Shown: positions 1 to 37,552 of the stretch, piece after piece | Position numbering within the stretch: position 1 is the first letter of the stretch | Layout: each line of letters opens with the position of its first letter | DNA from: a virus | Length of the DNA stretch: 37,552 nucleotides | Direction: 5' to 3' (one strand) | IMG/VR virus record: IMGVR_UViG_3300044631_000507 | Coordinates: 1-37,552 of that record | The notes under the pieces: generated by a model | Databases searched by the model: none | The model's input: the letters and a program-made list of their open reading frames with translations, nothing else | What the model was told of the DNA's origin: nothing | Made by a program: the position numbers and the translations under genes

Positions 1-951
1 TGTCTTTGCAGCAGGTGTCTTCAAACCCTTCTTTTCTTTTTCGTATCTCTCGAAGATGAAGTCATACAACCCGTCAACGTGTTTCGGAATATCAGTAACA
101 CGCTCACCAGCTCTAATCTTGCTGTTATTGTAGGTATGAACTAGTGTAAGAAGTGTCTCATCCTTGTGTATTGCGTTTACAACAGTTGAGGGCATTCTCT
201 GGAACATTGTGCCAATCTGAGACAACTTAGAATCAAAGTCTTTTCTCTCGGCATCAGTGAATGTTGCAACACCTGTTACGTCCTTGAATGTTGCATCTTC
301 CATCCAACTACTCTGGTTTTTCTTGAACTTGTCTATAATTGGTTTGCCAAAGGTTGGCTTTAGTGTAGCAATTGTATCGCCTTCAAATGTGGTGTGCCAC
401 ACAATGCCAATATTGGCTCTTCTAATCTGTCTACCAAGCGCTGATTCTTTTTGTACAGCATAGACGATCGTGTTTGGGTGAAACGTAACGTAGTCAACAC
501 CGTCTATCTTTTCAAGCTTGAGACTATCGCTTGTGAACATGATGTCTCCCTGGTATACACCAGATGTTAGACCAAGTTTCTTGCACTCTGTGAATGCAAC
601 TTTTAGCTTGTTTGCAAGATCGCCTTGTGTGTCTGCATCAATGTCGGCATGTGAGTAATACAACTTAGGGTTCTTGTTGAAGATGCCCTTCTTTGCCACG
701 AAGAACTTTCCGTTCTCTGGATTGATACCCGCGATCAATGCTGGCGCACCATCGAACTTTACTGTTGCAACTGCCTTCTTTTGACCAGTACCCTGGGAAA
801 GCATGTCTCTAACATCACGCATGAAGTTGATTGCTTTACGGGTACCCTCTACGCCAAGGTCAAAAACTAGATCTTCGAGGTGAGTCATGTGACCTGCTTT
901 TACGCCAACAACTGCTTCTGCCTCTACTAGGAATGATTTGAAAGTTTTCAT
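1..951 (-). CDS. Conserved T4-like phage protein with nucleotidyltransferase-like motifs (C-terminus beyond window)
   Basis: The ATG at 951 opens a frame that stays open for 317 codons to the left edge, so the C-terminus is missing. It overlaps the upstream stop by ATGA. I recognise it as one of the conserved unknown proteins of T4-like phages (I believe the DUF6267 group). Residues 65-68 read K-F-D-G, followed by APA. Residues 86-89 read AKKG and residues 133-136 read YQGD. These match in order and spacing the motif I lysine (KxDG), a motif Ia-like element and the motif III acidic position of RNA/DNA ligases, compared with EKLDG and LQGEL in the true RNA ligase at 12261-13301. No clear motif IV/V is visible in the part present. 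The fold assignment is inference; the gene itself is certain. Confidence 0.85.
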   Translation of the reverse strand, partial: MKTFKSFLVEAEAVVGVKAGHMTHLEDLVFDLGVEGTRKAINFMRDVRDMLSQGTGQKKAVATVKFDGAPALIAGINPENGKFFVAKKGIFNKNPKLYYSHADIDADTQGDLANKLKVAFTECKKLGLTSGVYQGDIMFTSDSLKLEKIDGVDYVTFHPNTIVYAVQKESALGRQIRRANIGIVWHTTFEGDTIATLKPTFGKPIIDKFKKNQSSWMEDATFKDVTGVATFTDAERKDFDSKLSQIGTMFQRMPSTVVNAIHKDETLLTLVHTYNNSKIRAGERVTDIPKHVDGLYDFIFERYEKEKKGLKTPAAKT

Positions 952-1682
952 ATGTTTACAATAACCGCATTAGAAGGTGTTTTGTCTTGTACAACAATTC
1001 TACCTGCCGAGTCTCCTCTGCTTGGGCTCTTGCCGTAAATTTTAGGAGAGCCGTCTTTGTCTTTAGATGTAGGATCAAATCGTTGATCCTCTCTTCTGGC
1101 TCTTAGTCTAAAGTAAAGTTCATGCTCCTCGGCATATTTTTTAGCAGGGGTTATCTCTGTATCGCCAAACGTTAGTTCGTTCTTTGCTTGGTCGTATGTT
1201 GCTCTAACATCCATTGTACCCACGAACATGTAGTCTATAGGACCACCCATCTTCTTGTTTCCAACGACAATTTTTACTTTGTCGGCACTGCCAATTTTTC
1301 CGTATACGTCAGGTACTTTATCGCCAGGTTGTAATTTCAACTTCTTTGATAGGTGGTTAAATGCAGATGTCATGAACTTCTTTGCAATACCAGGAACTGC
1401 CAATTCTAATCCTGACAATCCACCACCCGCAAGAGATGGTGCTGACTTGCCTTTACAAGAAAGTCCTATTTCATCTTCGCCATGTATACCTAAAAGAACA
1501 TCAATATAAGGTTCGGACCCACCCTGTTGTCTTAGATGTGTAGCTTTTCTTGCCGAGGTGACACTAGAAATTTTTGTTTTACCCGCAACAACAGTGATAG
1601 GATTTCCTTTATTTTTCTTTACTGCGTCAGAAACGGCTTTTACTATGCCGTTCTCTTGTCGTTCTGCTGCTTCGCCCGCCAT
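948..1682 (-). CDS. Conserved phage protein of unknown function, possible divergent nuclease
   Basis: 244 residues, with start codon overlapping the stop of the 1682-2371 gene (TAATG) and stop overlapping the next start (ATGA), so it is translationally coupled in a three-gene set. Residues 61-77 run D-V-L-L..E-D-E-I-G-L-S-C-K, followed by the glycine-rich APSLAGGG at 81-88. An acidic residue on a predicted strand followed by a hydrophobic strand ending in K is what a degenerate PD-(D/E)XK site looks like, but the second acidic position is not in the usual place, so this is only a suggestion. The C-terminal third is very rich in K, R, D and E. No membrane segment or signal peptide. I do not recognise a named family. 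Confidence 0.8.
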   Translation of the reverse strand: MAGEAAERQENGIVKAVSDAVKKNKGNPITVVAGKTKISSVTSARKATHLRQQGGSEPYIDVLLGIHGEDEIGLSCKGKSAPSLAGGGLSGLELAVPGIAKKFMTSAFNHLSKKLKLQPGDKVPDVYGKIGSADKVKIVVGNKKMGGPIDYMFVGTMDVRATYDQAKNELTFGDTEITPAKKYAEEHELYFRLRARREDQRFDPTSKDKDGSPKIYGKSPSRGDSAGRIVVQDKTPSNAVIVNI

Positions 1683-2371
1683 TATTTCTTCTCCGCTGGT
1701 TCTGCGTCTAGATCATGATGCGATTTATCTGCATCCTTAAGAGACATAACTATCAAAGCACCGTATTTCTTCTTGCCGCCTTTGTCTGTGCCTCTGTACT
1801 TCATTCTAGCACGTAATTGAGTCTTACCTTCTAGTTCAGGTGAACCCAATCCAGCTGCGTCATTACCTGTGTGGTAGAAGCCATGTCCACCACCAATTTG
1901 AATGTAGTCTGTTTTGCGATCCTTGCCGTAGTGTGCCTTTATTGGCTCGGCATCATGGTGGTCGTGGTAGACGTTACCTTGTTGGAGATCTGAGTCGTAA
2001 TCACCAGTAGGCTTACCCCACTTCTGGTTTATCTTCTTGAGAAAGCCAGTAGAAAGAATTGCGTCTGCGGTGTGTGGATACTTTGTCTTGGACCTGGGGG
2101 AAATGTCCCACTTTGCACCATCATGCTTAAGTTCAAGCTGACCAAACATGGCTTTGTGGTCTGCTTTTACTTCCAGGTTGTGCTCTTTGCCGTTGTGGCG
2201 GAACTTGGCGTCGGGAGCATCTGCAGATGAACCAGCAGTTTTTGCGTCTTTATCGGCTTTGCCGTGCTTCTTTAGCTTATCGTTGACTACTACTTCGTAA
2301 TCACGACCGCCTTGACCAACTGCTTCAGCAAGAGCTCTTGCGTAAAGAAAATCTTTGAATCGTTCGAACAT
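1682..2371 (-). CDS. PD-(D/E)XK nuclease-like phage protein
   Basis: 229 residues. Residues 53-69 contain P53-D54, then twelve residues later E67-V-K69, and Q78 in FGQLEL. This is the P-D..(D/E)-x-K core plus downstream Q seen in many phage nucleases of the PD-(D/E)XK superfamily. The middle has a histidine-rich stretch (YHDHHD) and a glycine/histidine segment (GGGHGFYHTG); the C-terminus is basic then acidic. It heads a coupled set with the two genes downstream and follows helicase 41, with a strong hairpin and an embedded late promoter directly before its start. A DNA-processing job late in infection is plausible. It could instead be a structural protein with a chance motif. Confidence 0.7.
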   Translation of the reverse strand: MFERFKDFLYARALAEAVGQGGRDYEVVVNDKLKKHGKADKDAKTAGSSADAPDAKFRHNGKEHNLEVKADHKAMFGQLELKHDGAKWDISPRSKTKYPHTADAILSTGFLKKINQKWGKPTGDYDSDLQQGNVYHDHHDAEPIKAHYGKDRKTDYIQIGGGHGFYHTGNDAAGLGSPELEGKTQLRARMKYRGTDKGGKKKYGALIVMSLKDADKSHHDLDAEPAEKK

Positions 2372-2373
2372 AG

Positions 2374-2414
2374 AAGAATCCCATAAATGTATCTCTACTA
2401 TTTATGGGATTCTT
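2374..2414 (-). promoter_or_regulatory. Late promoter embedded in a ribosome-site-masking hairpin
   Basis: On the minus strand a perfect 15-bp inverted repeat (arms 2400-2414 and 2374-2388, 11-base loop) ends two bases before the ATG at 2371. The upstream arm contains CATAAATA (2394-2407 region), one mismatch from the T4 late promoter TATAAATA. Transcripts arriving from gene 41 would fold the start region into the stem; transcripts starting at the late promoter would begin near the loop and lack the first arm. This is the arrangement known for T4 genes e, soc and 49. Confidence 0.7.
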
Positions 2415-2417
2415 GGT

Positions 2418-3812
2418 TTAGAAGATGAAGCCTTCTGTTTTCAATCGCTTACCAAATTTAGAATTATCGAACATCGGAGCATCATCTTCTTCTTGCTTAC
2501 CCGAGTCCGATATGTTCTTCTGGGCGGATTGCTCAACATCGTAGAATTTCATTCTACTGGCATCAAGCCCAACAACGAACCGCTTGTACATGTTTGGATC
2601 GCCGTACCTGTTCTTTAGCTGTTTCACGAGTACTTGATTAAGCTGGTCCAGTTCCTCTGTACGAATCAATGCAAGGTACAAATCTAAGGAATGTACCAAG
2701 CCAATTGATTCTGACGTATCAGTCATCTCAACATCCGAACTATCAATACCACCTCGGTTCAACTGTGTGGCAGTTAGAATGGGAAACTTGTATTCTTGCG
2801 CAATCGCTCGAATCTCCTCGGCGATGCTCTTGATAATCGTATATGAATTTGCATTGGACGAATTCCTAATACGCTGAGACGAGCAGATATTTAGGTAGTC
2901 GATAACAACAAGATCTGGGATGAAGTTTTTCTTTGCCTTCAGTTCCTCAATCAATGCCCGGAAATGTCCAGCGTGTGCGGATCCGGTAGGATATTCCTTG
3001 ACAACCAATCGCCCTTGCGTCTTGTCACGAATGCGCTGTACTCTGCTATCGAAAGTAGCCTTATCAAGACTCCTTAGATTTTGAATGGGTGTGTTGAATA
3101 GATTAGCATCAATACGTTCCGCGATGCGCTCTTCACTCATTTCCATCGTGATATAAAGAACGTTCTTACCCTGCATCAACGTGGCTGCGGATATGTGACA
3201 CATCATGAGACTCTTACCACCACCCGTTTTACTGGCAATTGCTGTTAGAGTAGACTTACGTAGCCCCACTCCTCCGGTAATTCGGTTCAGTAGATCAAGA
3301 TCAAACTTGATGCCTTCTTCTTTCTTGTTATAGAAGTCATAACGAGCATCGGAATCTTCCAAGTAGTCATGCCCGACTTGCATATCGAATGTAACAGCAA
3401 GTGCTTCCTGCAACAAAGACGGAATTGCGTCCTCTGTGTGTTTAGTGTCGTTACCCTCGATAATTTGAATGCTATTTAGGATTGCAATGAATACGGCTCT
3501 TTTCTGGAAGAATTTTTCCGTTTCATGCAACAACCAATCAGTATTCTTTTCGTTGTAAACCAGCCCATTCAACAGTTCTGGGATCTCTTTTGCTTCCTTC
3601 TGGGAGATGTCTTTTCTGTTAAGAACTTCAATCTCAATAATGTCCTTTGACGCTAGCTTGTTGTAATCAGAGAAAAACTTGATAATCTCCTTTACAATGA
3701 CTTGATCATTCCGAGCCTCGAAATATTCTGCCTTAATAAAAGGCATAACCTTTCGAGTGTAATCCTCATCAAAAATTAGACCAGCAATAATCTTGTCTTC
3801 TAAACGCATCAT
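2418..3812 (-). CDS. 41: Replicative DNA helicase, DnaB-like (gp41)
   Basis: 464 residues, close to the T4 gp41 length. The N-terminal third is the helical collar domain; the RecA-like motor starts near residue 165. Walker A is SKTGGGKS at about 194-201, with MEMSEER following as in DnaB helicases; Walker B is the LVVIDYLNI strand near 300. The C-terminus is the tail used for primase contact. It should unwind DNA 5'-3' on the lagging strand as a hexamer with primase and the 59-type loader, neither of which is in this window. It lies downstream of uvsX and two small genes. Its start ATGATG overlaps the stop of the preceding gene. Confidence 0.96.
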   Translation of the reverse strand: MMRLEDKIIAGLIFDEDYTRKVMPFIKAEYFEARNDQVIVKEIIKFFSDYNKLASKDIIEIEVLNRKDISQKEAKEIPELLNGLVYNEKNTDWLLHETEKFFQKRAVFIAILNSIQIIEGNDTKHTEDAIPSLLQEALAVTFDMQVGHDYLEDSDARYDFYNKKEEGIKFDLDLLNRITGGVGLRKSTLTAIASKTGGGKSLMMCHISAATLMQGKNVLYITMEMSEERIAERIDANLFNTPIQNLRSLDKATFDSRVQRIRDKTQGRLVVKEYPTGSAHAGHFRALIEELKAKKNFIPDLVVIDYLNICSSQRIRNSSNANSYTIIKSIAEEIRAIAQEYKFPILTATQLNRGGIDSSDVEMTDTSESIGLVHSLDLYLALIRTEELDQLNQVLVKQLKNRYGDPNMYKRFVVGLDASRMKFYDVEQSAQKNISDSGKQEEDDAPMFDNSKFGKRLKTEGFIF

Positions 3813-4111
3813 TCCTCGCTTGTTCCGCCTTTGAATACCAACTCTCGCTTTGAGATCTGCTCAGTGATAAGATGTACAAGATAGTCTCCCAGCATCTTTT
3901 CAAATGCAGGTAGCCTATCAGCACCGGGCTTCTCTCCTTCAATTATATCATATTCAAAAGATAGAGTCGCGCTTTCTTGCTTGTCGTCTTCATTGAATTT
4001 TACCTCACCATACTTGAAAGATAGATCAGAAAATTCGGAGTTGATAAATCTAATCTCGTATTCGGGTCTACCGTTGATTTCGATTTCTTTGATAGTTGTT
4101 TCAAACGTCAT
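3809..4111 (-). CDS. Small acidic phage protein, unknown function
   Basis: 100 residues starting MTFETTIKEIEING. A longer reading from 4222 exists, but its extra 37 codons lie wholly inside the 4101-4685 gene and look like out-of-frame sequence. The ATG at 4111 has an AGAGGAAC ribosome site and overlaps the upstream gene by 11 bases, the usual packing here. The protein is acidic, with alternating charged and aromatic residues suggesting a beta-rich fold (EYEIRFINSEF, ATLSFEYDII), and a helical C-terminus. It lies between the zinc-ribbon gene and helicase 41. I do not recognise the family. Confidence 0.75.
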   Translation of the reverse strand: MTFETTIKEIEINGRPEYEIRFINSEFSDLSFKYGEVKFNEDDKQESATLSFEYDIIEGEKPGADRLPAFEKMLGDYLVHLITEQISKRELVFKGGTSEE

Positions 4112-4685
4112 CTTGTTCCTCTTCGCGGTGTTGTTCTTTAGCATGTGTGGGACATAGGGTACTATGCCACCCATCACGATATACCTTACCCGGATTGCCA
4201 CAAACCTCGCAGGTCCTGGCACTCATTGAGTCTGCCATGTTTTCGATAGCTCTAACATATTCATCACCACCATCGTAGTAAAAACGCAAGGTACCAAATT
4301 TTTCCTTTACCTGAGTGGCAATAACTTGGGGACATGCGGCGCGAACTTGTCGTTCCTTGCCTCTTTCAAGACTTTCATGTGCTGTCTTTATCGTGTATTC
4401 CGATAATTCTTCTTTACGACTGTAGTTGTGATAGTGATAAAGACCAGCCATGTCGCCTTTCTTCGCTCGAGCCAATGCACGATTGAATTTTAGTGCATTG
4501 GCACGATCACGGCGAGAGTGATTTATGTGACCCTGAATGTTGGCACACATTGCATCAATGATGTTGAACCAACCATCACCAATTTCAAACCCCCAAGCCA
4601 TGCAGGTGTTTCGAATATCGCCGTAACGATCACGAAAGATCTTTGGATACTTCTTTACTAGAAATTCATCAAGTTCTTTTTTCAT
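4101..4685 (-). CDS. Zinc-ribbon phage protein, unknown function
   Basis: 194 residues. The C-terminal part has a clear metal site, C-E-V-C-G..C-P-T-H near residues 160-182, preceded by the phrase KEKFGTLRFYYDGGD, which I recognise from small proteins common in phages of many lineages. The N-terminal half is helical with WGFEIGDGWF. The start overlaps the uvsX stop (TAATG). The function is not known; the zinc ribbon would fit binding of nucleic acid or of a host protein. Confidence 0.8.
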   Translation of the reverse strand: MKKELDEFLVKKYPKIFRDRYGDIRNTCMAWGFEIGDGWFNIIDAMCANIQGHINHSRRDRANALKFNRALARAKKGDMAGLYHYHNYSRKEELSEYTIKTAHESLERGKERQVRAACPQVIATQVKEKFGTLRFYYDGGDEYVRAIENMADSMSARTCEVCGNPGKVYRDGWHSTLCPTHAKEQHREEEQDDV

Positions 4686-5752
4686 TATTCCTCCAACATC
4701 TCATCCAGTTCGGTATCAAGTGCTTCATCGGAAAGAATCGATGTGTTGCCTACTTGATACTTTGACTTTACCCAACCGCGAAAGGTAGGTTGTTGTAAAA
4801 CCCTTAACCAAAAATCAGATGAGTTAGTGTCCTTTTCACGGAACTTCTTATCCTCAACTTCACCGGTATCCATGTCTACTCTGGAGTACCAACCGTTAGA
4901 CGGTTTGATTACATGACCAGATTCCAGAGCCATGTCTAGTAGTCCTGACCAACGAGAGATACCGGCATCGTGCATAACAGTGATAGGAATCTTTGACTTC
5001 TCTCGGGAGAATCTGGACTTCTCGACGTTGATAACGAAGTTGTAACCAGTTACCTCTTGCCCATCCTTCTCTTGTTGTCGTCCAATGATAAAGATAGTGT
5101 TTGCACTGTAGTAGATTCCCGTTCCGCCCGAGACAATATCCTTGGGATACAGACCTTGTTCCTTGTACGTGTGATTGACTACAACCATTGGCAACTGCTT
5201 GATTGTTAGCTCGGGTGTCACCATACGAAACAAAGACTTCAGCTGCTTGGCACGACTCATATCCGCAACTGACTTTCCTTCCAACGCATCATCAACTTCC
5301 TTCTTGGATGCAATGTTACCCGCGGAATCAAGTGCAATGAATACCTTGTCGCCGCGCTTAATCTCGCTTAACTGCTTCATGATATCAAACTTTAGCTCTT
5401 CGATGTTAGCAACCGGAGTATGCAATACGCGCTTCAGATCAATACCAAAAGATTCAAAGTAGGACTGAGGAGAGCCGAACTCAGAGTCATAAAACAATGC
5501 GATTGCATCTTTGTGCTTATCGAGATATGCCTTCATCATTAGCAGAGTAAAACTCGTCTTGAAGTGCTTGGAAGGACCAGCGAATACAATCAAGCCCGAA
5601 CCAAATCCACCGTCTAACTCACCAGTCAATGCAACATTGATTGCCGGCACCGAGGTAACTACCTTGTCGCCTTCATCAAAAAACTTTGACTCAGATAGAA
5701 TAGCCGTCTCTTTTATTGTGCTATTCTTCTTTAGTTTATCCATCAAACTCAT
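4685..5752 (-). CDS. uvsX: UvsX RecA-like recombinase
   Basis: 355 residues. Walker A reads GPSKHFKTS at 59-67, the UvsX form of the RecA P-loop, with the FYDSEFG element after it. Walker B is KVFIALDSAGN near 140-150. It forms the presynaptic filament on single-stranded DNA and drives strand exchange for recombination-dependent replication, loaded by UvsY (28994-29431) and opposed by UvsW. The start ATG at 5752 has a GAAAGGAA ribosome site. It follows the second polymerase fragment by ten bases, keeping the 43-uvsX-41 order of T4-like phages. Confidence 0.97.
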   Translation of the reverse strand: MSLMDKLKKNSTIKETAILSESKFFDEGDKVVTSVPAINVALTGELDGGFGSGLIVFAGPSKHFKTSFTLLMMKAYLDKHKDAIALFYDSEFGSPQSYFESFGIDLKRVLHTPVANIEELKFDIMKQLSEIKRGDKVFIALDSAGNIASKKEVDDALEGKSVADMSRAKQLKSLFRMVTPELTIKQLPMVVVNHTYKEQGLYPKDIVSGGTGIYYSANTIFIIGRQQEKDGQEVTGYNFVINVEKSRFSREKSKIPITVMHDAGISRWSGLLDMALESGHVIKPSNGWYSRVDMDTGEVEDKKFREKDTNSSDFWLRVLQQPTFRGWVKSKYQVGNTSILSDEALDTELDEMLEE

Positions 5753-5762
5753 TGTATTCCTT

Positions 5763-7112
5763 TCAATTGAAAAAATCTTCTAGCGAACTACGTTCTTCTG
5801 CTGACCAACCTAGCGGATCTAGCATTGTCTGCATAGATTCAACAAAGGACTTCTGAAACATTGTATCCTTATCCACGTAGTCTGTCAACCCAAATTCTAA
5901 AGGTAACTTATCAATGAAGCCAATGACATTCTCATGGAACTTATTTGGGAGTCTAAGATAGACAAACTTCATCTTAGATCCTTCTTTGATAAACTCATAC
6001 TTACCCTCAAGCCCAAGTTTCTTGATGTAGTGATTGTACAGCAGCGCACCGCGGACATGAATAGGGCACCCCTTTGTATATATTGGGGAACCCGAGTATT
6101 GCTTGAGTCCGTTCACACCACGCGGGAATGCAATAGCCTCGATTGGTTCGATAAGGTACTTTGCCTGATACTCCGCAATAAACTTCTGTACACTAGACTG
6201 CGTACCATACAGAACCTGCTTGACCCCTGCCTTGAGTGTAGTTCTAACAACAGCGGGAGTAGATGAACGAACCAGTTCCAAACCAGTAACCTTAATCTTT
6301 GGTTCCTTATACTGCACACCCTCTGAGTTATGAACGCTCATGGCATACCGCTTCTTTGCAACAAAGATGGCAACATCCGCGATAACCTCACGCTTCATGA
6401 TCAACTTCTGTTGATATGCATTCATGTAGTCGGCAAGTTCTTGATACGACTTGTTGATCACCTTCTGCATAACCTCGCCGGCAAACTTATCAACAAACTT
6501 TACGATGTCCTCGGTAGACTTAGACCCCTGAGTCTGTTCAACTACCTTTGCCAGTGTAAAGTAACAGGAATCGGTATCATTGTAGATACAGTAATCTACA
6601 TCCTTGGTCTTACACGCCTTGTTTAGAAACTCATTTAACGCACGTGATACCCAACGGATAGCCAACTGACCAGATGTAGTAATACCCTCTGCCATTCGAA
6701 GGTCGTAGTATCTAAAGTAAGGGCTAGCAAGTGCTCCATAAACCGAATTCATCTGAATCTTGCGAGCCATTTGTAGGTTATAGAGCCTACTAATTTCAGG
6801 AACCAATTTAGGATCCTTTGTGGTGTCATACTCTTGCTCTAACGTCAACATCTGCTTCTTGAAGATGGCTCGCTCACTAAAAATACGATTTACTTGAACG
6901 GGGATAAAACCTTGTTTCTCTTTTCTGTATAACGAACCATTAGCTGCCAGGGAAACATTTGCTAAATTTAGCAATGTGATAGATTCATTGCTCAACTTCT
7001 TGTCCAAAAGACAGTCAACACCATATTGCAATTCTTTTTGGAATTGCCCTGTTGTTATAAACGTCCTAAGGCTATTCAACTCTTCCTTCGACAAATTCTT
7101 TATATTCTTCAT
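5763..7112 (-). CDS. 43: DNA polymerase B-family, C-terminal fragment (gp43 part 2)
   Basis: 449 residues carrying the second half of the T4 gp43 palm, fingers and thumb. SLYRKEKQGFIP starts the recognisable homology near residue 60; motif B is KIQMNSVYGALAS at 118-130; motif C is DTDS at 179-182; KKRYAM follows. The exonuclease domain and motif A are on the separate fragment at 7928-9244. The frame is open upstream to 7163, but the ATG at 7112 has an AGAGGCG ribosome site, and that site and start lie inside the 3' end of the HNH gene, overlapping it by 41 bases. The two halves must meet as proteins to make an active enzyme, as reported for split gene 43 in some Aeromonas T4-like phages. Confidence 0.93.
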   Translation of the reverse strand: MKNIKNLSKEELNSLRTFITTGQFQKELQYGVDCLLDKKLSNESITLLNLANVSLAANGSLYRKEKQGFIPVQVNRIFSERAIFKKQMLTLEQEYDTTKDPKLVPEISRLYNLQMARKIQMNSVYGALASPYFRYYDLRMAEGITTSGQLAIRWVSRALNEFLNKACKTKDVDYCIYNDTDSCYFTLAKVVEQTQGSKSTEDIVKFVDKFAGEVMQKVINKSYQELADYMNAYQQKLIMKREVIADVAIFVAKKRYAMSVHNSEGVQYKEPKIKVTGLELVRSSTPAVVRTTLKAGVKQVLYGTQSSVQKFIAEYQAKYLIEPIEAIAFPRGVNGLKQYSGSPIYTKGCPIHVRGALLYNHYIKKLGLEGKYEFIKEGSKMKFVYLRLPNKFHENVIGFIDKLPLEFGLTDYVDKDTMFQKSFVESMQTMLDPLGWSAEERSSLEDFFN

Positions 7113-7854
7113 ATGTTTCGCCTCTTGCTTTAAGAGCCCTTGTGATGTTACCACCCAAACCATGTTTGCGGTAAAGTGTACCTTTATTATAAAAGGCTTT
7201 TAGTTTTTGTGCAAATTGTTCTTTTGACATTGCTCGCCATTTTTCTGGCGTTTTCTTGCGACTTTCAGAAATAGATTTTATTGTTTCTGAAGCATGTGGT
7301 CCGTTTTTGTAACCGCCGGGTCGATGGTTTATTCCTGGTAAACCTTGGCTTCTTCTTTTTTCTATGTTTTGATTTCTTGCCAACCTAGCAGTTTCAACAA
7401 TCTCTTGTTTTGATTTTTGAGAGCCCATGAAAGATTTCCCTTTCATGTCTTTCCTTGCTTTCCCTTGTTTTGATTGAGAGATTTTCTCTCTCGATTCATT
7501 TGTTTTTGCTGGGTTGTTATCGCCTTTGATTGCAGTTGAGTTTATTCTTCGCAACTCTTCTAGAACTCTAGAATTGATTAGTATGTTCCTCCCAGAAACT
7601 TTTACTGTTCCCATCATTCTATATGCTTTACCCAATTTTATGCTATAAGAATGTGTTTCGCCATACCGTTTCTTTGCAATAGCATAAAGTAATCTGTGCA
7701 ATACAAAATGCTCGCGAGCAGTAACAACTATGGTTTTATCATTCTTACCAAAAATACATTGTGGAAAATAATGATGTTTTTCAGTATAACCTTCAACTGA
7801 TGCTCGATTCTTTGCTTTCTTCACTAGCGATGTGTAAATTTTTAGGTAGTTCAT
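7072..7854 (-). CDS. HNH homing endonuclease inserted in DNA polymerase gene 43
   Basis: 260 residues. The HNH nuclease core is near residues 20-55: EKHHYFPQC, then an asparagine loop (GKND), then REHFVLH. Downstream, residues 110-200 hold repeated basic segments with the SREKISQSKQGK pattern of NUMOD3-type DNA-binding modules. It lies between the two halves of gene 43 and has its own late promoter and a hairpin ahead of its start. Only 73 bases separate it from the first polymerase half and its end overlaps the second, so there is no room for a group I intron core. It is therefore a free-standing homing gene that has split its target. Confidence 0.92.
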   Translation of the reverse strand: MNYLKIYTSLVKKAKNRASVEGYTEKHHYFPQCIFGKNDKTIVVTAREHFVLHRLLYAIAKKRYGETHSYSIKLGKAYRMMGTVKVSGRNILINSRVLEELRRINSTAIKGDNNPAKTNESREKISQSKQGKARKDMKGKSFMGSQKSKQEIVETARLARNQNIEKRRSQGLPGINHRPGGYKNGPHASETIKSISESRKKTPEKWRAMSKEQFAQKLKAFYNKGTLYRKHGLGGNITRALKARGETYEEYKEFVEGRVE

Positions 7855-7863
7855 TTGTAATCC

Positions 7864-7926
7864 TTTGACCTTTAGTGCCTTTATTATTTATAAAATACTG
7901 GCGCGCTAAAGGCATTGAAGGTCAAA
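7864..7926 (-). promoter_or_regulatory. Late promoter in the loop of a hairpin before the HNH gene
   Basis: The minus strand carries TATAAATA (plus-strand 7885-7892), a perfect T4 late promoter. It is flanked by a long inverted repeat: 9 bp (7864-7872 with 7918-7926) plus 8 bp (7876-7883 with 7907-7914) with a 3x3 internal mismatch. The mRNA 3' arm runs into the AAAGGA ribosome site of the HNH gene. Read-through RNA from the polymerase gene should hide that site; RNA from the late promoter lacks the first arm. Confidence 0.75.
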
Positions 7927-7927
7927 A

Positions 7928-9244
7928 CTACCTTGATTCTAGCTCATTGTCAATATGTTCCAACAATTCCTTTTCAATTACATAGCAGTCAACAATGGTT
8001 TCTGGGCTGATGTTTGCCCATTGCATAAGCGAAGGATAAAGAGACTGTAAGTCAAAAGATACAACCCACTTATGCTTACCAATGATAGGTTCCTTAACAT
8101 ATGCACCCTCAAACTGATCTCGTTGATTACGCTTGGCATTGGGAATAACAATCTTCTTTTTCTTGAGCTCGTTGTAGATCAACGAGTCCCAAGAACGAAT
8201 CTGGCTAAACACTTCATCAGGAACAATCTTGCTATCGTATGCAATAGTCAACGCCAACTCAATCAACTTCATCTTATCTTCGAATGCCTTGACAAGACTT
8301 ACGTCGATGATGTTATACATGCAGAAGTGATCCCAGTCCTTTGTGTAGTGCTCCTTAAATGTACCATCGTACTCTAGCTTCTTCCTACCAAGCTCATCAT
8401 TCGCGATATTATCCAGCTTCCAGGACTCACGACCACCATATGTGTATTTCTTCATCAGATCAATGTAGTCTAGTTGATTAACACCAATAATGTCGTATAC
8501 AAGTTGTTCGTCGTTATTGATCTTTACTCGCCTATCCCTAACAAGGTTCCAGGGACTCAGCTTGTTCGCAAAGGAATCACCCAGCACTCTATTGATGCGA
8601 TTCACGAGATACGGAATGTCAAAGAACTGACTGTTCCAACCCGAAACAACATCAGGGCACAGTGACTGCCAATCGGTCACGAATGTCTTGAGCATATGGT
8701 ACTCATCGACGTGGAGTGACTTACGCACATATTTCGCGCCAATTCCGTACTTATCGAGCAACACACCATCTACATCAAAATCTTTTGCCGCGTAGACAAC
8801 ATACGATTTTAGAATGCTGTCGTACAAAGTAATGATAAGAACTTCTTCGTTGGCTTTATCTACATCCGGGAATCCGTCTTCCACGGCAGTCTCGATGTCG
8901 ATGATGTTGACCCGAGTATGTTCAATGCTAAACTTAATCGTACCTGGATACTCTTCCGAGATGTACTGAGTAACCCAATTCGTCATTCCAAAGATTTCAA
9001 ACCCGTGAACATCCTTGTACTGTTCAATGAAGTCCTTGCAATCACGAATACTACCGGGATTGATTTCATACAAAGGAACACCGTAAAGATCTTTCCATTC
9101 TGTATTTTGTTTTGCCGTCTTCTTTGCGTTGGAAAACAACACAGGGTAAAAGTCATCTTTACGATTGAAGCGTGAGCCGTTCTCATCGTATCCACGACTT
9201 AGAATTTTGTTGCCATAGTTAGCAACGTAGGTGTAAGTATCCAT
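7928..9244 (-). CDS. 43: DNA polymerase B-family, N-terminal fragment with 3'-5' exonuclease (gp43 part 1)
   Basis: 438 residues. Exo I is NIIDIETAV with D116 and E118; Exo II is WNSQFFDIPYL near 215; Exo III is YNIIDVSL near 320. Polymerase motif A is SFDLQSLYPS near 405, followed by NISPETI, after which the protein ends about 20 residues later. T4 gp43 continues here without a break, so motifs B and C are on the separate 5763-7112 fragment. The start at 9244 is set by AGAGGAGAAGT just before ATG; 14 extra codons upstream lack a start of this quality. Expression is from the promoter at 9306-9334 through a hairpin-bearing leader. Confidence 0.95.
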   Translation of the reverse strand: MDTYTYVANYGNKILSRGYDENGSRFNRKDDFYPVLFSNAKKTAKQNTEWKDLYGVPLYEINPGSIRDCKDFIEQYKDVHGFEIFGMTNWVTQYISEEYPGTIKFSIEHTRVNIIDIETAVEDGFPDVDKANEEVLIITLYDSILKSYVVYAAKDFDVDGVLLDKYGIGAKYVRKSLHVDEYHMLKTFVTDWQSLCPDVVSGWNSQFFDIPYLVNRINRVLGDSFANKLSPWNLVRDRRVKINNDEQLVYDIIGVNQLDYIDLMKKYTYGGRESWKLDNIANDELGRKKLEYDGTFKEHYTKDWDHFCMYNIIDVSLVKAFEDKMKLIELALTIAYDSKIVPDEVFSQIRSWDSLIYNELKKKKIVIPNAKRNQRDQFEGAYVKEPIIGKHKWVVSFDLQSLYPSLMQWANISPETIVDCYVIEKELLEHIDNELESR

Positions 9245-9268
9245 ACTTCTCCTCTTTGCGAAGGTACA

Positions 9269-9289
9269 GGTGTGCCATATAGGCACACC
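9269..9289 (-). promoter_or_regulatory. Hairpin in gene 43 leader, possible translational operator
   Basis: A perfect 8-bp stem (GGTGTGCC and GGCACACC) with a 5-base TATAT loop lies about 10 bases upstream of the strong ribosome site of the polymerase. T4 and RB69 gp43 repress their own translation by binding a leader hairpin. This one differs from the T4 operator in loop sequence and does not overlap the ribosome site, so the role is inferred from position only. Confidence 0.5.
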
Positions 9290-9305
9290 CTTCCAACAAA
9301 ATTAC

Positions 9306-9334
9306 AGTGTATGGTATGTAGCGTGAAATGTCAA
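9306..9334 (-). promoter_or_regulatory. Early sigma70-type promoter for gene 43
   Basis: Minus strand: TTGACA (9329-9334), 17-base spacer, TACACT (9306-9311). The -35 is perfect and the -10 matches four of six, including the key TA...T positions. It overlaps the last codons of the DexA-like gene and transcribes toward the polymerase halves, uvsX and 41. Confidence 0.75.
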
Positions 9335-9903
9335 ACGCCATACCTTAGCATTAGAACGTCTAATGCGATATCATCAATGGGGTTGTGTTTTGAGATTTTG
9401 TCTCGATCAAAGTCGGGAATGTCGCAGTAACCCCTATTGTTGGTTGTGGACTTTAGACACCTAAGAGCAGTTCTCACATCGCAAAACGAATTGTAACTGG
9501 TAATAGGATCAACCTTGAATGTTCTGCACAACGATTCCATTACCATCTGGTCCAAGCAACCCCGAGTCCAAACTAGGCAATCCTTGTTTCCTTTTGTTGC
9601 AATGAAAGAGCGAATAGTATCGAGCCCTTCTAATGCACTCACATCCTTTTTAGAAGGAAGGAAGCACATGCGCTTGATTTCCTCTCCCTGTTTATCCCAC
9701 CACTCCAATGTATCCCGGGATGCAGTCCTACCTGCTGCCTTTTGTTCCTTTGCAATGAACTTTACATAGAGGGTTCGATCAACAAGATCCTCATACGTAA
9801 AGTCTTCTGTTAGATTGAAGCCAACAATGGCAGCAGACAGTACGATGGCTGACGAGTCGATATCAGTTGTCTCAACATCGAGACAAAAATTATCGTACTT
9901 CAT
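9331..9903 (-). CDS. dexA: DexA-like 3'-5' exonuclease (DEDD family)
   Basis: 190 residues from the ATG at 9903, which overlaps the upstream stop (ATGA); nine further codons upstream belong to the neighbouring frame. Residues 7-13 are CLDVETT, the first DEDD motif (D9, E11). TLEWWDKQ near 80 is characteristic of T4 exonuclease A. CLDQMVMESL near 130 gives the second aspartate motif, and HNPIDDIALDVLMLRYG at the C-terminus gives the last H and D. T4 DexA helps degrade single-stranded DNA. It ends at the promoter for gene 43 and belongs to the early cluster of the RNA ligases. Confidence 0.88.
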   Translation of the reverse strand: MKYDNFCLDVETTDIDSSAIVLSAAIVGFNLTEDFTYEDLVDRTLYVKFIAKEQKAAGRTASRDTLEWWDKQGEEIKRMCFLPSKKDVSALEGLDTIRSFIATKGNKDCLVWTRGCLDQMVMESLCRTFKVDPITSYNSFCDVRTALRCLKSTTNNRGYCDIPDFDRDKISKHNPIDDIALDVLMLRYGV

Positions 9904-10394
9904 CAATAGCCCCGAAGATGCGGGTTCCACCTACCGTAACGAACCTTTTCAAGATCTCCCGGAAGACCAATGCTGGGTTTACCAAGAATCAAACTAGTGC
10001 CCATCTGCTTGAACGCTTCGTGACCGGGAGATGGTGTATTCATATTTGTATCGTTTACATATGATTCATCATATACACTCACGGTGATAGTGTCGGGTGT
10101 TTGTTCGTCTTCTTCATACCGCATTTTATGAATCAACTTATCGCCCATCCAATGTGATGATGACACCTCACCGTTTTCTGCTTTTGTGAGAAACTTCTCA
10201 AAATCTCGCATAGTAACCTCTTCGCCATCAACAATTACCTCACCAAGGTATTGTTGTCCGGACTCCTCGAAATAGTCATCATCATTTCCTGACTCTCGCA
10301 TAGTAACCTCGTCTAAAGCATGTGTAAGTTTTTTACCCTCAATGAAGTAAACATGCTTGAACTGAACCAATGTAGTAACCTTATACAAACCCAT
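9903..10394 (-). CDS. Hypothetical acidic phage protein
   Basis: 163 residues from the ATG at 10394, chosen for its AAGGAGATATAAA ribosome site; 15 codons upstream overlap the neighbouring gene. It is acidic, with GNDDDYFEESG near 37-47, and carries a motif twice: E-V-T-M-R near residues 28-33 and again near 58-62 (DEVTMRES, EEVTMRDF). The C-terminus is rich in glycine and proline. I recognise no family. It is coupled to the DexA-like gene by ATGA. Confidence 0.7.
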   Translation of the reverse strand: MGLYKVTTLVQFKHVYFIEGKKLTHALDEVTMRESGNDDDYFEESGQQYLGEVIVDGEEVTMRDFEKFLTKAENGEVSSSHWMGDKLIHKMRYEEDEQTPDTITVSVYDESYVNDTNMNTPSPGHEAFKQMGTSLILGKPSIGLPGDLEKVRYGRWNPHLRGY

Positions 10395-10405
10395 TTTATA
10401 TCTCC

Positions 10406-10744
10406 TTAACGCCAAGTACGGTGGGACTCGGCAACCCATTCAAAACCATCATATTCTTCAATATACCAAGATATACCTTCGGGAATTTCAACAATCCCTA
10501 AATTGGCTGCCCAACCGTTGGCTGCTATTCCAAGCTCTTCTACTACCCGAACCAAATCGGGATCATTACGAGGAATATCACCATCACAAATCAGATTATC
10601 ATCACTCACGCTATCTGCATAGTATATAGAATATAGTCCCCTGTCTTCCGTAATCAACTTAAAGCCTTTCAGCTCAGCGTATCGTTGCATTGCCTTTTGG
10701 CTTAGACCGAACCCACCATGGCAAGCATTTATTACTACTTTCAT
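10406..10744 (-). CDS. Small conserved phage protein, MKVVINACHGGFGLS type
   Basis: 112 residues. The N-terminus MKVVINACHGGFGLSQKA is the hallmark of a small protein found in many unrelated phages; its function is not known. The C-terminal YIEEYDGFEWVAESHRTW is also typical. The ribosome site is GAAAGGTAG. It ends 11 bases before the next start, in the same early transcript as the RNA ligases. Confidence 0.82.
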   Translation of the reverse strand: MKVVINACHGGFGLSQKAMQRYAELKGFKLITEDRGLYSIYYADSVSDDNLICDGDIPRNDPDLVRVVEELGIAANGWAANLGIVEIPEGISWYIEEYDGFEWVAESHRTWR

Positions 10745-10779
10745 TATTTACTACCTTTCAAAGGAAACCGTTTTAACTT

Positions 10780-11700
10780 TTACTCTACTTTATCCACGAA
10801 ATTGCGAACCCACGCCAATCGTTGTTGTTCATCCATGCTTGTATAGTTTACTATATTAGCACGTATTGCGTCAACCAAAGGATAGTATTCTTCGTCTAAG
10901 TTCTTCTTGATATCGTTCTTCATGTCCACCAGCTTGTCAGTGCGAGGATTACGAGCCACCCACTTAGAAGTCAAGTAGTAAGGGCTCTTGATCTTTGCAC
11001 TTGCATTGGATTGAGTGTAAAACACGAATCCTTCGTGACGGCATTTCTTGGTCATTTCTTGCAACTCACCAAGAGTGACCCGATACGACTCGACCTCGTG
11101 ACAAGCCAAATCAGTAGATGCGTACTCGCGCCACACACCAGAACAACTCCAACCACGAACTGTGCTGTCCCAGCGATTTTCACGCCAGCCCAAAAAGTAC
11201 ATGCCCGGCTTTTCCACAACAATGTGAGGATCGTTAGGATGAACACACTCAAACAGCAAAGTCAGTCCTTCGGCAGCGCGCACAACGAATCGCCAATCTT
11301 CCAAGCACTGATGCTTCAGCATCATTTCCTTTGCCATAGCAACATACTCGCTATCGGTAGACCCAGTGGTAGACACCAGAATATCACCATGATACCAAGT
11401 CATAGCCACCATGAAACCGTTCACCTTACGATAAGCAACAACCTTGGTATCGTCAGACAATACAGGTGCTTGCTTTTCAATGCCATAGTTGTACACCTTG
11501 GTAAAAGGACGAGAAACTACGTTGAAATCGCTATCAACGATAGTTCCTCGACATTCTTCTAGGTACTCATTCCACAGGTTATCATAGAACACCTTCTTTG
11601 AATACTTGAGAACATACAGCCCAGGATAACCACCACACTCGCGCATGGTAACCAACTTGGGATTGCTCTCAACAAATTGCTTCAAATCTTCCTTGTTCAT
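10780..11700 (-). CDS. RNA ligase, T4 Rnl1-like
   Basis: 306 residues from MNKEDLKQF; ATGs at 11727 and in frame further up overlap the upstream gene and lack a better ribosome site. LEECRGTIVD then RPFTKVYNYG precede the nucleotidyl-acceptor motif YRKVNGFM (K92-V-N94-G95), the same layout as T4 Rnl1. Motif III is TLLFECVHP near 170; motif IV is EGFVFY and motif V AKIKSPYY near 240-255. It should join RNA 5'-phosphate to 3'-hydroxyl ends with ATP. The motif is KxNG rather than KxDG, as in yeast-type tRNA ligase Trl1. It lies next to a phosphoesterase and a second ligase. Confidence 0.87.
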   Translation of the reverse strand: MNKEDLKQFVESNPKLVTMRECGGYPGLYVLKYSKKVFYDNLWNEYLEECRGTIVDSDFNVVSRPFTKVYNYGIEKQAPVLSDDTKVVAYRKVNGFMVAMTWYHGDILVSTTGSTDSEYVAMAKEMMLKHQCLEDWRFVVRAAEGLTLLFECVHPNDPHIVVEKPGMYFLGWRENRWDSTVRGWSCSGVWREYASTDLACHEVESYRVTLGELQEMTKKCRHEGFVFYTQSNASAKIKSPYYLTSKWVARNPRTDKLVDMKNDIKKNLDEEYYPLVDAIRANIVNYTSMDEQQRLAWVRNFVDKVE

Positions 11701-11707
11701 ATTTTCA

Positions 11708-12259
11708 TCACATAGTAGAAGTGCCATGCGTCTTAATTTCACCACGCAGTGCATCTTTTACCATAACGTCCATTAGCGTTACTACGCAACCAGTAGCGTC
11801 CATTCCAGCATCACGAACACGATACCGCTCAAGACCAGTCGGCCTGCCATGAACGTGTCCGTGAAAGTGTACAGCGCCACGGTGGCATTGATCCCACTCA
11901 TGAATTGGGTAATGAAACATACTTACCCGAGTTCCGTTCCAATTGATAGTCAGGTAATCGTGAATGCTATGAAAGCATCCATTAAATTCTAGATTAGAAA
12001 TCAACTTGGAGTCATGATTACCACGCACCAGAATTTTCATACCGTTCAGGCTACGCATAATGTTTGCCGCCTTGGCGGCATTACAGAAAGCAACGTCACC
12101 AAGAATGTATACGTAATCGTTGGGCTCAACAAACTCGTTCCACATTCGGATCATTTCTGAGTTCATGTGTTCAACATCCCGAAACTTGCGCGTAGCAGGA
12201 TTGAACTTCAGGATGTTTCCGTGACCAAAATGCAGGTCACTTGTAATCCATGTCTTCAT
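11708..12259 (-). CDS. Calcineurin-like metallophosphoesterase
   Basis: 183 residues, a complete compact phosphoesterase. The metal motifs occur in order: SDLHFGHGN (D8, H10), GDVAF near 54, RGNHD near 79, and FHGHVHG near 130. Families of this size include phosphodiesterases acting on nucleotides and RNA ends. Its position between two RNA ligases suggests it may prepare RNA ends, for example by removing a 2',3'-cyclic phosphate or 3' phosphate, but the sequence alone does not show the substrate. Ribosome site GGCGGAG. It starts just after the stop of the second ligase. Confidence 0.9.
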   Translation of the reverse strand: MKTWITSDLHFGHGNILKFNPATRKFRDVEHMNSEMIRMWNEFVEPNDYVYILGDVAFCNAAKAANIMRSLNGMKILVRGNHDSKLISNLEFNGCFHSIHDYLTINWNGTRVSMFHYPIHEWDQCHRGAVHFHGHVHGRPTGLERYRVRDAGMDATGCVVTLMDVMVKDALRGEIKTHGTSTM

Positions 12260-12260
12260 T

Positions 12261-13301
12261 TTAATCTCCGCCCTTCATCAAAAATTTGTTGCTAATTGCC
12301 TTGAACGTAGGACCACCGAAAACGTTGCACTTGAATACAAACCCTTCACGCTCGGCATTGCTCAACACACTCTTGCCTTCTGCCATTGTTAGAAGACCCG
12401 CAACACCATATTCGATTACCTCCTCAGTGGCGATAACAGGAACATGCTTAATGCCATGAGTTGCAACAAACACTCGACGCTCCAGGGGAGTCATGTAGTC
12501 ACCACGATCAATGTCATAGATGTCGAACAAACGAAAGTCTTGACCCTTGATACCATACGGATTCTTTTGAATCCCTTCGCCAATCAGTTCGCCCTGCAGA
12601 GCCAGGTTACGACCAGTTTGACGAATCTTCTCAATCAATTGTTCACGAATAGCGACCATCCAGAAAGTGTTGGCTTCGTCGCGCTTCAGGTCCAGATTGC
12701 GAGAGCAAACACCTTCGTCATCATCACGCACGTACACAGTCATGGAGCTGCCGTCTAGCTTCTCAGTGACTTCCCAAGTGAACTGGGGGTCACTGTTCCA
12801 ATGTTCCAGTTCCTTAGTCAGATTCTGAATGCGTTCCTGATCGGTCTTGGGAATGAACCCCGGGAAGTTACCGCGGACTTGACCCGCCAGTTGAGCCGGG
12901 ATAGGTGCTTCCCACTTTTGAATACCGATAGTATCGGACACATCATGTCCTTCAAACTGCTCCCAATCGCCGAGATAGTTGCCACTGTTAGTCACAACAG
13001 CAAGCACAGACATTGAAAGCAAAAGACCCTGGGAAATCTGCCCACGCAACTTCACCGTACGAAGACGCTCACCCTTAACACCGTTGTATTCCTTGGGAAA
13101 GTGACCCGGCTTGGTCAAGAACGGTGCCAGTTCAGTTGGAACGAAACTGTCAATTTCCAAGTACACAGCAAGATCGCCCGCGCTGAACTCGCCGCGCTTC
13201 ACAACCACAGTCCATCCACCGATTACGGCGCACTCAATAGCATCCGCACCCTCGATTGGGCGAATTTCATCAATCTTACGAATAGTAGCCAACTTACGCA
13301 T
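12261..13301 (-). CDS. RNA ligase of the Rnl5/DraRnl type with N-terminal OB domain
   Basis: 346 residues. The N-terminal 60 residues (RKLATIRKIDEIRPIEGAD, then GGWTVVVKRGEF and YLEIDSFVP) form the OB-like module typical of Deinococcus RNA ligase relatives. The ligase domain follows: motif I EKLDGSSM (K181), motif III LQGELIGEGI near 236, motif IV EGFVFK near 322 and motif V FKAISNKFL at the C-terminus. This family seals nicks with a 3' ribonucleotide. Having both this and an Rnl1-like ligase in one operon suggests repair of tRNA or other RNA cut by host defence. Start at 13301 has TTGGAGAAGTAA before it. Confidence 0.9.
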   Translation of the reverse strand: MRKLATIRKIDEIRPIEGADAIECAVIGGWTVVVKRGEFSAGDLAVYLEIDSFVPTELAPFLTKPGHFPKEYNGVKGERLRTVKLRGQISQGLLLSMSVLAVVTNSGNYLGDWEQFEGHDVSDTIGIQKWEAPIPAQLAGQVRGNFPGFIPKTDQERIQNLTKELEHWNSDPQFTWEVTEKLDGSSMTVYVRDDDEGVCSRNLDLKRDEANTFWMVAIREQLIEKIRQTGRNLALQGELIGEGIQKNPYGIKGQDFRLFDIYDIDRGDYMTPLERRVFVATHGIKHVPVIATEEVIEYGVAGLLTMAEGKSVLSNAEREGFVFKCNVFGGPTFKAISNKFLMKGGD

Positions 13302-13315
13302 TTACTTCTCCAAAA

Positions 13316-13633
13316 TTATACATTAACTTCTTGAGCGGGATACGTAATCTTGCCGTCGTACTCGAGCTGGTCTCGCTCAAACGATGTCAGGTAGTCATCA
13401 GCAACCACCTTCCAGCCGATAACGTATTCCCGGAAGGCGTCATTATCGCACTCAATTTTGCCACGAACGCGGTCCACTATGATGTCAACCATGTCACACT
13501 CGTCGACATTCTTGACAACATAGTCGTTGCCACTCTTCGCCTTCCAGTACGCATCGGCACCGGTACCCAGAGTACCGTCTTCGCCCCAGGCGTAGTTTTC
13601 GTAAACTTGAGTGGAAATCAGCAACTTGGACAT
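13316..13633 (-). CDS. Small conserved phage protein, unknown function
   Basis: 105 residues beginning MSKLLISTQVYENYAWGEDG, a beginning I recognise from a widespread small phage protein of unknown function, with the YWKAKSGNDYVVK phrase also typical. It is acidic and likely globular, without membrane segments. It is the first gene after the promoter at 13660-13688, whose leader gives the AGAAAGG ribosome site, and it leads the RNA-repair cluster. Confidence 0.8.
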   Translation of the reverse strand: MSKLLISTQVYENYAWGEDGTLGTGADAYWKAKSGNDYVVKNVDECDMVDIIVDRVRGKIECDNDAFREYVIGWKVVADDYLTSFERDQLEYDGKITYPAQEVNV

Positions 13634-13659
13634 TTCGTGTACCTTTCTAACTTGTTACC

Positions 13660-13688
13660 AGTATAACGGATCCCGGAATAAATTTCAA
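13660..13688 (-). promoter_or_regulatory. Early sigma70-type promoter for the RNA-repair cluster
   Basis: Minus strand: TTGAAA (13683-13688), 17-base spacer, TATACT (13660-13665). The -35 overlaps the last codon and stop of the 13685-13948 gene. The downstream 18 bases (GGTAACAAGTTAGAAAGG) are identical to those after the promoter at 13975-14003. Confidence 0.75.
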
Positions 13689-13948
13689 GCCTTTTTACTC
13701 ATCTTGGCGATGATTTGATCCGATTGCTTTTGAAAAGCAAACGCTGATTGCTTTTGTGCAGCACGGGCAATATCGTCAATCAGGACCTTTTGCTCTCGCT
13801 TGGGTAGCAGGGGCAGGATGTTAACAAGAGTACTTTGCAGGTAGCCTGCTTCAAAGGCGTGCGTACCGTAGTTCATCTTGGCTGCCTCGCTGAACGCACG
13901 AAGAACATCAGCAAGAGCATTTTGGTTATCTTGTTTCACTTGGGACAT
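13685..13948 (-). CDS. Small helical phage protein, unknown function
   Basis: 87 residues, almost entirely helical (NALADVLRAFSEAAKMN; FEAGYLQSTLVNILPLLPKREQ). The phrase GYLQSTLVNILPLLPKREQ is familiar from small proteins of many phages, with no known function. The repeated AAQKQSAFAFQKQS near the end is a short internal duplication. It is driven by its own promoter at 13975-14003; the next gene has its own promoter at its 3' end. Confidence 0.8.
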   Translation of the reverse strand: MSQVKQDNQNALADVLRAFSEAAKMNYGTHAFEAGYLQSTLVNILPLLPKREQKVLIDDIARAAQKQSAFAFQKQSDQIIAKMSKKA

Positions 13949-13974
13949 TTCACATTCCTTTCTAACTTGTTACC

Positions 13975-14003
13975 AGTATAGCACGCACACTATTAAATTT
14001 CAA
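13975..14003 (-). promoter_or_regulatory. Early sigma70-type promoter with repeated leader
   Basis: Minus strand: TTGAAA (13998-14003), 17-base spacer, TATACT (13975-13980), then the leader GGTAACAAGTTAGAAAGG shared with the promoter at 13660-13688. It starts just downstream of the terminator at 14010-14040, so it isolates the small early genes from transcription out of hsp20. Confidence 0.78.
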
Positions 14004-14009
14004 GCCATG

Positions 14010-14040
14010 AAAAAGCCCGACTCTTTTGGTCGGGCTTTGT
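14010..14040 (-). terminator. Rho-independent terminator
   Basis: A 10-bp GC-rich stem, AAAGCCCGAC with GTCGGGCTTT (14012-14021 and 14029-14038), has a 7-base loop and is followed on the minus strand by a T run (CTTTTTC). It ends the hsp20, DUF3563-like and 79-residue gene transcript. Confidence 0.88.
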
Positions 14041-14056
14041 TTGTTACTCTACTATA

Positions 14057-14296
14057 TTACTCAGTATCACCTATTTCATACTGTTCCTGAGTAACTAGAA
14101 AATCAACGAAACTAACTGCTTCTTCTTCAGTATTGAAAAACTTTATAAAAGTATTTTCAATATTAGTTGTCGAAGAACACAATAACATGATACTATCCAT
14201 ATCAGTTATTGAAAAACGGAGTAACCAATTACCCCTTCTTACTGTTTGAAATGTAGTAATTTTGATCACCTTACCAACTCTTCGACCTCTTAGCAT
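14057..14296 (-). CDS. Small phage protein, unknown function
   Basis: 79 residues with a basic N-terminus (MLRGRRVGKVIK) and the C-terminal pattern FFNTEEEAVSFVDFLV, typical of small single-domain proteins with a beta strand followed by a helix. The ATG at 14296 has the strong AAAGAGGG ribosome site. A late-promoter-bearing hairpin lies directly upstream and a terminator directly downstream, so it can be a one-gene late transcript. I recognise no family. Confidence 0.7.
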   Translation of the reverse strand: MLRGRRVGKVIKITTFQTVRRGNWLLRFSITDMDSIMLLCSSTTNIENTFIKFFNTEEEAVSFVDFLVTQEQYEIGDTE

Positions 14297-14311
14297 ATGT
14301 AATCCCTCTTT

Positions 14312-14338
14312 AGTAACTCAAATTATTTATGAGTTACT
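14312..14338 (-). promoter_or_regulatory. Late promoter in a hairpin before the 79-residue gene
   Basis: A perfect 9-bp stem (AGTAACTCA and TGAGTTACT) has a 9-base loop. The minus strand contains CATAAATA across the first arm and loop (plus-strand 14324-14331), one mismatch from the late consensus. The second arm ends immediately before the AAAGAGGG ribosome site. Confidence 0.7.
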
Positions 14339-14349
14339 GTGGGTTTACG

Positions 14350-14514
14350 TTATACGATGCCACGAGACTGAAGTTCTCTCATTCTCTGCTCAAGATCGCG
14401 AATGTCAGTAGCGCTTGCTAGATAACTGTCCACGTAATTTTGAGCCTTGAAAGCCTTGGTTTCGATGATGCCGTCGATTACAGCAGAAAACATTCTCTTT
14501 AGTTTATCGATCAT
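14350..14514 (-). CDS. Small DUF3563-like protein
   Basis: 54 residues: starts MIDKLKRMFSAVIDG and ends DIRDLEQRMRELQSRGIV. The segment YLASATDIRDLEQRMRELQ matches the pattern of DUF3563, a short family found in Proteobacteria and their phages (YLA-S-x-D-L-x-D-L-E-x-R-x-R-x-L). It starts three bases after the hsp20 stop (TGA ATC ATG), with the ribosome site inside the end of hsp20. The function is unknown; it is a short helical protein. Confidence 0.75.
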   Translation of the reverse strand: MIDKLKRMFSAVIDGIIETKAFKAQNYVDSYLASATDIRDLEQRMRELQSRGIV

Positions 14515-14517
14515 GAT

Positions 14518-14997
14518 TCACTCTGCTAGTAGTTGAGCTTTGGACTTTGGCTTCTCGGCTTTGTCCTTTACTTCAATTTTCTTTGGTTTACGATGCTCAG
14601 GGATGATGCGCTCAAGGAAGATGCGAAGCATGCCGTTGATCATCTCGGCATCTTGAACTTCAATCTGATCATCTAGTGCAAAAGCGCGAGTGAACGCACG
14701 ATTAGCGATGCCCTTGAATACAAAATTGTCATCTGTTGAGTCTGTTAGACTACCCTTGACAATCAACTTGCCTTCAGCCAGTTCAATCTCAATGTCCTGC
14801 TTACCAAACCCAGCCACAGCAAGTTCAATGGCGTATGTGTTGTCACCAGTCTTCTTGATGTTGTATGGGGGATAATTGGGAATGTTCTTGGTAAGGTCAT
14901 CATGCACCTTAGCAAGTTTGCTGAGTTGATCTTCAAAGCCAACGAAATACTTATCGAAGTCCTTGAAGCCTGGACCAAATACAGAAAGATGTGTCAT
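14518..14997 (-). CDS. hsp20: Small heat shock protein, Hsp20/IbpA family
   Basis: 159 residues. The alpha-crystallin domain spans about 38-135: YPPYNIKKTGDNTYAIELAV opens it, GFGKQDIEIELAEGKLIVKG is the central sandwich, and FTRAFALDD plus NGMLRIFLER close it. The N-terminal arm is helical; the C-terminal tail is lysine-rich. Such ATP-independent holdases are common in aquatic T4-like phages and may guard structural proteins during assembly. The ribosome site is AAAGGAG. A 140-base leader with a possible micropeptide and small hairpin precedes it. Confidence 0.94.
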   Translation of the reverse strand: MTHLSVFGPGFKDFDKYFVGFEDQLSKLAKVHDDLTKNIPNYPPYNIKKTGDNTYAIELAVAGFGKQDIEIELAEGKLIVKGSLTDSTDDNFVFKGIANRAFTRAFALDDQIEVQDAEMINGMLRIFLERIIPEHRKPKKIEVKDKAEKPKSKAQLLAE

Positions 14998-15050
14998 AAG
15001 TTTCTCCTTTATGAAGCGAGTTAAAAATTTGCTGCCCGGATGGCACAGCG

Positions 15051-15098
15051 TTAATCCTGCTTACCGAATACAGGGGCACCATATCGTTGTGCCGGCAT
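15051..15098 (-). CDS. Candidate micropeptide in the hsp20 leader
   Basis: A 15-codon frame, MPAQRYGAPVFGKQD then TAA, lies in the 140-base gap between regA and hsp20. TTAGGGACG upstream gives a modest ribosome site. The leader also holds the inverted pair GGCAC/GTGCC inside this frame. The peptide may be a leader peptide or chance. Confidence 0.3.
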   Translation of the reverse strand: MPAQRYGAPVFGKQD

Positions 15099-15140
15099 AT
15101 ACGTCCCTAAGGTAGAGGAACCGTAAAATTCTTTTACTAT

Positions 15141-15590
15141 TTATTTCTTGATTCCAACGGTGTACTTGCTCGTTAGTTTCCAGCCGTTCTTTTCTTTATG
15201 TGAGATTACTCTAATGGACGACATGGGCGCCTTGAACGATATTAGCTGCACGTTGATAACCTTTACCAATCCCCACTCTTGTAGCAGACCGATAATAAGA
15301 TTGCGACGCTCAACATCGGATACAGTAAGATCAGATTCGCGACCATCAAGGCAGAAAAGTTCCTTGAAGTGCATGATGTAATACTTGCCCTTCTTGTGCA
15401 GCAGATGACAGCTCTGTGTCAAAACTTGCTTGCCATCAAGATCGGGTCGCTTACTTGCGATGCCCATTCTGGTCAGTGTCTCGCGTACCTTCAGAAAGTC
15501 GTCGGGCTTGTCCAGCAACACCTCGACCATCTTCTCCGGAGACCATTCATACAATAAATCTACTGCTCTAGCTTGTTCAGGAAATACCAT
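15141..15590 (-). CDS. regA: RegA translational repressor
   Basis: 149 residues if started at 15590. From residue 21 the sequence MVEVLLDKPDDFLKVRETL lines up with the very start of T4 RegA (MIEITLKKPEDF), then LTRMGIAS, SCHLLHKKGKYYIMHFKELF, LQEWGLVKV and WKLTSKYTVG follow. RegA binds start regions of many early mRNAs and blocks translation. Two starts compete: ATG 15590, coupled to the gene 62 stop (TAATG) with GGTGGAAG before it, and ATG 15530, with CCGGAGAAG before it and matching T4. I list the longer form; the 129-residue form is equally possible. Confidence 0.92.
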   Translation of the reverse strand: MVFPEQARAVDLLYEWSPEKMVEVLLDKPDDFLKVRETLTRMGIASKRPDLDGKQVLTQSCHLLHKKGKYYIMHFKELFCLDGRESDLTVSDVERRNLIIGLLQEWGLVKVINVQLISFKAPMSSIRVISHKEKNGWKLTSKYTVGIKK

Positions 15591-15967
15591 TATCTTCCAC
15601 CTTTATACATCTTTTCTTTTATAAGTTGAAGCTGTTTGGTATTTAGTAAACGTGAAATTTCCTGTGCCCGTTGCCTGTTTACTTGATAGAACTCAATGAG
15701 CATGTCAATTGTTTCGTCTTTCTCTGCTTTTGCCCACTTACCAAAACGCTTCCCCTTCTTCACTGTATTTAGTAGAAACTTATATTGTAAGTCCTTGTCA
15801 AGGAACGAGCGCTGGTTCATCTCGTTAGCCCAATGAACCGTGTCGCTAAAGTAGGACAGTCCTCTGTTGACCATGAAGGGGTTGTACTCCTTTTCAATGA
15901 GCTCACTGTCCATCTCGGTCTTTAGATTGATACTGTTCAGCCAGTCAAAAAATGACGTTTGCGCCAT
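15590..15967 (-). CDS. 62: Clamp loader small subunit (gp62)
   Basis: 125 residues, shorter than T4 gp62 (187). The recognisable core is YKFLLNTVKKGKRFGKWAKAEKDETIDML, matching the T4 RGKRYGKWAK segment. Position between 44 and regA agrees. It is the single non-ATPase subunit of the gp44(4)-gp62(1) loader. Its start lies inside the preceding membrane-protein gene (overlap 23 bases) and its stop overlaps a regA start. Confidence 0.9.
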   Translation of the reverse strand: MAQTSFFDWLNSINLKTEMDSELIEKEYNPFMVNRGLSYFSDTVHWANEMNQRSFLDKDLQYKFLLNTVKKGKRFGKWAKAEKDETIDMLIEFYQVNRQRAQEISRLLNTKQLQLIKEKMYKGGR

Positions 15968-16286
15968 TGTTCTTCTCCTTGTATTTGTTTACCAGCAACC
16001 GACTTGCTTCGTTGAATGTCCATTCCACGTTTGCATCAATGCCAAGGAGCTTATGATATAGGTCATTGTACGAAGTAAACGAACAAAGAAACTGATGTGT
16101 ATTTTTGTCGTAAGCAAACAGATTGTTTTGGTGTTCTTCTACATAGATTGCCCGCGTGGCGATCGGTGTACCGTTAAGTGCTTTGTCATGCTCTTTGATC
16201 TTGCTGGCAATCATCGCTGCAGTTAACCAACTACCAATACAAAAGCCGAAGAAGAAAAAACAGAAGTGAATAACGTACTCCATCAT
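15945..16286 (-). CDS. Small membrane-anchored protein between genes 44 and 62
   Basis: 113 residues from the ATG at 16286 (a second ATG follows at once); GAGTGGGA before it serves as ribosome site within the end of gene 44. Residues 2-25 (YVIHFCFFFFGFCIGSWLTAAMIA) form one transmembrane helix, followed by a cytoplasm-sized soluble domain containing NNLFAYDKNTHQFLCSF. I do not recognise it. It overlaps gene 44 by four bases and gene 62 by 23, so it is locked into the clamp-loader operon; in T4 the two loader genes are adjacent. Confidence 0.75.
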   Translation of the reverse strand: MMEYVIHFCFFFFGFCIGSWLTAAMIASKIKEHDKALNGTPIATRAIYVEEHQNNLFAYDKNTHQFLCSFTSYNDLYHKLLGIDANVEWTFNEASRLLVNKYKEKNNGANVIF

Positions 16287-17236
16287 TCCCACTCACAGTT
16301 AGCCATGATTTCCAACATACATGCCGCAGTGTTGATCTGTTGGTCAACAACAAACGCTGCCTTGTATTGGTACTCTGCCAGAATATGAATCAACTGAGGC
16401 ACGCTCGACTTCTTCATACTTGTCTCCGACAGATTATATAGCTGCCTAAACAGAGTGGATGCCTCTATGTCTTCGTTTTCGCCAATCCACTTACGGATTT
16501 CCTTGAAATTCTTTTCCTTGACGTGGGATACAAGACGAGCAATGTCATCCGTACTTCTGTTGATTAGAATTCCTGTGTCAATTTCACCGCTCTCACCATA
16601 TCGCTGTAGTTCATTTAGTGTACGGCGAAAATCCGGGAAGTTTCTATCAATTAGCTTTGCCACTGCCTTCTGATCGTACTTAACGCCTTCGTTGTCAAGA
16701 ATGGCAAGAATGCGCTTGTAGAACAAAGCCATCAAAGTTTTCTTGTCTTCTGACTCAATACGAAAATCTACATGAGTGCAACGGCTTTGAATAGGCTCAA
16801 TTAGCTTGTGTCGTAGATTAGCAGTAAAGATGAAACGGCAATTAGATGAGAACTGCTCGAGGAATGCCTTTAGACCGTTCTGTGCATCGAACCTAATACC
16901 ATCTGCCTCGTCCATGATAATGATCTTGGGACCCGAGTCGGACAAGCTAACAGTACTGGCAAATGACATGACCTTTGTTCGCATCAGGTCAATGCTTGCC
17001 TCGAGTGCTGCATTCACATACATCACATCCGACCCCAACTCATTGGCAATACAATACGCCAGTGTAGTCTTGCCCATGCCGGGACCACCAGTAAAGAGCA
17101 AATGGGTAATCTCACCCTTGGCGATCATATCCTTGATCTGTTTCTTTGTCTTAGCGGGTAGAATGCAATCGTCAACAGTACGAGGGCGATATGCTGAAGC
17201 CCACATAAACTCATTTTCGTTTTTCAAAATATTCAT
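16283..17236 (-). CDS. 44: Clamp loader large subunit (gp44), AAA+ ATPase
   Basis: 317 residues, very near T4 gp44 (319). Walker A is GGPGMGKTT near 50-58, Walker B IIIMDEADGI near 106, the arginine-finger motif QSRCTHVDF near 150; the C-terminal collar domain follows. Four copies plus gp62 load the gp45 clamp. The start at 17236 has GGAGTTGAA before it; eleven codons upstream in frame run into the terminator hairpin. Confidence 0.96.
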   Translation of the reverse strand: MNILKNENEFMWASAYRPRTVDDCILPAKTKKQIKDMIAKGEITHLLFTGGPGMGKTTLAYCIANELGSDVMYVNAALEASIDLMRTKVMSFASTVSLSDSGPKIIIMDEADGIRFDAQNGLKAFLEQFSSNCRFIFTANLRHKLIEPIQSRCTHVDFRIESEDKKTLMALFYKRILAILDNEGVKYDQKAVAKLIDRNFPDFRRTLNELQRYGESGEIDTGILINRSTDDIARLVSHVKEKNFKEIRKWIGENEDIEASTLFRQLYNLSETSMKKSSVPQLIHILAEYQYKAAFVVDQQINTAACMLEIMANCEWE

Positions 17237-17250
17237 TTCAACTCCATAAT

Positions 17251-17274
17251 AAAAAAGGGGTGTTACCACCCCTT
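17251..17274 (-). terminator. Terminator or attenuator between genes 45 and 44
   Basis: Minus strand: AAGGGGTG, loop GTAA, CACCCCTT, then a run of six T (17267-17274 and 17255-17262 pair, T run 17249-17256 region). It is a textbook intrinsic terminator after gene 45, and lies within the first bases of any transcript from the promoter at 17275-17303. Confidence 0.85.
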
Positions 17275-17303
17275 ATTGTACACGCTGTAACGCAAAGAAT
17301 CAA
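17275..17303 (-). promoter_or_regulatory. Possible sigma70 promoter upstream of gene 44
   Basis: Minus strand: TTGATT (17298-17303), 17-base spacer, TACAAT (17275-17280). It overlaps the end of gene 45 and fires straight into the terminator-like hairpin, an arrangement that would act as an attenuator. The -35 matches four of six. Confidence 0.5.
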
Positions 17304-17956
17304 TCTTCAAATGCACTATCTGCTTCAAGACTAACCACGTACTCAACGAGTGGGTTAGTAAACTTTGCAATCTTCTTGGAAGATAGTTCAACCGTGTAAT
17401 CACCCGGAATGAACTTTAGGTTATCAACCTTCATGTGTGCAATGAACTTAGCGTCAGTATTGCCAACAATCATCTCGTATGAGCTGCTGGTAACATTCTT
17501 CTTGTCACCAACAAGAACCTTGATCTTGCTACCATCACCAGTGATAGTAACATCCTGTGCTCGAAGAACACCGCTTGTCTTCATGATCATATTGACCTGA
17601 TCAAGCGCCAATACAAACTCAACGTCGCCAGGAGGTACTTTGATTTCCTTCGAAGGCGCAGTTAGAACTGACGCATCAGCACCAAAATACTTGATGGACT
17701 GTGAACCATCTGCAATACGCAGATACTTGTCATCAAATGTAATCTCGGGATCGTTGAACAGAGTCAACGCACCAAGGAATTCGTTTAGGTCATATACACC
17801 AAATTCTTGCGGGAAGGTCTCGGATACCTTTGCGGATGCGTATACAGACTTAGCTGCCGAGATCGTACTCAGTTTGGATCCAGGTTTGATCAACAAATTG
17901 CCATTGATCGTTGCGAAGTTCTTCAACAACCCGATCGTCTCCTTTGTTAGCTTCAT
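17300..17956 (-). CDS. 45: Sliding clamp (gp45)
   Basis: 218 residues. The N-terminus MKLTKETIGLLKNFATING is nearly the T4 gp45 start, YDLNEFLGAL the first-domain strand, and YVVSLEADSAF the C-terminus, again as in T4. It trimerises around DNA, tethers polymerase 43, and with gp33/gp55 activates late transcription. The start is fixed by homology and lies 107 bases inside the upstream DUF5664 gene; its ribosome site is weak (AATGGAAAAAACAC). Confidence 0.95.
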   Translation of the reverse strand: MKLTKETIGLLKNFATINGNLLIKPGSKLSTISAAKSVYASAKVSETFPQEFGVYDLNEFLGALTLFNDPEITFDDKYLRIADGSQSIKYFGADASVLTAPSKEIKVPPGDVEFVLALDQVNMIMKTSGVLRAQDVTITGDGSKIKVLVGDKKNVTSSSYEMIVGNTDAKFIAHMKVDNLKFIPGDYTVELSSKKIAKFTNPLVEYVVSLEADSAFED

Positions 17957-18284
17957 GTGTTTTTTCCATTTCTAAATCAATAATAAATGCTAGACAGCAC
18001 ATGGCATGAGCCAGATGGTGCTTCTTTGTTTCGGGGTCTAATTGCTCACCGGCTTTCCACCCATCCCACATATGACGCATTGCGGCATCAAAATAACGGT
18101 CAATTGCATTAGGAACTCTACGCCAATTATCGGGCTCGTACTTCTCGGCACCGCGCGTAAGCACATCAACAAATTGTGCAAAGGCGATAGGTGGTACTAA
18201 GCCATAACGGCGTTTCCCACCATCAAATTTACGACCCCCGGAAGTAGCAGTTTGACTAGCAATTACTTCTTCACGGGAAGTCAT
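17850..18284 (-). CDS. DUF5664-type dATP/dGTP diphosphohydrolase-like protein
   Basis: 144 residues. GGRKFDGGKRRYGLVPPIAF, then RGAEKYEPDNWRR near 45-57, AAMRHMWDGWKAGEQLDPE near 67-85 and HHLAHAMCCLAFIIDLE near 88-105 give the full DUF5664 pattern, a MazG-like all-helical fold annotated as dATP/dGTP diphosphohydrolase. Such enzymes can tune the nucleotide pool for phage DNA synthesis. The recognisable domain ends near residue 106; the last 36 codons overlap gene 45 out of frame. It starts three bases after the HTH gene stop. Confidence 0.82.
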   Translation of the reverse strand: MTSREEVIASQTATSGGRKFDGGKRRYGLVPPIAFAQFVDVLTRGAEKYEPDNWRRVPNAIDRYFDAAMRHMWDGWKAGEQLDPETKKHHLAHAMCCLAFIIDLEMEKTHEANKGDDRVVEELRNDQWQFVDQTWIQTEYDLGS

Positions 18285-18287
18285 AGT

Positions 18288-18521
18288 TTAGACTCCGCTA
18301 AACAGCGCAGAACCAGTTACGCGGTTAACCAGCGCAACCATGCGCTTGGTTGGGCTGCCAAGACGGTAGCCGTTTGCATTTGTATAGATGCAGTAGCCCT
18401 GTGCGCGCAGTTGACGAACTGCTTCGCGGGGGTTCTTCAAACCAAACTTACGAGTAATGGTGTTTGCGTCGATGGTTGCGCCAGTCTTAAATGCTGATGC
18501 TAGTTTTTGTGTCATAGTCAT
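18288..18521 (-). CDS. Small helix-turn-helix DNA-binding protein
   Basis: 77 residues from the ATG at 18521, which has AAAAGGAAAAC before it; six codons further up begin with TTG in the ribosome site itself. Residues 3-45 (TQKLASAFKTGATIDANTIT, then FGLKNPREAVRQLRAQGY) make a compact winged-helix module, with CIYTNANGYRLG as the wing. This short HTH protein is common in phages and may regulate transcription or bind replication DNA; the target is unknown. Confidence 0.82.
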   Translation of the reverse strand: MTMTQKLASAFKTGATIDANTITRKFGLKNPREAVRQLRAQGYCIYTNANGYRLGSPTKRMVALVNRVTGSALFSGV

Positions 18522-18540
18522 ATTAGTTTTCCTTTTCAAA

Positions 18541-18939
18541 TCAAAATACGCCTGCTGCCTCTAGTTCGGCAGCAAATTCGCTTTCAGTAAGAACCTCTTG
18601 TTCATTACCTACATCCAGTGTAACAGGCAATTTGGGTGCCGTCAACTTAGATTCTTTAGACTTCTTAGTCTTTGTTACTACGGGAGCAATGTTACCCGAG
18701 GGCAGCGGAACTGCATACACACCCCGAGAATTTGTTCGGAATTCTTGTTCAACTGTAATCCACAGAGGATACCCCAACTTAGAAATCGTGCCATCTTTTC
18801 GACCTTCTTGGATCTTATCCCACAAGGATCGAATTTGCTTGAACGAGATGGTACCAGATTGCTCGATGTCGGGATAAGTCTCCAACATCAGATCAACCAT
18901 CATCTTACGCTTCTTGGTCAATTCACTGTACGAACGCAT
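18541..18939 (-). CDS. Phage protein of unknown function next to the MoxR gene
   Basis: 132 residues. The N-terminal 60 residues are helical (LTKKRKMMVDLMLETYPDIE, WDKIQEGRKDG) with a basic start, the middle is a proline/lysine linker (VVTKTKKSKESKLTAPKLP), and the acidic tail ends ESEFAAELEAAGVF. I have seen similar proteins beside phage MoxR genes but know no function. It follows the MoxR gene by 15 bases in the same transcript. Confidence 0.75.
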   Translation of the reverse strand: MRSYSELTKKRKMMVDLMLETYPDIEQSGTISFKQIRSLWDKIQEGRKDGTISKLGYPLWITVEQEFRTNSRGVYAVPLPSGNIAPVVTKTKKSKESKLTAPKLPVTLDVGNEQEVLTESEFAAELEAAGVF

Positions 18940-18954
18940 AATATAAACTCCTTA

Positions 18955-20091
18955 TCAAACTGTAGCGGGTTGTGCTTCTTTAATCACCGGAATAACTTCT
19001 TCAACAACAGGAGTCTCATCGGGACTGATCTTGTCAAAGACCTCAATAAACGTGCTCTTGGTAATCGAGTCGAACCGATTGCACGCCAACTTTACAGCCG
19101 TCTCCCGGTTGCCGAAGATCGAGTAACCTTCAACAATCTGAACAAGACGACGAGTAGTAATCAGATCATCCAACGCACCATCTTGGTACGTCTTGCGAAT
19201 CGCGTCGGACCACTTGACCAGTGTCTGCGCGAACTTCTCGTCCACGCAATTGAACTTATACATCATGTTACGGATGATCTTGAGCTCCACAGCCATGGTG
19301 GGATACTCTTGTTCGAACGTAACCGGGAAACGCTCCAGGAATGCCTCGTTCAGCATCTTGGTACCGATGTACTTACCGGAATCCGAACCACGACCCTTTG
19401 TGTTACCCGTGGCAATTACAGTAAAGCCAGGTGCGGGATACACCATCTCGTTCTTCAACTTGAAGTAGAACGGCTTACCTTCAAGAATAGATTGTAGGCA
19501 CATCACGTTATTAGGATCACCAGCATCCAGCTCGTCCAACAACAGAACAGCACCGGTACGCATTGCAATCAGCACGGGTCCTTCAACAACCTGAATGTTG
19601 CCGTCAACAAGAGTCTTGGAACCAATCAGTTGGTCCTCATCAGTCTGTCCGTTGACCTGAAGTCGAATGTAATGACGCTTGTTGCGAGCACAGGATTGCT
19701 CAACCATAGTAGACTTGCCGTTGCCAGTAGGACCCGTCACAAAGATCGGGTAGAACCGACGGCTCTTGATAATGGTGTCAATCTGCTTGAACTCTCCGAA
19801 CGGAACAAAGTTCGGATCCTTCTCTGGTACATAAGCAGCGGTATTGACCACGGCTGTAACCATCTCATTGGCAAAGATAGGAGTCACGGTAGCTTTGGCA
19901 CGCGGCACGTTATATTCAATCGGATCGGACTGCACGGGTGCTCGATTCTTGCCACGACGCGGGGTATACGTGCCTTGTGCTTTCTCAAGGAAGCGCTCGG
20001 CACCGCGATAATCATAAGCACGACCAACCTTCTCACCGTTGAGGTAAGCAACGTAGGCTTTGCCTTCTTGAACAATTCCAGTTTCCATCAT
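18955..20091 (-). CDS. MoxR/CbbQ-type AAA+ ATPase
   Basis: 378 residues. The N-terminal 80 residues are a phage-specific extension (GKAYVAYLNGEKVGRAYDYR). The AAA+ core has Walker A GPTGNGKST near 119-127, Walker B AVLLLDELDAGD near 181, sensor 1 VIATGNTKGRGSD near 226, and an arginine-finger region LNEAFLERFPVTF near 246. MoxR ATPases work with vWA-domain partners as chaperones that remodel protein complexes; the vWA partner is the gene just upstream (20175-22178). It has its own promoter at 20119-20147. Confidence 0.92.
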   Translation of the reverse strand: MMETGIVQEGKAYVAYLNGEKVGRAYDYRGAERFLEKAQGTYTPRRGKNRAPVQSDPIEYNVPRAKATVTPIFANEMVTAVVNTAAYVPEKDPNFVPFGEFKQIDTIIKSRRFYPIFVTGPTGNGKSTMVEQSCARNKRHYIRLQVNGQTDEDQLIGSKTLVDGNIQVVEGPVLIAMRTGAVLLLDELDAGDPNNVMCLQSILEGKPFYFKLKNEMVYPAPGFTVIATGNTKGRGSDSGKYIGTKMLNEAFLERFPVTFEQEYPTMAVELKIIRNMMYKFNCVDEKFAQTLVKWSDAIRKTYQDGALDDLITTRRLVQIVEGYSIFGNRETAVKLACNRFDSITKSTFIEVFDKISPDETPVVEEVIPVIKEAQPATV

Positions 20092-20118
20092 TTACTCCAT
20101 TACGAATGTTATGTCACT

Positions 20119-20147
20119 ATTGTACATGTCTATAGATTAAAAGTCAA
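20119..20147 (-). promoter_or_regulatory. Early sigma70-type promoter for the MoxR gene
   Basis: Minus strand: TTGACT (20142-20147), 17-base spacer, TACAAT (20119-20124). It lies between the terminator of the vWA gene and the MoxR start and drives the MoxR-to-45 gene set. Confidence 0.77.
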
Positions 20148-20172
20148 TACCCGACCATAAAGATCGGGTATT
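20146..20172 (-). terminator. Terminator-like hairpin after the vWA gene
   Basis: A 9-bp stem, AATACCCGA with TCGGGTATT (20164-20172 and 20146-20154), has a 9-base loop. On the minus strand it is followed by GACTTTTAAT, a short imperfect T run. It shares bases with the -35 element of the MoxR promoter. Confidence 0.65.
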
Positions 20173-20174
20173 CT

Positions 20175-22178
20175 TCAGCAGATAGTATCGGCAATCTTCT
20201 CGATTAGAACTTTATTCTTCAAACTACCCTTGGATGCTCCTTTGATACTACGAGCAATTGCCGCGGATGACATATTTGAGTTAATACTGCTAACATCAAA
20301 TTCATTAGTTTTGAGAATAGACGAGTTAATAAGGTACAAACAATCACGCCCATACCCCGTTATAGTTGCAAAACCATTTTGTTTGAAATCTTTTGCGAGT
20401 TTACCGTAAGTATTAACATCAATGTTAACAGCACCAGAACTTTTAACATTATGTGTATTGATACTATAAGTAACGAAGAAAGTAGTAACCGTGCAGTTAA
20501 AACGATCCTTGATAATACGATACATTGCATTTACTTCATTGGTTTTGATATTATCGGTGCGGTCACGCCGAACAATATAGTTCTTCTTAGTTACCTTATC
20601 ACGAATATAAACAGCACCACCAGAGTAATTGTTAATGATTTGGCAAGTATTTTCACCATCAGTGAATGTGATGAAGTTTAGTTTCTGAACCTTGAACTTT
20701 GCCTTGAACTCGGGAATGATTTGGCGCATCGCAAGGATCGCGGGCGCCAGCGGCGTATAGCTCAAGGGGAACACACTCAACACCGTGCGCTGAGCGAAAT
20801 GAGTCATCATTTCGTTGTGCTCGGCAAGAGTCATGTCGCTGCTGAAGAACTCCAGCAGATCTACAAAGTCTCCACAGTGATTCTTGTAGATCTGGTTGTA
20901 TGTAAGACCATGGCGAACCGGATCACGGAACGCAAACACCTTGTACGGAATTCCAGTGTTGCGACAGAACATAACCATCTGCATTACTTGTTCAATGCTA
21001 TAATGGATTGTGCTGTGTGAGATCATTGAACGTGACCAGTCCAGCAACATAACGATGCCGTGGTTCTGACCCTCGCTTACCTTGATGTTACGACGGAAGA
21101 TGTCATCCTTGATCTTGTACTGTGATACCTTGTTTACGTCAATGTAGCCAGTCTTGGTGATACGACGACGTGCGTATACCTCGGCTGCCTTCTTAAGTTC
21201 AAATTGTTGAACAAGGTGCCCGACTTGCTTGTTTACGGTAACTTTGAAGCGATCATAATAATCACGGGTAACTTCTCTACCAGATGCGCGAATCTGCTTC
21301 AGAACATCCTTGTAGGGAGTAACCGGAATTCTATCGTATTCCTCGTCAACCTCAAAATAGGTTGGGGGTTCGTTAACGCCCGCAAGTTCCTTTAGCTTGC
21401 TGGCTAGCAACTGTTCAGTCTTAGACTGCAAGTAATCTTCAATTGCCTCGGCGAACTCGTCATCCTTGGTTTTAAGATAAGATTTGCCGCTGACAGAAGA
21501 CGGAGAATCAAACCCGTCGTCTCCGTCTTCGCCTTCGTCGAACTCGTCATCAAATTCGTCGCCCTCACCATCGCCCTCACCTTCGTCGTCGACGGTCATT
21601 GCCTTGAACCCGCCCTCGCCCTCTTGCTGCTCTTCAAACGTCTCTTTCATGAAGGCATAGATGTCGTTGGCAAGCTGTACAACCTCGGGGAAGGTTACAG
21701 TTCGAGAAGTGCGCTGTACATATGGCAGTTCTTCTTTTGTGAAGGTTACGCCAGTCAAAACACCCAGCTTAGAGTAGATGTTGATACGGTCAATAAGGTT
21801 GAGTGTATTGACGTCAATGCCTGCTAGTTCGAAGAAATCATTCTCACGAAGAACCTTTGCTGCACCAGCGAAGTCCTTGCGTGAACCAGGGTAGCGTTCC
21901 TTGAACAGGCGCTCGATACGCACGTCTTCAACCACATTGAGAATAGAACGCAGGTATGGCTTTGCAGCAACCTCGTCCTTGTACTTTACAGGAGTGAACA
22001 GCGCATGTCCAGTCTCGTGCTCGACAAGCATTGTCTCCACGATAGGATCAAGATCCTGCCACATAGGGAGGATGAGTTCGCGCTTAACCAAGTCAAACGC
22101 AGCGGTGTTGACCTTGGCTTTACGGACTACAAGATTCTCGTTGGCAAGAATCTTGGCTAGAAGTTCTGTCGTTTCCAT
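20175..22178 (-). CDS. vWA-domain protein with N-terminal HExGH metallopeptidase motif
   Basis: 667 residues. Residues 54-58 are H-E-T-G-H inside VEHETGHALFTP, a zinc-peptidase signature, followed by NVVEDVRIERLF near 80-92, which could supply the third ligand. A long acidic low-complexity linker rich in E, D and G lies near 195-225. A vWA domain starts near 372 with the metal-site motif MLLDWSRSMIS (D-x-S-x-S) and further acidic motifs (FTDGENT). This layout matches CobT-like/vWA proteins paired with MoxR ATPases. The pair probably remodels or cleaves a protein; the target is unknown. Promoter 22202-22230; ribosome site TTAAGGATT. Confidence 0.88.
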   Translation of the reverse strand: METTELLAKILANENLVVRKAKVNTAAFDLVKRELILPMWQDLDPIVETMLVEHETGHALFTPVKYKDEVAAKPYLRSILNVVEDVRIERLFKERYPGSRKDFAGAAKVLRENDFFELAGIDVNTLNLIDRINIYSKLGVLTGVTFTKEELPYVQRTSRTVTFPEVVQLANDIYAFMKETFEEQQEGEGGFKAMTVDDEGEGDGEGDEFDDEFDEGEDGDDGFDSPSSVSGKSYLKTKDDEFAEAIEDYLQSKTEQLLASKLKELAGVNEPPTYFEVDEEYDRIPVTPYKDVLKQIRASGREVTRDYYDRFKVTVNKQVGHLVQQFELKKAAEVYARRRITKTGYIDVNKVSQYKIKDDIFRRNIKVSEGQNHGIVMLLDWSRSMISHSTIHYSIEQVMQMVMFCRNTGIPYKVFAFRDPVRHGLTYNQIYKNHCGDFVDLLEFFSSDMTLAEHNEMMTHFAQRTVLSVFPLSYTPLAPAILAMRQIIPEFKAKFKVQKLNFITFTDGENTCQIINNYSGGAVYIRDKVTKKNYIVRRDRTDNIKTNEVNAMYRIIKDRFNCTVTTFFVTYSINTHNVKSSGAVNIDVNTYGKLAKDFKQNGFATITGYGRDCLYLINSSILKTNEFDVSSINSNMSSAAIARSIKGASKGSLKNKVLIEKIADTIC

Positions 22179-22201
22179 GTGAATCCTTAATGTATGCCTC
22201 T

Positions 22202-22230
22202 AGTGTAGCACGACCACGAATAAATGTCAA
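22202..22230 (-). promoter_or_regulatory. Early sigma70-type promoter for the vWA gene
   Basis: Minus strand: TTGACA (22225-22230), 17-base spacer, TACACT (22202-22207). The spacer ends CGTGGTCGTGC, identical to that of the promoter at 22464-22492. Confidence 0.8.
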
Positions 22231-22457
22231 CTGTAACGAATGATTCCAAAGATGTTCACGCCAACAAAGAAAATATTCTGTAAAATCAATGACTTAGGCG
22301 CATCTTTTACCTGGGATAGCAGGTAAATAGAGGCAACCGAGCTGGACAAGAAACACACGTATCCGGGTATAGCAACGCCAGAATTTGAGGCAATCAACGC
22401 GCTTCCCAGCGCTGCGCCACCGAACGCAACTACATCAGCTACTAATTTTTTCTTCAT
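22227..22457 (-). CDS. Small integral membrane protein
   Basis: 76 residues with three hydrophobic stretches: residues 7-22 (ADVVAFGGAALGSALI), 30-47 (IPGYVCFLSSSVASIYLL) and 58-74 (LILQNIFFVGVNIFGII). The basic start and final GIIRYS resemble one half of PnuC-like or YgjV-like membrane proteins and are often seen as small phage membrane proteins. A role in host membrane or metabolite traffic is possible but not shown. It has its own promoter and its end overlaps the vWA promoter. Confidence 0.75.
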   Translation of the reverse strand: MKKKLVADVVAFGGAALGSALIASNSGVAIPGYVCFLSSSVASIYLLSQVKDAPKSLILQNIFFVGVNIFGIIRYS

Positions 22458-22463
22458 GTGGTC

Positions 22464-22492
22464 ATGATAGCACGACCACGATTAAATGTCAA
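22464..22492 (-). promoter_or_regulatory. Early sigma70-type promoter for the small membrane gene
   Basis: Minus strand: TTGACA (22487-22492), 17-base spacer, TATCAT (22464-22469). It shares the spacer end CGTGGTCGTGC with the promoter at 22202-22230. The extended -10 TGC base context (GTGC-TATCAT) is also shared. Confidence 0.8.
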
Positions 22493-22497
22493 AGTAG

Positions 22498-24222
22498 TCA
22501 GGCGGTTGTTGCCATTACAGAATAATCACCTTGTTTTTCGAATCTAATAACAGATCTAAAACGATCTTGTAAATGATCACCATGTGATATGGCGAATATG
22601 TTATTACCATCATGGGCTAATTGGTTGATCATATTAATCACAATATCAGAGTTGGTGGAATCTAATCTACCAACCAATATCTCATCTAGTATTAGAAGAT
22701 TACATGATGCGCTATTCTTTATCTTGGCAATATGCCGCCATGCAAATAACATTGCAAGGTCAATACGAAGAGCCTCGCCTGCGCTGAATGAATCATAAGT
22801 AAACTCATCGCGATGTCTTGATTTGATTACTTCGTTAAACTGCTCATCTAAATTGAACTCAATAAACAATTCTAACTCAGTGAGATACTTGTTGATGAGT
22901 TTGTTTATGATGGGGAGATACTCTCGAATGATAGCAGTTTTGATACCAGTATCACGAAGCAATACACTTGCGCCTTCTTGAAGTTGTCGTTTGTCGGAAA
23001 GTTCCTTCTTTAGATCAACCAAGGATAGAACACTACGAGCCACATCTTTCAACTCACTCTTGGGTACATTGATGTTAGTGTGGCTCTGTTCTTGAATCCT
23101 GCTAAGTTTATCCAACAGACCCATCTCTTGTGTTTGTAGCAAAGAGATGCTTGTTGTTAGGCTCTCAATTCTAGAGTTGTTCTCGACCATCTTGTCCATA
23201 TGAACTTGCATCTCGTCAATACGAGACTTGATACGTGCTCGCATTGTCTTGAAATTTTCCAGTTTTTCCTGATTGCTCTCCAAACTAACATTCAGATCAT
23301 TGATCATCTTCATCTTGTGTTCGCCAGAGATGCCTTGGTTACAGGTAGGACATGAGTCGTTACTGTCAAAGAAATCACAATCGTGCTGTAGTTCATTATG
23401 CTTTGCCTCTGTAATAGCAACACTCTCGGCTAACTTATTTGATGCATCAAAAAGTTCTTTTAGCTTCTTTGTTTTATCACTTAGCTCTTTGTTCTCGCCT
23501 ACCTTTTCTTCTACCTGAACTTCATGTGTCTTAATAGTGGTAGTTATCTCTTTGATTTTTTCGTTTATCTCAACTACCTCATCTTGTTGCTTTGTTGAGA
23601 CCACCTCAATGAGGCGCTTTAGTCCCTCTGCCTTTTCCTTGAGAGTCTTGATCTCAGAGTCAACACGAGTAAGTTCTTCCTTGGTGTCAATGATTTGTTG
23701 CTTTAGCAGCTGATTCATTGTACTAAACACACCAATGTCAAGAATGTCTTCAATTACTTCTCTACGTGCAGCTGCCGCGAGCTGCATAAAGGGTGTGTAA
23801 GAGGTGCTTCCCAGAATAACGATCTGAGTGAATGTCTTGAACGACATCATGAGAATTTGCTGCTCAAGGACGTTCTGGTAGTCTTTTACTGCTGCATCTT
23901 GACTCAATAATTTACCGTCACAAAAGATGTCAAACTTTGCGGGCTTGATACCCCGTTCAATTTTGTAGTGCCTGGCGTTTACAATGAACTCAACAATAAC
24001 CTCACACTGTTTCTGATTGATAGAATTTACTAATTGCGGTTTGTTGATGTTTCGGAATGGCTTGCCGTACAACCCAAAGCATAGCGCATCTATCAATGTG
24101 GACTTACCCGCACCCGACTGTCCTTGAATAAGAGTTGTGGGGCTCTTGTCAAGCAAAATAGTTGTGCCGGCGTTTCCTGTAGAGAGAAAGTTTCGATAAA
24201 AAAGTTTTAAGAATAGAATCAT
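22498..24222 (-). CDS. 46: Recombination endonuclease subunit gp46 (Rad50/SbcC-like)
   Basis: 574 residues, near T4 gp46 (560). Walker A is GQSGAGKST near 34-42; the Q-loop region QIVILGS near 132; two coiled-coil arms flank the zinc hook CPTC near 290; the ABC signature is FSAGEALRIDLA near 475; Walker B is NLLILDEIL near 510 with the H-loop AISHGDH near 550. With gp47 it resects DNA ends for recombination-dependent replication and host DNA breakdown. The start overlaps the gene 47 stop (ATGA). Confidence 0.96.
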   Translation of the reverse strand: MILFLKLFYRNFLSTGNAGTTILLDKSPTTLIQGQSGAGKSTLIDALCFGLYGKPFRNINKPQLVNSINQKQCEVIVEFIVNARHYKIERGIKPAKFDIFCDGKLLSQDAAVKDYQNVLEQQILMMSFKTFTQIVILGSTSYTPFMQLAAAARREVIEDILDIGVFSTMNQLLKQQIIDTKEELTRVDSEIKTLKEKAEGLKRLIEVVSTKQQDEVVEINEKIKEITTTIKTHEVQVEEKVGENKELSDKTKKLKELFDASNKLAESVAITEAKHNELQHDCDFFDSNDSCPTCNQGISGEHKMKMINDLNVSLESNQEKLENFKTMRARIKSRIDEMQVHMDKMVENNSRIESLTTSISLLQTQEMGLLDKLSRIQEQSHTNINVPKSELKDVARSVLSLVDLKKELSDKRQLQEGASVLLRDTGIKTAIIREYLPIINKLINKYLTELELFIEFNLDEQFNEVIKSRHRDEFTYDSFSAGEALRIDLAMLFAWRHIAKIKNSASCNLLILDEILVGRLDSTNSDIVINMINQLAHDGNNIFAISHGDHLQDRFRSVIRFEKQGDYSVMATTA

Positions 24223-25269
24223 ACTTTTAGGTTCACTGCCTCTACGTAAAGTTGTTTCATGTATGTGGACAATTTTTCTCGGTCAACATCAACTTCCGCG
24301 GACTTTATGTAATGATGAAGAATTGATTGTGTGTCTTCTATATCTATAGACTCGTCCATATCACTTGCAGTCATGTCAGAGACATCTTCAAGAATTTTGA
24401 TATCATAAGCTCCACAATTGTATACGCGATCAAGGAAGGTGTCAAACTTATAGAAGTCTGTCTTTTTCTGTACAACAATCTTTAGAAACTTTTCCTTGAA
24501 TTCTGATACGTCAATACCTGCTGGGTCATAGTTGGTGTCATCGTACACGAATCGCTCAAACAACGTATAGGGATTCTCGATGAACGTTAGTTCCCTTGTC
24601 TTCGTATCAAATATGTGAAAGCCCCGCGGATCGTTGTAATCCATGTGCGTAATTTGATATGGGTTGCCAAGATAATGGATATTGGACCTACTATTACGAT
24701 GATGATAATGACCAGAGAATACCATATCAAATCTATTAAAAAGTCCAGCATCAAATCCTTCATGCGACTCCATTCCTTTGTACATTGAAAACCCCGATAT
24801 CTCAAGATGTCCGCAGCAAAGATCTGCTTTAGCGGTCTTTAGAAAATCCATAGACTTTGCATAGTTGTCTGAGCAAATCCAGGGTAGCATTAGAAAAGAT
24901 ACACCATGAACATCAATAACCTCGGGATCCGAGATTGGGAGGATGTTATTGTACTCCGCGAGAAGCAACTCGGGAGAATTTATATCCAAGGAATTACGAA
25001 GAGCGATATCGTGATTGCCAACAAGAACATGCATCTTGTAGTCCCGCATTGGCTCGAAGAAGTATTCCTTGCTTCTTTTGAGAGAGAAGTAGTCAATGTA
25101 CTTTCTTCGATCAAAAAGATCACCCAGATGGAGAACTGTATCTACCTTGTATTTCTTTAGAGTAGGAAAGAATGTGTTGGTATAGAACTTTTCAAAGAAG
25201 TCGTGGAAGATGTGTCTACCGTCACGCGCACCAAAAATGGGTGTCGGTAATTATTGCAATTTTTGCCAT
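24219..25269 (-). CDS. 47: Recombination endonuclease subunit gp47 (Mre11/SbcD-like), apparent +1 frameshift near the start
   Basis: The phosphoesterase core is intact from codon 11 on: HFGARDG, HLGDLFDRRKYID, VLVGNHDIALRNS, CGHLEISG and FSGHYHHRNS give the metal motifs. The first ATG with gp47 sequence (25269, MAKIAIITDTH) follows an AAAGGAGGG ribosome site and encodes the first metal pair D-x-H. But the run after CA at 25233-25238 has five T where four are needed, so the MAKIAIITDTH part is one base out of frame with the rest. The in-frame ATG at 25049 would lose the catalytic N-terminus. Real mutation, sequence error or +1 slippage at TTT-T are all possible. Confidence 0.85.
25236..25269 (-). 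repeat. Direct repeat copy B: rebuilt start of gene 47
   Basis: 34 bases matching copy A (26013-26046) at 33 positions. It encodes MAKIAIITDTH with AAA for lysine 3. It lies immediately after the stop of the homing gene and is joined to the body of gene 47. Confidence 0.9.
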
Positions 25270-25270
25270 T

Positions 25271-25972
25271 TTACAGACCCTCCTTTCTAAAATATTTACA
25301 GTTGTTGAAATGCCATCTCTTAGCACCGACCTCTTTTGAACAATGAGGACAAACGTATTTTATACCTGCAGTATTGTGTACTACCTCGCCAGATATAAAT
25401 CTTGGGTCGTCTTTAGAGACATGAAAAATTCTACCATCTTTATCTCTAACAGTAACTTTACCTTTGTTTACGTGAACTAGTTCACCACTAACATATCGGG
25501 TATCATCTTTGCGTACTTGCATAGTATTGCCGTTTGAATCAACAACAGACACCATACCATACGTTTTAGATAAGACACCAAAATTGCCTTTTGATGGATT
25601 TTTTTCTAACATTCGTTTGGACGAAGCTTTTGCAAAGTTTGCAGCCCTTTCAGATTTCTCTGAAAGCCAGTGCATATCACCAGAATGGTTTGGTGGCTTA
25701 CCCCCTCCCAAAACCAGATTGTAGCACAATGGGTCTTGGAGTACAACCTCAGTCACTAGTTTAGATTCTAATGCAAGAGCGTCTTCATAGCAGTCAAAAA
25801 ACTCAATGATCTCTCTATTGAAATTTTCTTTACCATAATGCTTTATCGCATCACCAAGCCTAGTTCCTGACCCCAAATACCCATCATTTATGTTTTTTGT
25901 TGCATGCACACCAATGTAAAATTTACCGTTTATAAGGTTTGTTGTTTTGTAGACGAAGTAGTATTTTTTCAT
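25271..25972 (-). CDS. GIY-YIG homing endonuclease inserted at the start of gene 47
   Basis: 233 residues from the ATG at 25972 with AGGAGGCAAAA before it. The GIY-YIG domain is at the N-terminus: FVYKTTN, GKFYIGVHATKN, then Y-L-G-S-G-T and E-N-F-N-R-E-I. Two tandem copies of a beta module follow near 140-195, each of the form V-x-V-x-D-x-x-G-N/R, KDD-x-R-Y/F, SGE-x-VH. The end is a zinc finger, YVCPHC...HFNNC. It separates gene 55 from gene 47 and sits between a 34-bp direct repeat of the gene 47 start. Its 3' end carries the ribosome site for the rebuilt gene 47. Confidence 0.93.
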   Translation of the reverse strand: MKKYYFVYKTTNLINGKFYIGVHATKNINDGYLGSGTRLGDAIKHYGKENFNREIIEFFDCYEDALALESKLVTEVVLQDPLCYNLVLGGGKPPNHSGDMHWLSEKSERAANFAKASSKRMLEKNPSKGNFGVLSKTYGMVSVVDSNGNTMQVRKDDTRYVSGELVHVNKGKVTVRDKDGRIFHVSKDDPRFISGEVVHNTAGIKYVCPHCSKEVGAKRWHFNNCKYFRKEGL

Positions 25973-25982
25973 TTTTGCCTCC

Positions 25983-26004
25983 TGTCTACTATTTATAACA
26001 GACA
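25983..26004 (-). promoter_or_regulatory. Late promoter in a short hairpin before the GIY-YIG gene
   Basis: TATAAATA on the minus strand (plus-strand 25990-25997) is a perfect late promoter. It lies in the loop of a 5-bp stem TGTCT/AGACA whose second arm directly precedes the GGAGG ribosome site of the homing gene. Confidence 0.72.
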
Positions 26005-26012
26005 CTCTTTCT

Positions 26013-26046
26013 AATGGGTGTCGGTAATTATTGCAATCTTTGCCAT
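26013..26046 (-). repeat. Direct repeat copy A: original start of gene 47, now an 11-codon dead end
   Basis: ATG at 26046 overlaps the gene 55 stop (TAATG) and reads MAKIAIITDTH then TAG. It is the native gene 47 start, cut off after codon 11 by the homing gene insertion. It differs from copy B at one silent base (AAG against AAA). Confidence 0.9.
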
Positions 26047-26564
26047 TACTGATCCTCCATTAGCTTTTCCAATGAAGTAGTCTTTGCCTTCTTGGGCTTC
26101 TTTTCTAACTTCTTCTCAAATGCCTCATGGTCAAAGGAGTTGTTTGTCTGTACAAAGCTCATGAAGTTCTGTGATAGCTCTGCGTCATCAAACTCTTGCT
26201 GCTCAAATGCCTCGAAGGGCATATCTTGAATCAAACGATGCTTGATGTAGCTTTGGCGCTTCTCTCGTTGAATACGTCGAATGAAAGCAAAGTAGCAGAT
26301 CTGTGTGTAGTATGCAAAGGGATTGCTACTCTTTGCTGGATCAAAGTTTGTGAGGTACTGTAAGCAATTTTCAATGCCATCACTAACAAGCTCTTCTTTG
26401 TATGAGTAACCATAGAAATTTGGTCGTGATGCAAACCTCGTTGCAATGTCGAGAATGCACTTTCCAATGTACTCAGGCACACGAGCATCAGGATTTGTTT
26501 TTAGCTTTTCCTTGTAATCAATGATTGCTTGTAAGAATTGTTTGTTGTCAACATAATTTGCCAT
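26046..26564 (-). CDS. 55: Late-transcription sigma factor gp55
   Basis: 172 residues. NYVDNKQFLQAIIDYKEKL matches the T4 gp55 N-terminus (NYVNNKELLQAIIDWK); the core EELVSDGIENCLQYLTNFD and PFAYYTQICYFAFIRRIQRE is the sigma region-2 equivalent that reads TATAAATA. The C-terminal acidic/hydrophobic tail ends SLEKLMED, close to the clamp-binding tail that meets gp45. It explains the late promoters listed in this window. The start at 26564 has AAAGGAG; the longer reading begins with GTG and lies over the ribosome site. Confidence 0.95.
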   Translation of the reverse strand: MANYVDNKQFLQAIIDYKEKLKTNPDARVPEYIGKCILDIATRFASRPNFYGYSYKEELVSDGIENCLQYLTNFDPAKSSNPFAYYTQICYFAFIRRIQREKRQSYIKHRLIQDMPFEAFEQQEFDDAELSQNFMSFVQTNNSFDHEAFEKKLEKKPKKAKTTSLEKLMEDQ

Positions 26565-26582
26565 AGTAAGCTCCTTTAGCAC

Positions 26583-26610
26583 AGTATAACACCATATAAC
26601 AGATAGTCAA
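26583..26610 (-). promoter_or_regulatory. Early sigma70-type promoter for gene 55
   Basis: Minus strand: TTGACT (26605-26610), 16-base spacer, TATACT (26583-26588). It lies just upstream of the gene 55 ribosome site, so 55 can be made before any late transcription. Confidence 0.72.
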
Positions 26611-26625
26611 AGATAGACCAAAAGA

Positions 26626-26654
26626 TTGACAGGCTTTCGCCGCTGTCCTATAAT
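26626..26654 (+). promoter_or_regulatory. Consensus sigma70 promoter antisense to uvsW
   Basis: Plus strand: TTGACA (26626-26631), exactly 17 bases, TATAAT (26649-26654): a perfect consensus. It points right, into the 3' end of uvsW, which is on the minus strand. The spacer holds the inverted pair GACAG/CTGTC. No gene with a ribosome site follows on the plus strand until the homing gene at 28323. Confidence 0.72.
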
Positions 26655-26677
26655 CACCGTGTACCTGGATGATGATA

Positions 26678-28177
26678 CTAAAACTTAATTGTTTTGATAT
26701 CGAATGTGAACTGTTCGGCTTGATACGTCTCGATACGTTCCTTAAGGTGCTTCATTGTATGGTTCAACTTTGACTTTATAGAAAAGTTGTCTGCTATATC
26801 ATACAGTTTGCAAGACTCTTTACCTTCCTTAAGACGCAATCCTCTACCAATAGACTGTAGATTCCGTATCTTACTCTTTGTTGGACTAGCAAAAATTATG
26901 TTCTCAATGCTGGGAATGTTGATTCCAGTTGATGTTGTTCCATAAGAACAGATAACAATTGCGTCATCATGTGTATCTAGTACCTTACGAATACGTTCTC
27001 TTTCCTCTGTGGTTACTTCGCCTGATATGTAGAACAAAGGTCTTTCACCACAAAGTTCTTTTGCTATGTCATATAAAGGCTTGCCTTGCTTCTCCACGAA
27101 CTGAAACAGTATAAGAGTGTTACCCTTTGAAGCCTTTGCAAGTTTGACTATAAATCTGTTTCTCTTTTCGTTTGAAACAATGTAGTCAATCTCTTTCTGG
27201 TAGTCGGCACCCTTAAGAAGTTTTCTTGTCTCCTCGTCATAATCTAGTAGTAGGCACTTGATGTTTAGTTTTACTACCTGATTAGCATCCATCAACTCCT
27301 TTGTTGTTATCACCCGATACACGGGACCAAAGGATCCCTCTAGTGATAACTTAGACACCTTAGCATCTTGTATTGTACCTGTAGTACCCAGACGATATCG
27401 TGCTCGAATGAGCTTAGAGGAGATTTGTTGCAACGAGTTTGACGCAAACCTATGCGCTTCGTCACCAATGTACACATCCCACTCTTTGTAGAAGTCCAAC
27501 GCCTTCTTGTTCTTTGTCATGGAATGGATTGACTGCCAGGTTGTTATGAGAACAGGTTTGTCTGTTTCTTTATCTTTACCCGAGTACAATTGATGACAAA
27601 ACTCGTCTGCATCCCAATCATCTTCTGATGCGTAATCTTCAAAGTCACTGAACATCTGTGATACCAATGATGTTGTTGGTACCATGAGTACAATGCGTCT
27701 GCCAAATTCGAGATGCCAACGAACAAAGACATAAATGATCGCGGACTTGCCCGAGCTAGTTGGGGATAAAGCCAACATTCGTTCTTTGTTAATTGCTCTG
27801 TGTATTGCGTCTACTTGGTAGTCCCGCAGCTCAATCTTCTTGCCCTTAGTGTGTATATTGAGGCAATCAATGAAATGTCGTACTTCTTCTAAAGACACTT
27901 TCGAGTCAGAATGTACTTCTTCAAAAGACGATTTGCACTCGTAACCGTTGTCCTTTGCAAACTTCTGTACGTACTCAAGCAACCCAACAGGCAAAGTCTT
28001 TCGGTGTATGTCAAAAAGTTTGGCTTTTCCATCCCAGATTTTTGCCTTGAATGTTGGCATAAACTGATGCCCAGGAACGGGAAAGGTGAAGAAGTCGCAC
28101 AGTTCCTGCTCTATGCCAAAGTCATCTGATGTTACTTGTAATGTTGCTTCGTTCAGCTTGGAGATCACTAGACTCAT
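26678..28177 (-). CDS. uvsW: UvsW SF2 helicase
   Basis: 499 residues, T4 length. The N-terminal 110 residues are the small substrate domain (FPVPGHQFMPTFKAKIWDGK). Motif I is SPTSSGKS near 139-146, motif II GDEAHRF near 239, motif III LGTTGTI near 265, motif VI QSIGRGLRLKEG near 447. It unwinds R-loops and regresses or branch-migrates forks and junctions, shifting T4 from origin to recombination-driven replication. It is made late in T4; here a late-promoter-like CTAAATA and hairpin precede it. Confidence 0.96.
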   Translation of the reverse strand: MSLVISKLNEATLQVTSDDFGIEQELCDFFTFPVPGHQFMPTFKAKIWDGKAKLFDIHRKTLPVGLLEYVQKFAKDNGYECKSSFEEVHSDSKVSLEEVRHFIDCLNIHTKGKKIELRDYQVDAIHRAINKERMLALSPTSSGKSAIIYVFVRWHLEFGRRIVLMVPTTSLVSQMFSDFEDYASEDDWDADEFCHQLYSGKDKETDKPVLITTWQSIHSMTKNKKALDFYKEWDVYIGDEAHRFASNSLQQISSKLIRARYRLGTTGTIQDAKVSKLSLEGSFGPVYRVITTKELMDANQVVKLNIKCLLLDYDEETRKLLKGADYQKEIDYIVSNEKRNRFIVKLAKASKGNTLILFQFVEKQGKPLYDIAKELCGERPLFYISGEVTTEERERIRKVLDTHDDAIVICSYGTTSTGINIPSIENIIFASPTKSKIRNLQSIGRGLRLKEGKESCKLYDIADNFSIKSKLNHTMKHLKERIETYQAEQFTFDIKTIKF

Positions 28178-28179
28178 GA

Positions 28180-28213
28180 AAATACCCAGAATTTTTACAC
28201 TCTGGGTATTTAG
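28180..28213 (-). promoter_or_regulatory. Hairpin with late-promoter-like element at the uvsW start; also bidirectional terminator-like
   Basis: An 11-bp perfect stem (28180-28190 and 28201-28211, 10-base loop) ends a few bases before the uvsW ATG. The minus strand reads ACTAAATA across the first arm (plus-strand 28206-28213), keeping the TAAATA core of late promoters. There is no ordinary ribosome site outside the hairpin. The GC core with A/T flanks could also stop transcripts from either side. Confidence 0.6.
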
Positions 28214-28250
28214 TCTACGTTCCTGCCACGAATTTTGAAAACTAGTATTT

Positions 28251-28258
28251 TATAAATA
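28251..28258 (+). promoter_or_regulatory. Late promoter for the plus-strand GIY-YIG gene
   Basis: TATAAATA, a perfect T4-type late promoter, 72 bases before the ATG at 28323. The same element stands at the same distance before the minus-strand GIY-YIG gene. Confidence 0.78.
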
Positions 28259-28335
28259 GAAATGAACCTCGCGGGACTGCAATCCCCAGGCTCTCTAGTC
28301 AACACCACTAAAAGGAGTCTTTATGACCAGCTCAT
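28251..28335 (+). repeat. Inverted repeat, left copy: shared homing-gene leader
   Basis: These 85 bases (late promoter, untranslated leader and first codons) are identical in reverse complement to 30760-30844. Identity ends a few codons into the reading frames, where silent differences begin. Confidence 0.92.
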
Positions 28336-28997
28336 TTATTTATTATGTATATGCTTATATACGATCAAAAGATACAGCAACTGCAAAAGCCGGAACACCA
28401 TATTACATTGGAAAAGGAAAAGGTAACCGTGCATATAGAAAACATAGTGTACCTGTACCCAATAACAGAAACTATATAATTTTTTTAGAAACTAACTTAT
28501 CGGAAGTTGGTGCGTTAGCCTTAGAGAGATTTTATTTGAGATGGTGGGGTTGCAAACACTCTGGTGGAATTTTACGGAACATTATTGATGGTTATGGCTC
28601 AGGTGCTACTAATGTTGGGCAACACATATCAGAAACAAAATCTTCTAAAGAATGGAGAGAAGGTCCTGGTAAAATTGCAGGTGAAAAAATTTCAAAAGCA
28701 AAATTGGGTGTTAAGTTTACCGAAGAGCACAGGAGGAAAATTAGTGAATACCAAAAGAATAGAATTGTTTCTGATGTAACTAAAGAAAAAATGTCAAAGT
28801 CAAGATCAGGTATAAAGCAGTCAAACTCTCATAAAGAAAACATCCGCAAAGCAAACATAGGTCTTAAACTAATATCTAAAAAAGATAATCCACTAGAACG
28901 AAAAAAGGTCCCTGCCAATGAACTTCAAACATTTCTTTCTAATGGGTGGGTCCTAGGTGCACAAGGAACATCTCACTTGTCATTACGCAAATCTTAA
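28323..28997 (+). CDS. GIY-YIG homing endonuclease (only plus-strand gene)
   Basis: 224 residues with ribosome site AAAAGGAG. GIY-YIG motifs: YYVYAYIR at 7-14 and [14 protein letters not shown] near 25-38, with [10 protein letters not shown] and RWWGCKH completing the fold. The C-terminal half is a string of basic NUMOD3-like modules ([25 protein letters not shown] and two more). It lies between uvsW and uvsY, opposite to all neighbours, and its last four bases overlap the uvsY end. Its leader and N-terminus match the gene at 30065-30772. Confidence 0.92.
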
Positions 28998-29431
28998 CTG
29001 CCCGATAAAAACTTACTATACTCTATAAAATTCCTGATAGACCAATCTCTGCCTTTTATCTGCTGAAGAATAGACTCTAGCTGATACTGCATGTTCTCCA
29101 TGTACTGAATCTTCAGTTTCACTTTTATGATGTCCGAGTCGCTATCAAGTTTTTCGCCCATGGTGCTCTTTAGTGGCTTTAGACCCTGGTACTGCTTTAG
29201 ATTGTGCTCTTGTAGCTCTTCCTGAGTGAGCTCGCCGTTGTAATACCTTGTCTTGAGCTCTTTTAGTTCAAGGTAGTCAGATGACAATTTAATTAGCTTG
29301 CTCTTGCATTGCATTAGCAGTTCAAGGTACTTCTGATGCAAGTTAGCAGAGCGTAGTGTTTCCTCTGTTAGCTTGTTTCGATCAATGCCGCAATCAGCAG
29401 CCCATAGCTCATTGATTTGTTCTATGTTCAT
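28994..29431 (-). CDS. uvsY: UvsY recombination mediator
   Basis: 145 residues (T4: 137). It is helical with [21 protein letters not shown] and [20 protein letters not shown] matching the T4 UvsY pattern (ARLDYYSG; VLKVDTSLQYW), and [12 protein letters not shown] at the C-terminus matching SRGFAIKHIQDM. It loads UvsX on gp32-coated single-stranded DNA. The adjacent uvsW fits the T4 order. The start has no clear ribosome site but directly follows a 10-bp hairpin. Confidence 0.92.
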
Positions 29432-29432
29432 A

Positions 29433-29463
29433 GTTACAATACGACTAAAAATTGTATTGTAAC
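29433..29463 (-). promoter_or_regulatory. Hairpin abutting the uvsY start codon
   Basis: A perfect 10-bp stem (GTTACAATAC and GTATTGTAAC) with an 11-base loop ends one base before ATG. It contains no late promoter and no T tract, so it is neither the masking device nor a terminator seen elsewhere. It may control uvsY translation. Confidence 0.55.
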
Positions 29464-29469
29464 AGACAA

Positions 29470-30003
29470 CTAGGTTAAGTCAAGTTTGAAATAAGAATAC
29501 TCTAAAGTTAAACTTGCTGTTGCGTATGGCACATCGGTGTTAGTTGAGCTAAATTCCACACCACCAAGTTGAGTGGGATAACAATCAACAAATGAGAAGG
29601 TTCTTACGGGTGTGTTATTTGGACCAAGAACAATTAGCCTTGCGTCGGAATAGTTGTTTGCAAGTTCTGATGATTCTGAAAAACCTCTCAACATGTTCTC
29701 GGTTGTGTATTGAGTGGAAGTCTCAGGAAATCCCAGTCCCTTCATCCAATTGTAAACTTCAACCCAGTTGTTCATCTGCCCATCAATAGCAAACTGCAAC
29801 TGTAAGTCACTAAACTCAAGTCTCTCTGATGGGATCTTGATAACAGATAGGGGGGTTGGAGTTTCTAAACCAGCTAAACTAATGCTGGGTAGGTTTACTT
29901 GTTGGCAGAAGAAGGTTACCTTTGGTAAGCGTTCAATGCTAAGAATGAACCCATTAGGGCTCAAGAAATTAAGATCACTTGAAGGACAAGAAAGTGTAGC
30001 CAT
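29470..30003 (-). CDS. Tail-tube-like virion structural protein
   Basis: 177 residues. The layout NGFILSIERLPKVTFFCQQVNLPSIS at 17-42, then PSERLEFSDLQLQFAIDG, WVEVYNWMKGLGFP and a C-terminal strand series ending ASLTLEYSYFKL is that of the gp19-type tube fold (gp19: FQVEISYLG, ALPAGI, WTVTVMND, FEVTLALDYWE). A gene at this place after 23 in related phages is sometimes called gp3, the tail completion protein; I cannot exclude that. It has its own late-type promoter (ACTAAATA) and ribosome site GTAAAGGAAA. Confidence 0.72.
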   Translation of the reverse strand: MATLSCPSSDLNFLSPNGFILSIERLPKVTFFCQQVNLPSISLAGLETPTPLSVIKIPSERLEFSDLQLQFAIDGQMNNWVEVYNWMKGLGFPETSTQYTTENMLRGFSESSELANNYSDARLIVLGPNNTPVRTFSFVDCYPTQLGGVEFSSTNTDVPYATASLTLEYSYFKLDLT

Positions 30004-30020
30004 AAGATTTCCTTTACTTG

Positions 30021-30028
30021 TATTTAGT
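30021..30028 (-). promoter_or_regulatory. Late-promoter variant before the tail-tube-like gene
   Basis: Minus strand ACTAAATA keeps the TAAATA core of TATAAATA, and lies between a terminator and the ribosome site of the next gene. The same variant occurs before uvsW. Confidence 0.5.
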
Positions 30029-30031
30029 AAT

Positions 30032-30058
30032 GAAAAAGCCCAGGGGGTTGCCCTGGGT
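30032..30058 (-). terminator. Rho-independent terminator after the minus-strand GIY-YIG gene
   Basis: Stem CCCAGGG/CCCTGGG (30051-30057 and 30039-30045), 5-base loop, then CTTTTTC on the minus strand. Confidence 0.85.
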
Positions 30059-30064
30059 ATAAAA

Positions 30065-30772
30065 CTAGCTTGCGCTAGTATCGGAGTCTAAGCTCCTATT
30101 AGTATTTATTCTTTTCAGCCCGCCAAGTACCCATCCTTCGCCCGGATGTTCTTTGCATCGTTTTTCAATGACACCGTTGTTGTATGCTTTAGAACCTAGT
30201 TTGGCTTTTGCTGCTGCTTGCGATGCTTTTATTGCACTTTGGTATTGTTTTTCTGATTTAGTGTATGACACTTTTTTCTTACCAGACAAAGCAACAGAAC
30301 GTTTTTTGTTAGTTACAGCCTTGATGTATTCAACATCATCTTTTGTTTTGTATGGTAGCCAACCTTGCGACAAAAATTCTTCGATCAAAGGATCGCTCAA
30401 TCTTATTCTTTTAGAGCAGTTCAAGAAGTACAACGTAATAGACTTCAAATAAAGTTTTGCTCTTCTTTGTTTTTCTCTTGTTTCTTGTGTTACAACCATT
30501 CCAGTAGATCCTTCGCCACCGTCGGTTTTATTTTGTAAGATTCCAGTTTTATTGTTTTTTCTACCAAACCACCTTATGTATCTTCTTTCCAAAGAAAGAG
30601 CTCCTATCTCAGTAAGATTACTTTCCAAGATCACAATTCGTTGTTTTGGTGGCAAAAATATACCAGGATGGTTTGTAGAGTACATTCGTTTGCCCTTCCC
30701 TTTTCCAATATAATAAGGGGTTCCATCAGATCTGATGTAGGCATAAACGTAATAAATAGATGAGCTGGTCAT
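30065..30772 (-). CDS. GIY-YIG homing endonuclease downstream of the capsid gene
   Basis: 235 residues, ribosome site [28 protein letters not shown] at 7-26 gives the GIY and YIG motifs without the ten-residue insert of its partner at 28323. [18 protein letters not shown] continues the fold. The C-terminal part has [22 protein letters not shown] and ends with [11 protein letters not shown], a tail also present in part in the partner gene. It lies between the capsid terminator and the tail-tube-like gene, with its own late promoter and terminator. Confidence 0.92.
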
Positions 30773-30844
30773 AAAGACTCCTTTTAGTGGTGTTGACTAG
30801 AGAGCCTGGGGATTGCAGTCCCGCGAGGTTCATTTCTATTTATA
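30760..30844 (-). repeat. Inverted repeat, right copy: shared homing-gene leader
   Basis: Reverse complement of 28251-28335 with no mismatch over 85 bases. It covers the late promoter TATAAATA (30837-30844), the leader and the first codons of the gene. Confidence 0.92.
30837..30844 (-). promoter_or_regulatory. Late promoter for the minus-strand GIY-YIG gene
   Basis: Perfect TATAAATA on the minus strand, 72 bases before the ATG at 30772. Confidence 0.78.
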
Positions 30845-30867
30845 AGAACGTTATGTTCAAGCAATAG

Positions 30868-30891
30868 AAAACCGGCTCATGAGCCGGTTTT
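30868..30891 (-). terminator. Terminator after major capsid gene 23
   Basis: A 24-base perfect palindrome (stem AAAACCGGCT/AGCCGGTTTT around CATG) gives T runs on both strands. A second small hairpin GGCTA/TAGCC follows at 30894-30907. Confidence 0.9.
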
Positions 30892-30931
30892 CTGGCTATT
30901 TCTAGCCTATTTCATTCAAAAAGTATGTGTT

Positions 30932-32239
30932 TCAAAGAATATTGGTTACACGAACTTTTCTGTAATACACGTTAGCATTAGCTGTTAGTGCGCCTGTTAC
31001 TGCATTGGCACCTTGGCTGAATGGGTTTGCTACCATGCCATAACGGGTCTGGAAAGCAATCTTTGGCTGGAAGCTGTTAGGATCAACAGCGCGCATCATT
31101 TGTAGTGGAACATATGGTGCGTAGAATAGACCAGCATCAGTGCTTGAAGCGCCCTTGTAACCCATTACAAAGTATTGTGGGTTAGCGCCGCCGTTAGCGG
31201 TATATGGATCGATATAAACCTTGTACTTGCCGTTTAGAACACCAGCAAATGTTGTTGATGTGTCATCAACTGTTAGGCCTGCGTTACCAGCTAGAGCAGG
31301 TGTATAGTCTAGAACACCAGCCATTTGTAGTGCGGAAGCAACGTCTGCAGAGCAGATAATAAAGTTGCCGCGACCACGACGTGTTTGTTGACCAATTACG
31401 TTGGCTTCACGTTCGATTTGGAACATTAGACCCTTGAACTTTTCAACAGACCAACGACCGTTAGCGTCAACGTCTAGGTCGAAAGTACCAGCAGTTGCTG
31501 TTGTACCAGCTACAGCACCAACTTTAGCGGTGTTGTAAACTGTACGAACTACTTCACGGTTAATTTCGGCTAGGATTTCTGCGCTTAGGATGTTGGATAG
31601 TTCTGCTTCAGCATCAATACCATGAATTGCCTTCATGTCTTGTGCTAGTTCTAGAGAGTATTCAGCCTTTAGCTTACGTGTCTTGGCTTCAACAGCAATC
31701 TTTTCGATGCTGAATGCCATCTGGTTGAAGTCAGGGTTAGCACCACCAGTACCAAGAGCTTCACCAGCTGCTGTAGACATACCAACGCCAGTAACGTTTG
31801 TAGCACCGTCAGCAAAATCATAAGCTGCTTGTGTACCAGCACCGTTTACACCTGAGAACTCGGTGTTAGCTTCGTTGAATAGAGCCTCGTCGCCACCTTG
31901 TGTGGAATACTTGCTCTTCATTGCGAAGATTAGGCCTGTTGGCTGTGTTAGAGGCTGTACGCCAGCGATGTCATAAGCGATTAGCTTTGGCATTGAGCGA
32001 CGAACTAGAGAGATTAGAACTGGATCAAACTTAGCTACGCCGTTTGAATCAGGGAAAGAACCAGAGCTGTTAGCTGGTGCATCTTCAGTTAGTTGCTGAG
32101 CCTTGCCCATTTCGCGTTGCTGGTTCTCTAGTAGAACGGCAGTAACTTCCTTACGATAGCTATCAGTGATCTTTGGTAGATCGCTGTGCTCTAGAACTGG
32201 TGCCCACTTTGCTGCTAGGGCTTTACGGTCGATTGTCAT
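30932..32239 (-). CDS. 23: Major capsid protein gp23
   Basis: 435 residues, shorter than T4 gp23 (521) as in environmental relatives. TIDRKALAAKWAPVLEH starts it, FPDSNGVAKFDPVLISLVRR and KLIAYDIAGVQPL are the strongly conserved early part, and EAELSNILSAEILAEINREV the E-loop/spine region. The first ~50 residues are probably removed by the gp21 protease at a site after the SGSFPD region, as T4 gp23 is cleaved after residue 65. Transcribed with gene 22 from the late promoter at 33288-33295. Confidence 0.96.
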   Translation of the reverse strand: MTIDRKALAAKWAPVLEHSDLPKITDSYRKEVTAVLLENQQREMGKAQQLTEDAPANSSGSFPDSNGVAKFDPVLISLVRRSMPKLIAYDIAGVQPLTQPTGLIFAMKSKYSTQGGDEALFNEANTEFSGVNGAGTQAAYDFADGATNVTGVGMSTAAGEALGTGGANPDFNQMAFSIEKIAVEAKTRKLKAEYSLELAQDMKAIHGIDAEAELSNILSAEILAEINREVVRTVYNTAKVGAVAGTTATAGTFDLDVDANGRWSVEKFKGLMFQIEREANVIGQQTRRGRGNFIICSADVASALQMAGVLDYTPALAGNAGLTVDDTSTTFAGVLNGKYKVYIDPYTANGGANPQYFVMGYKGASSTDAGLFYAPYVPLQMMRAVDPNSFQPKIAFQTRYGMVANPFSQGANAVTGALTANANVYYRKVRVTNIL

Positions 32240-32261
32240 AATCGTTTTCCTTTGTTAAAAA

Positions 32262-33260
32262 TTAACGGATAAGAGAGCTGATTGTTTTCACATAAGCCTG
32301 CATTGATGCAGGTACAGCTTTTTCCTCTTGGATGGTTTCTTCTGCTAGGATTGAAGGAGTTTCAACCTTAGCTGCCTTCTTTACAAAATAATTTTCACGA
32401 ATTGTTTGCATTTTTTGTGCGAACGATTCAGAGTCTTCAAAACTGATTTCTTCTGCTAGCGTTTGTAGCTTTTCGGCTTCAACATCGCTAAGACCTTCAC
32501 ATGCTTCTGCAACAATAGACTCACGAGCGCTTTCGTTTAGAGCCTTGTGTAGCTCTACGTTCTTAGCAACTGTCTCGTCTAGTTTAGCATTCAATGTTTC
32601 AATCTCAGATTCCATTTCACCGACTAGGTCGAATTTTTCTTCCGGAACTTCAATATAGTGTTGTTCAAAAAGATTCTTCAGCCCGCCGACAAACGATTCA
32701 AGAATGTCAGATTTCATACCAGATTCAAGGGCAACTTCATTATTCTCCATCCACTGCTCAACCATTAGGTTAAGGTATCCATCAACGTGTTCAACTAAAC
32801 CCTCAACTGTGCTTTCAATTTCTTCTTGTAGCTTAGTTTCGTACTGTGCTTCTAGAGCCTCTGTAATACGAGCTACTTCTTCTTTGATGCGGCTTGTTAC
32901 AGCTGCTTCAAAAATTGTTTCTGCCTTTTGGCGGAATTCTTCGGTTAGACCGTCTTCGCCATTGAATAGAGCTGATACGTCAGCAGACATATCAACGGCT
33001 TCGTCTTCTGCAATTACTTCGTCTTCTGTTTGCTCTTCGTTTTCTAGCTTGGCTGCGCTCTCTGGAGCAACTGCGCCTTGAGTAACACGATTTGCCTTCT
33101 TAGAAGTACCACCCTCTGCTTCCTTCTGATCAACCTTCATGTTTTTCTTGTTTGAAGGCTCATCACCAGAATGAGCTGGAACAACTTCGTTGGCTTCATC
33201 TAGTTGCTTAATCTTTTTTGATTCTTCCAGTAGTTTCTGGATGGTGTTTTCTACAGACAT
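32262..33260 (-). CDS. 22: Prohead core scaffold protein gp22
   Basis: 332 residues, highly acidic and helical with long coiled-coil segments (EAQYETKLQEEIESTVEGL; EMESEIETLNAKLDETVAKN), as expected of the T4 core. Position between protease 21 and capsid 23 is diagnostic. The N-terminal third is a flexible lysine/glutamate-rich region. It is degraded by gp21 after prohead assembly. Ribosome site CATAGGAGACC. Confidence 0.93.
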   Translation of the reverse strand: MSVENTIQKLLEESKKIKQLDEANEVVPAHSGDEPSNKKNMKVDQKEAEGGTSKKANRVTQGAVAPESAAKLENEEQTEDEVIAEDEAVDMSADVSALFNGEDGLTEEFRQKAETIFEAAVTSRIKEEVARITEALEAQYETKLQEEIESTVEGLVEHVDGYLNLMVEQWMENNEVALESGMKSDILESFVGGLKNLFEQHYIEVPEEKFDLVGEMESEIETLNAKLDETVAKNVELHKALNESARESIVAEACEGLSDVEAEKLQTLAEEISFEDSESFAQKMQTIRENYFVKKAAKVETPSILAEETIQEEKAVPASMQAYVKTISSLIR

Positions 33261-33287
33261 CGAGGTCTCCTATGAATATTCTATAAG

Positions 33288-33295
33288 TATTTATA
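33288..33295 (-). promoter_or_regulatory. Late promoter for genes 22 and 23
   Basis: Perfect TATAAATA on the minus strand, 28 bases before the gene 22 start and in the gap after gene 21. Confidence 0.82.
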
Positions 33296-33313
33296 ACAAT
33301 CTGTTTTTCTAAT

Positions 33314-33973
33314 TTACTTGATTTGTTCCAAGAATTTAGTAAACAACATTAGTTTCTGTTCTTGCAGGCTCTTAGCAGACATGGTTTTTACTGTCTTTTG
33401 CATAGTTTCTGCAATAACCCAGTTACCGGAAGAAGCATCAAATACCCATTCTTTGCCTTCCATGATACCCTCAACCCAGCAATCAATTCCGCTGGGGTCA
33501 CTTACCAAGTCAATAGTGTTTAGAACAAAGTCATCTTGAACTAGTTTTACGCCATTCTTTTCAGAAATGCTGCCCATGCCTCTTGTAGAGACACCAAAAC
33601 TAACACCTTCATCAATCAAACCCTTGGCAATTTTGCCCATAGGTAGGGTTGTTAGAATCTTTGCTCTTCCCATTACGTTATTATCTTCCCATACGAGTTT
33701 CTCAATAAGGTGAGAAGCACGCTCTGGGTTGACGTTTGGGTGTGGAGGATGATTTAGTTCACCCAAGGCGCGTCTTGCTTCAATCATTGGCTGATAAGCT
33801 GCAACAGCTTTTTCCAAAACTGGTTTGGAATAGATTCTGTTATTGCGATTTTGTTTCTCAGACTGTGCAAAGATGCCTTCGATGAAATATTTCTTTTCGC
33901 CCGACATGTCTTTTGCTTCAGTCAATACCTTGACTGTGCTGTCGGTGCCTTGTGAATCTAGTAGGAAGTTCAT
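33314..33973 (-). CDS. 21: Prohead core protease gp21
   Basis: 219 residues. KKYFIEGIFAQSEKQNRNNRIYSKPVLEKAV, then GELNHPPHP near 95-103 with the catalytic-type histidine, and GVSFGVSTRGMGS near 125-140 with the catalytic-type serine, and DFVLNTIDLVSDPS. This matches the T4 gp21 serine protease that matures capsid and degrades core. Its start overlaps the upstream stop (ATGA). Confidence 0.95.
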   Translation of the reverse strand: MNFLLDSQGTDSTVKVLTEAKDMSGEKKYFIEGIFAQSEKQNRNNRIYSKPVLEKAVAAYQPMIEARRALGELNHPPHPNVNPERASHLIEKLVWEDNNVMGRAKILTTLPMGKIAKGLIDEGVSFGVSTRGMGSISEKNGVKLVQDDFVLNTIDLVSDPSGIDCWVEGIMEGKEWVFDASSGNWVIAETMQKTVKTMSAKSLQEQKLMLFTKFLEQIK

Positions 33974-34383
33974 GGTGTTACTGGCTCCTGGATTCCTGAT
34001 TGTTCTGTTCTAATCAGTGTCTTGTACCCCGACACTTTACGCAACTTTAGCACAAGTTGCCCTTCGGCACCAGAACTAGTTACTACTATGTCGCTTGTGT
34101 TTTCTGTTGAATCACTAGCGCCGCCAATATCAAGTAGATTTACGCATAGAGCAGAACCGGCTTGGAGGTCCCACAAATTTACACCATTACGTGCTACACT
34201 CAAAACAGAATTGGTTTTGCCAGCAACTTGCATAAGAACAATGTTTACTTGTTGATTACCCACAAGTTCTTCTGTTGCAAGTTTCAAATCTGTTTGAAGA
34301 TCAATAGTTACAGAGCCAACAGTGCCGTCTACCTTTACCAAGGCTTCGGTGTTTGTTAGTCTCAAAATTCTTTTAGTTGGCAT
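33970..34383 (-). CDS. Putative virion protein, unknown function
   Basis: 137 residues, predicted beta-rich: VKVDGTVGSVTIDLQTDL, VNIVLMQVAGKTNSVLSVARNG, LWDLQAG and GQLVLKLRKVSGYKTL. The last phrase is typical of small structural proteins beside prohead genes in environmental T4-like phages. It lies in an overlapping run between the 34373 gene and protease 21. A decoration or head-completion role is possible; I cannot name it. Confidence 0.7.
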   Translation of the reverse strand: MPTKRILRLTNTEALVKVDGTVGSVTIDLQTDLKLATEELVGNQQVNIVLMQVAGKTNSVLSVARNGVNLWDLQAGSALCVNLLDIGGASDSTENTSDIVVTSSGAEGQLVLKLRKVSGYKTLIRTEQSGIQEPVTP

Positions 34384-34894
34384 TATTGTCCTCTATTAAC
34401 AGTTCTACGCACATGACGAAATTAGCTGACGTCTGCGTCATGAACATTATTAGATCATTAGACTCTCGAAGATCTACTATTTTATTTAGTTGAAGGTTTG
34501 TTTCAATGTCTAATAAAACTTTGCTCCCATCATTCATTTCGTACTCTATCTTACCCGGAAACTGACTAAGATCTTTTGCTTGTTCTCTTAGAGCAATAAG
34601 AGAGTTGTATGGAGCAAATTTCCTCGTTTCCAATAGATTCTTGAATGAGTTAACCATTGTTTCTGTCACTCTTACTTCAACTTGTTCAGCGAGGGTAAAT
34701 GCGATCTTTTCTTCTGATAGAACTACTGGGTCCTTTGAAGAAAGTTCATCCACCAACACACTACTCATGTGCAAGGAGTTACAGTATTCCTGTGCTTCTT
34801 TTAGCCCAACAAATTTACCCACCACTTCACCATCTAATACTAAGGTGTTTTTGATAAAATGAGCTGGCTTTCCATAAGAGATGAAAGATTTCAT
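34373..34894 (-). CDS. Putative prohead-region protein, positional counterpart of gp68
   Basis: 173 residues. The N-terminal part (MKSFISYGKPAHFIKNTLVLDG) forms strands, followed by helical EEKIAFTLAEQVEVRV and a C-terminal strand pair. T4 has gene 68, a prohead core component, at this place between 67 and 21, but I see no clear sequence match. It overlaps the following gene by 11 bases and the preceding one by ATGA. Confidence 0.7.
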   Translation of the reverse strand: MKSFISYGKPAHFIKNTLVLDGEVVGKFVGLKEAQEYCNSLHMSSVLVDELSSKDPVVLSEEKIAFTLAEQVEVRVTETMVNSFKNLLETRKFAPYNSLIALREQAKDLSQFPGKIEYEMNDGSKVLLDIETNLQLNKIVDLRESNDLIMFMTQTSANFVMCVELLIEDNNAN

Positions 34895-35061
34895 TCTTCT
34901 GATTGTACCTGTTGTGAGAACATTGAGTTTGAAACATTGATCCTCATATCATCCAGAGCAGCCATTGCTTTCTGTGACATGATTGCGTTCAATTTATTTT
35001 CTGTTTCCGCAGCATCACCCGATGCAATTGAGTAGATTAGATCTTTGATTTGATTTTCCAT
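34891..35061 (-). CDS. 67: Prohead core protein, gp67-like
   Basis: 56 residues from the ATG at 35061, chosen for AAAGGAAACATA before it. IKDLIYSIASGDAAETENKLNAIM and KAMAALDDMRINVSNSMF fit the short helical gp67 core proteins (T4: LIEAIKSNDLVAARKLFAEAM). The acidic C-terminal tail of T4 gp67 is missing. Location ahead of 21 and 22 supports the call. Confidence 0.72.
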   Translation of the reverse strand: MENQIKDLIYSIASGDAAETENKLNAIMSQKAMAALDDMRINVSNSMFSQQVQSEE

Positions 35062-35072
35062 TATGTTTCCTT

Positions 35073-35435
35073 TCACCATGCTTTGCATGACCAAAAACGT
35101 GCTTTATCTTTTGGACCCGGATTGTCGCAGTTGTGCCTTGCTCGAAAACTTTTTCTACGAGAAGCAATATGCTTCTTTATAGTCATGTTCTTGTCACCGA
35201 AGTTTACCTTTGTTGCTTCACCGTCTCCGTTTGTATCAACAAACACCTTAGATTTTTTTACATCGCCCTTCATGGGCTTGTTTAGAGGAACTTCTCTACC
35301 TTGGTATGTAGCCTCGTCAACTTCCTCGGGTATACAGTTTGGCACCTCTTTGCCATTCTTTTTCTTCGTGCCAAGCTGCCGGTAATTTTTCCAGCAAGGA
35401 TCTTTTTCTAAAAGATATTCGATAAATGTAATCAT
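35073..35435 (-). CDS. Small basic phage protein with C-terminal RHNCDNPGPK motif
   Basis: 120 residues from the ATG at 35435, which overlaps the upstream stop (ATGA). DPCWKNYRQLGTKKKNGKEVPNC, then KPMKGDVKKSKVFVDTNGDG, and SFRARHNCDNPGPKDKARFWSC: this basic, cysteine-bearing pattern is common in environmental T4-like phages. The function is unknown; some annotations place it among head or DNA-related proteins. The final residues WSCKAW are typical. Confidence 0.78.
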   Translation of the reverse strand: MITFIEYLLEKDPCWKNYRQLGTKKKNGKEVPNCIPEEVDEATYQGREVPLNKPMKGDVKKSKVFVDTNGDGEATKVNFGDKNMTIKKHIASRRKSFRARHNCDNPGPKDKARFWSCKAW

Positions 35436-35734
35436 TGTAGTGCCAAGAATTCTGTTTTGGTTAGGTACTGATCTACTATGGTACAAAAAACTATTGTGTT
35501 ATCGGCTACGCCGAACTGGTCTGTCACCACCACTGTTAATTCACCTTCTGTATCTGTGTCCTGTGCGGTTAGATTTATTGAATAGACTCCATTATTTAGT
35601 CCTGTTATTGTCCTGTTAACTGAAATAAAAGCTCCACCATTCTTACTAATCTGTACCATTGGTTGTAGCCCGTTTATTCCCGACAAATCGGAACAATCCG
35701 CCAAATAAGCTGCCCAATAATCCACTAGCTGCAA
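35432..35734 (-). CDS. Virion-associated beta-domain protein, uncertain start
   Basis: About 100 residues. SGINGLQPMVQISKNGGAFISV, then ITGLNNGVYSINLTAQDTDTEGELTVVV is a beta-sandwich module often found in phage tail and appendage proteins. The frame's only possible starts are non-ATG (TTG 35734) without a ribosome site, while the well-placed ATG at 35744 opens a different frame (see 35646-35744). The protein may therefore be the product of a +1 shift. The C-terminus LTKTEFLALQ resembles that of the neighbouring gene. Confidence 0.6.
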   Translation of the reverse strand: MQLVDYWAAYLADCSDLSGINGLQPMVQISKNGGAFISVNRTITGLNNGVYSINLTAQDTDTEGELTVVVTDQFGVADNTIVFCTIVDQYLTKTEFLALQ

Positions 35735-35744
35735 ATTCCAACAT
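35646..35744 (-). CDS. Short MLEF-type frame overlapping the beta-domain gene
   Basis: 32 codons: MLEFAASGLLGSLFGGLFR is the typical N-terminus of a phage protein family seen in many marine phages, here followed by FVGNKRATTNGTD and TAG. The ATG has TAAGGAATATC before it and follows the upstream stop by 10 bases, so it is the natural place for translation to begin. The 35432-35734 frame is +1 relative to it. Confidence 0.5.
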   Translation of the reverse strand: MLEFAASGLLGSLFGGLFRFVGNKRATTNGTD

Positions 35745-35754
35745 ATGATATTCC

Positions 35755-36216
35755 TTATTTAAGTGCTAAAAATTTGGGTGTAGTTAGGGCATCAGACGGC
35801 AGGCTCATTAACTTAGCAGATTCTTGTGCTGTTAAGGCAGAACCGCCAGTTGTAACAATTGTAGAGGCAGCACTTTGAATTAAGAGAGCTTGGACGCCTG
35901 GGGTATAAGCGATTGGGTCTCCTCCGGGTCCTCCAACAAGATTTCCTCCTGCAACTCTGGCGATATAATTACCTGCTGGAAAACGAAGTTGCCACGCCCC
36001 CAATAATTCGACGGTGAGGCCAACTTGGACTCCTGGACCAAGTATTGAGAGTCCTGATCCTGCTGCAATTCTTGCATATAATATGCCCTCCTCGCTAGCT
36101 TGAGCTAATTTAATAGCACTATATAAAGTACCGCAATCAACATCTATTGCACCAGAGTCAACTTCTATAAACGAAGTTTGGAAATTAAATGTAAATGGGG
36201 CAATATAATACGCCAT
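35755..36216 (-). CDS. Virion structural protein with GGNLVGG motif
   Basis: 153 residues. VDVDCGTLYSAIKLAQASEEGILY, LGPGVQVGLTVELLGAWQLRFPAGNY, VAGGNLVGGPGGDPIAY and GVQALLIQSAASTIVTTGG form a pattern I recognise from virion proteins of environmental phages, beta-rich with a glycine loop. The C-terminus has LTAQESAKLMSLPSD and ends FLALK. It starts just after the stop of the larger structural gene and is probably part of the same tail or appendage module. Confidence 0.72.
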   Translation of the reverse strand: MAYYIAPFTFNFQTSFIEVDSGAIDVDCGTLYSAIKLAQASEEGILYARIAAGSGLSILGPGVQVGLTVELLGAWQLRFPAGNYIARVAGGNLVGGPGGDPIAYTPGVQALLIQSAASTIVTTGGSALTAQESAKLMSLPSDALTTPKFLALK

Positions 36217-36218
36217 AA

Positions 36219-37552
36219 TTAAACGTCACTGTTACGGCTCGCATTAACAGAAGCACCTGCATTGGTAACAGACAATAATGTGTTGAAGGGAATAATAGGA
36301 CTTCCGCCAGAACCATTACGCACATCTACACGAGCAGTAAAATTGCTGCTATAAATAAATGTTACTGACTCAGAAGTGCTTGCTGCTACCTTATCAAGAT
36401 AAGGTACAAAAACATCATCGGCTGTAACTATATTAGAAGCTAAACCCGGTGATAATCCATTAAAAGTTTTTGTTCCGGCAGTGTAACTTGTGTATGTATA
36501 ACGCTGTCCTTTGATTCGGATAACACCTGCACTCGGTGTATCAGTTTTGATAGATTCAACAACCGTAAGGGCTGTTGCTCCAGAACTTGCAGCTACGGGG
36601 GTGTACTCATCTTTAAGAATAACACCGCCACCGTCTGCTCGTGCTACTAACACACGGTCACCGGCAACTAAATTACCAACAGTAACTCCTACTAGAGTTG
36701 GAGGTATTTGAGTTGTTCCAGAATGATCAATTAATTGATAACGTGTAGACTCTGAACCTAATACACCCGTAAGTGCCCAACCGCGTGCTACGAAGAAAGT
36801 ACCACCAGCAAAAGTGCCGAACGGGGCAGATGGAATTTCTGTATAAGCTGCATTAAGCACGCGGTAGCGCCAGCCAGGGATGCTATTAAGAGTAGTTGTA
36901 CTGTTCTCGCGAGTTATATACTGTAGATATTGATATGCTTCTTGAAGTGTGCAATCGCCACTAAGCGCAATAGTTCCTTTGTAAGCTACAGATCCATTAC
37001 CATTGTTGAGGTCAAGAGTAGTGTCTCCAAAAGTAATAGTAACTTTAGTTGATAATAAAGCAGCATTTGCTTCTGAAAGAACAATATTAGAGTCGAGAGC
37101 GGTTGAAAGAGCAGCGTTACTTTCGCCACCAGCTGCAAGGTTTACGTCAAAGTGTGAATAGGTTTGCCCCCACTTGCGTGAAAAAGCTGTTACGTTACCA
37201 CTGTCAATAAATGCTCCGGCTGTTCTAACCTTCACCAAAATCTGGACATGGCCGTCAGACCAGAATTTAGTAAGTTTTGAGCCACTCTGTACAACATAAA
37301 TCGGAGATGCTGGAACAATTCCACCGATGGTCTTTAAACCAGAGTACTGCACTGCTGCGCTGCTCTGTTTAACAGATCCAAAGTTGATAAATTGAGCAGC
37401 GGTATCGTCTAGATTAAATACAACTGAGCCGTCGGTTAACAAGTTCAATCTTGAAGCAACAGCTGAATCTCTAGGACCATCTAGCTTTGATGGATTTGGT
37501 GCTAAGATGTCTACTTGGTCAGCACCACTAAATGCGGCATCGTCTGCAAGGT
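36219..37552 (-). CDS. Large virion structural protein (N-terminus beyond window)
   Basis: The frame stays open to the right edge with 444 codons visible, reading through PNPSKLDGPRDSAVASRLNLL upstream of the first internal start-like codon, so the 5' end is missing. It has repeated short beta segments, many threonine, serine, glycine and asparagine residues and no charged clusters, as in tail fibre or appendage proteins. SDGHVQILVKVRTAG and PGWRYRVLNAAY are recurring phrases in marine phage structural proteins. I cannot name it. Confidence 0.75.
   Translation of the reverse strand, partial: LADDAAFSGADQVDILAPNPSKLDGPRDSAVASRLNLLTDGSVVFNLDDTAAQFINFGSVKQSSAAVQYSGLKTIGGIVPASPIYVVQSGSKLTKFWSDGHVQILVKVRTAGAFIDSGNVTAFSRKWGQTYSHFDVNLAAGGESNAALSTALDSNIVLSEANAALLSTKVTITFGDTTLDLNNGNGSVAYKGTIALSGDCTLQEAYQYLQYITRENSTTTLNSIPGWRYRVLNAAYTEIPSAPFGTFAGGTFFVARGWALTGVLGSESTRYQLIDHSGTTQIPPTLVGVTVGNLVAGDRVLVARADGGGVILKDEYTPVAASSGATALTVVESIKTDTPSAGVIRIKGQRYTYTSYTAGTKTFNGLSPGLASNIVTADDVFVPYLDKVAASTSESVTFIYSSNFTARVDVRNGSGGSPIIPFNTLLSVTNAGASVNASRNSDV

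Follow-up and report, generated by a model that had tools for sequence, protein, structure and literature searches.

A one-base insertion and candidate +1 frameshift site at the rebuilt start of phage gene 47, next to homing endonuclease genes

How can a phage make a full-length gene 47 product if the start of the gene and its body are set apart by one base? The question is raised by the window (the whole stretch of DNA analysed, a single 37.5-kb virus record). Its minus strand reads ATG GCA AAA ATT GCA ATA ATT ACC GAC ACC CAT TTT TGG TGC GCG TGA from 25269 to 25222. An earlier note, made from the sequence alone, had counted five T where four are needed after MAKIAIITDTH, and this was borne out: plus-strand positions 25233-25237 are AAAAA, i.e. 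a five-T run at 25237-25233 of the minus strand. Correct, too, was its statement that a stop follows four codons past the broken D-x-H, as the 0 frame ends in TGA at 25224-25222. D-x-H carries metal ligands in Mre11-type nucleases. When one base is skipped, the alternative frame gives FGARDGRHIFHDFFEKF... and stays open for 338 codons, to 24219. The features of the locus, all on the minus strand, are as follows.

22498-24222, minus strand: gene 46-like ATPase, the partner of gp47; it overlaps the stop codon of gene 47 (Pfam AAA_23, SMC_N, Rad50_zn_hook)
24219-25235, minus strand: body of gene 47, read in the +1 frame and encoding an Mre11/SbcD-like nuclease subunit (Pfam Metallophos, PF00149, E=3.3e-12; phrog_100, SbcD-like, E=6.9e-100)
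25221-25235, minus strand: five recoded codons, all synonymous, TTT GGT GCG CGT GAC versus TTC GGG GCT AGG GAT in the related contig L004 (codon comparison)
25222-25269, minus strand: rebuilt gene 47 start, 0 frame, MAKIAIITDTHFWCA then TGA at 25224-25222 (from the sequence)
25233-25236, minus strand: proposed +1 slip site TTT_T, with P-site UUU at 25236-25234, re-pairing on UUU at 25235-25233 and UGG in the 0-frame A site
25271-25972, minus strand: free-standing GIY-YIG homing endonuclease gene inside gene 47, between both start copies (Pfam and PHROG matches)
25279-25287, minus strand: strong Shine-Dalgarno (SD) site AGAAAGGAGG for the rebuilt gene 47 start, contained in the final codons of the endonuclease ORF (from the sequence)
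26013-26047, minus strand: left gene 47 start copy, MAKIAIITDTH closed by TAG, which remains of the original gene as a stump (repeat; blastn to the related contig L023)
26046-26564, minus strand: gene 55-like late sigma factor, ending in a stop codon that overlaps the original, left-hand ATG of gene 47 (phrog_234, late sigma transcription factor, E=3.8e-53)

The metallophosphoesterase domain and the adjoining gene 46 identify the body as the T4 gp47/SbcD nuclease subunit; a PDB sequence search with gp47 of L004 gave no match. The start had been called 'rebuilt' before, rightly: a 35-nt copy of it, 97% identical, lies 777 nt upstream (26047-26013) with the GIY-YIG ORF in between. The stump holds the first 11 codons of gene 47, and the rebuilt start is a second copy with its own start codon. 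The endonuclease matches SegE_GIY-YIG (PF19835, E=7.7e-7) and GIY-YIG (PF01541, E=8.5e-5), both above cut-offs, as well as the homing endonucleases of phrog_314 (E=3.2e-40). Thus a nuclease gene with a catalytic domain adjoins the insertion that the ribosome must pass, and the insert is absent from close relatives (see below). No tRNA genes were found in the window, and no Rfam element, group I intron or other, matched it at the gathering threshold. A group I intron was rejected on this ground and because both gene 47 start copies possess their own start codon.

Is the extra base real? An IMG/VR scan for the gene 47 start, allowing 0 to 4 free bases ahead of GGTGC, found a single further contig, L003 (IMG/VR 3300042321_001429), which has the same endonuclease cassette and likewise five T. 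The two sequences have 47 mismatches over 5077 nt, and L003 is therefore a separate assembly. Three near relatives (L004, L005 and L023) have no endonuclease at this locus and carry gene 47 in frame. In L004 the codons of the gene 47 body are identical to those of the window from the sixth to the last of 338; only the first five and the extra base differ. The ungapped blastn match of L023 to window positions 26013-30010 ends at 26013, so that the insert in the window starts exactly after CATT. L003 and L023 have two differences in common (codons 10 and 39) that the window lacks; hence the cassette is present in two gene 47 backgrounds. The same cassette joined to an L004-like body in the window and to the other background in L003 argues for its mobility.

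By the search used, a left start copy was found only in the window and in L003; a shorter stump was seen by eye in L050. At the very codon that receives the cassette in the window, L023 (at about 3996-4001) has TGC (Cys) and not TTC (Phe), which could be a cleavage-escape variant. In L004 the place of the cassette, between genes 55 and 47, is taken by a small unrelated ORF of about 200 nt (3735-3942).

The same one-base shift was found far beyond these relatives. The pattern I-x-x-D-T-H followed by TTT YGG NG matched 26 IMG/VR contigs, and in all 26 gp47 runs in the +1 frame to its end or to the contig end; the corresponding DQH pattern matched 33 contigs, with the +1 frame open likewise in 33/33. 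Together, 59 contigs from 55 datasets (L003 included) have a one-base insertion at the identical codon, and 59/59 continue in the +1 frame. An inserted A, C or G instead of T was found in 0 IMG/VR contigs. A one-base deletion, searched in the IITDTH form only, was likewise found in 0 IMG/VR contigs (the insertion pattern of that form matched 14). As the pattern used to collect +1 loci fixes TTT, evidence for a slippery site comes from the empty A/C/G control. In GTDB genomes, IITDxH-TTTYGG had six matches, none of them in gp47.

Genes with the +1 shift are a minority. In a first sample of 31 loci found with gp47 of the window, two have the shift (one more lacks a start); a distant one, L009, is 50% identical and has the same one-base shift. 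Among the best 80 loci matching an alignment of 12 gp47 proteins there is a single one. We also read 12 records of isolates (11 phages): Caulobacter phage Cr30 is +1, with CAT TTT CGG in the GenBank and RefSeq records alike, and the other ten phages are in frame. The deposited gp47 of Cr30 starts 105 nt downstream; the tryptic peptide across the shift, as derived from the sequence, would be VAILNDIHFGTR. Many +1 sites have just TTT before C (CACTTTCGG) and no long homopolymer. Before counting we left out L010 (no start), L132 (a copy of L014) and L154 (the same contig as L167), and isolates L077, L081 and L085 were excluded from the control set. On a tree of gp47 bodies with the first 20 residues removed (135 rows, 37 of them +1; four of the 41 +1 representatives were too short), the +1 label needs 23 changes, 13 of which are forced by well-supported branches. 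In Cyanophage Syn10 (HQ634191.1, 24698-25676) gp47 was matched in two pieces, with no annotated feature there; this could be either a frame change or a sequence error elsewhere in gene 47.

Purifying selection acts on the bodies of +1 genes as it does on those of in-frame genes. In pairs that are not independent of one another, dN/dS was 0.041-0.134 for 25 of 26 +1 pairs (the remaining pair, at 0.36, rests on 10 changes) and 0.007-0.175 for 80 in-frame pairs. The 0-frame N-terminus holds M-K-I/V-A-I-I/L-T/G-D-x-H despite varying codons. Both halves are kept as protein in 61/61 +1 loci, and none has a second lesion near the site. The extra base is thus kept in homologues that have diverged, and coding constraint acts on both frames, as is characteristic of a programmed +1 frameshift. 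The earlier note had inferred a working gene from the lack of decay, and the low dN/dS of the +1 pairs agrees with it; its suggestion that the phage lacks a catalytic gp47 N-terminus is contradicted by the same values and by the N-terminus and body being kept as protein in all +1 loci read. The third of its options, +1 slippage on TTT-T, is the one that fits, as far as the sequences can tell.

Matches of at least five bases to the anti-Shine-Dalgarno complement precede 39 of 41 +1 genes vs 20 of 92 in-frame genes; the link holds when independent pairs are compared (10.7 pairs to 0.1; median p 0.001). At the slip site, P-site UUU can re-pair to UUY in every +1 locus, and the 0-frame A-site codon is CGG in 32/41 and UGG in 9/41, the window having UGG. 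The Phe codon of in-frame loci is TTC in 24 and TTT in 49. Taken raw, the preference for CGG over UGG is strong (32:9 vs TTC:TTT of 24:49, p 5e-6); over independent pairs it is not significant (7.2 to 2.6, median p 0.23). No downstream RNA structure was enriched (mean z -0.21 for +1 vs -0.48 for in-frame loci). Since many sites have just TTT before C, we consider transcriptional slippage unlikely. A non-AUG restart at ATT, considered for the window, was rejected, as by inspection it is not common to CAC TTT loci, whose preceding body-frame codon is ACT. Beyond the SD core, a motif GGAG-N0-3-TC located 22 nt before the start codon was seen in 31/41 +1 leaders vs 3/92 in-frame ones; perhaps it reflects common descent of the cassette end.

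The +1 shift goes together with homing endonucleases. With nine endonuclease queries derived from the +1 loci themselves, endonuclease-like sequence was detected within 1.5 kb upstream in 41/61 +1 loci, ending 26-171 nt before the His codon, and in 1/114 in-frame loci (phiM12, on the opposite strand). For non-redundant loci, with a tail motif added to the search, the counts are 29/41 vs 1/97, the latter again on the opposite strand. Of 13 independent pairs on the tree, 7.5 support the link between endonuclease and +1 shift and 1.0 contradict it (median p 0.039, range 0.012-0.125). The 140 ORFs that precede in-frame genes matched 60 Pfam families, and the 25 most frequent of these include no GIY-YIG and no HNH. 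The intact endonucleases belong to at least two classes, GIY-YIG (the window, L052 and L057) and HNH (the kind of L063, L069 and L072, and L188). Other +1 loci have ORFs that share the C-terminal part but in which a nuclease domain cannot be recognised, or, as in L049 and L071, bare tails. For the tail-only ORFs of L064, L167, L176 and L055 neither Pfam nor PHROG gave a match, and they count as remains through C-terminal similarity to the HNH proteins of L069 and L188 alone. No endonuclease remains were found in 12 of the 41 +1 loci, Cr30 among them; these may reflect loss after fixation, or endonucleases unlike our queries.

In L071, L049 and L185, bare endonuclease C-terminal tails (GIDPTFRIGTNGP, KQHRGF and KKYYMNGVDPTTRIG) stand directly behind gene 55. 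Gene 55 and the endonuclease are often separated by a cytidylyltransferase-like ORF (L167, L169, L170, L178, L182, L189 and others); CTP_transf_like was matched in 11 of 78 ORFs before +1 genes, and also in 6 of 140 before in-frame genes.

From the anatomy of the locus, the recurrence of the shift, its association with endonucleases and the selection on the gene, as these are read in the sequences, we infer a cut site, an immunity, a slippage event and a direction of transfer. The explanation that we prefer, and consider probable, is a mobile cassette made of the endonuclease and the rebuilt start, in which the extra T and the recoding make the target uncleavable while slippage from UUU to UUY restores gp47. 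The endonuclease would recognise and cut conserved DNA around DxH-FG of an intact gene 47, the break position being marked by the stump ending CATT|. The right end of the break would be repaired from a cassette-bearing donor, from which a short stretch with recoded codons would be copied together with the start, its ribosome-binding site and the endonuclease gene; the left end would be joined without homology, leaving the stump. Extra base and recoding would protect the cassette's own gene 47 copy from cleavage. Ribosomes loading at the strong SD site would reach CAY UUU YGG, where the P-site tRNA-Phe would make a +1 slip (UUU to UUY) during the wait at a slow A-site codon, CGG or UGG. The predicted slippage product is full-length gp47 (MAKIAIITDTH-FGARDG...) and the by-product a 15-residue 0-frame peptide. 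Through break repair the cassette would spread to other phages, whose gene 47 would thereby acquire the frameshift site.

The main rival takes the shift for regulation: the strong SD site would over-express a harmful nuclease subunit, inefficient +1 slippage would lower gp47, and protection from cleavage would be irrelevant. We regard this as rather unlikely if it is to stand by itself, and it may hold together with the immunity reading. It accounts for the strong SD that accompanies +1 genes in nearly all loci and across independent pairs, and for the persistence of the shift at loci where no endonuclease remains. It leaves unexplained, however, the position of the base exactly at the break of the window's endonuclease (the stump at 26013) and the five recoded codons; moreover, the in-frame loci with SD matches of five bases or more manage without the +1 shift. 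If gene 47 were simply broken, the extra base would be a lesion from endonuclease cutting and faulty repair, with gp47 dispensable or supplied from elsewhere. The location of the base at the proposed break point is what such a lesion would predict, but the reading is highly improbable given the low dN/dS among +1 genes that have the shift in common, the preservation of both halves with no second lesion, the empty controls for A, C and G insertions and for IITDTH deletions, and the strong SD retained at the start.

Two further alternatives concern the start of translation and the data. We give very little credence to an internal start after the 0-frame stop, yielding a truncated gp47 that lacks D-x-H. 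In the 41 representatives the 0-frame stop lies 4-28 codons past the His codon, so that ribosomes terminate near the beginning of the body, as this reading would have it. However, the first ATG, GTG or TTG of the body frame has no common place in these representatives, being scattered from codon 2 to codon 99 (codon 62, counted from zero, in the window), and in most of them it is not close to the beginning of the body. The deposited Cr30 start is one of these, and the conserved 0-frame MKIAIITDxH with its SD site would be left unexplained. An error of sequencing or assembly at the homopolymer, which the earlier note had also listed, is almost certainly not the cause. It would suit a single-base difference in a T run of metagenome assemblies; against it speak the second contig with five T, 58 further contigs (59 contigs from 55 datasets in all) and one isolate, the many sites with just TTT before C, and the neighbouring recoded codons, which cannot arise by error. 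The cassette with an immune target and a compensating frameshift remains the explanation that we prefer for the window.

For T4-like phages at large, we lean, a little beyond even chances, towards recurrent selfish cassettes of this kind, each combining an endonuclease with a rebuilt 5' end of the target, a one-base immunity and a +1 shift at UUU_YGG. It is this shift of the ribosomes that would make the inserted base tolerable; nucleases of different classes would have converged on the solution or would exchange it, and homing would repeatedly have installed programmed frameshifting in an essential recombination gene.

Bonocora et al. reportedly described, in 2011, the T4 mobA/gene 60 case of a homing endonuclease with a 50-nt translational bypass. 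The resemblance is that a free-standing homing endonuclease splits a conserved replication or recombination gene of a T4-like phage, and that a downstream insertion, thought to be protective, is passed over by the ribosome (here by inference). The gene 60 insert was suggested to protect against a homing endonuclease (PMC5009743), and its 50 nt are bypassed at about 50% efficiency with the help of the nascent peptide and a stem-loop, an arrangement called unique to T4 gene 60 (PMC3014915). Unlike gene 60, our loci would need a single-nucleotide +1 slippage at UUU_YGG, in gene 47 and in many phages, and the neighbouring nucleases are of at least two classes, GIY-YIG and HNH. A gap of the gene 60 type (tens of nucleotides with take-off and landing codons) is not seen in the window, where the gap is 1 nt.

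The slip site resembles the UUU_CGN motif of influenza A PA-X and plant amalgaviruses, with an efficiency of 1-2% given for the PA-X type (PMC5052127). There, tRNA-Phe in the P site shifts its pairing from UUU to UUC while the A site presents an Arg codon of the type CGN; UUU_CGG is present in the same 32 of our 41 loci. The motif is known from eukaryotic RNA viruses, whereas ours are bacterial DNA phages; the window and eight other representatives have UUU_UGG. With UGG in the A site, the window would resemble the UUU_CGN type in action but stands outside it. Savior indels with compensatory frameshifting, found in herpesvirus thymidine kinase under drug selection (PMC5009743), are alike in that an indel escaping a threat is rescued by low-level frameshifting. 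They are unlike in that the threat here would come from a selfish gene, resident or competing, through its endonuclease, and that the indel has become fixed and been passed on over long times. Intronless homing by free-standing GIY-YIG and HNH endonucleases of T4-like phages, with cut sites said to be hundreds to thousands of bp away from the gene for the nuclease (PMC2988022), agrees in nuclease class, conserved phage gene neighbourhood and co-conversion of flanks; the break proposed here differs in lying at the insertion itself, with the start of the target gene rebuilt.

Literature searches on gp47 frameshifting, and on homing together with frameshifting, gave no report of frameshifting in gp47 among the papers listed. 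If the cassette explanation is true, it accounts for the origin of programmed frameshift sites: they would arise as a way to escape when a selfish gene cuts the DNA, and conversion would fix them. It would add a second case to gene 60 bypassing, far more widespread and with a simpler mechanism, which includes Cr30, a cultured phage of Caulobacter crescentus. In such genomes gp47 would be mis-annotated with its N-terminus missing, as it is in Cr30.

Other inserts were observed in the window. The DNA polymerase gene 43 is split (5763-9286) into an N-terminal half at 9286-7928 (phrog_262 positions 6-429) and a C-terminal half at 7163-5763 (phrog_262 positions 432-852). Between the halves lies an HNH homing endonuclease (7854-7072) of phrog_655, a family also located before gene 47 in L069 and L188. 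Another insert, at 28237-29018, is present in L003 and L023 and not in L004 and L005; its plus-strand ORF (28323-28997, phrog_15526) is, by eye, GIY-YIG-like with NUMOD3-type repeats.

Follow-up and report, generated by a model that had tools for sequence, protein, structure and literature searches.

The window analyzed here is a 37,552-nucleotide stretch of viral DNA (IMG/VR record IMGVR_UViG_3300044631_000507, positions 1 to 37,552), and the locus of interest lies between uvsW and gene 55. The uvsW gene (26678-28177, minus strand) encodes a 499-aa R-loop and branch helicase of the T4 UvsW kind, identified by its similarity to annotated UvsW proteins and sharing ~44-46% identity with those of Kyanoviridae (cyanophages, Pelagibacter and Methylophilales phages). 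Gene 55 (26046-26564, minus strand), the late sigma factor gene, starts with an ATG at 26564 that follows AAGGAG. Its sigma70-type promoter (26583-26610, minus strand; TTGACT-16-TATACT) matches the consensus at 10/12 positions and has a TG preceding its -10 hexamer. Another sigma70-type promoter (29456-29483, minus strand; TTGACT-16-TACAAT) lies upstream of uvsY and would probably supply early transcription that runs towards uvsW. Scans of the window for tRNAs and Rfam families returned no matches.

Three GIY-YIG-like ORFs (25271-26005, minus; 28323-28997, plus; 30065-30772, minus) are found around these genes, each with a late-type TATAAATA just upstream (25997, minus; 28251, plus; 30844, minus). 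Because neither contig L006 nor the near-identical contig L002 has the first two, and the last two share an identical leader, these ORFs look mobile. In the T4 record the GIY-YIG gene segE also adjoins uvsW. Strong symmetric GC stems at 20146-20172 (minus), 14012-14038 (plus) and 30865-30894 (plus) are probably bidirectional terminators.

A consensus promoter pointing into uvsW

Between uvsW and gene 55 lies TTGACAGGCTTTCGCCGCTGTCCTATAAT (26626-26654, plus strand), in which a TTGACA -35 hexamer (26626-26631) and a TATAAT -10 hexamer (26649-26654) are separated by 17 bp, within the 16-18 bp typical of sigma70-type promoters. A promoter scan identified it as the sole 12/12 sigma70-type site in the window. 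This match exceeds chance, as dinucleotide shuffles (n = 100) gave an expectation of 0.02 such matches per window and only 2 of the 100 shuffles contained one. All remaining sigma70-type sites on the plus strand match at 9/12 or fewer positions. The original prediction had described this site as the best promoter of the window and the only early one on the plus strand, placed back to back with the gene 55 promoter and reading across uvsW; the counts bear out its rank on both scores, and the coordinates confirm its arrangement and its direction into uvsW.

The predicted start point (~26661, GTGTAC...) falls in a region spanning 26655-26674, 17 nt from the uvsW stop codon. By position, a transcript from this start would run opposite to uvsW and overlap it, making the predicted RNA cis-antisense, with a putative path of 26661-28177, along which a terminator search was negative. 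Five close relatives (contigs L002-L006, 92-100% identical in this region) keep both hexamers unchanged. In L006, the most diverged of the five (92% identical), the hexamers of the antisense, gene 55 and uvsY promoters are all intact and the spacers of all three have changed. The same contig shows zero changes between the midpoint of the antisense spacer and the uvsW stop codon, so that the start-point region is invariant. Its sequence and its conservation among relatives suggest a functional early promoter that reads antisense to uvsW.

Conservation and anchoring among T4-like phages

To count the element in more distant phages, it was defined as a promoter of at least 11/12 matches that points away from gene 55 and lies in the gap before that gene. 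In a first set of 25 loci, which includes a few near-duplicates, 19 carry the element within 200 bp before gp55, against a background of 4 antisense sites in 232 kb elsewhere. A second set of gp55 loci, fetched independently, contains it within 250 bp of gp55 at 34 of 76 non-redundant loci, plus additional displaced copies, with 13 antisense sites in the 325 kb of remaining sequence. The background rate of such antisense promoters is ~1 per 25 kb. On a gp55 tree the element occurs in 76 of 108 rows, spread across deep branches, a count that takes in 10/12 copies judged acceptable by eye and sites as far as 850 bp away; chance hits at the background rate could account for ~3-4 of the 108 rows. 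No recognizable element is present at about a third of the gp55 loci, Melnitz among them.

Pelagibacter, Synechococcus, Prochlorococcus and Sinorhizobium phages are all represented among the examined carriers. The element is present in HTVC008M, Mosig, Syn9, P-SSM2, DSL-LC03 and S-SM2, and at 11-12/12 in S-PM2, S-SM1, S-RIM2, S-WAM1, P-TIM68, ACG-2014f and Sinorhizobium phage phiM7; the P-HM2 copy (NC_015284; 120,716-120,744, minus strand; predicted start near 120,709) matches at 10/12, and the gp55 locus of Melnitz has no good match. In the 177-kb Syn9 genome no reverse-strand site other than the element (NC_008296; 123705-123733, minus strand; predicted start near 123,698) reaches 11/12 with a 17-bp spacer, whereas 16 forward sites do; in S-SM2 the element is the only reverse match at a 16-bp spacer. 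These comparisons indicate that conservation of the predicted antisense promoter among the sampled T4-like phages goes far beyond chance. Since related marine and freshwater viruses keep it in the same spot, it very probably matters. As a separate observation, a second TTGACA lies ~10-13 bp downstream of the antisense -35, within the spacer, at loci L009, L013, L076, L090, L107, L111, L120, L121 and L125.

The position of the element follows the gene upstream of gene 55. Most copies place the -10 hexamer 15-50 nt beyond the upstream stop codon, both where the upstream gene is uvsW (24 nt in the window, 24 in L014, 23 in L022, 26 in L097 and 40 in L055) and where it is T4-GC 139 (GC139), which encodes 140 aa (17-48 nt for most). 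In L104, L105, L106 and L111, whose gene 55 is displaced (300-820 bp), the element remains beside the upstream stop codon, and gene 55 was accordingly rejected as the anchor. Together, the displaced copies and the short distance from stop codon to -10 tie the element to the uvsY-uvsW(-GC139) unit, at its 3' end. In many relatives the predicted antisense RNA would reach uvsW only after covering GC139, which means that its first target can be a gene other than uvsW.

Anchoring at the end of this unit argues against the view that the element is a by-product, without function of its own, of a gene 55 promoter made bidirectional by symmetric promoter elements. Bidirectional promoters are common in bacteria (PMC12825309), and in several cyanophages a single TTGTCAA serves both the sense and the antisense -35. 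In the window, however, the two -35 elements are separate, and many relatives combine a perfect antisense promoter with no good sense promoter; the shared elements and inseparable directions that define bidirectionality by symmetry are therefore not found at this locus. Copies that stay at the end of the upstream gene when gene 55 lies 300-820 bp away largely refute the by-product reading, which we consider decidedly improbable.

The predicted RNA, the uvsW hairpin and the start-point dyad

No ORF with a ribosome-binding site follows the antisense start in the window. Among the relatives scanned outside the phiM7 group, no reverse ORF with a ribosome-binding site exceeds 27 codons, and a few very short ones occur. 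The element could instead be the promoter of a small reverse-strand gene, either lost in most lineages or too short to see, and Sinorhizobium phage phiM7 does have a 50-aa ORF with a ribosome-binding site after the element, with the same protein encoded in phiM12 and phiM19. We regard such an origin as very improbable, given the lack of comparable ORFs in the window and in the other relatives scanned, and given a start point only 10-40 nt from the opposing stop codon, which leaves no room for a gene. The phiM7 ORF (L140, 2111-2263, minus strand) is driven by the same promoter-plus-dyad element, and its protein was found only in phiM7, phiM12 and phiM19. A search of 2.5 kb of the antisense strand identified no intrinsic terminator in the window and isolated matches in two relatives, so that no defined 3' end emerged for the RNA. 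With neither a notable ORF nor a terminator, the predicted RNA should be non-coding and have no defined length.

The original prediction held that the antisense RNA could end at an inverted repeat just before the uvsW start codon (28180-28211), which was evaluated by RNA folding against shuffled sequences and by comparison with relatives. As plus-strand RNA, 28165-28225 folds far better than its shuffles (z -5.6). On the plus strand, the direction of the antisense RNA, no U-tract comes after the stem, so the hairpin does not have the form of an intrinsic terminator, a GC stem with a U-tract behind it. The terminator scan did not call it, its loop being longer than that scan allows, and it is absent at uvsW in relatives outside the species group. 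These three results weaken the terminator claim, which we do not retain, and the last of them led us to reject the hairpin as a conserved part of the element. On the minus strand the hairpin lies directly before the uvsW start codon, its predicted fold reaches over the following codons, and 28150-28245 folds far better than shuffles (z -4.2). It is more likely a structure of the uvsW mRNA leader, which fits better than a terminator, and perhaps one that controls uvsW translation. Confined to this species group, the minus-strand RNA structure of 28150-28245 is very stable and has the uvsW start codon inside it. The stem is closely preceded by an AGGAA, whose distance to the start codon might be shortened by folding.

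Many elements contain an inverted repeat directly after the -10, with variable arms around a TGT-like center (for example AAGGTT-ATC-AACCTT, GGACTA-TG-TAGTCC and AACGG-TGT-CCGTT). Of 59 elements, 14 have a perfect stem of at least 5 bp, compared with 1.2 in shuffles, and such stems are present in 25% of strong elements versus 5% of other promoters in the same sequences. All dyad centers (stems of at least 4 bp) fall 6-8.5 nt after the -10. In the window's start-point region (26655-26674) the dyad is weak. Because the left arm of such a dyad would lie outside the RNA, it is not a simple 5' hairpin. Stems with only G:T wobble pairs number 7 and those with only A:C pairs 0, where shuffles expect 2.95 and 1.1, a suggestive lean to the antisense strand that falls short of significance.

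An opposing promoter and dyad at the end of an operon might also end transcription or insulate it, keeping polymerase that leaves uvsW from entering gene 55. The element is indeed anchored just past the stop codon, the dyad adjoins that codon, and the scan called no terminator-like site in the window's minus-strand gap after uvsW. Polymerase footprints, however, suggest that a promoter-bound polymerase would block upstream of the stop codon, and several relatives have no sense promoter for gene 55 and seem to need read-through. Insulation is, on balance, a quite improbable function.

A possible role in UvsW timing

Promoter quality, position, deep conservation, anchoring at the 3' end and the lack of an ORF are features that can be read from the sequences compared here. 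We tentatively propose, with a confidence that falls somewhat short of even, that the element is a cis-antisense promoter active early, whose effect until the late switch is to silence uvsW or interfere with it. Silencing of the uvsW end appears to be the most economical reading, and holding UvsW back is a plausible purpose. A brake on uvsW would make sense here, because the sigma70-like promoter of uvsY would send early transcription towards uvsW. In this mechanism a host sigma70 promoter located shortly after the final stop codon of the uvsY-uvsW(-GC139) unit would point back into the unit, and early in infection host RNA polymerase would make a non-coding antisense RNA from it. Either this RNA or head-on polymerase traffic would block productive transcription of the uvsW end, while uvsY and gene 55 would be made from their own early promoters. 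Once gp55 takes over the polymerase, the antisense promoter would fall quiet and uvsW would be expressed, and the UvsW produced would then remove origin R-loops as in T4. Promoter activity, its restriction to early infection and the repression of uvsW are what we infer.

Several observations count against silencing. First, GC139 rather than uvsW is covered first in many relatives. Second, about a third of the loci have no recognizable element. Third, no terminator was found, and the phiM7 group uses this element to drive a 50-aa ORF. Finally, the start-point dyad is left unexplained by a model of uvsW silencing.

The main rival to silencing is a T4-like R-loop origin, in which the RNA would prime leading-strand synthesis, UvsW would later remove it, and the antisense orientation would be incidental. 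T4 expresses UvsW from a late promoter, and the protein unwinds R-loops at origins, which consist of middle-mode promoters with an unwinding element; oriF and oriG are such origins of ~100 bp and are shut off by UvsW (PMC3016281). The annotated T4 oriF transcript heads towards the uvsW end, a single origin was predicted for Syn9 (PMC2984593), on whose reverse strand the element is unique, and the predicted RNA has no ORF. Set against this, there is on average no AT-rich unwinding element downstream, mean stability being close to the locus average, and at the Syn9 site there is no GC-skew switch, the skew being weak and following gene direction. A promoter such as T4-type origins have is present, and so is the gene neighborhood, but the promoter is of the sigma70 rather than the MotA type. 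We judge an R-loop origin to be unlikely. A broader version, distinctly unlikely in our estimate, is that a sigma70 promoter and start-point dyad form the principal R-loop origin of Kyanoviridae-like phages, with an untranslated RNA that both primes replication and restrains UvsW, which would otherwise dismantle it. If true, one RNA would couple the switch from origin to recombination to the switch from early to late.

Antisense promoters are usually dismissed as noise. T4-like phages that have diverged deeply keep this one at one spot, and Syn9 has no other strong promoter on that strand. Because its neighbors encode the late sigma factor and the helicase that ends origin replication in T4, the element offers a handle on UvsW timing and the start of replication, and a testable one in abundant aquatic phages. 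Strand-specific RNA sequencing has been published for P-HM2 (PMC5082946). The literature searched, whose scope did not extend to the 2016 Syn9 transcriptome paper, contains no report of the promoter or its RNA.

The element can be set beside several known systems. The OOP RNA of phage lambda comes from a host-sigma promoter antisense to the 3' end of an upstream gene, beside replication genes. OOP is a short, terminated RNA, whereas no terminator was found for the present element. In T4, the promoter of oriF/ori(uvsY) likewise fires towards the 3' end of uvsW, and the RNA at this site forms an R-loop that is removed by UvsW, a late protein (PMC3016281). The oriF transcript is MotA-dependent and codes for UvsY, and T4 uvsY is convergent with uvsW. 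In the window, by contrast, uvsY and uvsW run in the same direction, a separate sigma70 promoter would make a predicted non-coding RNA, and the unwinding element of a T4 origin was looked for and not found. A cis-antisense non-coding RNA is also known in a Kyanoviridae phage, namely CfrI of cyanophage S-PM2, which is ~225 nt long, lies by psbA and a homing endonuclease gene, and was detected experimentally (PMC2984593, PMC5931967). Unlike CfrI, the present element lies at uvsW and gene 55 and is predicted from sequence. Bidirectional sigma70 promoters (PMC12825309) similarly form divergent pairs, and a shared -35 occurs in cyanophages. Unlike such promoters, the two in the window use separate elements, and the antisense copy persists in relatives whose sense promoter is missing or has moved.
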